NCBI GenBank assembly: GCA_914767715.1
Contig: OU612065.1
Coordinates: 39,492,001 to 39,556,000, forward strand
Length of the DNA stretch: 64,000 nucleotides
Source of the DNA: Membranipora membranacea
Taxonomy: Eukaryota; Bryozoa; Gymnolaemata; Cheilostomatida; Membraniporidae
Direction: 5' to 3'
Each line of letters begins with the position of its first letter. The stretch's first letter is position 1. A program made the position numbers and the translations under genes. The notes under the pieces are model-generated. The model had not been told where the DNA came from. It saw only the letters and a program-made list of their open reading frames with translations, and made no database searches. Shown piece by piece: positions 1 to 64,000 of this stretch.

Positions 1-1569
1 CCCAGAGTATCTTCAGCCAAGAAACAGCTGATGAAAGCCATTCACGCTAAAAAATCCCGAGGAGCGTAGATTGAGACTATACCAATAATCAGTACTAATA
101 CTACATGCTATGACACCAAGTATGTGTTTTTTTTAGCATCAGCAAGCATATTTTCACTAATATTTTTGTCAATCATTTGTTCTGTGGATAATATGGCCTC
201 ATTCTCATCACTTCTCTTCACTTAGGCATGTAGGATGTTTTATACAAAGTTGATCCTCGCTCAACCAGTTAGCGATTTTGTACTTTTTATTAGTAGCAAA
301 GTTTTGTAATAATTCCGCTAGAATAGTTTGGCTGATGTATTCTAAATATGCAATTGCTGCCAGCATTGACAGATTGGACAAAAGATAATGTAGGGTACAG
401 TACGACCTAGTAGATTTGAACATCAGGATTTCGTCGGCTTATCATTACAATACCCGGAGTGTTCTGTGCTATGAAATATTGTCAGTGGAAAACTTTTTAC
501 ACATAATCTCTTTAACAATATCTTCTCGTGGAGGGATGAGTATTTGCTTGGTTTCTAGAAGGGTGGGATGAAGGGAGTATCACAAGCTTTCATGCAACAA
601 TTTGGCACCAATCACTCTCAACTCAAATGACTGCTTTCCAGTTACATCATGATGAAACAAAAAGAAAAGATTATGGCGGTTTTGGTCGACCAAAACCACC
701 ATAATCACAGGAAATGGGGATATTATGTGGGAAAAATCGGCGGTTTTGGTCAACCGTAGTTAATCATCTACTTTTTCATAACCAGTTAACTCAAGCTCTG
801 ATTCCTACTTCCTAGGACTCCGATATGATCTTTTCAATCACTTTAAAAATTTTCTATCAGCCGTTTGCCATTCTCCATTTTTCAATTCAAAGTATCCAAC
901 TGAGCGTTTCATAACGATGTATAATTAATACCAAAAAACCATAATGAAAGAGGAAAAATATATTTACTTTAAACATACCTCATTTACCTTGTGTATAGCT
1001 GCGCTAAAGTAGAAGTTTGATATTGATTTTGAAATAAGTATATTTATAAAAAGGCTTTGGCTGATTCAATAAAATTGAAGGTATTTAATCAACTGTACAC
1101 CACTGTACTGTACACCACGGGTGTCTGTAAGACACTGAAAATGTAATAATTTGCCTATCACAACAAGCTGTGTGCAAGCACAGTGCAACAATCGGGGTCC
1201 AGTGAGCAAGCATAGCCCACGCTCTCAAACAATCGATGAGGGCGTGCATGAAGCACACCACAGCTACAGAAGGGATCAGATAGCATACCTCAAATTCTAT
1301 TGTTACTTAAATAGTCCTGCGGCCGATTGCTGGTTAGTTTTCTTCCCAAATAGGACTGGAATGCTTGAGAACTGCCTATATTTTCAAAAAGATTTCTTGG
1401 AGAGGCCTCATACACCTTAGGGTGAAGGCACCCGCCCTGCCTGGACTTCCGCTTTAAAATCCATAAATGCCAGCCTGAATATTACCCATTTTGTATTTCA
1501 ACTAATATTTGCCCAAAGAGTGATGCGGCCAAATGGATTGTTCCGTAACAAAATGTGGCGAAACCCGGG
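1..1569. other. intergenic, no gene recognised
   Basis: No open frame here looks like a real exon: there is no recognisable domain, signal peptide or splice-bounded coding block. The only structure I see is the palindrome at 669-706. Confidence 0.6.
669..706. repeat. 38-bp near-perfect palindrome
   Basis: The two 19-nt halves, gattatggcggttttggtc and gaccaaaaccaccataatc, are reverse complements with one mismatch. A related half, cggcggttttggtcaaccg, follows about 40 bp downstream. It may be the relic of a very short foldback element; no coding content. Confidence 0.7.
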
Positions 1570-2977
1570 TAAACTTAGAACAATCAAACTCTAAGAATAG
1601 ATCTGTGAGATTGTACTGCTGTCCAGAAAGCTTAGCACACAACTGTCTCACAAGGCCTCATAGATTGGTTGTTATAAAACTACAATCCATATCCTCCTAG
1701 GATGGCAGATGTCACTTTCTGAACGGAAGACACTGATACCTTAGTTCATTGCAATCCCTAATATCCTTATAACATCAAAAAGTGACAGAATGAGGAAAAG
1801 GAGATGATTCAGGATAAATATTTTGAGAAATAATGGGTTACAAAACCATGATGAGATAAAAATATGATAGGGCCATTAATACACTACAATAATGGATAAG
1901 CTTGGCAATAAGGATGTTCCTTAAAACAATTGATTGATGTTGGCTCGGCTCTTACACACTTGGTGTCTTTCTTCCCTATCTGTGGGTTCCGGCTAATATG
2001 AGGGGTCGGCTCATTTTTGGCGTTGAAAATGAATCCTTTTTTAGTGAGTATATGTTGGAGCACAGGCCAAGATAGACCCGTGTCGACATATTTCTTCTGA
2101 AGCCTCAATTAATTTCATCAATCTGGCCTCATTCTGACCAAATTCATCATGTGTTAGACCAGAATAAAAAAAACTGATAAAAAGTTCATCTATCTCTGTA
2201 CCCTGTAATACCTTGATGATACTTGTTTTTTTTCAATCAGCACGAGTATCAAACTGTATACTGTTGGGGCACAGGAAAATTTGAGGTCAGATGCCCCACC
2301 ATGATCTGCTGAGAACCTCTCAATTGAAAGACTCATGCCTAACTCATTACACCACTGGTAGTTTATGTCTTAATGTGGGATTATTTCATTGAAAAGAGTC
2401 ATTTCTAACCACGTTTACAGATTTATTTGAATAATTCAATTGTTTCACAGCATAACAGCAGCAAAATCTGAGCGTTACAAATTAATCACAATGAAATAGG
2501 CCCTTAACATCCACTGAACTAATATCACTAGAGAGTTTCTTGTCCAGCTTGGAAATTGTTCCAGTGTTCACAGTTTGGTGGAAGCAAAGTTCAACTTATC
2601 AGATCTGTGATATATCAGAACGGAAGGGCTATAGCCTCTACTAGTTAGTCAGAATATGGAATCTCAAGAGATTCTAGTTGTAACAGAAAACATTAGAATT
2701 TCTCAGACTCTTAACCTTTTCCCTATTAAGTGCAAGACAATTGAAATGAATAGGACATCGTCTTTGTACACGACTGTAATGGCTATATAATATGAATGGA
2801 GACCACAAGCGGCAAAAGAGCTCATTCTCATGATCAATACAATTTATGGAACAGTTTGTCTGCCTGGATATGAAAGTTGTGTGTTGTAATTGCCATAATA
2901 ATAGTTGGATCCATTACACTAACATTAACCTCGTTACTGATGATATGCTGCCATCACCGCCACATTTTCTGCTTTAG

Positions 2978-3045
2978 GTGTTACTCCGCAGAGTTCAGTT
3001 TTACACGATGAAAAAAGGAAATGTTATAGCTATAACCAGTTAGAG
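2978..3045 (+). pseudogene. orphan last exon of secreted-peptide gene (left-arm copy)
   Basis: After a pyrimidine-rich acceptor (ttctgctttag) the sequence reads GVTPQSSV..., clearly related to DVTPQSSI... in the last exon of the gene at 7612-7963. A one-base length difference then changes the frame, so the original stop is no longer read in frame. The promoter, 5' exon and signal-peptide exon are missing upstream because the left arm lacks the corresponding 1.2 kb. It is a dead or exon-orphaned duplicate. Confidence 0.6.
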
Positions 3046-3497
3046 ACTCTCGACAACCTCGCAAACATTTCAATTCTTCTGACTCTAATCATGATTCACA
3101 CTTAGTAAAATAAAAGCCCCATAAACCAGTTTAAGCTTTGTTTTTATTTCTACTTGTACTGACTATTTTGTGTAAGTTGTAAGTATCTCGATTGGTGTGT
3201 CATTGCAAAAACATTTACTTCTTGCTAAGATGGGTAATAGAAGTGGAAATCGGTTTGGCAATACTTATGAGAAGAAAATGTGCAAATCAAACAGATTGTA
3301 GAAACAAAATTGATATATAATGGCTGCTACATGCTAGATAAGTTTAACCTGAGCTTAACTTGCCTCATAATAGCTAATCTCTTCTCACCTACTGTCTACC
3401 TATCACAACGGAACAATCTCAATGCTTCAACAATTCTATAAAAAAATGTAGATTTGGGTACGCAGTTCACTACTGCTCTCAGACTTTTTAGCAATGA

Positions 3498-3815
3498 TAG
3501 ATTGATTGATTGGTTTATTTGTCACTCACACACAAGTATGTTGCGAAGTTCGGTGTTTGATACACTGCTGTTCAAATGGAGCAAAGAGAAAAAAAGTAAC
3601 TACATGAAGAAAAACTGACATCTCATCTTGGATTGGGTTTAAATAATATTATTGAGGGATAAAATCATGTTGCGTAAAAAACTGTCTCTCCCCCAAGAAG
3701 ACCTATATTTTATTGTCCTGTATCTTCCTGATGGAAGCTTTTGTAAAAAGTCATTTACGAAATGGTCATCATCAAGAATGTAGTTCAGTATCAGGTTTTT
3801 AGTTCTATTATCTAT
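3498..3815 (-). mobile_element. 5'-truncated CR1/L2-like retrotransposon fragment
   Basis: On the minus strand it encodes the last residues of a reverse-transcriptase polyprotein (…LPSGRYRTIKYRSSWGRD, stop at 3639), followed by a 3' UTR ending in a short (CAAT)n tail. The same C-terminus, LPSGRYRSLKYRTAWGKD, is in the element at 60551-61285, whose tail is (CCAA)n. Comparing the two inverted-repeat arms shows this piece is an insertion in the left arm, flanked by the 5-bp duplication aatga (3493-3497 and 3816-3820). Confidence 0.8.
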
Positions 3816-4613
3816 AATGAATTGCAATTTATAATACCCTGTTATCATAATCTGCCATGACCTTCCAGGGCATCGCAACTACTTGCAAACACTTTCCTAC
3901 ACAGGATGACGAAACATTAACTACCACTTAATGGTGGCATTTCTATTTTAAATTGCGTCAATGACATTTCATTGTTATTTTTATACACTAGATCATTTAC
4001 AAATTCTATTAAATTTTTTCTCTTCTCGGCCTAGTGGCCAAGATCAAAGTGTCGCTGCTAATGGCCGATTAGTGCCAGTTTTAGTTTTGGCTGTCTAGGA
4101 AGTCTTTCATGGCCTCACATCCAGGATGAATTCCAGTTTCTATGATGTATCACATTCCCAGTAATAGGACCCAGGCACCTTGTGTCCCTCTTTAGGGACA
4201 GCCTTATCTTCTGTTTCTTACTAAACAGCAATTATAATGAATTTCCGAAGATATACCATTCATTATTTTGAGCAGTTTAGCAAAGTAACAGAATCAGGTT
4301 CATTTGACATATTTTGATGATCAAGACAATATATCTATATAGGACAATCTGTATGTCTCGCTATGAAAGTGAAGACTGTTGTGAGTGACAGCAGGAGGGT
4401 TTGCTACAAGCAATGTGACTGACTAGTCTTCCATAAAACATACCACAAAAGTGCTCCATGGTACAAAAATACACTTGTAAAATAATTAAAGCCAAAAGAG
4501 TGACCGAATTTGGACCCAGTTCACCAACATTATCCCATTTTGCTGTTGGGAAGTATTTGGGAAGCTTCCAATCAATACTGGTTAGAAAATGATAAAGTCC
4601 CACCGCTGCCCAA

Positions 4614-4898
4614 GGGCGTCAGAAGGATTTACCAAGGGGTGCTCCTTTTAACTGTGGAGTAGTTAGTGGCATCTGTAAGCGGGGAGGGTGCGGGAGGGGC
4701 GCCCTCCCGTCGACGGAAATCTTTTGAAATTCGAGACCCAAAAAGAGACATTCTGGTACATACCAGCCAACTATTATGGATGAGCAACACCAAGCATGAT
4801 ACCATAAATAATTAACAGCAACAGCCTCTTGCCTCTTACAAATTTTAAACCTCCCAAGGGGTGCTCACTTGAGCACCCTGAGCACCCTTCTGACGCCC
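4614..4898. mobile_element. 285-bp MITE with GGGCGTCAGAAGG inverted ends
   Basis: Both ends carry the perfect 13-bp inverted repeat gggcgtcagaagg, and both have subterminal copies of gtgctc/gagcac. There is no coding capacity. A GC-rich core at 4680-4725 (gggagggtgcgggagggg, then a cgccctcccg hairpin) is shared with another repeat at 51150-51245. I could not define a convincing target duplication. Confidence 0.7.
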
Positions 4899-7611
4899 AT
4901 GAGTAGCATCCAAATTATGTTACAGACCAACTTGTTAACATGACAAATTAGCACAAATTTCTGTTTGAAATGCTCCCTGATCATGACATATTGACACATG
5001 ACTATTGAATAGATAACTCAAAGATGCGTTTTGCTTGCGCTGAAATGATGAATTTTACTCTCATGGTATTCTTGTTGCGATGTATATTATCAAATACATT
5101 TATCAACTTTATCTGCTAATCAGAATTATTTGATGATCTTACATTAAGCTTCAACAATCACCAGATCAGACCAACAATAACAGTGACAGTAATGTAAAGG
5201 CAAGCTCTAACAATAAACCAGCCAGCTTTAACTATGCTGCCATGACGTTCGGTATTTATGTTCTAGCTTGCAAAGAAGAATGTCTGTTGACTCACTGAAA
5301 AAACCATATCCTGAGTTTGCCACTCACAGGGAATGATTTAGGAGCTAGAATGTAATCAGGCCTTTCGGGACACTCTTTCAAAATTTTATTAAAATCTTTG
5401 GTTGGTCATGGTAGGTCTGAGTTAGAAATCGGTGTATTGCGACATTATACATAACATCTTTCACGCTTGGCAGTCAACACCAAATGGCAAGCAACCTAAA
5501 TCCATTCTCAAACAGATAAATGAAGTGGAACAAACAACCTAGGTCACCTTTACATATGATCAAATAAAGAGTAATAATGTTTGGTACAAATCTGCGAATA
5601 TCTCTGACGTTTTCTTTGTCTTTATCGGAGGATTTATGTCTTTCACTCACCCCTTTATAATATTTTTTAAATGTCATCAGCTTTTCTATCTGCCAGAAAA
5701 CTCTTGTTAATAAGCATCATGCGTTTGGCATTTGCATTATGGTTTGACCTGAATGTCATGTAAAACGAAAGACAATGATGACTTTGTGGTTTTTGTAAAC
5801 AAGCTGCAAAAGCTCCTTAGGGGGGATCACAGGCGTGAGATATATGAATGAAAGCAAGAATGTGGTAGTGATTGTAGTTGTCCCATTTTGTAGCTGGACT
5901 AGAAGCTCCTAAGTCTTAAACTTCCTGAATACTTCCCAACAGTAGCATAATGTTGTTTAAGTGGATCCAAATTTTGTCTTTCTCTGACCTCAATTATTTA
6001 ATCAGTATATTTGTTCAATGTAAACAAGTACCTGTTTTCTTACATAATTATTCACCTTTTATTAACATTTACTTTTAGTGTTTTGATTCCCAATTGCCAA
6101 ACAGGATGATTCTTTACTGTCAGCACATCTCTGGGTGATTTACAGTCGTTTGTGTGACACTTTCAAGCCCTATTTTTACCTTTTCTATTACTTTTGATGA
6201 TTCTATAATCCCGGTAAAGTAACAACAACCACCATATAAAAGTACTGACTTACTCACCTAGAACTTAGTAATTGAACACTGCGTACTTGACACAGTTAGC
6301 TGTCAATTTATCTATCATTTGTCATATCGAACAAGCTACCAAATAATACTTCTGACAACGTATACAAAAGACTACAGAGGTTTCTCTTCATCTTCGTGAC
6401 AGATATTAACCTTTTATCACATTTGATGTTCAAGCCTTATATACTTATAATACTCAGCATTTGATGTACCTCACAATTAATTACATAACACCACTGAATT
6501 AGATAGATGGATGGAATTCAATGCATAACACATATTATCCATTATTATCAACTATTGTCATTATTTACAGTTTTTACATGCAGCATCATAAAAGTTTCTC
6601 AATTGGACTATTAATAAAGGAACAGTTAGATCCCAGCAAATATTAATTATCAATCTGATCTGCTGTGTTGAAAGCCACTTCTCCTAACGTATACGCCATA
6701 CGGGCCAGTTACATTTAACATGGTACACTTCTGTGATATTTCTTACAGAAGACTAAACATTCAGATTGCTCGTTGCAAACAATCCTGTTGTCACACATAA
6801 CAGTCTTAACTTTCATGGCTAGAGAGACAGATTGTCCTATATATTGTGTTGGTCACAAGAAAAAAGTATATCAAATGAACCTGATTCTCTAACTTAGCTA
6901 AAGTGCACAAATAAATGAATGGCATATCATCTTAAATCAAATACAATGTGCAAATGATTTAGTTGATAAATAACAACAAAATGTCACCATGAAGTGAGTG
7001 TAAAAAATACTGACTAGTTGGCCCTAGGTAATGGTTCGTCACCCTGTTTCAGGAAACTACTTGCATGTAGTTGCAATGCCCTGGAAAGTCAGGGTAGATC
7101 ATGGTAACAGGGTATGATACATTGTGATTCATTGCTAAAAAAGTTTGAGAGCAGCAGTGTACTGTGACCCCAAATCTTCATATTTTATAGCATTGTTAAA
7201 GCATTGTATTGAGATTGTTCCATTATGGCAAATAATTTTGTAACATTGTCATCCTATGTGAGAAGAGATGAGCTTATCTAGCATATAGCAGACATTATAA
7301 TATATCATTATGTATATAATTTTATTTTTAGAGAATTTGCTATATTAAAGCCGACATTCCTTTTGATGAGCAAACTTTCATGTCATGATTGCTGCAAAAC
7401 CAATTTCCACTTCCATTACTTTTTTAAGCAAGAAGTAACACAGCAGCAATGAAAAAGTAATAGGATAGAAATTTCTTCAAAATAATCATGGCAAGGAGAC
7501 GTAAATTAAAAGCTTAAAGTGGTTTATGAGGCTGCATTTTCATTTCAAGTGTCAATCATGATAAGAATCAGCAGAATTGAAATGTTTGCGAGGATGTCTA
7601 GAGTCTCCTGA

Positions 7612-7963
7612 CTAACTAGTTATAGCTTTAGGGGTTCCATCATCATCGAATAATATTGAACTCTGGGGAGTAACATCTAAAGCAGAAAATGTGGCAGTGA
7701 TGGCAGTTTTCTCACATCATATATCCCATCAGTAACGAGTTTAATGTTAGTGTAGTGGATCCAAATATTGTTATGGCAATTACAACACAACTTTCATACC
7801 CATGCAGACAAACTGTTCCATTAATTATGTTGATCATGAATATGAACAAAAATCAACCCGCCTATAAGATGACAGGATGTGGGATGAGCCTACCTTCATA
7901 CGGTCTAGCTTTCACTAAAGCCACAATTGTAACAAGCAGAAGCAGATATTTCAAGGCTTGCAT
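7612..7963 (-). CDS. small secreted peptide, 44 residues, two coding exons
   Basis: I predict a three-exon gene: a 5' non-coding exon (8208 to about 8236), a signal exon (7894-7981, ATG at 7961-7963) after the acceptor ttttgcag, and a final exon (7612-7676) after ttctgctttag. Exon 2 ends in phase 1 at gaag|gtagg, and the phases join correctly to a TAG stop, giving 44 residues. The start MQALKYLLLLVTIVALVKA is a clear signal peptide. The remainder starts RPYEDVTPQSS and contains DDD, so it is short, acidic and cysteine-free. I do not recognise the family. It could be a secreted or regulatory peptide, and it shares gene architecture and promoter type with the cationic peptides further along. 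It lies in the right arm of the inverted repeat. Confidence 0.6.
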
Positions 7964-8207
7964 TATGATGATAGGTCTTTCCTGCAAAACAAAAATTGAA
8001 TCAAGTTTAACTATTTTCAGTTGACAAGAATCTTGCATGGTTAATCATGCAAATATAAAACACATCGTTGAATACTTATAAATAATGTTAAATAAGTTAC
8101 AATCGTGTTTCACCGATCAAAAATGCTAGTCACTCAACAATAGTCCAAAGAAAGCTTTTCAATTAGGTTATCAGCTACATATTTAGAAACAGAATATAAA
8201 TACTAAC

Positions 8208-8270
8208 CTTCAGTCAGATTGGAGGCAGACAGTTCAATGCGGATAGTTCTCTCACACCACTGCTTTATAT
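8208..8270 (-). promoter_or_regulatory. TATA promoter and 5' exon of small secreted-peptide gene
   Basis: Minus-strand ATATAAAGCA (8263-8270) precedes by about 30 bp a probable start site. The short non-coding exon ends at 8208 in ctgaag|gttagta, a usable splice donor. The TATAAAGCAG context is the same as in the promoters of the cationic-peptide family at 13.96, 37.30 and 39.74 kb. Confidence 0.6.
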
Positions 8271-10360
8271 TAATTGAATCCGGATCTGACTTTGCTTAAA
8301 CGCTCAAAATATTGGCATATCCTCTTAGGGGTTGTAGGGTCATTAAATTTCCAAATGATTTTAGTAGTTAACAATGAAATGACTTGGCACTTTTTTTAAT
8401 GGGCATGTCACCGTGTTGATGATAGTCAAAATTCCTGAATAGTTGGTCTTAGTAAGGTTATAATGCTTTATTATCCTGATTCATTAAACAAGATATTGTG
8501 ATTGATTGGTGTCAAATGTCAGAGCCAGATGTGGATATATCCTTACTCTGTGTCATATATGCTAGCCTCAATTGTACATTTTTTTTAGCCTCTCGACAGT
8601 CAATCTGCTAGTCTAGGTGCTCAGGCGGCTGCAAGCGCCAGTCAGTGGCAAACATTAAATAAAGAAGAATGTTTGATGATATAATGCCTAAAAAATTGCC
8701 TGCTAGGTTTGACTATTAGTCTAGGATTGAAAAAGTTTACTCTACAAACCTGCCTAATAAGCACCATCTAAAAATTATTTAAAGATCGACCCACCAAACT
8801 AATTCTCATGACTCTATGGAGAGAGGCTCACTCTTAATAAGTTTCAAAAGAAATTTTGTGGCATATTAGCAGCATCTCTAAGGGATCGATCTGACTTCAT
8901 TGTGTCATCAAAACAATCAGTAGAGTTTGGCTTTTATCCATTTATTATCAACTCTGTGTTTTTATCACATGATCTATTATTTTGAGGTGATATCTTGATT
9001 TCGATTATCGTTTGACACTGGCACATGCAAGGTATAAAATAGTAGCTGGAACTGGAAGTGACCTTTCGCTGAAAGTCTCTTTTGCCGCTTGTGGTCTCCA
9101 TTCATATTATATAGCCATTATAGTCGTGTACAAAGACGATGTCATATTCATTTCAATTGTCTTGCACTTAATAGGGAAAAGGTTAAGAGTCTGAGAAATT
9201 CTAATGTTTGCTGTTACAACTAGAATCTCTTGAGATTCCATATTCTGACTAACTAGTAGAGGCTATAGCCCTTCCATTCTGATATATCACAGATCTGATA
9301 AGGTGCACTTTGCTTCCACCAAACTGGTGAACACTGGAACAATGAGGAATCATGGTTATAATTTCCGAGCTGGACAAGAAACTCTCTAGTGATATTAGTT
9401 CAGTGGATGTTAAGGGCCTATTTCATTGTGATTAATTTGTAACGCTCAGATTTTGCTGCTGTTATGCTGTGAAGCAATTGAATTATTCAAATAAATCTGT
9501 AATCGTGGTTAGAAATGACTCTTTTCAATGAAATAATTCAACATTAAGACATAAACTACCAGTGGTGTAATGAGTAAGGCATGAGGTTTCCAATTGAGAG
9601 GTTCTCAGCAGATCATGGTGGGGCATCTGACCTCAAATTTTCCTGTGCCCCAACAGTATTCAGTTTGATACTCGTGCTGATTGAAAAAAAACAAGTATGA
9701 TCAAGGTATTACAGGGTACAGAGATAGATGAACTTTTTATTAGTTTTTTTTTATTCTGGTCTAACACATGATGAATTTGGTCAGAATGAGGCCAGATTGA
9801 TGAAATTAATTGAGGCTTCAGAAGAAATAATATGTCGACACGGGTCTATTTTGGCCTGTCCTCTAACATATACTCACTGAAAAAGGATTAATTTTCACCG
9901 CCAAAAATGGGCGGACCCCCTCATATTAGCCGGAACCCACAGATAGGGCAGAAAGACACCAAGTGTGTAATAGAAGAGACAACATTAATCCATTGTTTTA
10001 AGGAAGATCCTCATTGCCAAGCTTATCCATTATTGTATACATAGTATAAATAGCCCTATCATATTTTTATCTCATCATGGTTTTGTAACCCATTATTTCC
10101 TAACATATTTATCTTAAGTCATCTCCTTTTCCTCATTCTGTCACTTTTTGACGCTATAAGGATATTAGGGATTGCAATGAACTAAGGTATCAGTGTCTTA
10201 CCGTAGAGGAGGTGACATCTGCCATCCTAAGAGGATATGGATTGAAGTTTTATTACAACCAATCTATGAGGCTTAACTGTAGTGAGACAGATGTGGGCTT
10301 AGCCTTCCAGACAGCAGTAACAATCTCGAAGATCTATTATTAGATTTAGACTTAGACTTA

Positions 10361-13050
10361 GATCTAAGATTACCCTTAGTTTTTTCTATATATACCCTAG
10401 TACATCACAATCTTCAAAAAATTAAAAGTTTGGCTTACCACACATCAAGAAAGGATATTTACATGATTGTGAGGATTTAAGTTTTGTCACGAGAGAGGGA
10501 CCTCCTTTTATGAAGAAGGGACCATCCGGAAGTTCTCTACTCCCTCCTGTAAACACTGATGGGCTGGCTGATGACATTTATCTCCACATAAAGCCATGCT
10601 ATGTATTTTACCACTGATCCATAAATTTGTATATGATCATAACATAAAAATCAATGCTAAACCAAGGATTTTAAAGCTTTGAAAGAAAATAAAATCAAAT
10701 GCCTCACTTTGAAAAACTCTAAATTTTCATGTTTTTTTGGTTTTATTTTATTGATTAGTCTTGATTAAAGAGAATACCAACATGACAGCTTTTTCTATTG
10801 TATAAACATCATATTTATAAGTTTTATTTTGAAGATAAGCCTGCTTACCAACAAAACACCACTTTTGTTTTATACACATTACGATTGTAAACCTGTTATA
10901 AAAGTTTTTTTTATATCTTAATGGTTTTGGGTTTTGATTTGTGCTTACCCGTCATTTGATATAGAATAACCAAGCAGTCTTTACTGTCAAATCATATAAT
11001 TATAACACTATAATGAATGCATATCATGTCTTTAATCTTATACTAGTGACCATCTGGATCGACTTCAGACTTTTTGTGATCACTGTAAGATCCGGTACAT
11101 CACATGACAACTTATAATTCAAATCAAAGGAAAGACAACTACAAATTACTACATACTGCAATGAAATTATAACATCATCATTATCATCAGAGTGAAGCTA
11201 GCCGAGGCTGGGTCACATGAATATCAGGACTTGGTGTAAGACTGATTATAGGCAGCAGTATATTACTGTGGCAGTTGTGTTTGAGCTGCCTAAGGGAGCA
11301 GTTAAAGCAGACAGTAGTAATTTGAACTAAAACTGCCCGAGCAAGCTGCCGTGAAAATAGATTTTGGCAGTAGTATCAGTTCAGATCAAATTATATTATC
11401 ATACACACAAGGATAAAGATGAAAGGGAGGAGGTCAGATAAGATTATAGGAACCCAGTTCATTTAAGTGGGCAAAAGTGTAAGTTATGCTACCACTAGCA
11501 ATTTTTCTTAGTAGATGAAACTATGCCTTTGCTGTATATTAATTCATCACCTAGGTTCTATTTACACGGTCAGTGGAGAAGAATGTTTATGGTGTGTTAT
11601 GCTTATATACTTGCTATTTTCATTTGTAATCCAACACTGTGCTCTGACAATAGAGTTGATAAAGAAAAATACAGACGTTCCACAAAATAATATATTTGGC
11701 TTTTAAGTTCTACTTCCAAAAAACAACTGACGCGCCTTTGATCCCCAGCACTTTTATATCAGCTGATGGGGACAAATCACGTCAGAGATCCAACCTCTTC
11801 AACATTACATTAAATTGAAACTATGAGCAGCCAGATGTCCGTAACATCTGTCATAAATTTAAAACAACCAGCTCAAAAACAATGTGTCCCTATGGTGTTG
11901 CCCTTGGTTGGTCCCGTATACAAATTCTCTGTTTCAGCGCCTATATCCTGGTTATCTGATTTATATGTTACATCTTGGAACCTCTCACTACAACATGTTA
12001 TTTTCGCATTATTTCGAAGTTTATTTTAGTATAGCCAGTGCACTTACTCTTTTTGTTGTTGTTTATCTGATAGAGAAGTAGATAACTATTGATAAATTGA
12101 CACTACAATGAGAATGCAGTAGGCTAATTTGGTATCAAAAATTTTGTACCAGGAAGACATCAAATAAATGTGAAAAGTTACCGAGAAGATTTAACTAAAC
12201 AACTCGTTCTCTGTTTTACATATTAATCTCAAAATATCTAGTATATCATCATTGTATGCCTCTTTCTTTTGGCTTTTTATCAGACGATAGAGTTGACTTA
12301 GAGGTATAATTTCCAAAATTTAATAGACAAAGGTCAACAACAAGAAAATTTCTAATATAACACTGTCTGGTCTGTTTGATCAGTTTGGTTAGATTTTTTT
12401 CAAATCTTACAACTTTTGTTGTTGCTGAAATCTACCCTGATGAGACGCTTGTAAATTTTCATTATTTTGTGTGACTGCCAGAGACTGCTGTCTTTGATTT
12501 GCAGACGCTCTTATGTTTTGGTAACACTGCACCATCTTCACTTTCAAATTCGTATAGGCCTACCTTACAAATCAGAAGACACTCTATTATCACTAAGAAT
12601 AATTAGGTGATGGCCATTATCAGCTGCTGTATTGCTACATGTCCCATTAATAATGTGGAAACAGTCAAAAGGACCATTATAATCTGTAAATAAACACTGA
12701 CGTTTTAAAATTTGTGATGATTCTTAAAATATAATTATTTCAGTGTCATTTGTCATCTGATCAATAGCTGCTAGTAGTTTTGTGTTTAGGGTCATGTTCC
12801 ATCATTAAATTGTGACTCATCACATTACATCCTACATAACAAGATTGTGCCTAAAATAGTACTTCAATGAAGCTTACCATTTGAATGTGGGACATCATTA
12901 CCAAGTGTTTACTTCTGGCATTGTGAAGGGGCATTATAAAAAAAACAAGTCAACTAGTATCATTTTCTCACACAATCAATGATAATAATTCTTTTCCTTC
13001 TGGGCTAACCATCAAAAGTGGCTTAAGAATCACATTGGTATCTGAGCCAT
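10361..13050. other. no gene recognised
   Basis: AT-rich sequence with only short, domain-free open frames. I find no splice-bounded exon, tRNA, or clear repeat family. Confidence 0.5.
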
Positions 13051-13207
13051 AATGACATCTGATAATCTTATTGGAAATTCTTGATCCACAGTTCACAACT
13101 AATGCAGTATCAATTCACTTCTATATGTGGACATTTAACCACATATATCCGGTTTTATCTTCTAAACACAATCAATAACCCATGTTTCCTAGTAAATAAA
13201 TATCATA

Positions 13208-13966
13208 TTTTATTAATATCTTCAATCAAAACTTCTACTTTCAGTTTTGGCATAATATTGTCAAGAACAAAATATGTACATTTAGTTTCTTTTCAATAAT
13301 AAGAGCGAAAGATACCAGCCTCAGTCTGAGAGACAGCTGAACCAAAAAGAATATCAATCAAAACTGTGCTTGATTGTGGACCAGTTTGCATGGGCAAAAC
13401 CAGGATGACTGGAGCAAGGTAGTCAAATAATGTTTTTTAATAAATATTAAAGCGCACATTCTTTTCTTTCTGTTAATTGCAACTCTTTTGATCTTGTGAA
13501 TGTTCTATATTGAGAAATGAACCAACATTCAACATCAATTTTTTACTCCAACAAGCCATTGATAACATTTAAACTTAACGACAGCAGCAATGAACAGGGT
13601 AACAAGTCCGAATACCTTCATTCTTTCCGTAGTCTGCAAAGAGTATATGATGTGATTAAGCAGATGTATATTACGATTAGTATTCTGAACTGTGTTGCAG
13701 TTATTTTACACCAGTCCATGTGATGAAGTTTTTTTTGTTTTACATTTCCATTCCACATATATAGCACATGGATGTCAAATGGTAAAAATATCTTAAACTA
13801 CACAACTTGCTATAATAAAATGTTACTTCTTAGCTTGAGAATCTGATTGATTGTAGGAGGAGTCTCTCTGCTCCCTGTACCCAAAAGGTTTTTGAAATTG
13901 TATACTTACAGTAAGAATAGTTAAGAGTTTTCTTGAATTGCTGTGAATTGGAAGCTGCTTTATAAA
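13208..13966 (-). pseudogene. broken copy of the cationic secreted-peptide gene (copy A)
   Basis: All parts of the gene are visible on the minus strand: TATA box (13959-13966), 5' exon ending at 13910 (ttact|gtaagt), signal exon (ATG 13619-13621, MKVFGLVTLFIAAV, identical to the other copies), mature exon beginning at 13336, and AATAAA at 13208-13213. Two lesions break it. The donor after the signal exon has changed from gtcg|gtaag to gtcg|ttaag. The mature exon has lost roughly 65 bp, so only AVSQTEAGIF is kept before the deletion junction and a stop. The lysine-rich segment is gone. A cryptic donor one base upstream would change the frame. I call it a pseudogene. Confidence 0.75.
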
Positions 13967-13985
13967 CAAAACATCCAACAGAGCT

Positions 13986-14016
13986 GTCCATTGACTGGAA
14001 GTCATTAGGACTTTCC
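13986..14016 (-). promoter_or_regulatory. conserved upstream block and kappaB-like site, copy A
   Basis: Upstream of the copy A TATA box lies, on the minus strand, the block gacttccagtcaatggacag that recurs before copies B, C and D. On the plus strand AGGACTTTCC (14007-14016) is adjacent and matches the Rel/NF-kappaB consensus except for its first base. Binding is inferred only. Confidence 0.5.
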
Positions 14017-15159
14017 TTCGCCCCAGTTTATCATTAGCTAATTCAGCCTTCCATTTATATTTGCCATCCTTTTTTTCCACCACAATTTATGTGTTGGCGA
14101 AAATGATGACTATGTTGTCACTTCCTAGTAAGCAGCAAAGGTCATATTTTTGCCGTACTACTATTATAATCAGTGTATTAATCCTGGTTCCTGCTTCCTC
14201 TGTAATTTGCTCATCCTGGTTCAGCTTGCAAAAACCATTAAATTCCAGCAGTGTAATAAGAAGACTGTTGTAAATATAAAAAAAAACTACACAGCATTAC
14301 ATACATTTTTTACAATGGAGCTGTAACGCTGTTAAGGCCTAGTATATTTTAGCACCAAATTGTTACCATAAGTTAGATTCAACAACAAACTGACTTCTCG
14401 CAATAGATAACCACACAGTGGAAAAGCTACCGTGACTGTACAAAACACCACCTGTAACCATAAATGTAATCAGTTGGTCAGGAGCTCAGTACCAGAAGTG
14501 CTGCACAGCAGCAATAAGAAAGTTGGAAGAGCAGGGGATAGACACCAAATTACACTGCATTTCATGCCCCTATATTGATGAACAATGATGAACAGAAATA
14601 AAATTGTTCACTTTTGACACATTTATCTTTATCTATCCAGAAACCCATTATTGTTTAATTAACCCTGCCTGCTAAATAAATTACATTCACTATAATTGTA
14701 TTGCTAAACTATCGCTCTTTACGGTGCCAGATAATATTATATGATTGGCTTGAATTTGAGATTGCAAGATAGATACTGTAATAAAGAGAGATTGCTTTGT
14801 CATATACTCCCACCCTACTAAAACACAAGCAAATACTTACCACTCCATGAGATGACATTTCCACTAATTGATGATCTTTCCATAATTGATGATCTTTCCA
14901 TAATAGCACCACACAGGCACATGGCAAGATTGTTAACGTGAACTACCACTGACCTTTCGCTAGGAAAAAGGCAAACATGTTTCAGTTTATCTTTTGGGCT
15001 CACTGATGATACCAATACGAGAAAGAAACAGACTATTTCCTTGAAAGTTATATCCGCCATAATTAGTGTTGTATTCAGGGTCGAGTCAACGGGTCGGGTT
15101 TCGGGTTTCTGTGGTCGGGTCATGTTAGGGTCAAATCGGGTCAGAGGTCTACATCCTTA

Positions 15160-15236
15160 CGGGTCTCCACTACTAGAGTGATGGTCAAAATACTGCGTGC
15201 TCAACCTGAGACCTAGTGCACTAGAGTCCATGATCT
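15160..15236 (-). repeat. degenerate tRNA-like (SINE) remnant
   Basis: The minus strand reads atagcatagtggttaagatc, resembling an A box, and about 40 bp later aggtctcaggttgagcac, a weak B box. The acceptor stem does not pair, so it is not a functional tRNA. It lies inside the left part of the hAT-like element. Confidence 0.35.
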
Positions 15237-15449
15237 TAACCACTATGCTATGGATTTTAGGTGATGATTTCGGAAATAGAGACTATACGATGATAAAACA
15301 TATAGCTATTAGTCATGCTTTTGCTGGGATTATTATGAACGGCTTACAACACTACATAAAGCTTTCTTCAGACATCTATAATTCGATAATTACTTGACAG
15401 AATTTGATGAAACTTTGTCTCAACATAGTTCATTATGTCTAGATGATAT

Positions 15450-16142
15450 CACAGAGTAAGGATATACAGAGAGGACACTTCAATTATAGTTATAGTGCCT
15501 GCGGTTTTTGATTCACTGGAAGAAAATTGTGCACAGCTGGATGCCAAAAACTCATCATCTCTATATGTTATAATGGCATTTTTCTTGCAGACATCCCTAC
15601 CTTTGATGGGCCATAATTCATTCTGTATTAATCCTAAAGACTGATTTCCAACTTTGTTGGAATGTCCAACCTTCAAGCTATACACCATATTATTGTCATT
15701 TTTTGCTAGGATTCATAGGCTGAGAGTAATCCAGGTCATTAAAATGAGTTTTTTCATATATATTTACATGTGACAATTGAAAGACGGCTGGTCATCAAAA
15801 TTAGGAAATGTCCGTGCATTGACCCAAGCCCTATGTAAATCTATATGATAAAACTCATTTTACAAACCTGGATTGCTCATAGCCTATGTATCCTAGCAAA
15901 AAATGACAACAATATGGTGTATAGCTTGAAGATTGGACATTTCAGAAAAGTTAGAAATCAGTCTTTAGGATATATACAGAATGAATTATGACCTATCAAA
16001 GGTGGCTATGTCTGCATGACAAAACTCCACTTTAACTTATATATATTCAGGTGGCCAGATTGATGAATTTCCCCCAGTGGATAAAAAACTCCGGCACTAT
16101 AACTATCATTGACGTGTCCTCTCTGTATATCCTTACTCTGTG
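15450..16142. mobile_element. foldback element nested in the hAT-like element
   Basis: The two halves (15450-15790 and 15810-16142) are inverted copies of each other, meeting at a short centre near 15800. The ends are CACAGAGTAAGGATATACAG and its complement. The 7-bp sequence atgatat flanks both sides (15443-15449, 16143-16149). One 250-bp open frame within an arm is a by-product of the palindrome and not a gene. Confidence 0.8.
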
Positions 16143-17484
16143 ATGATATATTACTAACTGAATCAAACTTAACATGTACTATTAGCTAATTGCACTAGTG
16201 ATTAGTGGATGAATATCAATCATTCTTTTAAATTGTGATATCTGAAGACAGTGTAGGAGTAAGACATCGACTTATGAAGTCGTAATGTAAATCCATTTCA
16301 CGCGCTCTTTTCGACTCGACCCGACTCGTACCTGAATATAGGGAAATTTCAGTGGCTCGGCTCATTTTCATTTTTTGCTGGCTCAATACAACACTAGCCA
16401 TAATATCATTATTATCGTCAATTCGCGATTTCTGTTGATTCTCCCAGTGCCCCAAATCAAATGGATGGGAGATATTATTTTGAACACGGATAGATGACTG
16501 CTTCAAGGGCATTTTTGTGCTATACTAACCACGTAGGCGCGCAATGGTAAATGGTAACTTAATTACCAATACAAGAAGGACACAGGGGTGTTTGGTTTAC
16601 TTGTCAGCGTGGCGAATGATGGGCAGCAGCTAAAATTATCCATTAGGTAGCAGATAGACCTTGCAAAATTAATTCTGCAATATTGCTGCCAGGTTTGTGC
16701 TGCTTAATCAGCAAGGAAAACCACACGTTCCCATTTTGCAACACCAATCTTTGAAATATACAGGGGGTGACATGTAGCTAACCAGAAGAGAACAATTTGA
16801 AAAAGCAGACTCAAGGCTTTGGATAATTAACATGTTAGGAAGAATAGTTTCTCTTAACTGTATGTTAGGGGTTGGAACATTTTTTTATTGATTTACTTTG
16901 AATGAACATTCAATCAGCTTGCCTGCCGATTTGGAGAATGTCATAAGTTCATAAGTTAGTTCTGTGATCACTCAAATTAATTTGAGCTGATGCTGCTGTA
17001 TTGACATGGTATTATTGTGCACAAAATGCTTTTGTTGAGCAATGTTCCTTAAATTCGACCGGCACCTCATTTTTGAGTGAGCGGCATTTAAAAAAAATAT
17101 ATCATGATGAATATATATATATATAGATATATGATATATCATTTACTGTGCATATAACTAAGAAAGCACAAAAAAAAGGATAAATATAAAGGTATCATAT
17201 TGAAACAGGATGAATACAATATTTATACTTAAATATTTATATAAGTAGTGAGGCAAGATGATCCTTTTTGCTTTGTAGGAAATGACATCATAGTCATCAA
17301 AATCTAACTTATGGTAAAAAAAATGGTAAAGTAAATAGTGTAAATGTGGAATGTACAATTGCGGAGTCATCGACTGGTTGTACTATGATATGAACTTCCG
17401 GCCTGTTTTAAAGTCATTGGTACCCAGAACTAATTGCAGAGTGTAATTCATCACATGTGATGATTGTGTAAGGTTTCAACAAGG

Positions 17485-17740
17485 TAGTAGGAGGTGGCTC
17501 AGTAAGTTAGAGCGCCGTTCCTTCAGCATAGAAACTTTGAAGGTAGTTAGTTTGAATCCCACTGCATTCCACCTTATATTGGCGTTTGGTTGGCCCCCAG
17601 GTGTGCACTGACCTGCCTGCAAATAGAGAGCAACCTGGCACAGATATTGCGGCCCCTAAGGCAAATAATATTGCACCGCCCATGTTTCGGGATGTGGCAT
17701 GTGATATGACAACTGATTTCGATAAACCAATTTTATTTTC
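17485..17740 (+). mobile_element. tRNA-derived SINE, copy 1
   Basis: The head gtaggaggtggctcagtaag (A-box region) and gtttgaatccc (B-box region) are tRNA-like. They are followed by a non-tRNA body containing ggttggcccccaggtgtgc, which is nearly identical to the copy at 34864-35110. The A and B boxes are somewhat eroded. Confidence 0.75.
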
Positions 17741-18439
17741 TTTTAATGCCCAAATTCTTGGTTGTCATGTGTATGATAATATTATAAGTTAACGGAAACA
17801 GGGTTGAAAAAATTGAAAGGATCCCAACAGCTTGCTACAAGTCTGTTTTCCTCTTTTCTAGATTGAAAAGTTAGAAGCAATTTTGTACTGCAGTCCTGAT
17901 CTGCATTGCTCTCTAGTTGCACACTGCTATTAATCACGTAATATGCCAAGCTTTGATTAGGTTAGCGGCAGAATTTTGAGATGAAAATTCTTATTCGCTC
18001 ACCTTTTAGATTTGTACTATCATTTTTCCGTCCCAGTTGTTATAAATGCCGAATAATAGTTGTAGTCTACTAATGAAGACAACAATTATTATATTTGCTG
18101 AAAATTTAAGGGTAATTATCAGATTTCTGTTCCTTTTACTAAGGATGTTAATTAATAATAAATTTGTGTGAGTTGGATTAGAAGAGGATGTAAACCAACG
18201 TATTATGCAGAATGTCTAGAGAGGTGACAAATTTTATGAACTCAACATAAATTTCCGGTCAGCTATATCATTGAAAAATGTTGCTGTGTGTAAATTATAG
18301 GATGAATGTCTTTGTAAAACTTTCAACAGGGTTTGTTATGGTGTTGCAGTGTTTTTAATAGCAGTGGGTTTGTCTTTCAGCTAGTGAAAGCTGCATGAAA
18401 ACTTAGTGAATATAAGAGTTTTCATTTTATTATGAGACT

Positions 18440-19075
18440 CTTTAGATTAGATCTGTTGAGCAGCATCAGCTCAAATGGACAGAAATGTGGTCAATGGAGC
18501 CACAAAGGATCAGCTTTCTGGTTGGTGCAGCTTATGATCAACTACCGACCCCGGCGAACCTGGAACGCTGGAATTTGACCGAGAACTCGAAATGTGCCGA
18601 GTGCTCGGCCAAGGGCACACTTCGACATATACTGTCGAATTGCCCACAGAGCCTGGGAAGATGCACGTATAGGCATAATCAAGTCCTGAAAGTGTTGTGT
18701 AAATATGTCACGGAGAAGTGTGAATATGCTAATGCTGGTGGTGAATCGCGTGAAAGGATTTTGCGCAAAAAGGGATTGATGAACAGCGGAGAATGGCAGG
18801 TGAGATGCGACAAAGAAAAAGCACTAATACTGATGGAATTGACAGTATCTCAAACGCACATGAGAGAAAACTCACAAGATTCGAAGATCTGGTGACACAA
18901 TGCCAAGACAAAGGTTGGAATTGCGAATTATTCGCAGTGGAAGTTGGCTGCTGTGGATTCATGGCTAGATCAGCTACCAAATTTCTGACTACAGTTGGGC
19001 TTTCAGGCAGAGAATTCAAACAAGTCACAAAAAGCATAGTACATGAGGCAGAAAGTGCATCTGCATGGATTTGGC
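18440..19075 (+). pseudogene. RLE-type non-LTR retrotransposon, 5' segment (outer copy)
   Basis: It encodes the C-terminal part of a retrotransposon protein: a conserved stretch with ISFLVGAAYDQLPTPANLERW, a CCHC zinc knuckle (CAECSAKGTLRHILSNC), then the region that in the sister copy at 28218 carries the RPD...E endonuclease core. A 75-nt in-frame deletion between gcgac and ctgac repeats removes the RPD motif, and a 16-nt deletion further on shifts the frame. It resumes as NCELFAVEVGCCGF and is cut at 19075 by the 12.9-kb TIR element. The rest of the same copy lies at 31997-32930. A CCHC knuckle followed by an RPD-type endonuclease is the arrangement of R2/NeSL-like elements; the exact clade is unsure. 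Confidence 0.75.
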
Positions 19076-19335
19076 CGGCGCCGGAACTTTGCCGACCTGC
19101 CGATTGCCGACAGGCCTGTTCTCAGATATTTCAGTCTTAGCATTTGATTTCCAACCTAAATGCAAAATGCAAGTGCATATGCTAACAGTATGCTGGTGCA
19201 TATACTAACAGTACCCCCACCACATGTTGGTAACCCATTTAGGGCAGTGAACTGACTGAACTTACCATGTTTCCTTGCTTCTTCCCCCCTTTTTCCTCTC
19301 CCTTGTGAAAAATTTTCTTTTTGCATGGGGGCCGC
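19076..19335 (+). repeat. left terminal inverted repeat of the 12.9-kb element
   Basis: Complementary to 31750-31996 from the first base. Besides CGGCGCCGG, it contains tandem near-repeats of gcaagtgcatatgctaacag in both ends and a run related to ctgaacttaccatgtttcc. Confidence 0.9.
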
Positions 19336-19482
19336 CATCTTTCTTTGAAATGTTTTGGGAATTGCGCTCTCATTCTCATTTTGAAAAGACAACCCTCATG
19401 CTTTTTGAAAGAAACATTGCCTTTTTATTGTTAGTTAGTTGAATCTTTATTGCTTAAAGAACGCAGAAAAGAAGGAAAAATA

Positions 19483-19835
19483 AAGTGCCTATATTTGCAG
19501 GTATGCTGTTGAGCTTAGAACATTTTGGTTCATATGGAAAAAACACAAGGGATGTTTATACTTCAGAACGTCCAGCTGCGCTACCACACACATTCCCAGA
19601 CGGAGCTTATAAAAATAATTTAATGAGGTTTTGGAAGGCACACAACAAAAATGAGTATTATAGAGTGTATGGATTGCAATCCATGATTGTCTTTACAATG
19701 ATCTGGTTATTAATATTATTTTACATTATGACTTTAAGATTTAATATATATCGCTATTCGCGATTGGAGGTTTTTACCGGTAGGCTTGCACCATTTTCAA
19801 AGACTCCGTGTCGACGCTACTTAGCTCCTGAGTAG
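19483..19835 (+). CDS. possible exon inside the 12.9-kb element, function unknown
   Basis: After a plausible acceptor (ctatatttgcag) about 115 codons stay open, reading ...LEHFGSYGKNTRDVYTSERP, with a hydrophobic stretch near residues 70-85. The composition of the first 60 residues looks protein-like, but I recognise no family. It lies where the element's own, non-nested sequence should be. It could equally be chance or part of the neighbouring retrotransposon's 3' UTR. Confidence 0.25.
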
Positions 19836-20284
19836 GAGTATCCTACGTCGGCACTCCGACAAGACTATGCTTGTATGACGCGGATATGTGTGGTGACCTC
19901 ATTCGTCACCTTGTTTAAGTCGTATGAAGTACAGATAGATCAGTTATGCGTTCAATCACGGAATTGCAAAATTTATGAATAACTTCAAGGGATTAAGATT
20001 TTGTTGTGTACCTTGACTAGTTTTGACTGCTTTAGTTATATTATACACTTTTGTGAGTAAGCCAGGCGTACAGTGTGGCATGTATATGGTAGGGCAATGG
20101 CGTCTTACATGTTACATGAATGAATGGTTAATAAAATAAACATATATACAGGTATAACAGAAAAGACGTTACACTGAATATTAAATAAAATAACACGGAA
20201 AAGATGAGTGCTACTGCCTATTATTGAAATGTTCAAGTTACGGATTTGAAGATCTGACAAGCTCGATAGTGTCGAAGTATGCGA

Positions 20285-20535
20285 GATACCACACCTAGGC
20301 TTGCGCCAGGGTAGGCATAGGGTTTGTGAACCCGGGAACCCTGATCCAATTCTACACCTTCGGTGTTGAGTAGTAATTGCGGTTGATGAGAGTTCGGAAG
20401 TTGCCAGGTATTTGTTGAGACATGGTCGTTACAGTGGTCATCTATATGTGTCACAATAGAGTGAGTGAGCTGCCACACCGAGGCTGACGCCAGGGTGGGC
20501 ATAGGGTTTGTAAACCCGGGAGCCCGACGGACAAT
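20285..20535 (-). repeat. tandem duplication in retrotransposon 3' region
   Basis: Two related stretches of about 55 bp (20285-20345 and 20475-20530) share gggcatagggtttgtaaacccgg with few changes and are about 190 bp apart. They lie just downstream of the stop codon of the Jockey-like element. Confidence 0.6.
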
Positions 20536-20750
20536 AATGCCCCGGCCCTGTCTGCATAGCAGACTAATCCATGAACACATTTGGTTTAAACATGTAATGA
20601 GCAGCATCTGTAATGAGATTGTGGCCAGAGGTCACCAGATAATAGCATGGGTTATGGCAAATGCAAAAAGTCGTTTATGACAAAAAGATGAAAGAATTTA
20701 GAGAATGTATCCGTAATGTTTTAAATTCATGTAACCATATGGCTGCAAAG

Positions 20751-21505
20751 TCATCTTGTTGAATGAAGGTATGCAATAGCGTTTTCAATTTCAGTGATAT
20801 ACATATCAGGCCGTACTCCGTGGTAGGCTCTACTCACCTTATAGATCGGGCACTCAAACATGAAGTGCCAAGGTGTTTCATCATCTTCTAGACACGCACA
20901 AGTAGGTGTGTAGGATAATCCTATCTTGTATCTAAAAAGCTGGAGATCACACTGTCCTGAGAACAGTGATAACATCTGTCCGATGACTTTGATTGGAGCA
21001 GCAGCTTCACTTGAAAACTTTAGAATGTCATATTTATGTAAGCTCCCCGCTGAGGTGACATTGCTTCTGTTTATATAGCTGTTCCATCGACGATGTGATT
21101 CCTTCACTATTACTGCTGCTATTCTTGACCGTTTTAAACATCCAGCTGTTGCTGTTGTCATGGTGACCTCTTTGCCACCGATTGACTTGAGGTCTGTTAG
21201 ACAGGCGATTGATAGCCTGCTCTTCGAGTTGGATGAGAGGATTCCGATGTTGTCAGTTGTGATGAGTTGGCGAAGTGTTGAGAGACGGTTGCGTCTATGT
21301 TGTAAGTCCAATGAAAGGACCCCAGACAGTGCATGTAAAAGCACCTGTGTAAGGTGGTATGGGACTCTTAGGAGGTCCTTGAGTTTTTGATATATTGAAA
21401 GTCGTTGCTGTTGATCCCAGATGTGAGAACCGTAGCAAGCTTTTGGAAGTATTACAGTAGTTAAAATTTTTCTTGTGACTGTCATATTGAGTCCGTTGTT
21501 TATAT
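20751..21505 (-). pseudogene. Jockey-like retrotransposon, C-terminal segment
   Basis: A 244-codon minus-strand frame, preceded in frame by INNGLN, forms the end of a reverse-transcriptase polyprotein. It has the thumb motif VILPKACYGSHIWDQ and a terminal cysteine-rich motif CACLEDDETPWHFMFECP, typical of Jockey/CR1-group proteins. The upstream part is separated from it by the TIR element at 21506-24639. With the insertion removed the frame joins at KWNMLKPYI|NNGLN without a shift. Confidence 0.8.
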
Positions 21506-24500
21506 TAGTCTATTGTCAGATGGCTCAAAAGTGTTCAAAATTTTCCTCTTGCAGAAAAAATGAGTATATACTTTGTGTTAATCTTTTCTGGGGTAATTTT
21601 ATATGCTAATTACAGCCAACATCATGTACCGTAAAAAAAGTGTCACCGAGTGAGGCAACGTCAGCGTTTGTCCCCCTTATATTATATATAAATATCTAAA
21701 GTGTTAGAATTTGCATTTGACTACTTTGGACTTTATATTTTTTGATTTATCATGGTTAGGCTTATTATTGAGGATGTTTGGCACAATATATTTCTAAATT
21801 TCTACTTATATTTACAATATATGGCATGTATTATTGTTTTTTCGCATAGTCGGAGGAGAAAACTCCTAGTTTAATCAATTTAACCATTTTCGGAATATAC
21901 TGGTGTATTCCTGACAAATTGAAAAACCCATGCGATTAGTAAATGACCCAGAGTATATGTGCTGTACATGAAAAGTGGCCACATACTATAATAAATATAA
22001 TAACTATAGGCTTCAAATATATACTTGAGAGTACCTGTACTGATATTATTAGCAAATGCAGCTGTCCATACTGTAATTTATTACAATATGTACTGACGAT
22101 CTACGCAAAAGAATATTATACTACTAACTGCCTCAAAAACAAAGGTTCAAACACATAACATGCATACGCTGCTACCAATGCATAGTTATATTTCATCATC
22201 GTCATCACTTTCCTCCGCACTGTCCATAGCGACACTGCGGTGGTTACAGTCACGGCAACCACAGAGGGCTGTGCACTTCATTCCTCCTTTCAAACATGAG
22301 CATCGGTTGCCAGTGCATGGGTTTGCCTTGCATTGACATTTCTTGGCTTTCATTATTGATTTGGGCGGGCCATCCATCCATTTAATCTTTAGATCTCCTC
22401 CTTCCTCTTCCCATCCATTGCCATCAGGATTTTCAGCTCTGATCATTGGTTGAAGAGCCGATAGCCAGATTTTGGACTGATAGTCTGCTCGTTTGGTGTG
22501 CAGTAGTAAGCAATCAGCGTTCGGTGGTAGAGCTTTCTCAGTCATGCCATTCTTGAATGCATCAAATCGAGCATCACTGATGTTTGAAGCGCTGCTACCA
22601 TACAATGCACAGGTCGATTTCTCAATTCCTGGGGGAAGTGAGGAGAGAGCAAACTCCTTTCCTAGCAGCTGCAGAGCAGTGATGTGGTCATCATTGGCTT
22701 TAGACCTTTCTTCTACTTCAGACCTGGTTTGAGAAAAGCAAACAATACATGCATGTACCACTAGATTAAGGTATGCCAAAAATTGAGCTAGTGGCGTTTT
22801 CGCTATCGACCTCCAATAAGAGAAAAAAGAATAAATTGATACTAAAATGCCACTAGCTCCACTTCTGGCAAAATTTATTAGGGTACTTAAACTAATGGAG
22901 ACTGCCGGTATCCTACATACCACCCGACATATAATGTTGGTAACACCCAGGTTTTAAAGCAGAAGTAGGTCTTATGGACAGGTTCTTTAATCTTATCAAT
23001 TTAATAATATCTGCTTGCTTTATCAATACTTACAGTGAAGCAGGTTGAAGTTGCTCAAGCCTCCGCTTGTATGCCATAACATATTTGCTCCTACATGAGA
23101 GATGATATTGAGCATCAGCGGCAGCTATGTCGTGTGATTGTGAGCTGACAAAAGAGAGTAGCTGCTGATCCTCCATGAATCGTGCGGCTTCTATCAATTC
23201 ACCTGAAGACATAACTGTTTTACTCGTGACGAGGCAAAAAGTATTGAAAGTTTGCGCAATTAGGCTACAGTATGTTTACCGATATTTCTCTATAAGATAG
23301 TTTAGGCACGCTAAGCCTCGCCAAATTGGAACTAGTACAACGCTACTAGCTTCACTTTTAGCAAAGTTTAGCGCATCTAAATTACCTGTAGGCCCCATCT
23401 GCCTTCAATCAGTCTTCAAGGGAATTACATGTATATGTCCGTCATCAGGACATCATTTTGTAGTACGGTGCACATCAATGCAAACCTTACCTCCTTCTAG
23501 TGTCTGAATCTGATGGAGTTGCTCTCGCCTTTTGTTTACATATTTTGTCTCCTTCCGACAGACCACACATACTTTGGGTAGCGTGGGACCAGGGTTAATA
23601 TGGGTCTTTGCCTGAGACCTAGTGTACTTTGCTGACACCGTCGTGCTGACATTACATATGTCTTCCTCAGGCTCATCATATTCCTATAGAACAAGAAACA
23701 CCAATTAGGTATACATCTTTGTAGCAGGACCACAAATAAAAATGGAATATTGTTTCTGGTAAAATACATATGGGTACAAATTTACAATAGATATATTATA
23801 ATTATTATGATGTGAAACTGAAGAAAAGTAAACTCACAAGCAGCCTAAGGGCACAACTTCTTACACTGGCTTATTGTGTGAGTTTGGTTGGTGATCCAGA
23901 GGTCACTTGCATTTTAATTAATGATAAAATTGAGTCAAAAACTTATTTCAGAAATTCAATTCAGTGCTGACCACTAGACCTTTCTATAATGTAACTTAAG
24001 TACATTAGTAAGAGACAGGTTTGGTTGGTAAGCACTCACTTCTATCTTCCTTTTGGTTGACTTTGCAGCCGCTTGTATTTTGCTGTCACTAGCAAATCTG
24101 AGCAGACATCCTGGAAAGTGGAAGTGGATGATGATGGCTCCTTATCTATGGCTGCCCATTTCTCAGCAGCACTGATGACTTTCTTCAGCTTTTCTTCACT
24201 CCTCAGTTGTACTAGGGTCTCCACTGAGCCTTTATGCTCTAAATGGCACACACACTCCATCCTACTTATGCACAAAACCTGCTAGCATGATGAAGAAAGC
24301 AACATTTTCTAATAAAAACAAAATTCTCAAATCATCCAGCCTCATTCTGAAAAAAGTAAGCTAAGATCTTACATCCAAAACGGATATCCAATGCAGTCAC
24401 TCATACTGACTTAAGAAAAATGGTTATTTTAGCAACTCAATTTGAAAATGAATTAAAAAGGGGATAACTCCTTAAATTTGAGAGTAATTTGGAATTTATA

Positions 24501-24639
24501 GTTTTAGTGACAGAATATTTATGGTACACCTATGCCATTAAAATCCCCATAATTTTTTACATAGGAATCGATCAAAACAAGGTATATACTCATTTTTTTC
24601 TGCAGACCTGAAAGATAATTGGCTTCTGACAATAAACTA
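21506..24639. mobile_element. 3.1-kb TIR DNA transposon carrying a CXC-domain gene
   Basis: The ends are TAGTCTATTGTCAGA (left) and TAGTTTATTGTCAGA (right, reverse complement). The inverted similarity continues through gcagaaaaaatgagtatata, for about 80-100 bp with gaps. A 3-bp tat duplication (21503-21505, 24640-24642) flanks it. The boundaries are confirmed because removing it restores the reading frame of the interrupted retrotransposon. The superfamily is uncertain: a 3-bp duplication would suit Harbinger or CACTA groups, but the termini do not match either. It carries one multi-exon minus-strand gene. Confidence 0.8.
22186..24275 (-). CDS. CXC-domain (tesmin/TSO1-like) protein in a DNA transposon
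   Basis: Exons on the minus strand: 22186-22723, 23034-23202, 23491-23683 and probably one around 24042-24275. The last three joins have good GT-AG sites and keep the frame. The protein has an N-terminal CVVCRKE-type cysteine pair, then DIAAADAQYHLSCRSKY (a likely metal-binding H/C motif), then ALPPNADCLLLHTKRADYQS, and ends in a cysteine-rich CXC block (CQCKANPCTGNRCSCLKGG, continuing CTALCGCRDC) followed by an acidic tail. I have seen this architecture as expanded, uncharacterised families in invertebrate and fish genomes. Here it is enclosed by TIRs, which suggests it is transposon-borne. The frame at the 3' end of the first exon ends in a stop, so the 5' structure is uncertain. No DDE core is visible. 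Confidence 0.65.
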
Positions 24640-25031
24640 TATAGGGCTTTAGCATATTCCATTTTCGTATAAGGCTGCTTCGGGCTATCTCAAGTTGTGA
24701 TGTAAACTTCATAGAACGATCTATTGTGATTCCTAGGACCTTTGTAGACATTGCCACTTGGACTGCTGTTTGCTGAATAGAAGGTGTCTCGAGACTGCCT
24801 TCAAAGATAATAAGATCTGTTTTCTGGCAATTTGCTGCCATCTGCCACCTGTTCAGCCATGAGGAAATTACATCACAGTCCTCAGTGACCATTCTTTGAT
24901 GGGTGTGATCATCTTCAGCCCGAGAAATGACTGAGCAGTCATCGGCAAACTGAAGTGCTAGACCTCTTATGTTTTGTAGCAAATCTCTGGTATACAGGAT
25001 AAATAGGAGAGGGGATAGTACACTACCCTGT
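24640..25031 (-). pseudogene. Jockey-like retrotransposon, RT palm segment
   Basis: The minus strand reads QGSVLSPLLFILYTRDLLQN followed by LALQFADDCSVISRAEDD, so the catalytic FADD box is intact. It is bounded by two DNA-transposon insertions: 21506-24639 downstream of the coding direction and 25041-27349 upstream. The sequence reads straight into the segment at 27359 once the latter is removed. Confidence 0.85.
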
Positions 25032-25040
25032 GGAAGTCCT

Positions 25041-27349
25041 GGGTAGGTACGAAAAACCGAACCACGAACTCACGAACTACGAACCCTCTAAAAACCGAAC
25101 TCAGGATTATCCTCTCCTGCTTAAATCAATTTGCTCAAAGTTTAAATTGTCAGTAGCCAATGAAATGTCATGTTTTTGATAAGTGACCAATAATATAACA
25201 GACATCAAACTTTGACTTTTAATAGAGCTCATTGCACCCTAACTAGGTGCACTAGCTCAAGGTCACTTGATGAAAAATTATGGAGAGCAAGATGGCACAG
25301 TTTGGTACACACCAAGTAGATGCCATTGTCAAATTAGTCATCATGAATCCAAATGAACTTTTGCATTGGAGAGAGGAATGGTTTGACTATATATATATTC
25401 CTGCAAGTTTGAAAATGATGGAAGTATGTGGAGCTACTACAGAAGGCTGTAATGGAGGACACACCACACTTATTTATTAGAAATGGTCACAGTTTAGTAA
25501 ATTGGAGCCCCTTTGACTCGTCACAGGAGGAGCAGAAGGCTGCCTCCTGAATCATCACCTCTCAACAGAGTTAACAAGTATGTACTATGGGTGTTGGCCT
25601 ATCTTGAAATATTGTTTTGAAAGTTCATGGCTGTTCTTTGGTTTCAAACAAAGCATGAGGGGGAAAGTAGGACCTCTAATATACATTAAAATTCTTCTAT
25701 AAAAAATTGAGCTTATTTACTATATATATAACTATAACTGTTAACTGTTAGGTCTTACATACAGCATTTTGTGCTACTCTAAGAGATATCAGATCAGTGT
25801 TGCCTCTCTGAAATTTACATTAGCTTGATCAGGCTTCATCAAATTATGAAATGATCCTACTAGTATGAAAGTGGTTAGGCAAATACTATATATTAACTGC
25901 ATATTCTGTAATAACTAACAAAGAAATCTTGTGTTTGTAGATATCCATGCGGGCCCTTACTCATTACAACCTCAGCTATTGATTTCTCTGACTCGTACCA
26001 CAGAATACAAAATTATTTTGGTCCGATGGTCAGACTAACATGCTGTACTATAGCTGTGTAACGAAGTCAGGTTCAAGCTGTGGTGGCCCGGACTAAACTG
26101 ATAATGATAATATCCTAGTCTTCTGAAACGGCCTCGTGTAAAACAACTACATAGTAATTAAGCTGCAAGTTGGGTCAGGTATGTACCAAAATTAATTGGT
26201 GTATTATTCATTTTAACCCAGTCGAGCATGATTGATAATGTAATGTGGTGTGAGCATCACCAGTCACCATCTAGCCATAAAAAAAGCAAATAATATTAAC
26301 CGGCAATGAAGAAACAGGGAGCTTGCCTCATGCTGCCCTAAAGCTATGAGTAGAGCGCAGTGAGCAAAAAGTGAGTTTTAGATTTTAACTGATAATATAA
26401 TGACATATGATATCAAACACTTCTCTTTGAATTTGAATGTGATATTTTCTGTTTTTTTAGTTACGCAGTACCAGAAGTCACAGCACAATCCTAGTGATAG
26501 CTGTTATGCAACAGTGATGGCTTGATAGTTAGCTTACTGTCATTAACAACGTACATTGCCACTACGATTGGATAGGAACTGCTTTATGTCCCCGATGGTC
26601 TACCATCACACGTGTATTCACAGCCATGAATGCTCACACTTCAGTATTAATCCACCTGAGCCATTACTATTCTCTCAGGCCTTTTTTTCTGCCTCTCATT
26701 TTGCCGCTTTTTCAGGCACCATAATATACAAAATAACAAGTTCATTGAATACACGTGTAAACACCATCAACAGTCTCTTCTCTGAACCATTACCTTTATT
26801 TGAATGCGCATATAATAAATGTTATCTGATTGGATCACCTTATCACTCAAACAGTGCAATGATCTCATAAACAGAGTATTTGCAAGCATCATTTAGTAAG
26901 TAAAAGCATCACTGCGTGCATTTGTGCATAATCACTCAATTATCCAGGATCAGTCGCACCACCATGGTAATAATCACTAAGTTTGAACTTGGTGGCTCCC
27001 AGCTCTCCGGAACCTCTGTCTCAATCTGGAAATCGTTCAGGCCATGATCTAGCCTGGTGTCTCTTCTAGAACAAAATCCCCTTCTTTGTTCAGTCGGGGA
27101 AAAACTCCCTGCTCCCCTCCCTGTTCCCTTCCCACTCTCCCTGCTCATATGTCCCAAACTCTCTGCTTGGATTGGAGTTGTCCTCTACCATTTGCCAAAG
27201 TGCAAGAGAGGATAACTGTTCATCAAAGTTTTGACTTTTTGTTACAAAGAACATCATTGGCCGAAATTATGTTATCAGACACATTGAAGGTTCGGTTTTT
27301 TAAAGGTTCGTAGCTTGTGAGTTCGTGGTTCGGTTTTTCGTACCTACCG
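25041..27349. mobile_element. 2.3-kb TIR element with 9-bp target duplication (MULE-like)
   Basis: Inverted ends of about 60 bp begin ggtaggtacgaaaaaccgaa and are very similar at both sides. They are packed with short direct and inverted cgaac/gttcg repeats (25041-25100, 27288-27349). The perfect 9-bp duplication ggaagtcct lies at 25032-25040 and 27350-27358. It cuts the reverse transcriptase of the Jockey-like element within the IGLPQG motif. The interior has only short open frames (for example 25280-25480 and 26556-26870) that I do not recognise, so it is probably non-autonomous. Confidence 0.88.
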
Positions 27350-27358
27350 GGAAGTCCT

Positions 27359-28213
27359 ATTGGGCACTCCGACTCCGGTGAGATATGCTAGTTTATTTTT
27401 AGTTTGATTCTCCTGTTGACCAGAAAGTCTTTGATAGTGTAGAGGATTCTTCCGGTAATTCCACATTCTGCTAACCTGTATAGCAATCCGGAATGCCACA
27501 CAGAATCAAAAGCCTTCTGAAGGTCTAGATATAGTCCTGAGACTTTGTTCTTCTTTTTAAGCTGATGTTCAATTGTTGAAACCATGTTGGTTAAGTAGGA
27601 ATCGGTGCTTCTGTTACTGCGGAATCCATATTGACATTGAGGAACCAGCATTTTGTCTTCAGCAAAGTCTCTGATTCGGTACTCAAGAATGAGTTCAAGT
27701 GTTTTTCCAACATACGAACTGATGGTGATAGGTCTATATGATTTCATCTCCAGGTAGTTGTCCTTTCCTGATTTCTTCAGGAAGATTACTACATTGTTAT
27801 TCCAAGGCCATGATTGGCTTGTCAGCATCATGTTGAATATGAGAAAGAGGATTGCAGCGAACACAGGCGGTGAATAACGAAGCATAAGTGGGTGTACTCC
27901 GTCTGCATCTGGACTCTTGTTGGATGTTTTCAGCCCCTTGAGTGCCGCTATAATTTCATCGACGGTTATTGGTTTATTCAATTCAGCCGGGCCATCTTCA
28001 GTAGGCATGTCCCAGTTGTTTATTTGTGAGTGCCAGTTTGTGTCAAATTGTTGGTCCTTGAGATGCCTTGCTAGAAAAATATCCGAGTAGAAAACATCAG
28101 CTTTGTCCTGATCTTCTGTGATCGCGCGTTGGTTATCCATATTCGTACCAATCTCTTTTGACGGGCGTTTGTAGAATGTTTTCTTGTAATTGAGCCAGAA
28201 AACATTTGCTTCC
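27359..28213 (-). pseudogene. Jockey-like retrotransposon, RT fingers segment
   Basis: The minus strand encodes the N-terminal half of a reverse transcriptase, with LKTSNKSPDADGVHPLML, SYRPITISSYVGKTLE, QYGFRSNRSTDS and SGLYLDLQKAFDSVWH (motif A aspartate present). One TAG stop near 27385-27390 interrupts it (…KLKIN*HISPES…), after which the frame continues into 25031. Upstream it is separated from the endonuclease part by the second RLE copy at 28218-29878. Confidence 0.85.
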
Positions 28214-28217
28214 TTGT

Positions 28218-28717
28218 GTAAATATGTCACGGAGAAGTGTGAATATGCTAATGCTGGTGGTGAAGCGCGTGAAAAGATTTTGCGCAAAAAGGGATTGATG
28301 AACAGAGGAGAATGGCAGGTGAGATGCGACCTCACAGAGCAGCTCAGCATGCCACAGCATATTGTGATCACGAACCAAAGACCAGACTTAATTGTTTGGT
28401 CTGACAAAGAAAAAGCACTAATACTGATGGAATTGACGGTGCCTTGGGAAGAAAATCTCTCATATGCGCATGAGAGAAAACTGACAAGATACGAAGATCT
28501 GGTCACACAATGCCAAGACAAAGGTTGAAATTGCGAATTATTCGCAGTGGAAGTTGGCTGCCGTGGATTCATGGCTAGATCAGCTACCAAATCTCTGACT
28601 AGAGTTGGGCTTTCAGGAAGAGCACTCAAACAAGCCACAAAAAGCATAGTACATGAGGCAGAAAGCGCATCTGCATGGATATGGCAACAGCACTGTGTGA
28701 AGACAAAAGCTAAGTAA
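28218..28717 (+). pseudogene. RLE endonuclease-domain coding segment, one premature stop
   Basis: It reads GEWQVRCDLTEQLSMPQHIV, then the RPDLIVWS motif and LMELTVPWEEN, consistent with a PD-(D/E)XK-type restriction-like endonuclease core, then VEVGCRGFMARSATK and a terminal WIWQQH before TAA at 28717. A single TGA at about 28526 stands where the sister copy has TGG (KGWNCE). The RPD and E residues are present here, unlike in the copy at 18440-19075. Confidence 0.7.
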
Positions 28718-28893
28718 TCCTATTACTTGTAAGCTGGGGTTTAACACACTCACTTTGTTTTGTGGAGTTGGCCAGCATTTAATTCCTTTTGTTATAATCC
28801 TTGTAAGGATTAGAATGAGGGGATTAAGTGATGATAAGCAAACTGCTTGGGGTAGAAGGCTAAGCAAGATTATGCCTTTAATACTCAAATTAA

Positions 28894-29270
28894 AGGGCAA
28901 CCAAGGTTTCGCAGCAATGCATTAATGGGTAGCAAATAATGTGCTGGGCAGCATCAGCTTTGTGCATTACGCGATGCAAAACTCAAAGTAGTTGCTTACT
29001 CTAAGCTGGGTAACACTTCAGTTTAGGGGAGGTTCCAAGACTTTGCTGTAATAATTATAGAGCACAGACTAAATAATAACAGGAACAGGAAACTGCTATG
29101 TGGTATTTTCTTTTAGCTGAGTTTGAATGCCTGATGGAAGAAATGTTTCACAAGAATTCTGGCTGAATAATCATCCGAATTATATTTTGTCTTTTTCCCC
29201 ATGCAGAAGGTGCAATATGCTATTAATCAATGGCCATCAATGAGAAGTTGTTTGAAACCTTGGTTGCCCT
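28894..29270. mobile_element. 377-bp MITE with TTAA target duplication
   Basis: The termini AGGGCAACCAAGGTTTC and their exact complement are flanked by TTAA on both sides (28890-28893, 29271-29274). The sister 3' UTR at 32300-32340 lacks the insertion. TTAA targets are typical of piggyBac and Kolobok; the AGGG start suits Kolobok better. No coding capacity. Confidence 0.9.
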
Positions 29271-29882
29271 TTAAAGTAGTTTAATCTCTGCAGAGTGTAA
29301 AATCAAAGTGAGTCTGAGTTAGATCTAAGGTTTTACAAACATAGGATTAAAAGCTTGGCCCTCGCATAAAAGGCAGGCAGAGCGAGACAGGAAATCACAG
29401 TCAGCCCACTGGCTGTAGCGCAAACAATCATCTCTCTGACTTGTGTATGAGTTGTACTATGCTCAATGTGGTGAATTTGAGTAGTGAACGAGTGGCACGA
29501 GGGGCGGGTGCCTTGACGATAGCGACTTTGTGCCGATGAGTTGATGGAAAGCAAACCTCCCTGCACTGGTTTGGCTTAGAGTATAAGCATGAGAGTGATG
29601 GGGCGAACATTGTTGCACTGAAGCAATGAAGAGCGGGCAGCCTCCCTGGTTGCGCAACAGCGTAAACACACAAATTATGTCAAACCACCGAAACTTACAA
29701 AATGCACTGAGGGATCGATAAGATTGATTGAGATGCTCAGCAACACACAGGGGTGGCTTCATGCTGCTGGGGCCGGCCATGAGGAGGTTGTACTAGAGAA
29801 GGCCTCGAAACAGCGTTTGACTCATGGTTTCTAGCTGAAGACCTGTGTGTTGTGCAGTGGTACGTGCACCACTGTATGTTGT

Positions 29883-30700
29883 ATCTGTTCAGACTTTCCG
29901 CTTCTTCTTCAAGATGTTTCCTTTGAGCAGAATTGAGTTCTTCTGTGAATGATGCCTTTTTCTGTGCGAGCAGGTCTCTATTGGTGATAGTGGATCTGTA
30001 CTTGAAGTTTTTACGTACTACTCGAAGTTCTTTCGACAACTCTGATAATCGGCTGTTCCGATAAGGTTTACTGTGGGTTGACACTTATTTGGTAGGGATA
30101 GACTGCTCGACTGCATGATTAAGGGCAGTAAGAGTCTTTGTCCACATATCTGAGGGCTCGGTTATGCTTTGCAGATCTGGTAATAGAGTAGAACATTGTA
30201 GCTCAAGTACTGACTGAAATTTCAACCAGTTGGCTCGTTTCCAGTTGTTAACAGTGAAGCTGTGTTTTGACAAGTTCTGTCCTTTAAAATATGTTATGAC
30301 AGGGACATGGCCCCTCTGGGGTGCCCCTGTGAATAATTCTATATCTGCGTCTGCTACGACCATGGAGGTGAGTGAAGTTGAAACAAGTGTCAAGTCAATA
30401 TGACTGCCACCAGTGTCACAGAGAAAGGTGTTTGTTTCAATGAGTTGACTACTGCTGCTCAATCGAAATAAAATTGAGGAGTCTAGTTCCTGCTGGGTTT
30501 GAAGAAGAATCATTCCACGATTGGTGGCGTGCATTGAGATCACCTACCACCAACATACCTTGACATTTATAACGATCAAGCTGGTTGTTCGATGTAAGCA
30601 ATTTCTCTAGGGTTGCTAGACTATTGGGGGCACAGTAAAATACAAATGTTGGAATTTTTACCCAGTGCATTTCTCTTATTCATTTTATGCTGAAGATATG
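29883..30700 (-). pseudogene. Jockey-like retrotransposon, AP endonuclease C-terminus and linker
   Basis: The minus strand carries FVFYCAPNS, MLVVGDLNARHQSWND and GSHIDLTLVSTSL, then GAPQRGHVPVITYF: the second half of an exonuclease/endonuclease/phosphatase-type domain. A lysine-rich linker (…SELSKELRVVRKNFKYRS) follows. A frameshift near 30440 and a TAA at about 30085 break it. The N-terminal half of the endonuclease is not visible above about 30700, so the copy is probably 5' truncated. Aspartate and asparagine of GDLNA are kept; the usual SDH is replaced by RGH. Confidence 0.8.
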
Positions 30701-30973
30701 AGTTAGGCACTTCTGACAAGTTATAAAAACTTAAAAAGAGGTCTAGTCTACACAGCTACAACTGTGACAATATTGTTGTTGAATCTATCGTCAGATGTCT
30801 ATCACCCATTTTGTTTAGATCAAGCCATGGTAAGCGGTTCTGTTTCATACTGTTATCAGTTTTACTGGGTTCCATTGCCTTATGTTACTCGCTGCTGAAG
30901 AAAGGCTCATTGACATGAAAAACTTTTTGCCAATTTTTATTAACCTTTGGGAAGAATTATTGGTCCTAATCAA

Positions 30974-31000
30974 CTATATATATATATATATATATACATA
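30974..31000. repeat. (TA)n microsatellite
   Basis: An uninterrupted alternation of t and a of about 25 bases. Confidence 0.9.
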
Positions 31001-31372
31001 TAGCTATGGGGTGCGACCCCTGCAAGTACTAGGGAGGGAAGAGGTCTAAACATAGACCTAAAAATAGTAAACCAATTTTTAGATCTATGGGTCTAAACTG
31101 TTTGCATAGTATTGCTTGGAACCCTTAGTAGGCACTGATGTGTACTTTGTGATAAGTATCAGTACACAGTTGTTACCATTGTCATTGATTATGATTCAGG
31201 GGCGTATGCAAGATCAACACTAACATACACAGTTTAGCATTTGTGAGAGTAATTCGGATGGTCACAGAGATTTTATTACTTCTATATCTGACTAGCAAAG
31301 TGCATATGACAATCGTAAATAAACGGTAATAGTGATTTATTGACTTAATGGTCTTGTTCTGATTTATAGTGA

Positions 31373-31451
31373 GGTTCAACTTGATCTGCTCGACCTCTCT
31401 GATCTTGATTCTGTACTAGCCATTAGTGATGATGATCTCGATCCTATTGAT
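31373..31451 (+). CDS. possible acidic exon of the 12.9-kb element
   Basis: An open stretch reads QLDLLDLSDLDSVLAISDDD then LDPIDG and ends in gatg|gtaagac, a good splice donor. The regular D/L/S composition is unlikely by chance. It lies in the element's own right-hand sequence, so it may be an exon of its lost gene. The family is not recognised. Confidence 0.3.
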
Positions 31452-31749
31452 GGTAAGACAAACCCTTCATTAGAAAATTCAACAGATAAAGACAGACATT
31501 AGCCAAATCAAAAATAATCTCTTGCAGTTTTGGCTTCCTCTTACATTCCTTGTTTGGATTTCTTTTTGCTGTCACACTATGCCAACAATGGTTCGTAATT
31601 GGCTCTCGCTTTAGACTACGGCCCGCTGTGGTGATTTTCCCCTTCTTGAGCTTAAATATAATATGCATGAAGCTTAGTTTAATGCAGCAGTTGTCCTCTT
31701 TTTGTCAGTGAGGCTGCAACTCCAAAATATTATACATGCATATACATAC

Positions 31750-31996
31750 ATACCCCATGCAAGAAGAAAAGTTTTAACAAGGGAGAGGAAAAAGCAAGGA
31801 AACATGGTAAGTTCAGTCAGTTCACTGACCTAAATGGGTAACCAACATGTGCTGGGGGTACTGTTAGTATATGCACTTGCATACTGTTAGCATATGCACT
31901 TGCATTTTGCATTTAGGTTGGAAATCAAATGCTAAGACTGAAATATCTGAGAACAGGCCTGTCGGCAGTCGGCAGGTCGGCAAAGTTCCGGCGCCG
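31750..31996 (-). repeat. right terminal inverted repeat of the 12.9-kb element
   Basis: Reverse complement of the left end at 19076-19335, with a few substitutions and a short indel in the pyrimidine-rich part. It ends immediately before the duplicated target sequence tggatttggc. Confidence 0.9.
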
Positions 31997-32930
31997 TGGA
32001 TTTGGCAACAGCACTGTGTGAAGACAAAAGCTTTTTGAAAGCACACTACTTTTATTATGTAAGCATTCTCGGATGAGAAGTCATAAAATAAACAAACAAA
32101 CAAACAAACAAACAAACAAACAAACTAAGTAATCCTATTGCTTGTAAGCTGGGGTTTAACACACTCACTTTGTTTTGTGGTGTTGACCAGCATTTAATTC
32201 CTGTTGTTATAATCCTTGTAAGACTGAGGGGATTAAGTGATGATTAGCAAACTGCTTGGGTTAGAAGGCTAAGCTGGGTAGAAGGCTAAGCGGGATTATG
32301 CCTTTAATACTGAAATCTCTGCAGGGTGAAAAATCAAAGTGAGTCTGAGTTAGATCTAAGGTATTAGAAATATAGGATTAAAAGCTTGGCCCTCGCGATT
32401 AAAAGCTTGGCCCTCGCATAAAAGGCAGGCAGAGTGAGACAGGATCTCACAGTCAGCCCAATGGCTGTAGCGCAAACAAGTCATCTCTCTGACTTGTGTA
32501 TGAGTTGTACTATGCTCAAGGTGGTGAATTTGAGTAGTGAACTATGGCACGAGGGGCGGGTGCCTTAACGATAGCGACTTAGCGGCGATGAGTTGATGGA
32601 AAGCAAACCTCCCTGCACATGTTTGGCTTAGAGTATGAGCATGAGAGTGATGGGGCGAACATTGTTGCACTGAAACAATGAAGAGTTGGCAGCCTCCCTG
32701 GTTGCGCAACAGCGTAAACACACCAATTATGTCAAACCACCCAAACTTACAAAATGTACTGAGGGATCGATGAGATAGACTGAGATGCTCATCAACACAC
32801 AGGGGTGGCTTCAGGCTGCTGGGGCCGGCCATGAGGAGGTTATACTAGAGAAGGCCTCGAAACAGCGCTTGACTCATGGTTTCTAGCTGAAGACCTGTGT
32901 GTTGTGCAGTGGTACGCGCACCACTGTATG
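31997..32930 (+). mobile_element. RLE-type retrotransposon, 3' segment of the outer copy
   Basis: It starts with the duplicated tggatttggc and continues with the protein C-terminus (QQHCVKTKA) and the 3' UTR, homologous to 28680-29878 and ending at cactgtatg. It carries its own short insertion at 32029-32124 and lacks the TTAA MITE of the sister copy. Together with 18440-19075 it forms one RLE copy split by 12.9 kb. Confidence 0.85.
32029..32124 (+). mobile_element. very short retrotransposon tail with (CAAA)n
   Basis: The sister 3' UTR runs gacaaaagctaagtaatcc without interruption. Here about 95 bp is inserted, ending cataaaataaacaaacaaac in about ten CAAA repeats. The form tail-TAAA(CAAA)n resembles the (CCAA)n and (CAAT)n tails of the CR1/L2-like elements at 60551 and 3498. 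Confidence 0.6.
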
Positions 32931-33539
32931 GTCTATCCTTATCAATATATTTTGGATCTAGCGAAGACCTAAACCGTTTGTTCTAGATGCAACTCTGCCA
33001 ACGCTGAGTAACCTCAACTTACATGAAGTATCCCTGTATCACCAGGCCATAGCCATCAATTCAGCTTGAAATGAAAAAAAATCACTTTCGTAGAAAATAT
33101 GGAAAGTTTAGCATGTGAAAACTCGCGCAGAAAACAGCTACCATCTATTATCTCTATAACTTATAAGTATGAATCCTGTGAACTGTATAGCTCAAGAGAT
33201 TTTGGTGACACTTCCATAATCCAATCGCCATGGTTTTAAGTTACATGCCAATTGCTCATAGGAGGATGCAACTCAAATATGTCACAGAGAATTCTTAGTG
33301 TAGACACACGATACAGAGAGCGGTGTGCAGGTTATTTTTTGTGCTATACTATACACATACTCTTGCACTCTATGTTTAAATGATCCAAAGAAAATGGCAA
33401 CTTTGAAAAATCAATACAAGAAGGGAACTTGAGTGTTAAGTTTGCATCTCACAGTGTTGAGTGACACGCAACAGCTGCTTCGTTGTTAGTTTACTGATGC
33501 TGAGCTCAGCTTGATGTATGAGAACCATTATTAAACTCC

Positions 33540-34500
33540 CAGTTTCATGATAACAGTATTTACTAGGTAGCGGACTGAAACTTTCAAAATTAATTCAGCA
33601 AGATTGCTGCCATGTTTGTGCTGCTTAATCAACAAGGAAAACCATACATTCTTTTAAATATACAGGGGGTGACATGTATCTAACCAGAAGAGACAATTTG
33701 CAAAAGCAGGATCAAGGCTGTAGATAATTAACATGTTAGGAAATAAGTTTCTCTTAACTATATGTTAGGGGTTTAAACACTTTTTTATGTGATTTATTAT
33801 GAATGAAAATTCGATCAGCTTGCCAGTCAATTAGTAGTGATCACTCAATTAATTTCAGCTGGTGCCGCTGTGTTGACATTGTATTGTGCACGAAATGCTT
33901 TTATTGAACTATGTTCCTTAAATTCAACCGGCACCTCATATTTGAGTGATCGGCATTTTATAAAAATATAAAATGATATATATACATATATATAAATATA
34001 TGATATATCATTTAATGTACATTATCAAGAAAGCACAACAAATACAGGATACATATAAAGGAACCACTTTGAACCAGGATATATTTATTTAAGTGGAAGC
34101 TGGTTTATATACAAAACATCCTACAGAGCTGGCCATTGACTGGAAGTCATTAGGACTTCCCTTCCTCCCAGTTCATCATTAATTTTGTTCTTTTAATATT
34201 TGCCATCCTTTCTTCACAACAATTCCCGAGTTAGCGAAAATGATGGCTATGTTGTCACTTCCTTTAGAAAGCAGCAAAGTTTATGTTTTTGCCGTACTAG
34301 TAATACAATCTGTGTATTAATCCTGGTTGCTGCTTCCTCTGTAGTTTTTCATCCTGGTTCAGCTTGCAAAAACCACTAATTTCCAGAAGTGCAATGAGAG
34401 GACTGTTGAAAATATAAACAAAACAGCTTCACAACATTACATACATTTCTTACAATCGCGCTGTAACACTGTTAAGCCCTAGTATAATTTAGCACTATTT
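33540..34500. repeat. duplicated intergenic block, copy B
   Basis: 33560-34030 matches 16640-17150 and 36510-37020. At 34080 it jumps to sequence matching 13940-14340, including a relic of a peptide-gene promoter at 34105-34161 on the minus strand: the gacttccagtcaatggccag block and kappaB-like AGGACTTCCC (34152-34161) are kept, but the TATA box is degraded (tttatatac). No signal or mature exon remains, so the gene body was lost. Confidence 0.7.
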
Positions 34501-34863
34501 TGTACATAAATAGACAGTTTTCTGAGCTCTTATTTATGCCTCAATTCGGAGTTGTCCTCTCTCCAGTTTGGTACTTTTAACCCGCACCGCATAGGAAAAA
34601 CCTGCTGAAAGAGGGTTATCTTGAAAACCGCTTATGATAGGATAAAAATGATTTTTGATGCAGAGTCTGCACCATTGAAAACCCTGTGAGACAGGGTTTC
34701 TAAATCATTGGAGGCTTGAATGTTGATAAATCTTAATTTTAGTGACGAAACTCATAAAAATCCCTGCCAAATTGCCCGCAAAACAGGCAGAAAATGCTAT
34801 AATTGACTATCCAATTACTAAAATTTGTGATAATAAAGGTGTGTTCATTATGACATCAACACA

Positions 34864-35110
34864 GGAGTAGGAGGTAGCTCAGTTGGTTAGAGCGCCGGAC
34901 TTCAACATGCAAGTGTTGAAGGTCGTGGGTTCGAATCCCATTGCAGTCTATCTTCTACTGGGGATTGGTTGGCCCCCAGGTGTGCTCCGACCTGCCTACA
35001 AACAGATAGCAAATTGGCGCAGATATTGCGGCCTCGCCTATAAAAGGCAAAAATATTTCACCGCCCATGCTTGGGATGGGGGAATGATAAGACATCCAAT
35101 TTTAATCAAC
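34864..35110 (+). mobile_element. tRNA-derived SINE, copy 2
   Basis: Intact-looking A box (tagctcagttgg, 34875-34886) and B box (ggttcgaatcc, 34928-34938), then the same body as copy 1 (ggttggcccccaggtgtgct). The 3' part runs into a (GGA)n tract. The head resembles a tRNA with an inserted region, so it is a SINE and not a tRNA gene. Confidence 0.85.
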
Positions 35111-35127
35111 TCATTTTGGTCAACAGC

Positions 35128-35172
35128 TGGAGGAGGAGGAGGAGGAGGAGGAGGAGGAGGAGGGGGAGGGAG
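35128..35172. repeat. (GGA)n microsatellite
   Basis: About 14 GGA triplets, ending in gggggaggg. Confidence 0.9.
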
Positions 35173-35689
35173 TAGCATCAGATATGGGTATATATTGCGT
35201 TTGCAGGTCCTATTATGATGTTCCAGAAAAGAAGTGATATAATTTAGATTTGACAGATGATGTTCAAGAATCAGTCAAATTCCAATGTTCAATGATTTTA
35301 AAATGAACCCAGTCAGTGTGTCAGTCTTCTTTCCTCTTTTCCTTCATTAAGGCCACTACCGTAGCCTTTGCTTAGCTCAACGTAGTAAAACTCTCAATAA
35401 ACTATCAAGTCATGGTTTAGCCAAGAGTTATACTTACATTTTTCAATATTCTGAGCTCCACTGTCACTTGGTCAGAGGTAAAGCAATGAAAGGGAGGTAA
35501 TGACCTTTGCACCTCAATATGTATGTGGTTGGTTAGCCAATCAGGACCACATACCAGACTTCAAAGTAAGTTTTTATACATTAGTTTACATGGACAGTGC
35601 TCCATTACAGACACGCATATCATGAGGGGCCTGTGAATCAAGGAGGGCCAACTCCAAAATATACAACAATTTAAATCTAAAAAATCCAT

Positions 35690-37240
35690 TTTGCAAAATG
35701 TTAATTTCTTACAATGGCGCTGTAACACTGTTAAGCCCTAGTATAATTTAGCACTATACATATATTACATATAACCAGTTGGTCAGGAGCTCAGTACCAG
35801 AAGTGCTGCACAGCAGCAATAAGGGAGGTGGAAGAGCGTATGCTAGAGTCGTACTCATACTGCATTCCATGCCCCTATAATGTTGGACAATGATAAACAG
35901 AATTAAAATTGTAAGACATTCATTATTGTACGCTAAACTATCGCTCTTCAAGGTGCCAGATAATTTTATATGATTAGCTTGAAATTGCTAGATAGATACT
36001 GTAATACGGAAAGATTGCTGTGTCATATATTCTCTTCACCCCACCCTCCTAAAACACAAGCAAATACTTTTCACTACATGAGAAGATCCTTCCACTAATT
36101 AATGATCTTTGTCTACACTGAGGACTGTCCTTAATAGCACCACACCCGCACTTTACAAGATTGTTATCGAAAAGTACCACTGACCTTTCACTAGTAAAAA
36201 GGCAAACAAGTGTCAGTTTATCTTTTGGGTTCACTGATGTTAACAATACGAGAAAGAAACAGACTATTTTACTTGAAAGTTATATCCACAATAATATCAT
36301 TAATATCATCAATTCGCGATTTCTGTTGATTCTCCCAGTGCCCCGAATCAAATAAATGGGATATATTATTAAAAACATGTAAAGATGACTGCTTCCACGG
36401 CATTCTTGTGCTATACTAACCACGTAGGCATACGCTGGTAACTGGTAATTCAATTGCCAATGCAAGAAGGAAACGGGAGTGTCAAATGATGGGCAGCAGC
36501 TAAAAGTATCCATTAGGTAGTAGATTTAGCTTGCAAAATTAATTCTGCAAGATTGCTGCCAGGTTTGTGCTGCTTAATCAACAAGGTAAGCCATACATTC
36601 CCATTTTGCAACACCAATCTTGATAACCATGAAATTTACAGGGGGTAACATGTAGCTAACCAGAAGAGAAAAATCTACAAAAGCAAGATCAAGGCTACGG
36701 ATAATTAATATGATAGGAAGATCAGTTTCTCCAAACTATATGTTAAGGGTTCAATCACTTTTTTATTTTCAATAAAAATTCATCAGCTTGCCTGCGGAGC
36801 TGGAGAAAGTCATATGTCAATTAGATAGTTCTGTGATCACTCAATTAATTTCAGATGGTGCCATTGTGTTAACATGGTATGATTGCGCACAAAATGCTTT
36901 TATTGAACAATGTTCCTTAAATTCAACCGGCACCTCATATTTGAGTGAGCGGCATTTGAAAAAAATATAATTATCATGATATATATTATATATGTATAAA
37001 TGATATATCATTTAATGTGCATAAAACTAAGAGAGCACAACAAAAACAGGAAAAATATAAAAAAAAAACATATTGAAACAGGATGCATACAATATTTATA
37101 CATAAATATCTATAAAAGTAGTGAGGCAAGATGATCCATTTTGCTTTGCAGGAGATGACATCATAGTCATCAAAATCTAATTCATTGTAATAAAAAGGAC
37201 GGCAAATATAAATAGAAGGCTTTATTTGCTAATGACAATG
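35690..37240. repeat. duplicated intergenic block, copy C
   Basis: Collinear with 14290-17370 minus the hAT-like element, giving the empty-site allele for that insertion (ccacaataatatcatt at 36288). It ends at the promoter of the intact plus-strand peptide gene. Confidence 0.75.
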
Positions 37241-37247
37241 GGAAGAA

Positions 37248-37306
37248 GGAAAATCCTAATAACTTCCAGTCAATTGACTGCTCTGTAGAGTGTTTTGTAT
37301 ATAAAG
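37248..37306 (+). promoter_or_regulatory. promoter of cationic-peptide gene C: kappaB-like site, conserved block, TATA
   Basis: GGAAAATCCT (37248-37257) is the complement of AGGATTTTCC, a kappaB-like decamer. It is followed by aacttccagtcaattgactg (37261-37280), the block shared with copies A, B and D, then TATATAAAG (37298-37306). The start site should lie near 37328. The order and spacing are the same in all four copies. Rel/NF-kappaB control is an inference. Confidence 0.55.
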
Positions 37307-37673
37307 CAGCTTCATCTATGATTAGCCATCAGTCTTCCATTCCGCAACATCTCAGGAAATCTCTTACTATCTAACTGTAAGTATATGGTTTTGAAACAAA
37401 CTTGGTGACCCTTTTTGGGGCTAGATAGCAGGGAAACTCTTCTAAGAAATCAATCTTGGTATTCAGATTTAAATGCTATATTATATTATAGCTTGTGATG
37501 TAGTATATGTAGATATCCTGACATTTGACATGCATGTCCAACATACGTACAGCGTGATTGTGAAAATATAAAACAAATTAATTTGATCCCTTGCACTGAG
37601 AGATCAGTAATAAATACTATAAGAATGTATTTATGCTCACTCACATATATGCTCTTTGAACTCTTAGGAAAGA

Positions 37674-38096
37674 ATGAAGGTATTCGGACTTGTAACCCTG
37701 TTCATTGCTGCTGTCGGTAAGTTCGGACTTTGTCAATGGCTCTCCTTTGAGTAATGTAGAAATGTGGAATTCAATGTTGTTTAAGATCAGATACAATGCA
37801 TTTAGAGATAACACATTCTTAGTTGACTTATTGTGTAATATACAACATTGCTGAGGTCATAGACAGCTGCAATAAGCAGAAGAGATGAAGCCATTTTAAA
37901 ACACAACCCACAATGTGATAACCTTGCTCCAGTCATCCTGATGTTTACCCGTCCTAACTGGGCCACAATTAACCTCAGTTTGTTTTTATTTTCAGCTGTC
38001 ACTCAGACTGAGGCTGGAATCTTTAGCTCCATCAAAAAAGCTGTAACCAGTCCAGTTGGTAAAGTTGTAACATCTGTTATATTTAAAAAAAAATAA
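37674..38096 (+). CDS. cationic secreted peptide, 47 residues (copy C, intact)
   Basis: Three exons: 5' non-coding (about 37328-37376, donor aact|gtaagt), signal exon (37668-37716, acceptor ctcttag, ATG 37674-37676, donor gtcg|gtaagt, phase 1) and mature exon (37996-38096, acceptor ttttcag, TAA at the end). AATAAA is at 38173-38178. The signal is MKVFGLVTLFIAAV; a short VTQTEA spacer follows, then a segment that starts GIFSSIKKAVTSPVGKVV and ends in three lysines. The last 26 residues have six lysines, no acidic residue and no cysteine, and can form an amphipathic helix, like linear antimicrobial peptides. I know of no named family with this sequence. Antimicrobial action is inferred from composition, promoter and duplication pattern. 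Confidence 0.7.
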
Positions 38097-38829
38097 GTGT
38101 TTGTTTTTTCCCTTGACAATATCATGTGAGATCTCAGTCAGACTGATAGTAGACGTTTTGATTGTAGACATGAATAAAACATGGTAATTATGAACAAGAA
38201 AAGACTTATACATATTATTTTCTTTATTCATCCACTTTATTAACTGACAAAGATTATTGGAGGAGTTTTGCGTATAAGACAGTGTGGTACATCAAGTAGT
38301 AAGGCCTCTGTTTACAGCAAAACTATGTTTGCTGAAACAGAGAGCTTTAATCATCTTTCTTAAGTGATTCAGATATCATTGTGATTCTGAAGCCTATTTT
38401 GAAGAGAAGTCAAGTTTACAATAATCACGCTGCAAAGAATTCATAATTACTGATGCCAAAGTAGAATTATCTGAAAGCGAAACAAAGTGCAAGAGCATAA
38501 TACTTGAATACAAGTAATAATGCAATTCAATCATAATTGGTCCTTGTTGAAACAACTGGCAAAATCACAAAATCTTAGTCCTCAAAATGATCAATAGTTC
38601 TTGAGAATGCAAGGAAAATCAGTAACAGTTGAATAAAGGGCAGAACAGTTACAAAGCGGATGAGATCAATTTGGGAGGTGGATTGCTTAGTGATTGTCAT
38701 TTACAATAATAGCTGTTGATGATGGTTTCTGCTGTCTTTAGGTTCTCTTTTTCATGGTTCACAACAAATGTAGTCTCAGTTCACTCCTAAATATGAACAT
38801 TTTCATTACGAATATCCACTATTATCTTC

Positions 38830-39368
38830 TTAACGCCATAAAAAACTAAGATTTCTAGTACATAATTTTGATATTTTATTAACGTCTACAATAAAAACTA
38901 CTACCTTCAGTTTGTCTGAGATTATTATATACAAAGGCAAAATACACTTATTCTTTTTCAATAAAATGCTTGTTGCAATTTTACCAACGGGACTGTTTAC
39001 AGCTTTTTTGATGGAGCTGAAGATACCAGCCTCCGTCTGAGTGATAGCTGAAAATGAAATGAATTTGAATCACAATTGTGCTTGATTGTGGACCAGTTTG
39101 CATCGGCAAAATCAGCATTTCTGGAGCAAGGTAATCACATGGCAGTTCTTCATGAGTGTAAAAACGCATATTTCTCTGTTGATTGCAGCTATGAAATAAA
39201 CTACATCATGCTGTTTTTCAAATAAAAATTTGACCAAAAACAATCAATGCAAGTATGCAATGCAGCTGATCTTGAACCACAACTATAGTACTCAAACTAA
39301 AGTCATTGATTAAGTCCAAACTTACCGACAGCAGCAATGAACAGGGTTACAAGTCCAAATACCTTCAT
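38830..39368 (-). CDS. cationic secreted peptide, copy D (3' end shifted)
   Basis: Minus-strand paralogue, tail to tail with copy C. The signal exon (39326-39374, ATG 39366-39368) gives the same MKVFGLVTLFIAAV, with one silent change. The mature exon starts at 39047 after ttttcag and reads ITQTEAGIFSSIKKAVNSPV, then GKIATSILLKKN. A one-base difference in the terminal A-run, compared with copy C, puts the TAA out of frame. The frame then stays open to TAA at 38830-38832, about 43 bases past AATAAA (38875-38880). So this copy is either damaged at its end, makes a longer product or non-stop mRNA, or has a sequencing error in the homopolymer. Confidence 0.6.
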
Positions 39369-39669
39369 TCTTTCCTAAAAGTGCAAAGAGGGTATGCTGT
39401 GGTCAAATGGAAATACCTTCATTTAGTATTATTTAATACTGCTATTGCATTTTGTGGAGTAAAAATGATAACGTTTTTTTTTTCATTTCGCGTTCACATT
39501 TTGAATATGTAGTACACAATGTTAATTTCAGAATAACATTAATATCACATCTAGCAACAATATAATGTCCAATCTTAGACTGAGCGTCTTCATTTATTTG
39601 TTGCAGGAGTTTCTCTGCTTCACACCCCAAAAGGGCCATAAAACTTGTTTAAAAAAATTGCATACTCAC

Positions 39670-39789
39670 AGTTGGATAGTTTGGAGAATTCTTGAATTGT
39701 TGATAATGCAAGACTGATGGCTTTTCTTAGCTGAAGCTGCTTTATATCCTACAGGGCTGTCCATTGACTGGAAGTCATTAGGATTTCCC
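39670..39789 (-). promoter_or_regulatory. promoter and 5' exon of copy D
   Basis: The minus-strand order is: kappaB-like AGGATTTCCC on the plus strand at 39780-39789, conserved gacttccagtcaatggacag block (about 39757-39776), GATATAAAGCAGC (39741-39748 core), start near 39712, and a 5' exon ending ccaact|gtgagt at 39670. Layout as in copies A and C. Confidence 0.55.
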
Positions 39790-40313
39790 TTTTTCTCATC
39801 GCCCTGATTGAATGAAACTTTCTATTCATACTTCCTGTCCTTCACCATTAACCTACATGGTGGTAAAAAATGTTGGCTATGTGAGGACTTTGCAGTCGTT
39901 TCCGACAAATAAACAAATATCATATCATTGCGTTAATACTGAGATGATTCTCATATTCATCCTGTTTCAACATATTTCAACATCCTATTTTTGACATGCT
40001 CCCTATGGTATTTGAACGTCGTTTCTGACTTTCAAAAACCCCTGAATTCAGGAACAAATCTAAGAAAATTTCTGACAGAAGATAGTTACTACTTCTCTAT
40101 GGAGTTTCAATTTGGTTGCTAGTTCATAGTATGAGAAAAAGTGATACTCACAGTTGAGGTGCTGTATTGAAGCATTATTCACACTAACCTACCGTGTTTA
40201 ATAGCAGCACCTACTAAAACGCATTTCAAACATGAAAGTGTTCAGAGAAGTAAATCATGAACTTATGAAAGTCTTCATTACAAAATAAAGTGCAGTTCTA
40301 AAAGAGCAATAAA

Positions 40314-40328
40314 CCCCCCCCCCCCCCC
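40314..40328. repeat. poly-C run (15)
   Basis: Fifteen consecutive C on the plus strand. Such runs are prone to length error and can form G-rich structures on the other strand. Confidence 0.9.
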
Positions 40329-40329
40329 G

Positions 40330-43300
40330 TCACTGGCGACAGGTGTTGTATGAATGGCGGCATTGTTGTTAAAAAAACAATACAGCATTGTTGTTAAATA
40401 CAATACAGCATTGTTATACAGCCAATATCCTTAGAAATCCTTTGTTGGATCAGACTAAGTACCTAAACTATGCATTAGCATGCAACATGGGTTGCACCAA
40501 CAAACCCTCAACTATGAATTTTTCATAAAACTGGCTATTGGCCTTTTAGACTACTGGACTTTTTCTGTAATGTAAAAATTGTAAGGCAACCTAATGGAAT
40601 TTCCAATTAAATCATTAATAATGTTTCGAATTATAATTATTAGGTGTAGAAAGACTGATCTTACTACCACACAAATTCAGGTTTTGCATAATATATTCAA
40701 GTCTCACAGGCTCGGGTTTAACATCAAAATTGAATATATAATATTCTTAAAACCCTCTTCTCAATTTCAATTATTTCATATAAATAAATATCTTAGCTGA
40801 GGATCCTCATAATTAAATCAGTACCACAAAATTGTAAAAATATCGATTCAACTGCACTACCTACTAATCAGAGTTGTCCCTTAATTATCAAGCACATTTG
40901 GCAGTCTGTTGATTTGCTTCCATCCATACTTATGATGAATTATTTTCGACATTACCCCTCTGGAAATCAAAATAAAGCAGGCTGGTATTGACTCATTGTA
41001 TTGTCTGGTTCATATCAATATGCTCTTAAGTTCAAACACATATATCACACTAACATTGTTAATCAGATGCCTGATCTCATCAACCAACCAAATGATCACA
41101 AACACAGAGAGATTTTATTTTGCCACCCAAGTATTGAGCTTTCATTCCAAACCAGAGAGACTGGGACAACTCCGCTGTTCCACTTTAATACTTTCATACT
41201 AGTGTAAAATAAACATGGCAATTAACATTCTAAAAACCAAGTACCAGTGTGTCCTGAATAAATTAAACATGACGGCCTTTTGTAGTTTCAGGATGTCACA
41301 AAAGACGTACAGAAAGTTTTTTTTTTTTAGGAATTGATTCGCCTCTACTCCAGCCTGGTGATGGGGAGGTACGTAATGTTTGCTACAATATTTGTGGAGT
41401 TTCTGTGGCGGGGGATTATATATCGGAAAATAAAATGTAGCGGTTGGTGTTGTGGTCTAGAAACCTACCTGGTGTAACTCGAATGCAATGAGGGGCCTGA
41501 GACATCCTATCTTCTCAAATCAACCCACTTGTGATTATTTTGAACAAACAGTTCTGTCACAACCCTTCCATCAATGGTGTAAGGAAATTGAGAGTATAGT
41601 TGGGACATTCCGATCATTCAGTGAGAGCCCCATGTTTTTTTCCATGGGTTTCCATTACCACCCCATGTGCACTCCACAAAATCTAAATTCTCAGTAGCAC
41701 AAAACACAAGGTTCAAGGTACATAAAAACACCCAAGGATACTCAAAAGTGTAATTAATTTGATTTCCTACTTGAGGCTTGGTTCTAAACTGATCAACCAG
41801 TCTTGAAATAACCCTCGATCCGTCTTGACGACTGGCAATTACTTTTTTGATAGCTGTATTCCCTGTACAACACCAAACCTGACCAATGGGATGGTAAAAT
41901 GGAAAAGATGGTTTTTCCAAAATGTCAAGCTAAGTCCAACAATGCACGCCTCATCACTGCACACAAGGCATCTAGTATGATTTTGTCTTGATTTAAGTTG
42001 ATGAAAGTATAGCTTAGGCGCACGATTTTGTCTGAATTGGTTTTTGAGACATAACACATCGCAAATGTTCCCCTGAAAATCATCTGTTACATAGAGAGAA
42101 AGAAATCTGAATAATTTTATTAGTACTAAAACACAGGTTAGTTATGTCTGAAAATGAGTTCTATTTATATGATAATGTTCTGAATGTTGCTAGCTTGAAT
42201 TTCTGTTAATGTAAAGGCTATTTTAAAACATCTAAACACTTAGAATTGACAACACTCACACACAATACCAGCAGCATTGTATAGCGTTATGCCAAATCAC
42301 TCCATTCATAAAAGGACGTACTCGGATTGAATTGATTATTTTTTCCAACTGATCAGAGATATCTGGATAATTTATTGCATGGTCGTTCTCTAGAAATATA
42401 TACAAATTTCTGCAGATTCAGTTTATCTGACAATATCATAGATAATTGCAAAAAAAGACTTTTAAGATGACAAACACAAAAACTAAGTGTAATGTCATGG
42501 CGTTGCGCTGTTAGCTGCAGATCAACAATCTAGGTAAGTGATTTTTAATTTCTATGAAAGGCTAGTGATATCAGTGAACTACATCCAGAGTATTGACTCT
42601 AAATATTGAGAGCTTTTATCACAAGTTAAAGATATGTACTGAAAGGTTGATTATGGAAAAAGTTGTCTCCCCCTGTTTAACATGAGTGAAATTCCATCAA
42701 ACCCCCCTTGTGATTCCTGTTCTGAGGGTGGAATACGAAAATATAAAACTTCTTCTCAATAATGTATGAAACTTAGCTTTTACACTTTTAACATGGATTT
42801 CGACCCCGAGATCCCCGACTAAAAGTGACCATAATTATTATTATTAAATATGAATCGCAATGAAACGAATTTCAGGATGTCCCCAACATGTCTTCCGGAG
42901 CTTTGTAAGTCTGGTCAGCCTTAGATGTAATAATACAAAGAATTAAAGTGGAAAATCCAATACAGGTTATTATATCATACAGGCTACAGATTTAATATAG
43001 AATATAGCTGAGCCAAACCGGCCTGGCCAAATTACGAAAATAAATGAAATACTGAAAAACAACTTGGATGTTTAAAAAATATAAACATTAAATAATATAA
43101 CTAAAAAATAAATATTAGCGATCAAGTGAAGTGACACTGACTTTTTGATGTTTAGTAGGATGAGTTTACAATCATATTGGTATGTACAAACGCAGTTATG
43201 ACCATCATTTGAAATCATTACACTGGTGGGTTATTTTGGAATATACTCAAACTAAATGACTGTAACGCCAAAGTCTTTGTGACATGATGGATTTGCTGTT

Positions 43301-43590
43301 GTTTTGTGTGGTAGGAAGAGAAGCTTCCCTCCTACATGCAATTACAGGAATTTGAACGTCAAACATTTTTTGAATCTATTGGTCTTGAATGGAAATGCCA
43401 TAGTTAGTTTTATATTCACTTTCCTTTTGGGAATTAATATCAGCTAGTTTTGCTGTGATAACAGGATAGGATCATGCAAACTATTCCATCCAGGACCTCA
43501 AATTTGAGCTTTGAACTTTTTTTGCTCAGTTACTACTCTTAAAATTTTTAAACACTTGTTCTTTAATTCAGTGATTTTTGCAAGATGGAC
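40330..43590. other. no gene recognised
   Basis: The only protein-like stretch is on the minus strand at 41690-42057, where NHTRCLVCSDEACIVGL and RLVDQFRTKPQVG occur in different frames; it might be a decayed exon or transposon. I do not recognise it. Confidence 0.4.
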
Positions 43591-43599
43591 TATGGTGTG

Positions 43600-43900
43600 C
43601 AAAATACTAAGGAAGTAAGGTCATAAAAAAGATGTGTATAATAAGGGATGGCAATAAAAGTAACTTATTATATTATTGAAAATGTATGTATCTTTCCCTT
43701 GACTATATTATGTGAAACATTAAACTCAAACTGAAGTTTTATTGTAGACAATAAATACAACATGGTTATGTGCTAGAAAACATTGTTTATTCTTTAATGG
43801 TGTTAGGAAGATAAAAGTGGATATTCGCAATGAAAATGTCCATATTTATTGGTTATCATTGATACTTCATTTGTTGTGTACTGTGGGGAAGTGAGAGTGA
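43600..43900 (+). pseudogene. relic of a cationic-peptide gene 3' end (copy E)
   Basis: 43630-43770 resembles the end of the mature exon and 3' UTR of copies C and D (tattattgaaaatgtatgta, cccttgactatattatgtga, attgtagacaataaatacaa), and 43790-43870 resembles their downstream flank. No signal exon can be found upstream. Confidence 0.45.
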
Positions 43901-46690
43901 GATGCTGTGGCATGAAATTGAATGAATGAAATAGACTATAGAAGGTGCTGTTGCAACACATAGCAGATGATCCTCAAACCTGTGTTGCTTAATCAGAGAG
44001 TAATATAAATCTCTGGTAGTAATTGAGATGTCATTTTGAATCAGATATCACTGTGATTTCGTAGCATTTATTGAAAATAAGTTGGCCTTGACAATGATTT
44101 AGGCGGGGAAGAATTGACAGTCATCCTTGTCATGTACCAAAATCAAAGCAGAATTCTCCAAAGCAAGAAAAGTTATTATTAGTGGTCATGAAAGAGCATA
44201 ATGCAAGTATACTCACAATATTTTGAGAAGGGCCTTACATAATTTGCCTTCACCGACAAAATAGAATAAGACAATGAAATTGACAATAGTGAAGTTATGG
44301 TTGTATTAATGCCAGAACAATGTCAATACAGATGATGATGGAAATCGCTAAGTAATAAATAATTATTTTATATATGAAAAACATCCTCTCTTATGTGGAA
44401 TTTAGAACAAGTGTGCCACAATTGAATAGAATCATCATTAGTGATAATCGTAACAATTAATTTTCATAAATCATAGATACATTTATGACGAGATTCAATC
44501 TCAATGTTATAGATGGTGGAAATATTTACTAATGAGGATCATATAAACTGCTTACTGACTGTTCAATAATATGAGCGAATGAAAAGCATTGTAATCTGAC
44601 CTGTCCTGTAAGAGCAAATCTGCCACAAACTGTCAAATAATTTAGCTAATCATGTAACATTATGTATAAAAAAGTCATTTGATATCCACAATGACTTCAG
44701 ATGAAAGCGCTTATCATCTGGTTGTTAGGACTGAAAGTTGTGTATTGTATCTGAATAACTGAGCAAAAAGCTATTTGCTGCAGATTATATGGCAGTTGAG
44801 ATTTACTGATGGGCCATACGTAGGTCAACACCTAACTATACTGTACTATGATGTATTATTGTGACGATTGATCTCACAAAATGATAGTGTTTGTTCAGAA
44901 GACCAGGCTGATGTCATATGAAAATTTATAAAGCCATTTCTGTATCATATTCAATATCCAAATGCCAATAAAGTGACAGTGACAGCCTAAACTGGCCCGG
45001 CCGAATAGAGGAAATAGATGAAAAATAAGAAAACTTGGTTGCTATAATCAGTGAGCAAGTGAGTGGTAAATATTCTAGGGTTGAAATGATCTTAACAAAC
45101 AATCCATATTTCTTTGCGCTCAAATCACAAGTTGTTCCCTGCGGAAGTTTGGAGTTATATCTCTTCAACCACGATCACAGTTGCATCATCAGTAAGCATG
45201 CAAGGACCTCATATTAAAAAAGAGTAATGAATCACATATGCAAATAGTACCTGCCACGACTCATACTACAGATGCTAAAATCAAACTCAATCAATTTTAT
45301 TGGAACCGGAGGAATGTCTCCTTCGATGATGAGCGTATTGTAGGATTTACGTTGTCTTGTGATATAAGCGCATGACTCTCATGAATATCAAATTTGAAAT
45401 TTATGTTTTTTCCGATATGCTTTTAAAGTGTGACAATGATGACAAATACTTTATTTGGCTAATAGGACCATGTATTCTAAAAGTTAAACCTCTTGCATGG
45501 GATAATGAAAATATATCAATTAAATATCTGTGCTGGTAAGTTTGAAATGAAGGATAAAAAAAATAACAATGTAAAAATACTTTTAGCCAATCAGGTAATT
45601 GACTTGATGAATTCAAAATATCACTAAGTATAAGATGGATCACACACGAGTGTCAAATTGTGATTCCCTTGGCCAAGGGTCCAGTATAGTGCTCAGATCA
45701 CTGCTGATGCAGTCAATATTGTACAAGAAATATCTTACCAGTTCCTACAACTTGCTGCCTTTTTTTCCGGTCAAGTGTTATGGAATTTCCAATCCAGATT
45801 GCTCTGGTATTAATTATTATGGTTTTGCCAGGTGTCTGGTACTGAAATGTGGTTATTAAATATTAATTGGTTGATAATTGCTGTTCTAATTTTCCGTCAA
45901 TTTTTGCCCTGTCGCGCTCTTCAGAAATGAAATATGTTATCCCTGACTTTAATATATTATGTATTTTTTAAGGTTATGATATCAATGTTGACCGATTTTG
46001 ACATTTTATATATTGTTGGAAAGTTAATCGAACACTCATTCTGAAAATATTTATTTCAACATGTCGTCGTGTCATGGCGTTGTGCTATTTTTATAAAAGG
46101 CAGGATAATCATCTTTGAGGAGGATTATTAAGGACGATGTTGTGCAGATGCTTTGGTTCATATAAGGCTTTCGATTGCATAATGTTTACAAGACCCCTCT
46201 GAAGCACCCAAGAGGGTGTATGACTGTCTGTGTGTCCCTTGTCTTACTCTTATAATTTCCTTGTATAGTTAATCCTCAACTGAATCTAATCTAACTATTT
46301 GCTCTATCATCAACAAAGACTGCTTGAGTTGAACTCTTTTTGGGCTCAACACCCACTCCCCCTTCCTCCACCTCTCTCTCCAACCCACCCACCATCAACA
46401 AAACACAAGATCACTGGGTCTTCCAGAGGTTGGTCCGTTTATAAACAGCATTAGAGCTAGCAAAGTTTGTAGCTGGCTCCATTGATTATTGTAATCTAAA
46501 ACACAAATCTGTGACTTTAAGAAGATGATACTGATAGTTGCTGGTATTTACATGTTAGCTCAGTGGGTCGATGTGCATATAGTGTCAAATATCCAGCTGC
46601 GGACATCATATTTTGCAGACCAATCAAGTTCTTTATGTGATGAAATCAGAATATTTGTGGTTGTACGATGGATTACTTTGACATACGGTG
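43900..46690. other. no gene recognised
   Basis: AT-rich. Short open frames only, without domains or splice-bounded coding. Confidence 0.45.
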
Positions 46691-46696
46691 CAGTCT

Positions 46697-47305
46697 AGTT
46701 CTTAAAGACATACTTTAGGGCTGATATTTTGTATCACATCTTATTCTCCATATTTAATTCTATCATGTGAGCGATTTCCAGCTGTAGAATCCAAATATTG
46801 AGGAAGTTATGGTCTCTCAAACTTTTTAAGTGACTGCAGTCAATCGGCACAACTTGTGGGATGACAGGGATCACAGATAAGAAGATAATCAAATTCAGAC
46901 TTCGATGGGACTCGAACCCGGGTTTTCATTCCAGCAGGCTCCGCTGCTACTACCGTACCACTGGGTATTGCTCTGTGAGTGTGGTGAAAATATAGCTCAG
47001 TGTTAACGGCTTTGCCTGCTGGGCCATTTGGACCTGGATTTGAGACCCTCTATATCCCTGAACATTTTGATTATCATCCTATCTATTAGTATATCATAAT
47101 AAGTATGACGCGTTGTGGCGTCCCACAAGGTGTGCCCGTTTATTGCCAATGCCATTTGAAGGTGATCACCTTGAAAGTTTGAGATATCATAACTTCCTTA
47201 ATATTTGGTTTCTAAAGCTGAAAATCGTTCACATGATAGAATGAACTAAATTGAGAATAAGATTGGATACAAAATAGCAGCCTAAAAGAAATTCTTTAAG
47301 GTCAG
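46697..47305. mobile_element. foldback element with about 180-bp inverted arms and tRNA-like loop
   Basis: 46697-46870 is repeated in reverse at 47118-47305: cttaaagacatactttaggg with ccttaaagaatttcttttagg, and tctatcatgtgagcgatttc with its near-complement at 47225-47245. The loop holds two tRNA-like pieces: minus-strand ggttcgagtcc (46908-46919) with tacccagtggta, and plus-strand tatagctcagtgttaacgg at 46992. Neither folds as a complete tRNA. Confidence 0.7.
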
Positions 47306-47599
47306 ATAATCTTTTGTTTAAATATTAAGCATTGATATTTCAAGTTATTTTGAGAAGTATAATAAATTAAGGGTAGGGTAGCTCTAAAAAACTTGAACTG
47401 ATTTTCTCCTATTCAAATGAAAAAAAAAAAGATATTTGATATCCGCACTGCTGTCTGGGGAGTGCCTAGGCTTTTTTTTGTAATAAATTTGCTCTCATAT
47501 CCTTTTATGATGGCATGTGTCGCTTCATATATGTGAAGAAACTGATACCCGCTCATAGCATTCCTAATAACTCCTATATACTTTGTTTCATAGCATAAT

Positions 47600-47885
47600 A
47601 TTTTTTAGAATCAATAGGATGACAGAATGAGGAAAAGGAAATAAGCAAATGATCAAATTAAAGTAACTTGAAGCAGAGGGTTTTAATTCAGGATAAGTGT
47701 TTTGAGAAATGATGGGTGTCAAAACCACGATGAGAATAGACATGATAGGACCATAGGTACATTAGTTGATGAACTTGGCAAAAAATATGTCCTTGATGAT
47801 GATCAATCGAATGTTGCTGGCATGAAACTTAGACACTTGATTTCTTTCACCCCTATCCGTGGGTTCCATATAATATGAGGTGGGA
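47600..47885 (+). repeat. dispersed copy of the inverted-repeat outer end
   Basis: Shares aggatgacagaatgaggaaaagg, ttttgagaaatgatgggt and the ccctatccgtgggttcc stretch with 1780-2000 and, inverted, with 9930-10140. It ends where a SINE begins. Confidence 0.7.
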
Positions 47886-47990
47886 CTTGATCCTATAACC
47901 TTCGACACTTACATGTTTGAGTCCGGCGCTCTAACCAACTGAGCCACCTCCTACTCCTCTAACCAACTGAGCCACCTGTGCATTCAATAA
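47886..47990 (-). mobile_element. tRNA-derived SINE head, with a duplicated 5' end
   Basis: The minus strand reads taggaggtggctcagttggttagagcgcc..., the same head as the SINEs at 17485 and 34864. The A-box region occurs twice in tandem (ctctaaccaactgagccacct at 47928 and 47957). The B box is decayed. Confidence 0.7.
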
Positions 47991-48231
47991 GCAGTGTCTA
48001 TGGTCCAATTTTCAATAACCTTATGTGATAATACAATTTATGTAAACAAGTCAAAGTCAGGTGGTTCCAGAACTTTTTCGACTATTCACTAGTCACTGAG
48101 AGAAAAAAAATTGTAATTTGACGAAAGTCTCATAGAATACTGAAAACAAGATATAGGTCCTTTTTCATTTGTTATTCTTTTCATGCTGGTTAAATGATAT
48201 GGAAATAAAAATATGGTTGATTTTCAATATA

Positions 48232-48237
48232 TTTATT
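48232..48237 (-). terminator. polyadenylation signal of the sulfatase gene
   Basis: AATAAA on the minus strand, about 120 bases past the stop codon at 48357. Confidence 0.65.
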
Positions 48238-48356
48238 GTTTCAAGAGACTATTAAAAAACAGGTAATGATATAAAAAAAAAACGCACATTATTGTTATGC
48301 TCACTGCACAAGAGCTAAAGAATACCTTACGCTTCTGTATAATCATCAAGTTCAAC

Positions 48357-51300
48357 TCAAGAACTTGACTCAACTAAGTTGATCAAATTACCCTCCATAT
48401 CCAGCCATGGCCACCAAACATCTCCACGAAGACCGGGATCTGCCTTGACAAACTCTCCTGGTACATCGCTAGGCTCTACGGATCCCTCAAGTAATACGGC
48501 CAATCTGGCCAGCATCTCATTCACTGTACCAGGTAAAGACTGTAGGGAAACACAATACAAATATATATTATCATAAAATTGAAGAAATTTAAGCGGTGAG
48601 GGAGAGAAGAATTGGAGAAATCACAAGGAAACAAATCAATCATCTTTTTTAAAAGGAGAATCTTCATCTCAATGGAGAACCGAATGTAAAGCCTTTTCCA
48701 TTACGATTTACAATAATATAATTACTGACCTGAGATAGATCTGTTATCTCGTAGGGATCTTCTTTGACATTAAACAGGTGGATGTTCTGTACATCTTCGG
48801 GGGCCAAGTTGTCGAGAATCTCGTCGTCTGCTTCTCTAGCTGCTCTAGTTGCTGCTGCCTGAGCTGTAATAATAAAATTGTTAGTTGCACAAGAATAACT
48901 GTTATTTTTTTGTTATTTCTGGTATATTATAACTACTAACAAAAACCTCATAACTCACATCAACAACAATACATTGGTTAGACTGAAATAACATTATATC
49001 GTGAACAGTCATGTGACCTGTAGGGAGCCATCAGTTATATCTCAGGAAGTTATATGCACACATCCTTTATATTACAATACCTTACTGGAGACATGGATAT
49101 GATGTGAAAGTAAGAGATTGACCAATTAGCCCATAGTTATGAATGAAAAACCATTGAGAGAATCACATAGGTTCTATGGTATTTGGAAGGCCAGCGTGTA
49201 TGTTGGATGGTGTTGCTATAAGAGCATCTGACAAATGATAAATAGAATATTGTCAATATATTCATAGGTATATCATAATATATCGTACTACCTAATGACC
49301 CACATACAGGTGTTGCCCAAAAACATAGCTCTAAGTTGATATGTTATTTACCATCATTGAAGACTGGTGGATAACGTCCACCGCTACTTGGATCACCAGT
49401 TACCAGTTTCATATCACCTATCCTTAGGCCAGCATGAATCCTATTATCAAATGGTGATCCTTCTTTCCTTACTCCGGACAGAGGCCTGAGTGGGTTTATA
49501 TTGTAAACCATTTCCTAGAAGAAAAGGCACAACCATACAGAATAAATCATTATCAGATGAGCAGTCTAAGCCTAAATCGTCTCAGTTGGATGGGTCAGAA
49601 TATGAATACTTTAATTGCTAGTATGGATATTTTATATATACACTGATGTGTTGAAAGTATCTACCTAGGCACCTTGAAGTCAACACCTCAGTGCAAACAT
49701 GGAATGCATATCTTGAATCCTTCTGGTCTGAAAATTCTAACTCAAGTGGGATGCATGCTGTATTCCTATATTTTCTTATCATATTTTACCATATTTCTTA
49801 TTATATTATCTCCTTACATTTCTGGGGCTACTTTTACGAGTTCCCTGCAGAGCTTTCCATTGATTGATGCCATCCAGTCCATCAGGTATTTTGATTCCTG
49901 CAGCATGAAGGAGTGTTGGGTACCAGTCAGAGATATGCATCAGCCCATTGTACACAGTCCTATGCCTGGGTGCCTTTGGGCCACTTATAAAACCTGCAAC
50001 TCGGCAACCTGCAAAATTGTTATTGAACATAAAACCGTGGACTAATTTTACAAATTGATCCTCATGATTTATTTTCATGCCATGTTGAGTGAGGATATCA
50101 CATCACACGTTTATTCTTATTGTGAGTTATTTTTACATGTGGTGTGAATGTGCATTACTTGTTAACTTACCACCTTCCCACACGGTTCCCTTCTGCCCTC
50201 GTAGCGGATAGTTGGTTCCGACCGAATTCTCTGCCGCAGTAGGAGCTCCATTGTCGCCGGAGTAAACAAATATTGTATTCTCCCACAGTCCTCTACTCTT
50301 CAGAGCGGAAGTAATGTTTGCTACAGCTTCATCCAACATAGTGATCTGTCCTATAGTGTTGAGAAGATTGAAACTGATACTACACAACTAATAACGAGAC
50401 CAAATCTGACTTGTTTACATAAATAATACATACTGCGGGCACAATCAACAAAATTGGTCAACTAAAGTGAACACACAAAGACTAAATCTAATAAGCCACA
50501 AATCTCACATCTATTATTTTGTCTATTTTCTTTCCTCCTCTTATATATAAATAAAAAAAAAATTTGATATTACCTGCTAATGCCCTCCTATTTGCATTGT
50601 CAATGTAACTGTACTGTTTTGTGTAGCTCTCAGGTACTTGATAAGGAGCATGTCCATTTTGTAGCGCTACATACATATACATTGGAGGTGAGTTCTCATC
50701 CTGTAATATGAAAGTTTTAATGAATATGAATATATAAATTGTTTTCCTGCCATCTCAATCCATTATGTTGTGAGCTGGTTATTAGACATTTTACTTCTGC
50801 TGACCGCAAACACCTTTCTGTGAAGCAAAAAATTTAAGCTCGACTCTAATGTTCTTGTGCCGTAGTATAGTACAGTAGAATCTAGTGATGACTGAATGGG
50901 TAGTTTTTACATGGTCTAGTTTACCTTTTCTTTAATGACACGGATTGCTTCTTCCATGAAGACCAGGGAAGAATATACACCATCTTTGTTGGGAACAGGA
51001 GTTGTACCATTCCAGAAATCCAGGCCAGGATATTGAATGCCTGTACTACGATCAATCGGTGTATCTGAAATATGAATTGCGGGTATTTTAGAGGACAAAT
51101 GGTGCAGGGGCGTATATTCTAAAAAATTTCACTCGCTGACTTTTTAGAGATGAGCATAATGATCGGGCGCAGCCCGGTCCACACGCCGTAGGCGTGGCTG
51201 GGAGGGTGTGGGAGGGGCCCTCCCACCACGGAAATTTTTGCATATTGGTAGCAAAATAGTGCAAGCAGAGAGGTATTTCAATAGCTCACTGAGCTGTTGA

Positions 51301-54300
51301 GTACTTTCAGAAAACAACTCAATAACAGTAGAAGATTACGGTAAAAATGCTCCAGTTATAAAGCACCCATTTGAAAAAAAAATGACAATGATGGGTTTCG
51401 AACTATCACTGGGCAGACGCTCTATACACTGAGCTATTCAGCCATTCAGCCATTCACGGAAATCCGTGGTCCGTTATTGGTAATATACGTCACTGAAATG
51501 GTGGTACAGCAATTACCATCACAGTTGCTCAGCTAAGACAAGCTGCAAATGTGACAAAGAAGACCCGATCTGTTTGTATGTTCAGGACGATTTATATAAT
51601 TCATCAATAAATAATTGGCAAAATGTCACCTGTGGAGTGAACAAGCCAGTGCAATACGCAGCCAGTCCCAAACCTGGATGAAGACAGAGGGTTCGGCGAC
51701 AGGAAGAGCATCCGGCCGATGAAACACCCCGGCCTCAAACCAATATGCTTAGAAACCAACAGAAAGCAAGATCAAGGACTGTAAAGTGATCAAGGGAGAA
51801 TCTGTAGCGTCACAACATCGGCTCCTGGTGGTTGAAATTTTAGCAAAGAAGAATGAGAGAAGATCCAAAGAAGATTAGCTGGTGGAAGCTCAGAAAGCCG
51901 GAAGGAGAAGAACTGATAGAGAAGCTGAGTGAAAAGCTAGATGGAATCTATACTGAGGAAGGATTGCAGTGGGCGGAGACTTATCCAATGGTTATGGAGG
52001 CAGCAAAGGAGATACTCGGAGAGTCAGTGGCAGGAAAGTACTTAGAGAAAAAGTCTTGGTGGTGGAATGAGGGAGTACAACCAGCAGTAGAAGAGAAAAG
52101 AGATGCATGGAAAGAATGGAAAAGAGCAAGTGAAGATAACAAAGAAGAAGCAAGAGAACGGTACATCAGCCTGAACAAGACAAGCAAGGAAAAGGTGGCC
52201 GCAGCAAAAGAAGCAGCATCAGAAAACTTATACAATGAAATAGAGAGGAATGGACCAAAGATCATCCACCGCCTAGAAAAAACTAGACATCGGAGACCTA
52301 CGGATATTGACAGAATCCCTTTTGTCAAGGACATAGATGGAAAGATTTTGTGTGAAGATGAGCAAGTCAAGAAGAGATGTAAAAATGTTTTCAATGGTCT
52401 AATAAATAATGAGAACAGCAAGGAGGAACTGCCCCTGCAGTTGCCAGTACAAGGGCCAGTACCCAAAATCAATGAAGAGGAAGTTAACATCCAGATAGGA
52501 AAGATGAAACCCAACAAAGCCACAGGCCCAGACCAACTACCAATAGACATCATAAAGCTGTTGAAAGAGAGAGGAAACACCTGGATGACAGCGTGTTTAA
52601 ACAACATCGTCTTCGAAAGGATACCACTAGTCTGGAGGGAGAGCACAATAACACCAATATATAAGCAGAAAGGAGACCCTTTAGACTGCAGAAATTATCG
52701 GCGGATTAAACTGTTGAGCCACTGCCTTAAGCTACAGGAGAGGATAATTGTGCAGAGAATCAGAGAGTTAGTCACTATCAAGGAAAACCAGTATGGATTT
52801 CAGAAGGGAAAATCAATCACAGAGCCCATATTCTGCCTCAGAATTCTTCAGGAGAAACACAGAGAGTACAACAAAGCTCTTCATATGGTGTTCGTAGACC
52901 TTGAAAAAGCCTATGATACCACACCACGTGAGCTGGTATGGTTTTGCTTACGAAAGCGAATGGTTCCAGAGCAGTACATCGACATCATCATAGACATGTA
53001 TGAAGACTGTAGCACCATTGTTAGGACGGACTCCGGACTGACAGACAAGATTCACATTGAAGTTGGATTACATCAAGGATCGGCACTAAGCCCGCTGCTT
53101 TTCATCATAATAATGGATGTTATAACAGAAGACATAAATGAGGACAGCCCATGGGCAATGTTATTTGCTATTATCTGGCCCTTTGCGATAGTGATCGAGA
53201 GACCAGAGAGAATTTCAGAGATCTGGAGAGAGAAGCTGGAGGCAGCTGGATGGAAGATAAGCCGAAAGAAAACAGAGCATTTGCCAGCAGTTGGAGACCA
53301 AGAGAACATCAGGATGAAGAAGTATGGGAGTCAAGAAGCGGAAAGCCTGCCTAAATGTTCTCAGTTCAGGTACTTGGGCACAACAATCCGCCAAGATGGA
53401 GGTTGCCGCAAGGAGATAGAGCTTAGAATATCCAAGGCTTGGAATAAGTGGAGAGAACTGACTAGTGTGCTCTGTGACAAGAAAATGCCTGCTAAACTGA
53501 AAGTGCTGATGTATAAAACAGCTATCAGACCAGCTCTGCTGTATGGAAATGAGACATGGCCAATAACAGGATCTCTGGCGGATAAGATGTCATCCTGCGA
53601 GATGCGAATGTTGAGATATTGTATGGGCATAAGTCTAGAGGACCACAAGAGAAATGAGTAAATAACAGCAGAGTGATGCCAATTAAAGATTTGATGAGGA
53701 GAAAGAGAATGCAGTGGTATGGGCATGTTAGACGGAGAGAAAGTGGAGGACGACATCCGGAGAGTGTCAGAGATGACAGTCGAAGGAGTGCGACCTAGGG
53801 GTAGACCAAAACAAAGATGGTGCGACACGGTGAACTCAGACCTTAGATGGCTTGATCTAGATGGATCAGATGCTGAAGATCGAGTGCGATGGAGGAATTG
53901 GTAGAACTGGGGATTAAGCAGAAACCCGCCACCCGCGAAGACCACGGCGGTGAAAGGTGACCAAAGGTGACCATCAATAAATAATTGGCAAACAATTAAC
54001 AGGTCAATATAACACAATTATTATCATCATTCTTAATCTCTTAAACTCTTATAGTCACTTGGTCATTTCTCAGGCTTTCCTATTTATTCAGTGAACGTGT
54101 TTGGATTGGGACAATTGAATTGATTTGTTTGGTTTGCTCTAAAAACCAGATAAAAGACTCACTTATGTGGGAAAAATAGTCTATTCTTCCTTGCAGATGG
54201 CCAAAGAAGGTATCGAAACCCCTATTCTGTGGTAAATATTCTTCCTGGTACATTCCAATATGCCATTTACCTGCAAATAAAAACAAAAGAAAAGTTAATA

Positions 54301-55187
54301 ATGGCAGATTTTTAGAGATATAACTTTGTTTTGATTCATGCTTGGTTTTTAGATTTATCTGCATGAGAATCGTCAAACAACTTATGAATAACTTTGATTA
54401 TCATTTTATTGTCCGGCGCTATATCAAATAACGTGAACATTTAAGGTTTTTCAAGGTGAAGCTTTTTAATTGCAACATCTAATGTAGCTTCAACTACAGT
54501 GAAATCTAAAAAATTCATCCGATTATAATTTTATTTTATCAATAACTTTCAAGCTCTTACAGGGACTGAGCATATTCGACTCACCAATCATATGCGTGTC
54601 GTATCCATATTTCTGCAACTGTTCAGGAAGCAGAGTGAAGTTTAGGTTAAGTCCATGTGGTTGTGGAGCTTGGAAATTTCTGCTCTGAAGTCCAGTGTGT
54701 ATCGGGTATCGCCCTGTCATATAGAAAAGAAAGACACTCAGTGCTCCCAAGACCCAATGTTGTGGCTGATTTGCGTTGCAGTTTTCTCGCTGGTTATGAT
54801 GCAGCATGTGCATAACATTATAAAACTAGCCCTAATTACTCACTTTATATGGTGCAACAGAAATCATTTTACACTATGCTATGACATTGATTGTTCCCAC
54901 TTACCAGTCATAAGAGCTGATCGTGATGGTGTACACCCGAACTGAGCATAATAGTTGTCCAATATGATTCCATTCCTAGCTAGACTGTCCATCACTGGGG
55001 TCTTGAGCGCTTGCCCAGCACCCCCATTGTAACCAATGTCTGGATATCCGATATCATCAGACAAAACAAAGATTATGTTGGGACGATTTTGTCTTGTGGA
55101 CCCTCTCCAGGGTTCACTGGTTGCTACTGCTTGGCAGAATAATGTGAGGAGGAACAACGCCAACAAACAATATATCTGTTGTAACAT
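48357..55187 (-). CDS. arylsulfatase B/I/J-type sulfatase, ten coding exons
   Basis: Exons (minus): 54905-55187, 54585-54713, 54163-54270, 50925-51064, 50574-50700, 50171-50350, 49818-50008, 49352-49514, 48730-48863, 48357-48539. All junctions are GT-AG and the phases add up to exactly 546 codons with the stop, close to human ARSB (533). Residues 1-22 form a signal peptide. The signature [11 protein letters not shown] places the formylglycine cysteine at residue 85; DD at 44-45, GKWHIG (K139, H141), H237 and SGDNG (D295, N296) supply the metal and substrate site. Such enzymes hydrolyse sulfate esters, classically of N-acetylgalactosamine 4-sulfate in glycosaminoglycans, in lysosomes or secreted. 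The exact substrate cannot be read from sequence. Intron 3 (51065-54162) holds an RTE-like insertion on the opposite strand. Confidence 0.92.
51105..51250. repeat. GC-rich hairpin repeat
   Basis: Contains the hairpin cacgccgtaggcgtgg and gggagggtgtgggaggggcc followed by cctcccaccacggaaattt. The core matches 4680-4725 within the MITE at 4614-4898, in an otherwise AT-rich intron. A dispersed repeat family; boundaries unclear. Confidence 0.6.
51396..51470 (-). mobile_element. tRNA-derived SINE remnant
   Basis: The minus strand reads aatagctcagtgtatagagc (A box) and gatagttcgaaacccatc (B box), 30-40 bases apart. A tandem ttcagccattcagccattca adjoins it. Located in sulfatase intron 3. Confidence 0.6.
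51623..53971 (+). mobile_element. RTE-like non-LTR retrotransposon in sulfatase intron 3
   Basis: Bounded by a 21-bp perfect direct repeat (51602-51622 and 53972-53992, core atcaataaataattggcaa), read as the target duplication. It contains a long RT frame but no AP endonuclease. The first 230 bp are non-coding, with cggcgacaggaagagcatcc. The end is gtgaccaaaggtgacc, with no poly-A. It is transcribed opposite to the host gene. Confidence 0.85.
51853..53661 (+). pseudogene. RTE-like reverse transcriptase, catalytic box lost
   Basis: The 602-codon frame has the RTE-type linker ([14 protein letters not shown]), [44 protein letters not shown] (motif A aspartate), [18 protein letters not shown], and the thumb region [16 protein letters not shown] and [11 protein letters not shown]. 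Where FADD should be it reads [13 protein letters not shown]. The next frame there reads [12 protein letters not shown], so a one-base loss near 53170 and a compensating change near 53215 have replaced about 15 residues, including both aspartates, while keeping the frame open. A shift at 53660 separates the C-terminus, seen at 53680-53904 as [20 protein letters not shown] and [12 protein letters not shown]. Confidence 0.85.
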
Positions 55188-55204
55188 TGTGGCAGCTGAC
55201 CTCT

Positions 55205-55915
55205 TACCGATGCACAGATGAGATCTCTGACAATTCTTCCACTGATCATTGGGGTTCTATATCATCTGACTCTGAGAAAATAGTGGTCACCTGACCCAAT
55301 GAACTCCCTCTTCATTGCCTGACCTATACAGTCACAGAGGACTGCTAGCTATCCTCACTGGATATTAGAGACTGTAGTAGTCCTCACCTACACATCGGCA
55401 CGCATCAATGATCAATCTTATGAAATATGATGAGTTTATTATTAGGATCGTGGAGATTAAGGGCATTATTTGACAAAGGGTTTATTATCATGAATCTGAA
55501 GGCCTAGAGCATTGATCTGGCTTAAGAGTGAAAGATGAGTGTTTAGTTGATAATGCTGTGACTGTCACTGCCATCCAATAATCCAATAGTTATTGTCATC
55601 AGATTCAGTGTTCATTTGCGTCACAATGCCTCAATGTTGTTTTGATCATTCTTTATTCTGAAGGATGAGAATAAAATACCGATGCACAGATGAGATGACA
55701 ATTGGCAGATAAGATAACGACCCCCACCTAAGATAGTGATCCTTAAACTACTGTATACACATCGGCATATGATGAGTTCATTATTAAGATGGTGGAGATT
55801 AAGGGGATTATTTGACCGGGAGGGTTGCATATCATGAATCTGAAGGCTTAGAGCATCGTTCTGGTTTAAGAGTGAAAGATGAGTGCTTAATTGATAATGC
55901 TGTGACTGATACTTC
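55205..55915. repeat. tandem duplication upstream of the sulfatase gene
   Basis: 55205-55560 and 55678-55915 are related copies, sharing ccgatgcacagatgagat, ggtggagattaagggga, tcatgaatctgaaggc and gttgataatgctgtgactg with substitutions and gaps. They lie directly upstream of the start codon, so they probably contain the promoter region and possibly 5' UTR. No clear TATA box. Confidence 0.7.
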
Positions 55916-55919
55916 CACT

Positions 55920-58900
55920 TAAATAATGCAAGTCACCGTGAATGCTACTCTATGTCCAAATAAGGGGCCGAAGGATAAGAATAAATTAATACTAATTGAC
56001 CTAGTCATCATTCTGTAATTAACTGACTGCCATCTTGGGAACGGAATGATATAATTTCTTTATCTTTCGTTGAAGATAAGAAGCTCATTCAAAAAGGCTT
56101 GATCAAGGCTGGAGCAAAGGACAAAAAAGAACAAGACACCAAAGTTCTAACACACACATTACAAAATATTCAGCCCAGCATTATAAAGGATTGAAATCAG
56201 TGAAATCGATGAAATATCTACGCGAAAGATGACCGGTAACCAGAGTTTCAATTTTCTTTAAACAACAAACTGTTTGACCCTACCGGGAAGACAACTTATT
56301 TTCATTTCTGTAGAAATTTCCAGCTTAACATAATATTATAAATTGCCTTGAGTCTCTACTACATGCATATCGTCGGGTTTGGTCAGTCCGAGAACACTGG
56401 TTGCAGGCTATTTTTTCAAGGAGCCGTACGCGCTGACCACTCAAAGCAAAGTAATCTTTAATAACTTACGGCATACAAGTTTTAACAAACAAAGATAACA
56501 AAGATGCAATCACTCTTTTAACCTACGACACTTTTCACTGATCATTCACCAGTGTCTTCCCTTCATAAGCAGAAAGTCAATACCTCTAAAAAAACATAGT
56601 TGAGTGGAGTGGCAAATTGTAAAATCATCAGGTCACAGCTTGAAATAATTATTATGTTATTGCCTTCAAAATCTTGTAACAGAGTTGTTGTGAACTTCAA
56701 CAAGGCTTTGAGAAAATTGCTATTTAGAAAGTTGATTTTCGATCAAAATTGCTTCTAAGTAGTAATTTGTATTGACTCCATTTTAATCATAAATCCAGGC
56801 TTTGTTGTCAATCAAAAAGCATGGTGATATTATCAGTAGATTTCAAATCCTTGTGAAGGTTGATCACAATGAACAGATGGAATTATTACTATTGCATATC
56901 ACTATATGACATTGACAAAGATAGATTCTGCAAATTTAGTTAGTACTGGAAAATTAGAACAGACATTATCCGAAACAAATCGCAATCGTATTTAAAATAT
57001 AACTAGCATATGATGTTTATATCAAACAATTACATTATACTCATAAAATGTAAGTGTCAGTGGGACTGATGCGAAAATAATCAAATCAATTACAATGCAA
57101 AAATAGTATTGACTGCAGTTCTTTTGAATATGTTGTGTCATGGTGATTTATGTTATTGCCGCAAGTTAATATTCAAATAATATTTTAGCATGCCAATAAT
57201 CATGGAGTAACAGCAACACCATTACAAAACAGAGGGTGGGTTGCCCTTAGAGAGGGATGCAAGTTGCCCTAGTAAACTAGTATGCATCCTAGAGGTGAGG
57301 CCATGGAAGACCTCCTAATCGTGAGCGTGCAGCAAGTTGAAAGAAACTGAAACAGGCACTAATCACCCATTGTCAGTGACAGTGACAGTGACAGTGACAC
57401 TTTGATCAACGAATAACTGCAAAACAAGAAACTATATTACATATTCATTCTTGTAGGGAATAAGTTCCGAGTGTGTGAACTAGAGGTAATGAGATTATCG
57501 CAATTAAATTTTACTATCTAATGGAGAAATTAAAGACTAGTAAAGCAAGTATAAAGGTAGGAGAAAATTTTCTGCGATGTGGCTTTTGACAGCTAATGAT
57601 TAGAGATCATCGAACAGCTTAACAGTCGCGGGGGGGGGGGGGCAAGTAATTGTTTTGGACTAACAAGAAACAAGTGTTACATTGTTTTCTAAATTGAGCA
57701 TATTGATTGTTGGACGAGGAAATTTGATAGCTAAAAGTTCTGTTTTATGCTATCAGTGCCTGTCTAGTTCATGGTGTCGATCGTTTGATTAAATGAGGTT
57801 TGATTACACAGAGCAATAATATCCTATTCCTGCTGTTTTGCTTTGTTCATCGGATGGGAGACCTTTCATTCTAATTGGAAACTTAGCAACAGACAGCAGC
57901 AGTTTTCCTTTACTCTTATAGAGATTTTTTTATTGATCATAAATTAAAATAAGGAAAGAAACCATCCCTCATCAAACACTGTCTGATTAAGAAAGTCAAG
58001 GACAATGGACCAAAAATTCACACACTATTAAAAGACACTCACACGTCAATAAATTTTTGCCTTGTAACTGTTTTTGATTATTTTGGCATTAATCCCCGGT
58101 TGTTTAATGGTGTCAGCTTTGTGCTTATGAATCCAAACCACAGAGCCAAACTTTGTCATTTAAAAGCACCAAACCAGTCCAAACCAAAGCCAATTTTAAA
58201 AGAGTGTTGTCTGATATACTCCTAATGTAAATAAAAATGGATAGAAAATGAGGCGTAGCAACACCAAAATTAAAGTTAGACAATGCAAGCATCATCCAGA
58301 TATAGGGTCAGCAGACTCGTCCTGTTGGGGTAGACTTTTTGAATGTGTATTTGTTTCTTCAAAAAATTTGTCCTCCTTGATAAAATATTACAAAAATTTC
58401 CTTCTGGTAACTTCAGTTATTACTTGCTTATTAGTTATTATTCGCTCCTCCGTTATATCAGCATTAAACAGAGTGAGGCGAAATAGTTAGAACAATATGT
58501 AGGGGTTGCTAGTTCTGTCTACTCTCCTTCCTCACTTGTCCAAATTAGAGAAAAATACCAACCAATATACGATGTTTACATTTTCCGAATGATTTGGAAA
58601 AGATATTATAAGGTAATAAAGATATCGGGCGGTAATTAGAACATAGAAATGGAGAAGACTGGGAGATGATAGGAGAGAGCGCCAGCAATTGTACTTATAT
58701 CACCAAAATGCACCTAGGCCTTGACAAAGATCTAAGTGTATCAAAGTCTCATTGAAAGCAGCAATATATATACTGTTATATACTTTATTATTATCACCAA
58801 CCAATGTATCATGACAAATAAGGTTGTGTGAAAAGGAAGGAATGAAATTAAATGTTTCTTTTTATTCTTTTAATTCTTTTAATGCTAACAAGCAATAATT

Positions 58901-58940
58901 GGATATTTTTTTCACATTCTCTGTTTTAGTATTATAAATG
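55920..58940. other. no gene recognised
   Basis: AT-rich. Holds a short tgacag tandem (57377-57395) and a 13-G run at 57630-57642. Open frames here (for example 58248-58490) have no recognisable domain. Confidence 0.45.
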
Positions 58941-58949
58941 TTTCGCAGG

Positions 58950-58982
58950 TTTGAGTGGTCGACCGAAACTGCCACTCAAAAG
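58950..58982. repeat. short inverted repeat around ggtcgacc
   Basis: tttgagtgg and ccactcaaa flank tcgaccgaaactg, so a 9-bp stem with a small loop. It has the same ggtcgacc core as the palindrome at 669-706. Confidence 0.5.
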
Positions 58983-59158
58983 AAAACAAGTATGATTTGC
59001 AGCTGTGCTTTCTGGAAACAAAGCCATACATGAATACGAGTTCTATTTGGGCAAGCAATTGAATACCCAACAATGCATCATCTGCAATTCCAGTATAGTT
59101 CCAGGGCTCTCAACCACTCAGATTTGGCTCAAGTTACCCATGATTTTGGGTTCACCTA

Positions 59159-60550
59159 AACATACCTCACATCATCTCGTGATATAGCCTGCTACCTCAC
59201 ACCATCTCGTGATATAGCCTGCTACCTCACACCATCTCGTGATATAGCCTGCTACCTCAGACCTCTTGTTATATAGCCTGCTTCCTCACACCTTTTGTGA
59301 TATAGCCTGCTTGCTGACACCATCTCGTGATATAGCCTGCTACCTCTCACCTCTTGTGATATAGCCTGCTACCTCACACCACTTGTGATATAGCCTGCTT
59401 CCTCACACCTCTTGCGATATAGCCTGCTTCCTCACACCTCTTGCGATATAGCTTGCTACCTCACACCATCTCGTGATATAGGCTGCTACCTCACACCTCT
59501 TGTGATATAGCCTGCTACCTCACACCACTTGTGATATAGCTTGCTACCTCACACCTCTTGCGATATAGCCTGCTACCTCACACCTCTTGTGATATAGCCT
59601 GCTTCCTCACACCTCTTGTGATATAGCCTGCTTGCTGACACCATCTCGTGATATAGCCTGCTACCTCTCACCTCTTGTGATATAGCCTGCTACCTCACAC
59701 CACTTGTGATATGGCCTGCTTCCTCACACCTCTTGCGATATAGCTTGCTACCTCACACCTCTTGTGATATAGCCTGCTTCCTCACACCATCTCGTGATAT
59801 AGCCTGCTACCTCACACCTCTTGTGATATAGCCTGTTCCTCACACCTCTTGTGATATAGCCTGCTACCTCACACCATCTCGTGATATAGCCTGCTACCTC
59901 ACACCTCTTGTGATATATAGCCTGCCACCTCACACCTCTTGCGATATAGCCTGCTACCTCACACCACTTGTGATATAGCTTGCTACCTCACACCATCTCG
60001 TGATATAGCCTGCCACCTCACACCTCTTGCGATATAGCCTGCTACCTCACACCACTTGTGATATAGCTTGCTACCTCACACCTCTCGTGATATAGCCTGC
60101 TACCTCACACCTCTCGTGATATAGCCTGCTACCTCACACGTCTTGTGATATAGCCCGCTACCTCACACCTCTTGTGATATAGCCTGCTACCTCACACCAT
60201 CTCGTGATATAGCCTGCCACCTCACACCTCTTGCGATATAGCCTGCTACCTCACACCACTTGTGATATAGCTTGCTACCTCACACCTCTCGTGATATAGC
60301 CTGCTACCTCACACCTCTCGTGATATAGCCTGCTACCTCACACGTCTTGTGATATAGCCCGCTACCTCACACCTCTTGTGATATAGCCTGTTACCTCACA
60401 CCATCTCGTGATATAGCCTGCCACCTCACACCTCTTGCGATATAGCCTGCTACCTCACACCACTTGTGATATAGCTTGCTACCTCACACCTCTCGTGATA
60501 TAGCCTGCTTCCTCACACCTCTTGTGATATAGCCTGCTACCTCACACGTC
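59159..60550. repeat. 29/30-bp minisatellite with 204-bp higher-order repeat
   Basis: About 47 units of the form ctacctcacacctcttgtgatatagcctg. Unit types differ in the middle: ccatctcgtg (30 bp) or cctcttgtg, cctcttgcg, ccacttgtg, cctctcgtg, cgtcttgtg (29 bp). From about 59991 a seven-unit block, one 30-bp and six 29-bp units, repeats every 204 bp (ccatctcg units at 59991, 60195, 60399). Because units are 29 or 30 bp, no frame stays open through the array. It ends at the inserted CR1/L2-like element. Confidence 0.95.
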
Positions 60551-61290
60551 TTGGTTGGTTGGTTGGTTTATTTTGTCACAAACCTTAGGTATGCTGCGAG
60601 ATTGAGTGTTTATACTGTTACATGAGTAGGGAATACCAAAAAGAAACATAAACAAAATGAGTAAAGTAAAGTCTGACTTCTAGTGGATTAAAAAATATCT
60701 TGCAATATCAAAATCAAGTGTCTGAGGAATGAGTCTTTACCCCAGGCAGTTCTGTATTTAAGGCTGCGATATCTGCCTGAGGGGAGTTTCTCAAGAAAAT
60801 TGTTTAAAAAATGTTCGTCATCATGTATTATCTGCAGGGCCAGGTTCTTTGTACGTTTTGATATTACTGAATCTAGGTCCCCAATATCAAGACCTAGTCT
60901 GTCGCCTTGCTTAAAAAACTTTCTCAGAGCTTTCTTGTCTCGTGAATAAATACTAGTGATTAAAAATAGGTAGGCAGTAGGTTAGAATGGATACAATAAA
61001 ACTTTTAAATAACATGCAGGCTAAAGGCTTTGTACTCTGATAATTAAACGTTCTGATGACAAACATTCTCTGATTTGCTTTGGATACAACATTATTGACA
61101 TGATCTTCGAAACGTAATTTGTTATCAAAGAGAACTCCCAAATATTTAACATTGTCACAAAAATCTATTTTTACACCATTTAATTCGAGAGTAGGACTGT
61201 CAGGTTTATCTCTCTTAGTGGAGAAAAGCATCTCTTGGGTTTTAGAAGGATTAAGTAATATATATATTCCATGTTTATTCTGGAGAAGAA
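60551..61290 (-). mobile_element. CR1/L2-like retrotransposon, 3' part, with (CCAA)n tail
   Basis: The minus strand encodes LLNPSKTQEMLFST, VKYLGVLFDNKLRFEDHVNN and, after 60953, a continuing frame ending LPSGRYRSLKYRTAWGKD and LILQDIF with TAA near 60695; then a 3' UTR and tail acaaaataaaccaaccaacc that abuts the minisatellite. Same family as the fragment at 3498-3815. Its 5' side meets the next element at about 61280-61300. Open at the protein level but only the C-terminal third is present. Confidence 0.8.
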
Positions 61291-61299
61291 TAAGTCCTT

Positions 61300-64000
61300 A
61301 GGACTTGTACCCAGAAAACAGAAAAATTGATAAAAATATGGTGTAGAATTAAAAAGACATGTAACTAAAAATCAAGAACAACGACAGGTAAAATTACAAC
61401 GTACACGCAGGCATTAATTAGCAGTAAAACATTACACAAGTTGATACACAATAGCTAGGAAAAGAAAAGTTAGAACAATGTAGCAGTAGGCTAAAATGAA
61501 ATGATAAGAACTGACTCATTAATTGAGAAGTTTGAGGACGTGGCTCCGAGTGGCATTTTTGAATGTAGCAAGGGATTGACTCAGCTTAACATGATTGGGT
61601 AATTCGTTAAACTTCTGAGCACCGAAATTAGCTAAAGCAAATCTAAAATTTTCCTTGGATAGTCTAAACCCAGAACTTTTAGCAAGCCGAGTTTCACTAG
61701 TTAATTTCTCGGGGAGCAGATTGGTATCAATTATTGGGACTAAACTATTAACAATTTTATAAAACGTCAGCAGATACAAATATTCGAAACGCAAAGTTAA
61801 AACAGGGATGTTGTAGGTCTTTCGAGTATTATCTTTAGAACTGTTATAGTCTATAATTTTCAAACATCTATTCTCAATTTTTAAAAATTCTTTTTTGACA
61901 TAGTCGTTTGTGGTAAATAAAACAGGAGAGCTGTATTCCAGATTAGAACGTATAAGTCCAATTTACCAAAGCTTAGCTAATTTAGGTGTCAGGAATTTTC
62001 TATTACGTTGAAAGTTGGTGACTATTGGATAAAGTTTTTGTTTAATTTTACTGGTATGATATTTAAAATTTAATTTGTTATCAAGAATCACACCTAAGTA
62101 CATAATTTTGTCAGATTGTTTGAAAATGAGATTATTAAATTTAAGTTCCGGAGGTTTGATGTTACGTTTATTAGAAATGGTCATGACATCCGTTTTACCG
62201 CTGTTTAGAACAAGGCAATTTTCACTGTACCAACTGGATGCTTGATGAATGCTTTTTTCCATAAGTTTTGTGGAAATGTCTGGGTTTTCCCCACTGGTGA
62301 CTAGTAGGCAGTCATCAGCATATAGATAACAATTTTTGAGCTCCATCAGATCGTTAATAAACATGATAAACAGGAGTGGTCCAAGTACAGACCCCTGCGG
62401 CACGCCAGTTATAACTCGACTGCATTCAGATACACAACCATTAACTTTCATGGCCTGCTCTCGACTTGAAAGATAATTTTTAATTAAATTTGATGCATTA
62501 GAGTGGAAATTGAATTTCGTTAACAGTTTACTGGCAAGGATCTTATGGTTTACGCAATCAAAAGCTTTACGGATATCAAGTGCAGAAACTGTGACAAATT
62601 TTGACTCGTGCTTTGACAGCAGGGAACGAAATTTGTTGACTAGTTGAGTTAAAATTTGATCAGTGGATGTTCCATTTCTGAAACCAAATTGGCGAGAGGC
62701 TATTAGATCATTAATTTCCAGGTAATCACGAATTTGGTAATTTATTATCTTTTCTAGGACTTTACTTAATATTGGCAATAGCGAAATTGGTCTATAATTA
62801 TTTGGCAAACTTTTCTTGCCACTTTTGAAAATTGGAATTACTAAGGCTTTTTTCCACACATCTGGAAACTCTTGACATTTAAGGCTCAGATTAACAATAT
62901 GTGTCAATGGATTCAGAATCAAAGGCTCTAGGATTTTATAAATAAAGGCAGGGATCTGATTTAATCCCCCAGTTTTACGTGATTTCAATGTGTGCAGATA
63001 TTTAGACACCTCACTCGATGTAATTTCTTGACAAGCAAATTTTAGGAAACTGAAAGCTTTATCATTATCAAAGCCTGAGTAACTTTTATTGGACAATAGT
63101 TTAGCCTCTTCATTGAGATTGGCACCAATGCTAGAAAAATACCTATTTAGACATTCAGCGATCACTGGGCTTTCAGAAGTGTTGCAATTTTCAGATTCAA
63201 TTTCTTGAATGACATTATTGCCTTGATAATTTTTACCTTGGAAAATTTTGATTTTTTGCCATTGGTCTAATGTTTTATCATTAAGAACTGCTCTCATTGC
63301 TTGCTTTTTGGCATCTCTTACTGCATTTGTTGCCTTGTTACGGATCAAACGATAATGCTCCCAGGCAGTAGAATTTTTATCAAATCCCGTCTCAACAAAC
63401 TTTTGAAATGCATCTTTTTTAAGGCTTGTTAGTTTAGATGCCACTGGACACTTCCAACAAAGATTGTTTTTTTGCTTTAAGCGTTGGGTTTTAAATGGTG
63501 CAAACTGCTCCACCAATAATTCTATTTTTGATTCTAAAATATCTGCTGCTTCGTGAACACAGTGAACATTCTCTACAATATTAAAATCGAGAGATTTCGC
63601 ACTATTAAAAAACTCAAGATCATCAAAATTTCTGAAATCTCGCTTAGTGACATAAGAAAAGCCGGCCTTAGGCCTTTTTAGATTAACTTTCATTTGAATT
63701 GCAAAATGATCACTAATATCACTTTTTATAACCTTGTGTTCAGGTACTAAATTTTGAACATTTGAGAAAAGTAAGTCGATCGTAGTATTGGAATCTTTAA
63801 AACATCTAGTATACTCTCTAACGAGCTGTTCATATTGATGAAGTCTCATAAGGGTTTCAAGATTTTCTTTCGCTTGTGAATTACAGTTGGCTTTCGTAAA
63901 TTGTGAGCATCCAATAGCTTTTCAAAATTACAGGAAACATCGGTGCTTGCAACACAAGGTGGATTGTAAACAAGGACCAAACAAAATCTAGACTCAGCAA
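61300..64000 (-). mobile_element. CR1/L2-like retrotransposon, second element, runs off the window
   Basis: Minus-strand element with about 200 bp of 3' UTR (61300-61518), an RT coding region and the end of an endonuclease domain reaching the window edge. A different lineage from the element at 60551-61290, judging by the diverged C-terminus. The upstream piece at 63900-64000 reads RFCLVLVYNPPCVAS, the start of the endonuclease, but is out of frame with the main coding stretch. Confidence 0.8.
61519..63890 (-). pseudogene. CR1/L2-like endonuclease/reverse transcriptase, one stop
   Basis: From about 63890 the frame reads LETLMRLHQYEQLVREYTR, TTIDLLFSNVQNL and SDISDHFAIQ (the SDH end of the endonuclease), then PNNYRPISLLPILSKVLEKI, RQFGFRNGTSTDQILTQL, VSALDIRKAFDCVNH, TGVPQGSVLGPLLFIMF and CYLYADDCLLV, so both catalytic aspartates are intact. 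A single TAA at about 61963 (KLAKLW*IGLIRSNLEYSS) interrupts an otherwise open frame to TAA at 61519. The few lesions suggest a young copy. It lacks a full endonuclease within this window. Confidence 0.85.

What the first reader, a model, noticed from the sequence alone, without database searches (positions are those of the whole stretch)
37248..38178. Candidate new family of short cationic secreted peptides
An intact three-exon gene encodes a signal peptide, a short spacer and a roughly 26-residue segment with six lysines and no acidic or cysteine residues. Paralogues lie at 13.2-14.0, 38.8-39.8 and (relic) 43.6 kb. Composition, tiny size, clustering and a strong TATA promoter resemble inducible linear antimicrobial peptides. 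I recognise no described family.
Basis: partly seen in the sequence, partly recalled or inferred. Interest (0 to 1): 0.88.

Follow-up and report, generated by a model that had tools for sequence, protein, structure and literature searches.

The report
Large family of short secreted peptides
The window holds one intact gene for a tiny, positively charged, probably secreted and helical peptide that resembles a natural antibiotic; it belongs to a large, apparently undescribed gene family in this animal, many of whose other sampled members are neutral or acidic, so an antibiotic role is plausible but unproven.

Summary
Gene g1 (37298-38178, +) has a TATA box, a non-coding exon, a signal exon and a mature exon with GT..AG introns. 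It encodes 47 residues ending in a 26-residue, +6, Cys-free segment. g2 (antisense) has lost its stop, g3 is a pseudogene, and two relics remain. The family is far larger than the window: the exon-3 start occurs 183 times in the 339-Mb assembly, against 2 for the reversed-pattern control. No named relative was found in a 5.8-billion-protein set, Pfam, PDB or the paper texts searched; six unnamed metagenome frames match. The window's branch (clade A) is cationic: 7 of 8 sampled members meet published helical-window criteria for linear cationic antimicrobial peptides, against 3 of 18 sampled members of clades B-D and 696 of 5000 random window 26-mers. AlphaFold gives helix-kink-helix for g1. In seven clade B copies exon 3 differs 4-5 times more than the introns, at silent sites too, which points to exchange of exon blocks rather than dN>dS. 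Best reading: membrane-active host-defence peptides. A real coding family is very likely; the antimicrobial role is about even odds. Species, transcripts and activity were not established.

The parts
37298..37306 (+). g1 TATA box; a CTTCCAG element lies at 37263-37269
   Evidence: TATAAA in 12 of the 14 clade A promoters aligned, TATAAT in the other 2
37331..37376 (+). g1 exon 1, non-coding (start inferred from the TATA/initiator spacing)
37668..37716 (+). g1 exon 2: 6 nt of 5'UTR, then ATG (37674) and 14 codons + 1 nt of signal peptide
37996..38178 (+). g1 exon 3: end of signal, mature segment GIFSSIKKAVTSPVGKVVTSVIFKKK, stop 38094-38096, 3'UTR, AATAAA 38173-38178
   Evidence: related frame P0121 identical at 28 of 32 residues
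38827..39789 (-). g2: antisense copy with TATA, exon 1 ~39715-39670, exon 2 39374-39326, exon 3 from 39047; one nucleotide fewer than g1 in the lysine run, no stop there, open to 87 aa
13208..14016 (-). g3: pseudogene; exon-2 acceptor and donor lost, 46-column gap in exon 3, early stop
34096..34161 (-). promoter-only relic (TATA kept, no exons found)
43680..43780 (+). 3'UTR-only relic

Best explanation
g1 is an intact member of a large superfamily of short, Cys-free, probably secreted peptides with one plan: TATA promoter, non-coding exon 1, a signal exon of 14 codons + 1 nt, a phase-1 intron, and one exon for the mature peptide. Signal peptidase most likely cuts after TEA (inferred from the -3/-1 rule; a cut after AVA is also possible), releasing a +6 helix-kink-helix peptide. 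Like other linear cationic helical peptides it would bind acidic microbial membranes and disrupt them as part of host defence. Clade A is the cationic branch; the amplified clades B-D carry mostly neutral to acidic amphipathic segments, many ending in Gly (a possible amide donor), and may act on other targets or together with A. Shown: gene plan, family size, coding constraint, charge. Predicted: helix. Inferred: cleavage, secretion, membrane action, immune role.
For: Exon-3 start 183 hits against 2 in the control; signal-exon pattern 32 against 0. 7 of 11 exact clade A signal exons lead to an open exon 3 with intact splice sites. g1/g2: dN/dS 0.022/0.132 in the signal and 0.028/0.339 over the first 16 mature residues. 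Mature charge of clade A +2 to +6 in 8 of 8, and 7 of 8 pass the published helical-window criteria against a background of 696/5000. AF2 on exon 3 with P0121: pLDDT 81, helices 2-17 and 19-31 with a break at Ser-Pro. One clade A member resembles the aurein model N-terminally, E 0.24, below its cut-off.
Against: No transcript, peptide or activity data. The 18 sampled clade B-D segments are -5 to +3 and only 3 pass the same criteria. The g1 hydrophobic moment is not exceptional at 100 degrees (P 0.36) and only borderline at its best angle of 88 degrees (P 0.047). The AF2 model rests on two sequences and its helix also covers the VTQTEA stretch taken as signal. Only one of the three gene copies in the window is intact. 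The loose C-terminal third of the mature part and small counts make the g1/g2 tests weak.
Confidence: 0.5

Rival explanations
1. Amphipathic secreted peptides with a non-immune task (allomone or venom component, mucus or surface-active coat, egg or gamete coat), with cationic clade A as a side branch.
For: Most sampled clade B-D segments are neutral or acidic. At C7:2.574-2.636 Mb, 9 of 10 spacings between 11 exact exon-3 starts are 6.03-6.13 kb (positions), as for genes amplified for dosage.
Against: All 8 sampled clade A segments are positive and 7 of 8 fit the published antimicrobial helix criteria.
Confidence: 0.26
2. A decaying gene family or sequence spread by repeats, with g1 a recent relic that happens to be open.
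For: g2, g3 and two relics in the window are damaged; 3 of 10 exon-3 places read are broken; the sequence upstream of g1 is a repeat also found at 16.4-17.3 kb.
Against: 7 of 11 clade A genes are clean; 20 of 23 separately fetched exon-3 places are open (7 of 10, 13 of 13); signal and exon 3 are more conserved than introns.
Confidence: 0.12
3. Signalling peptides (neuropeptide- or hormone-like) released from a minimal precursor.
For: Small precursors; 16 of 18 sampled B-D segments end in Gly, which could be amidated.
Against: No repeated units between dibasic sites in the precursors read; mature segments vary in length, charge and sequence within one genome, unlike a ligand held to a receptor.
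Confidence: 0.06

Closest known systems
[quoted passage not shown] abstract and sections 5 and 10 read)
   Same: Short secreted precursor, conserved signal peptide with variable mature part, Cys-free cationic helix window; g1 falls inside the published charge, hydrophobicity and moment limits
   Different: g1 is 47 aa (the screen took 50-100) and has no acidic C-terminal region, which 17 of 22 Ciona candidates have; no sequence match was tested against these peptides
Styelins and botryllin of ascidians (PMC9966394; abstract and passages seen)
   Same: Secreted helical cationic peptides of a marine invertebrate
   Different: Botryllin comes from a 158-aa pre-propeptide and keeps a KHK motif with styelins; g1 has no propiece after the mature segment and no His
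Insect cecropins (recalled)
   Same: Signal followed directly by a helix-kink-helix cationic peptide; A|G cleavage context
   Different: No Pfam cecropin match to g1 at E <= 1; 26 rather than about 35-39 residues; intron plan differs as I recall it
Frog-skin aureins (recalled; Pfam PF08256)
   Same: Weak N-terminal match of one clade A member, GIFDSIKKVV, E 0.24
   Different: 10 residues, below the cut-off; convergence at most

Membership tests
This superfamily (clades A-D) | Signal exon of 14 codons + 1 nt, phase-1 intron, exon 3 starting A-[VI]-x-Q-[TI]-[ED]-A-G | tested here: met
   g1; other copies. Some members deviate, e.g. D-A-S and D-A-A on C3 and C9
[quoted passage not shown]
   g1: 9 of 9 windows (limits; hydrophobicity values recalled)
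[quoted passage not shown]
   g1 precursor is 47 residues
[quoted passage not shown]
   Predicted only: two helices, pLDDT 81, two sequences
[quoted passage not shown] aggregation and localisation filters | not tested
   No such predictor on hand; N-terminus judged by eye
[quoted passage not shown]
   Needs the synthetic peptide
Styelins/botryllin | KHK motif and propeptide after the mature part | tested here: not met
   g1 has no His and ends with the mature segment; motif and precursor as given in passages of PMC9966394
Cecropins | Match to the Pfam family | tested here: not met
   Not among families at E <= 1 for g1
Aureins | Match above the Pfam cut-off | tested here: not met
   12.4 bits against a cut-off of 20.6, for one clade A member, not g1

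The most novel reading that the evidence does not exclude
A cassette-based peptide repertoire: one conserved signal exon and gene plan serve many exchangeable mature exons (183 exon-3 starts in the genome), swapped by recombination in the flanking intron and inside exon 3, so that one animal holds a mixed set of cationic and acidic amphipathic helices that may work in combination.
Probability: 0.3. Interest if true: 0.78.

Novelty: new variant of a known kind. Interest (0 to 1): 0.58.

Why it matters
If true, an animal lineage carries a large, apparently undescribed set of minimal secreted helices whose precursor is little more than signal plus mature peptide. It would let one ask how charge and sequence diversify under a fixed signal exon, and offers new antimicrobial leads. 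It also suggests why such genes are missed: 47 codons over two coding exons are easily passed over by gene callers, and the only database matches were raw frames from metagenome sets.

Tried and rejected
Searches without a relative: g1 against the protein set, PDB sequences, Foldseek on the g1 model, Rfam on the window, viral contigs, prokaryote contigs. One search's null is weak: P0121, found later by the profile, shares many 5-residue words with g1, so one search should have listed it. Pfam hits to family members were all below cut-off: Surfac_D-trimer for g1, DUF735 and aurein-like for others. PADLOC, PHROGs and NCBIfam were not searched. Peptide strings in the paper library: 0 papers. Topic searches: one search listed 15 of 16 papers, of which I opened two; one search listed 3 and one search listed 1, none opened and none naming this family in title or shown abstract.

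Organism not named. The LINE at 61963-63921 has its closest relatives (85-98% identity for the top three) in unlabelled sets. Among the 120 of 3471 hits listed, one bears an animal name (Hydractinia, 31%) and two bear names of bacterial MAGs. The cellulose-synthase profile, a tunicate marker as I recall, had no match. A COX1 search was sent 17 times and never answered. A genome-size paper search gave no candidate.

Rejected: dN>dS as cause of clade B exon-3 divergence, because silent sites diverge more (pS 0.155, pN 0.076). The 3- and 12-nt exon-3 indels are in frame, but the one intron-2 indel in these copies (57 nt) is also a multiple of three, so this is no contrast. Rejected: g2 as a clearly working second gene.

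Full report
What is in the window. Both introns are GT..AG. g2 (minus strand) keeps its splice signals but has one nucleotide fewer than g1 in the lysine run, has no stop there, and reads on to 87 residues, past its conserved polyadenylation signal; it may not be a working gene. g3 has lost the exon-2 acceptor and donor and has a 46-column gap in exon 3. A promoter-only relic lies at 34161-34096 (minus) and a 3'UTR relic at 43680-43780.

Is it coding? g1 against g2: coding part of exon 2 42/43 identical, exon 3 up to the lysine tail 72/85 with no gap, introns 173/277 and 181/259, 3'UTR 57/75, promoter 50/57. Exon 3 thus exceeds the introns but not the promoter. dN/dS is 0.097/0.208 over 44 codons, 0.022/0.132 in the signal and 0.028/0.339 over the first 16 mature residues; the rest of the mature part is loose. 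With 15 substitutions the tests are weak: P 0.05 for amino-acid identity, P 0.20 for third positions.

The family is far larger than the window. The window lies on C1 of an assembly of 339,339,785 bases in 18 contigs; the g1 protein matched 6 places, on C1 and C7. One is a recent duplicate at C1:39.725 Mb, 97% identical over 2 kb and one residue different. The promoter/exon-1 DNA matched 13 places on C1, C3, C9 and C10. The signal-exon pattern, up to 2 mismatches, gave 32 hits (11 exact, 21 with two) against 0 in the reversed control. The exon-3-start pattern, up to 2 mismatches, gave 183 against 2; the first 100 are listed, 70 of them exact, and 83 places were not shown.

Reading the members. 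Of the 11 exact signal exons (clade A) 7 lead to an open exon 3 with intact sites (g1, its duplicate, two on C7, one each on C3, C9, C10; the C3 one ends in a shifted frame), 1 on C3 has a shortened exon 3, and 3 are damaged (g2, g3, one on C3). A further C7 copy with a truncated signal exon and a stop was seen. Of the 21 two-mismatch places, 19 had loci and all 19 read as signal plus open exon 3: clade B (C7:1.1-2.9 Mb, 14) and clade C (C7:10.7-10.8 Mb, 5, one of them with a diverged exon 3); 2 were not read. I then fetched 23 exon-3 places. In one search, 7 of 10 are open and 3 broken, and clade D appeared (C1:32.5-33.1 and 37.3 Mb). In one search, 13 of 13 are open. A matching signal exon lay inside the stretch in 7 of 10 and 8 of 13.

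Relatives elsewhere. g1 alone found nothing, but that null is weak, since P0121 should have qualified. The 14-sequence profile found 6 at E <= 10 among 1675 candidates, none with an informative name. P0121 is a clade A exon 3 identical to g1 at 28 of 32 residues, with the same KKK end. P0122-P0126 are clade B/C exons; E-values run from 4.8e-7 to 0.2, the last two (0.067, 0.2) being secured only by identity to exons read here. None begins with the signal exon, so none is evidence of splicing or transcription.

Chemistry. In one search I scored 26 distinct mature segments of my choosing: clade A 8 (including P0121), B 6, C 5, D 7. Damaged copies, duplicates and a few near-variants (among them L048, L050, L056, L075) were left out. 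Net charge: A +2 to +6, B -5 to 0, C 0 to +3, D 0 to +3. With limits from the methods of PMC7387483 (section read; hydrophobicity values recalled) 7 of 8 A pass, the eighth being too short for a window; B 0 of 6, C 2 of 5, D 1 of 7; random 26-mers from window frames 696 of 5000. 16 of the 18 B-D segments end in Gly. The g1 moment is not exceptional at 100 degrees (P 0.36) and borderline at its best angle, 88 degrees (P 0.047). AF2 on the 32 exon-3 residues with P0121 gives pLDDT 81 and two helices broken at Ser-Pro; the first helix also covers the VTQTEA stretch. A clade C frame gave one helix at low confidence (67.5). Foldseek on the g1 model found no PDB match.

How the family changes. In seven of the 14 clade B loci (chosen as distinct; two with a replaced exon 3 left out) pairwise differences are 2.2% in promoter/exon 1, 1.2% and 1.4% in introns, 1.3% in the signal exon and 6.6% in exon 3. 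Exon-3 silent sites differ more than replacement sites (0.155, 0.076), so exchange of exon-3 blocks between diverged copies fits better than positive selection. L048 looks like an L038-type start joined to an L046-type end; L050 has two exon-3 modules behind one signal exon. Between 11 exact exon-3 starts at C7:2.574-2.636 Mb, 9 of 10 spacings are 6.03-6.13 kb and one is 6.46 kb (positions). Among 14 clade A promoters TATAAA stands in 12 and TATAAT in 2; CTTCCAG about 35 nt upstream is in 7 of 14 (g1, its duplicate, g2, g3, two relics, C10), altered in one, and not seen in the C3 and C9 copies, but it recurs at like spacing in clades B and C.

Interpretation. Shown: a coding superfamily with a fixed signal exon and variable mature exon, without a named relative in what I searched. 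Inferred: cleavage after TEA, secretion, membrane activity, defence. For clade A the host-defence reading is the best single one (0.5). The neutral and acidic clades are the main fact against a plain 'cationic antimicrobial family'.

Noticed in passing
window 37000-37196, 17131-17323, 16400-17323: The stretch just upstream of g1 is a repeat shared at 84-88% with 16.4-17.3 kb.
   Followed up: no
window 61963-63921 (-): Reverse-transcriptase frame of 652 aa (LINE-like, PF00078); best database match 98% identical over 79%, unlabelled.
   Followed up: partly
window 54080-55256 (-): Exon-like frames of a sulfatase gene; one above the Pfam cut-off, one below.
   Followed up: no
window 22186-22953 (-): Frame with a weak CXC (tesmin-type) match below cut-off.
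   Followed up: no
window 59163-60553: Tandem array of a 29-bp unit, about 48 copies.
   Followed up: no
window 34870-34900: GGTAGCTCAGTTGGTTAGAGCGCCGGA resembles a tRNA-derived SINE head (judged by eye); Rfam gave no match in the window.
   Followed up: no
L050 (C7:2.903 Mb): One signal exon followed by two exon-3 modules, 329 nt apart, with different mature segments; alternative splicing is conceivable.
   Followed up: partly
L007 (C7:4.069 Mb, -): A more distant gene with the same plan, MKIIALVSLVMAGLAVVQIEG..., suggesting further members beyond clades A-D.
   Followed up: no
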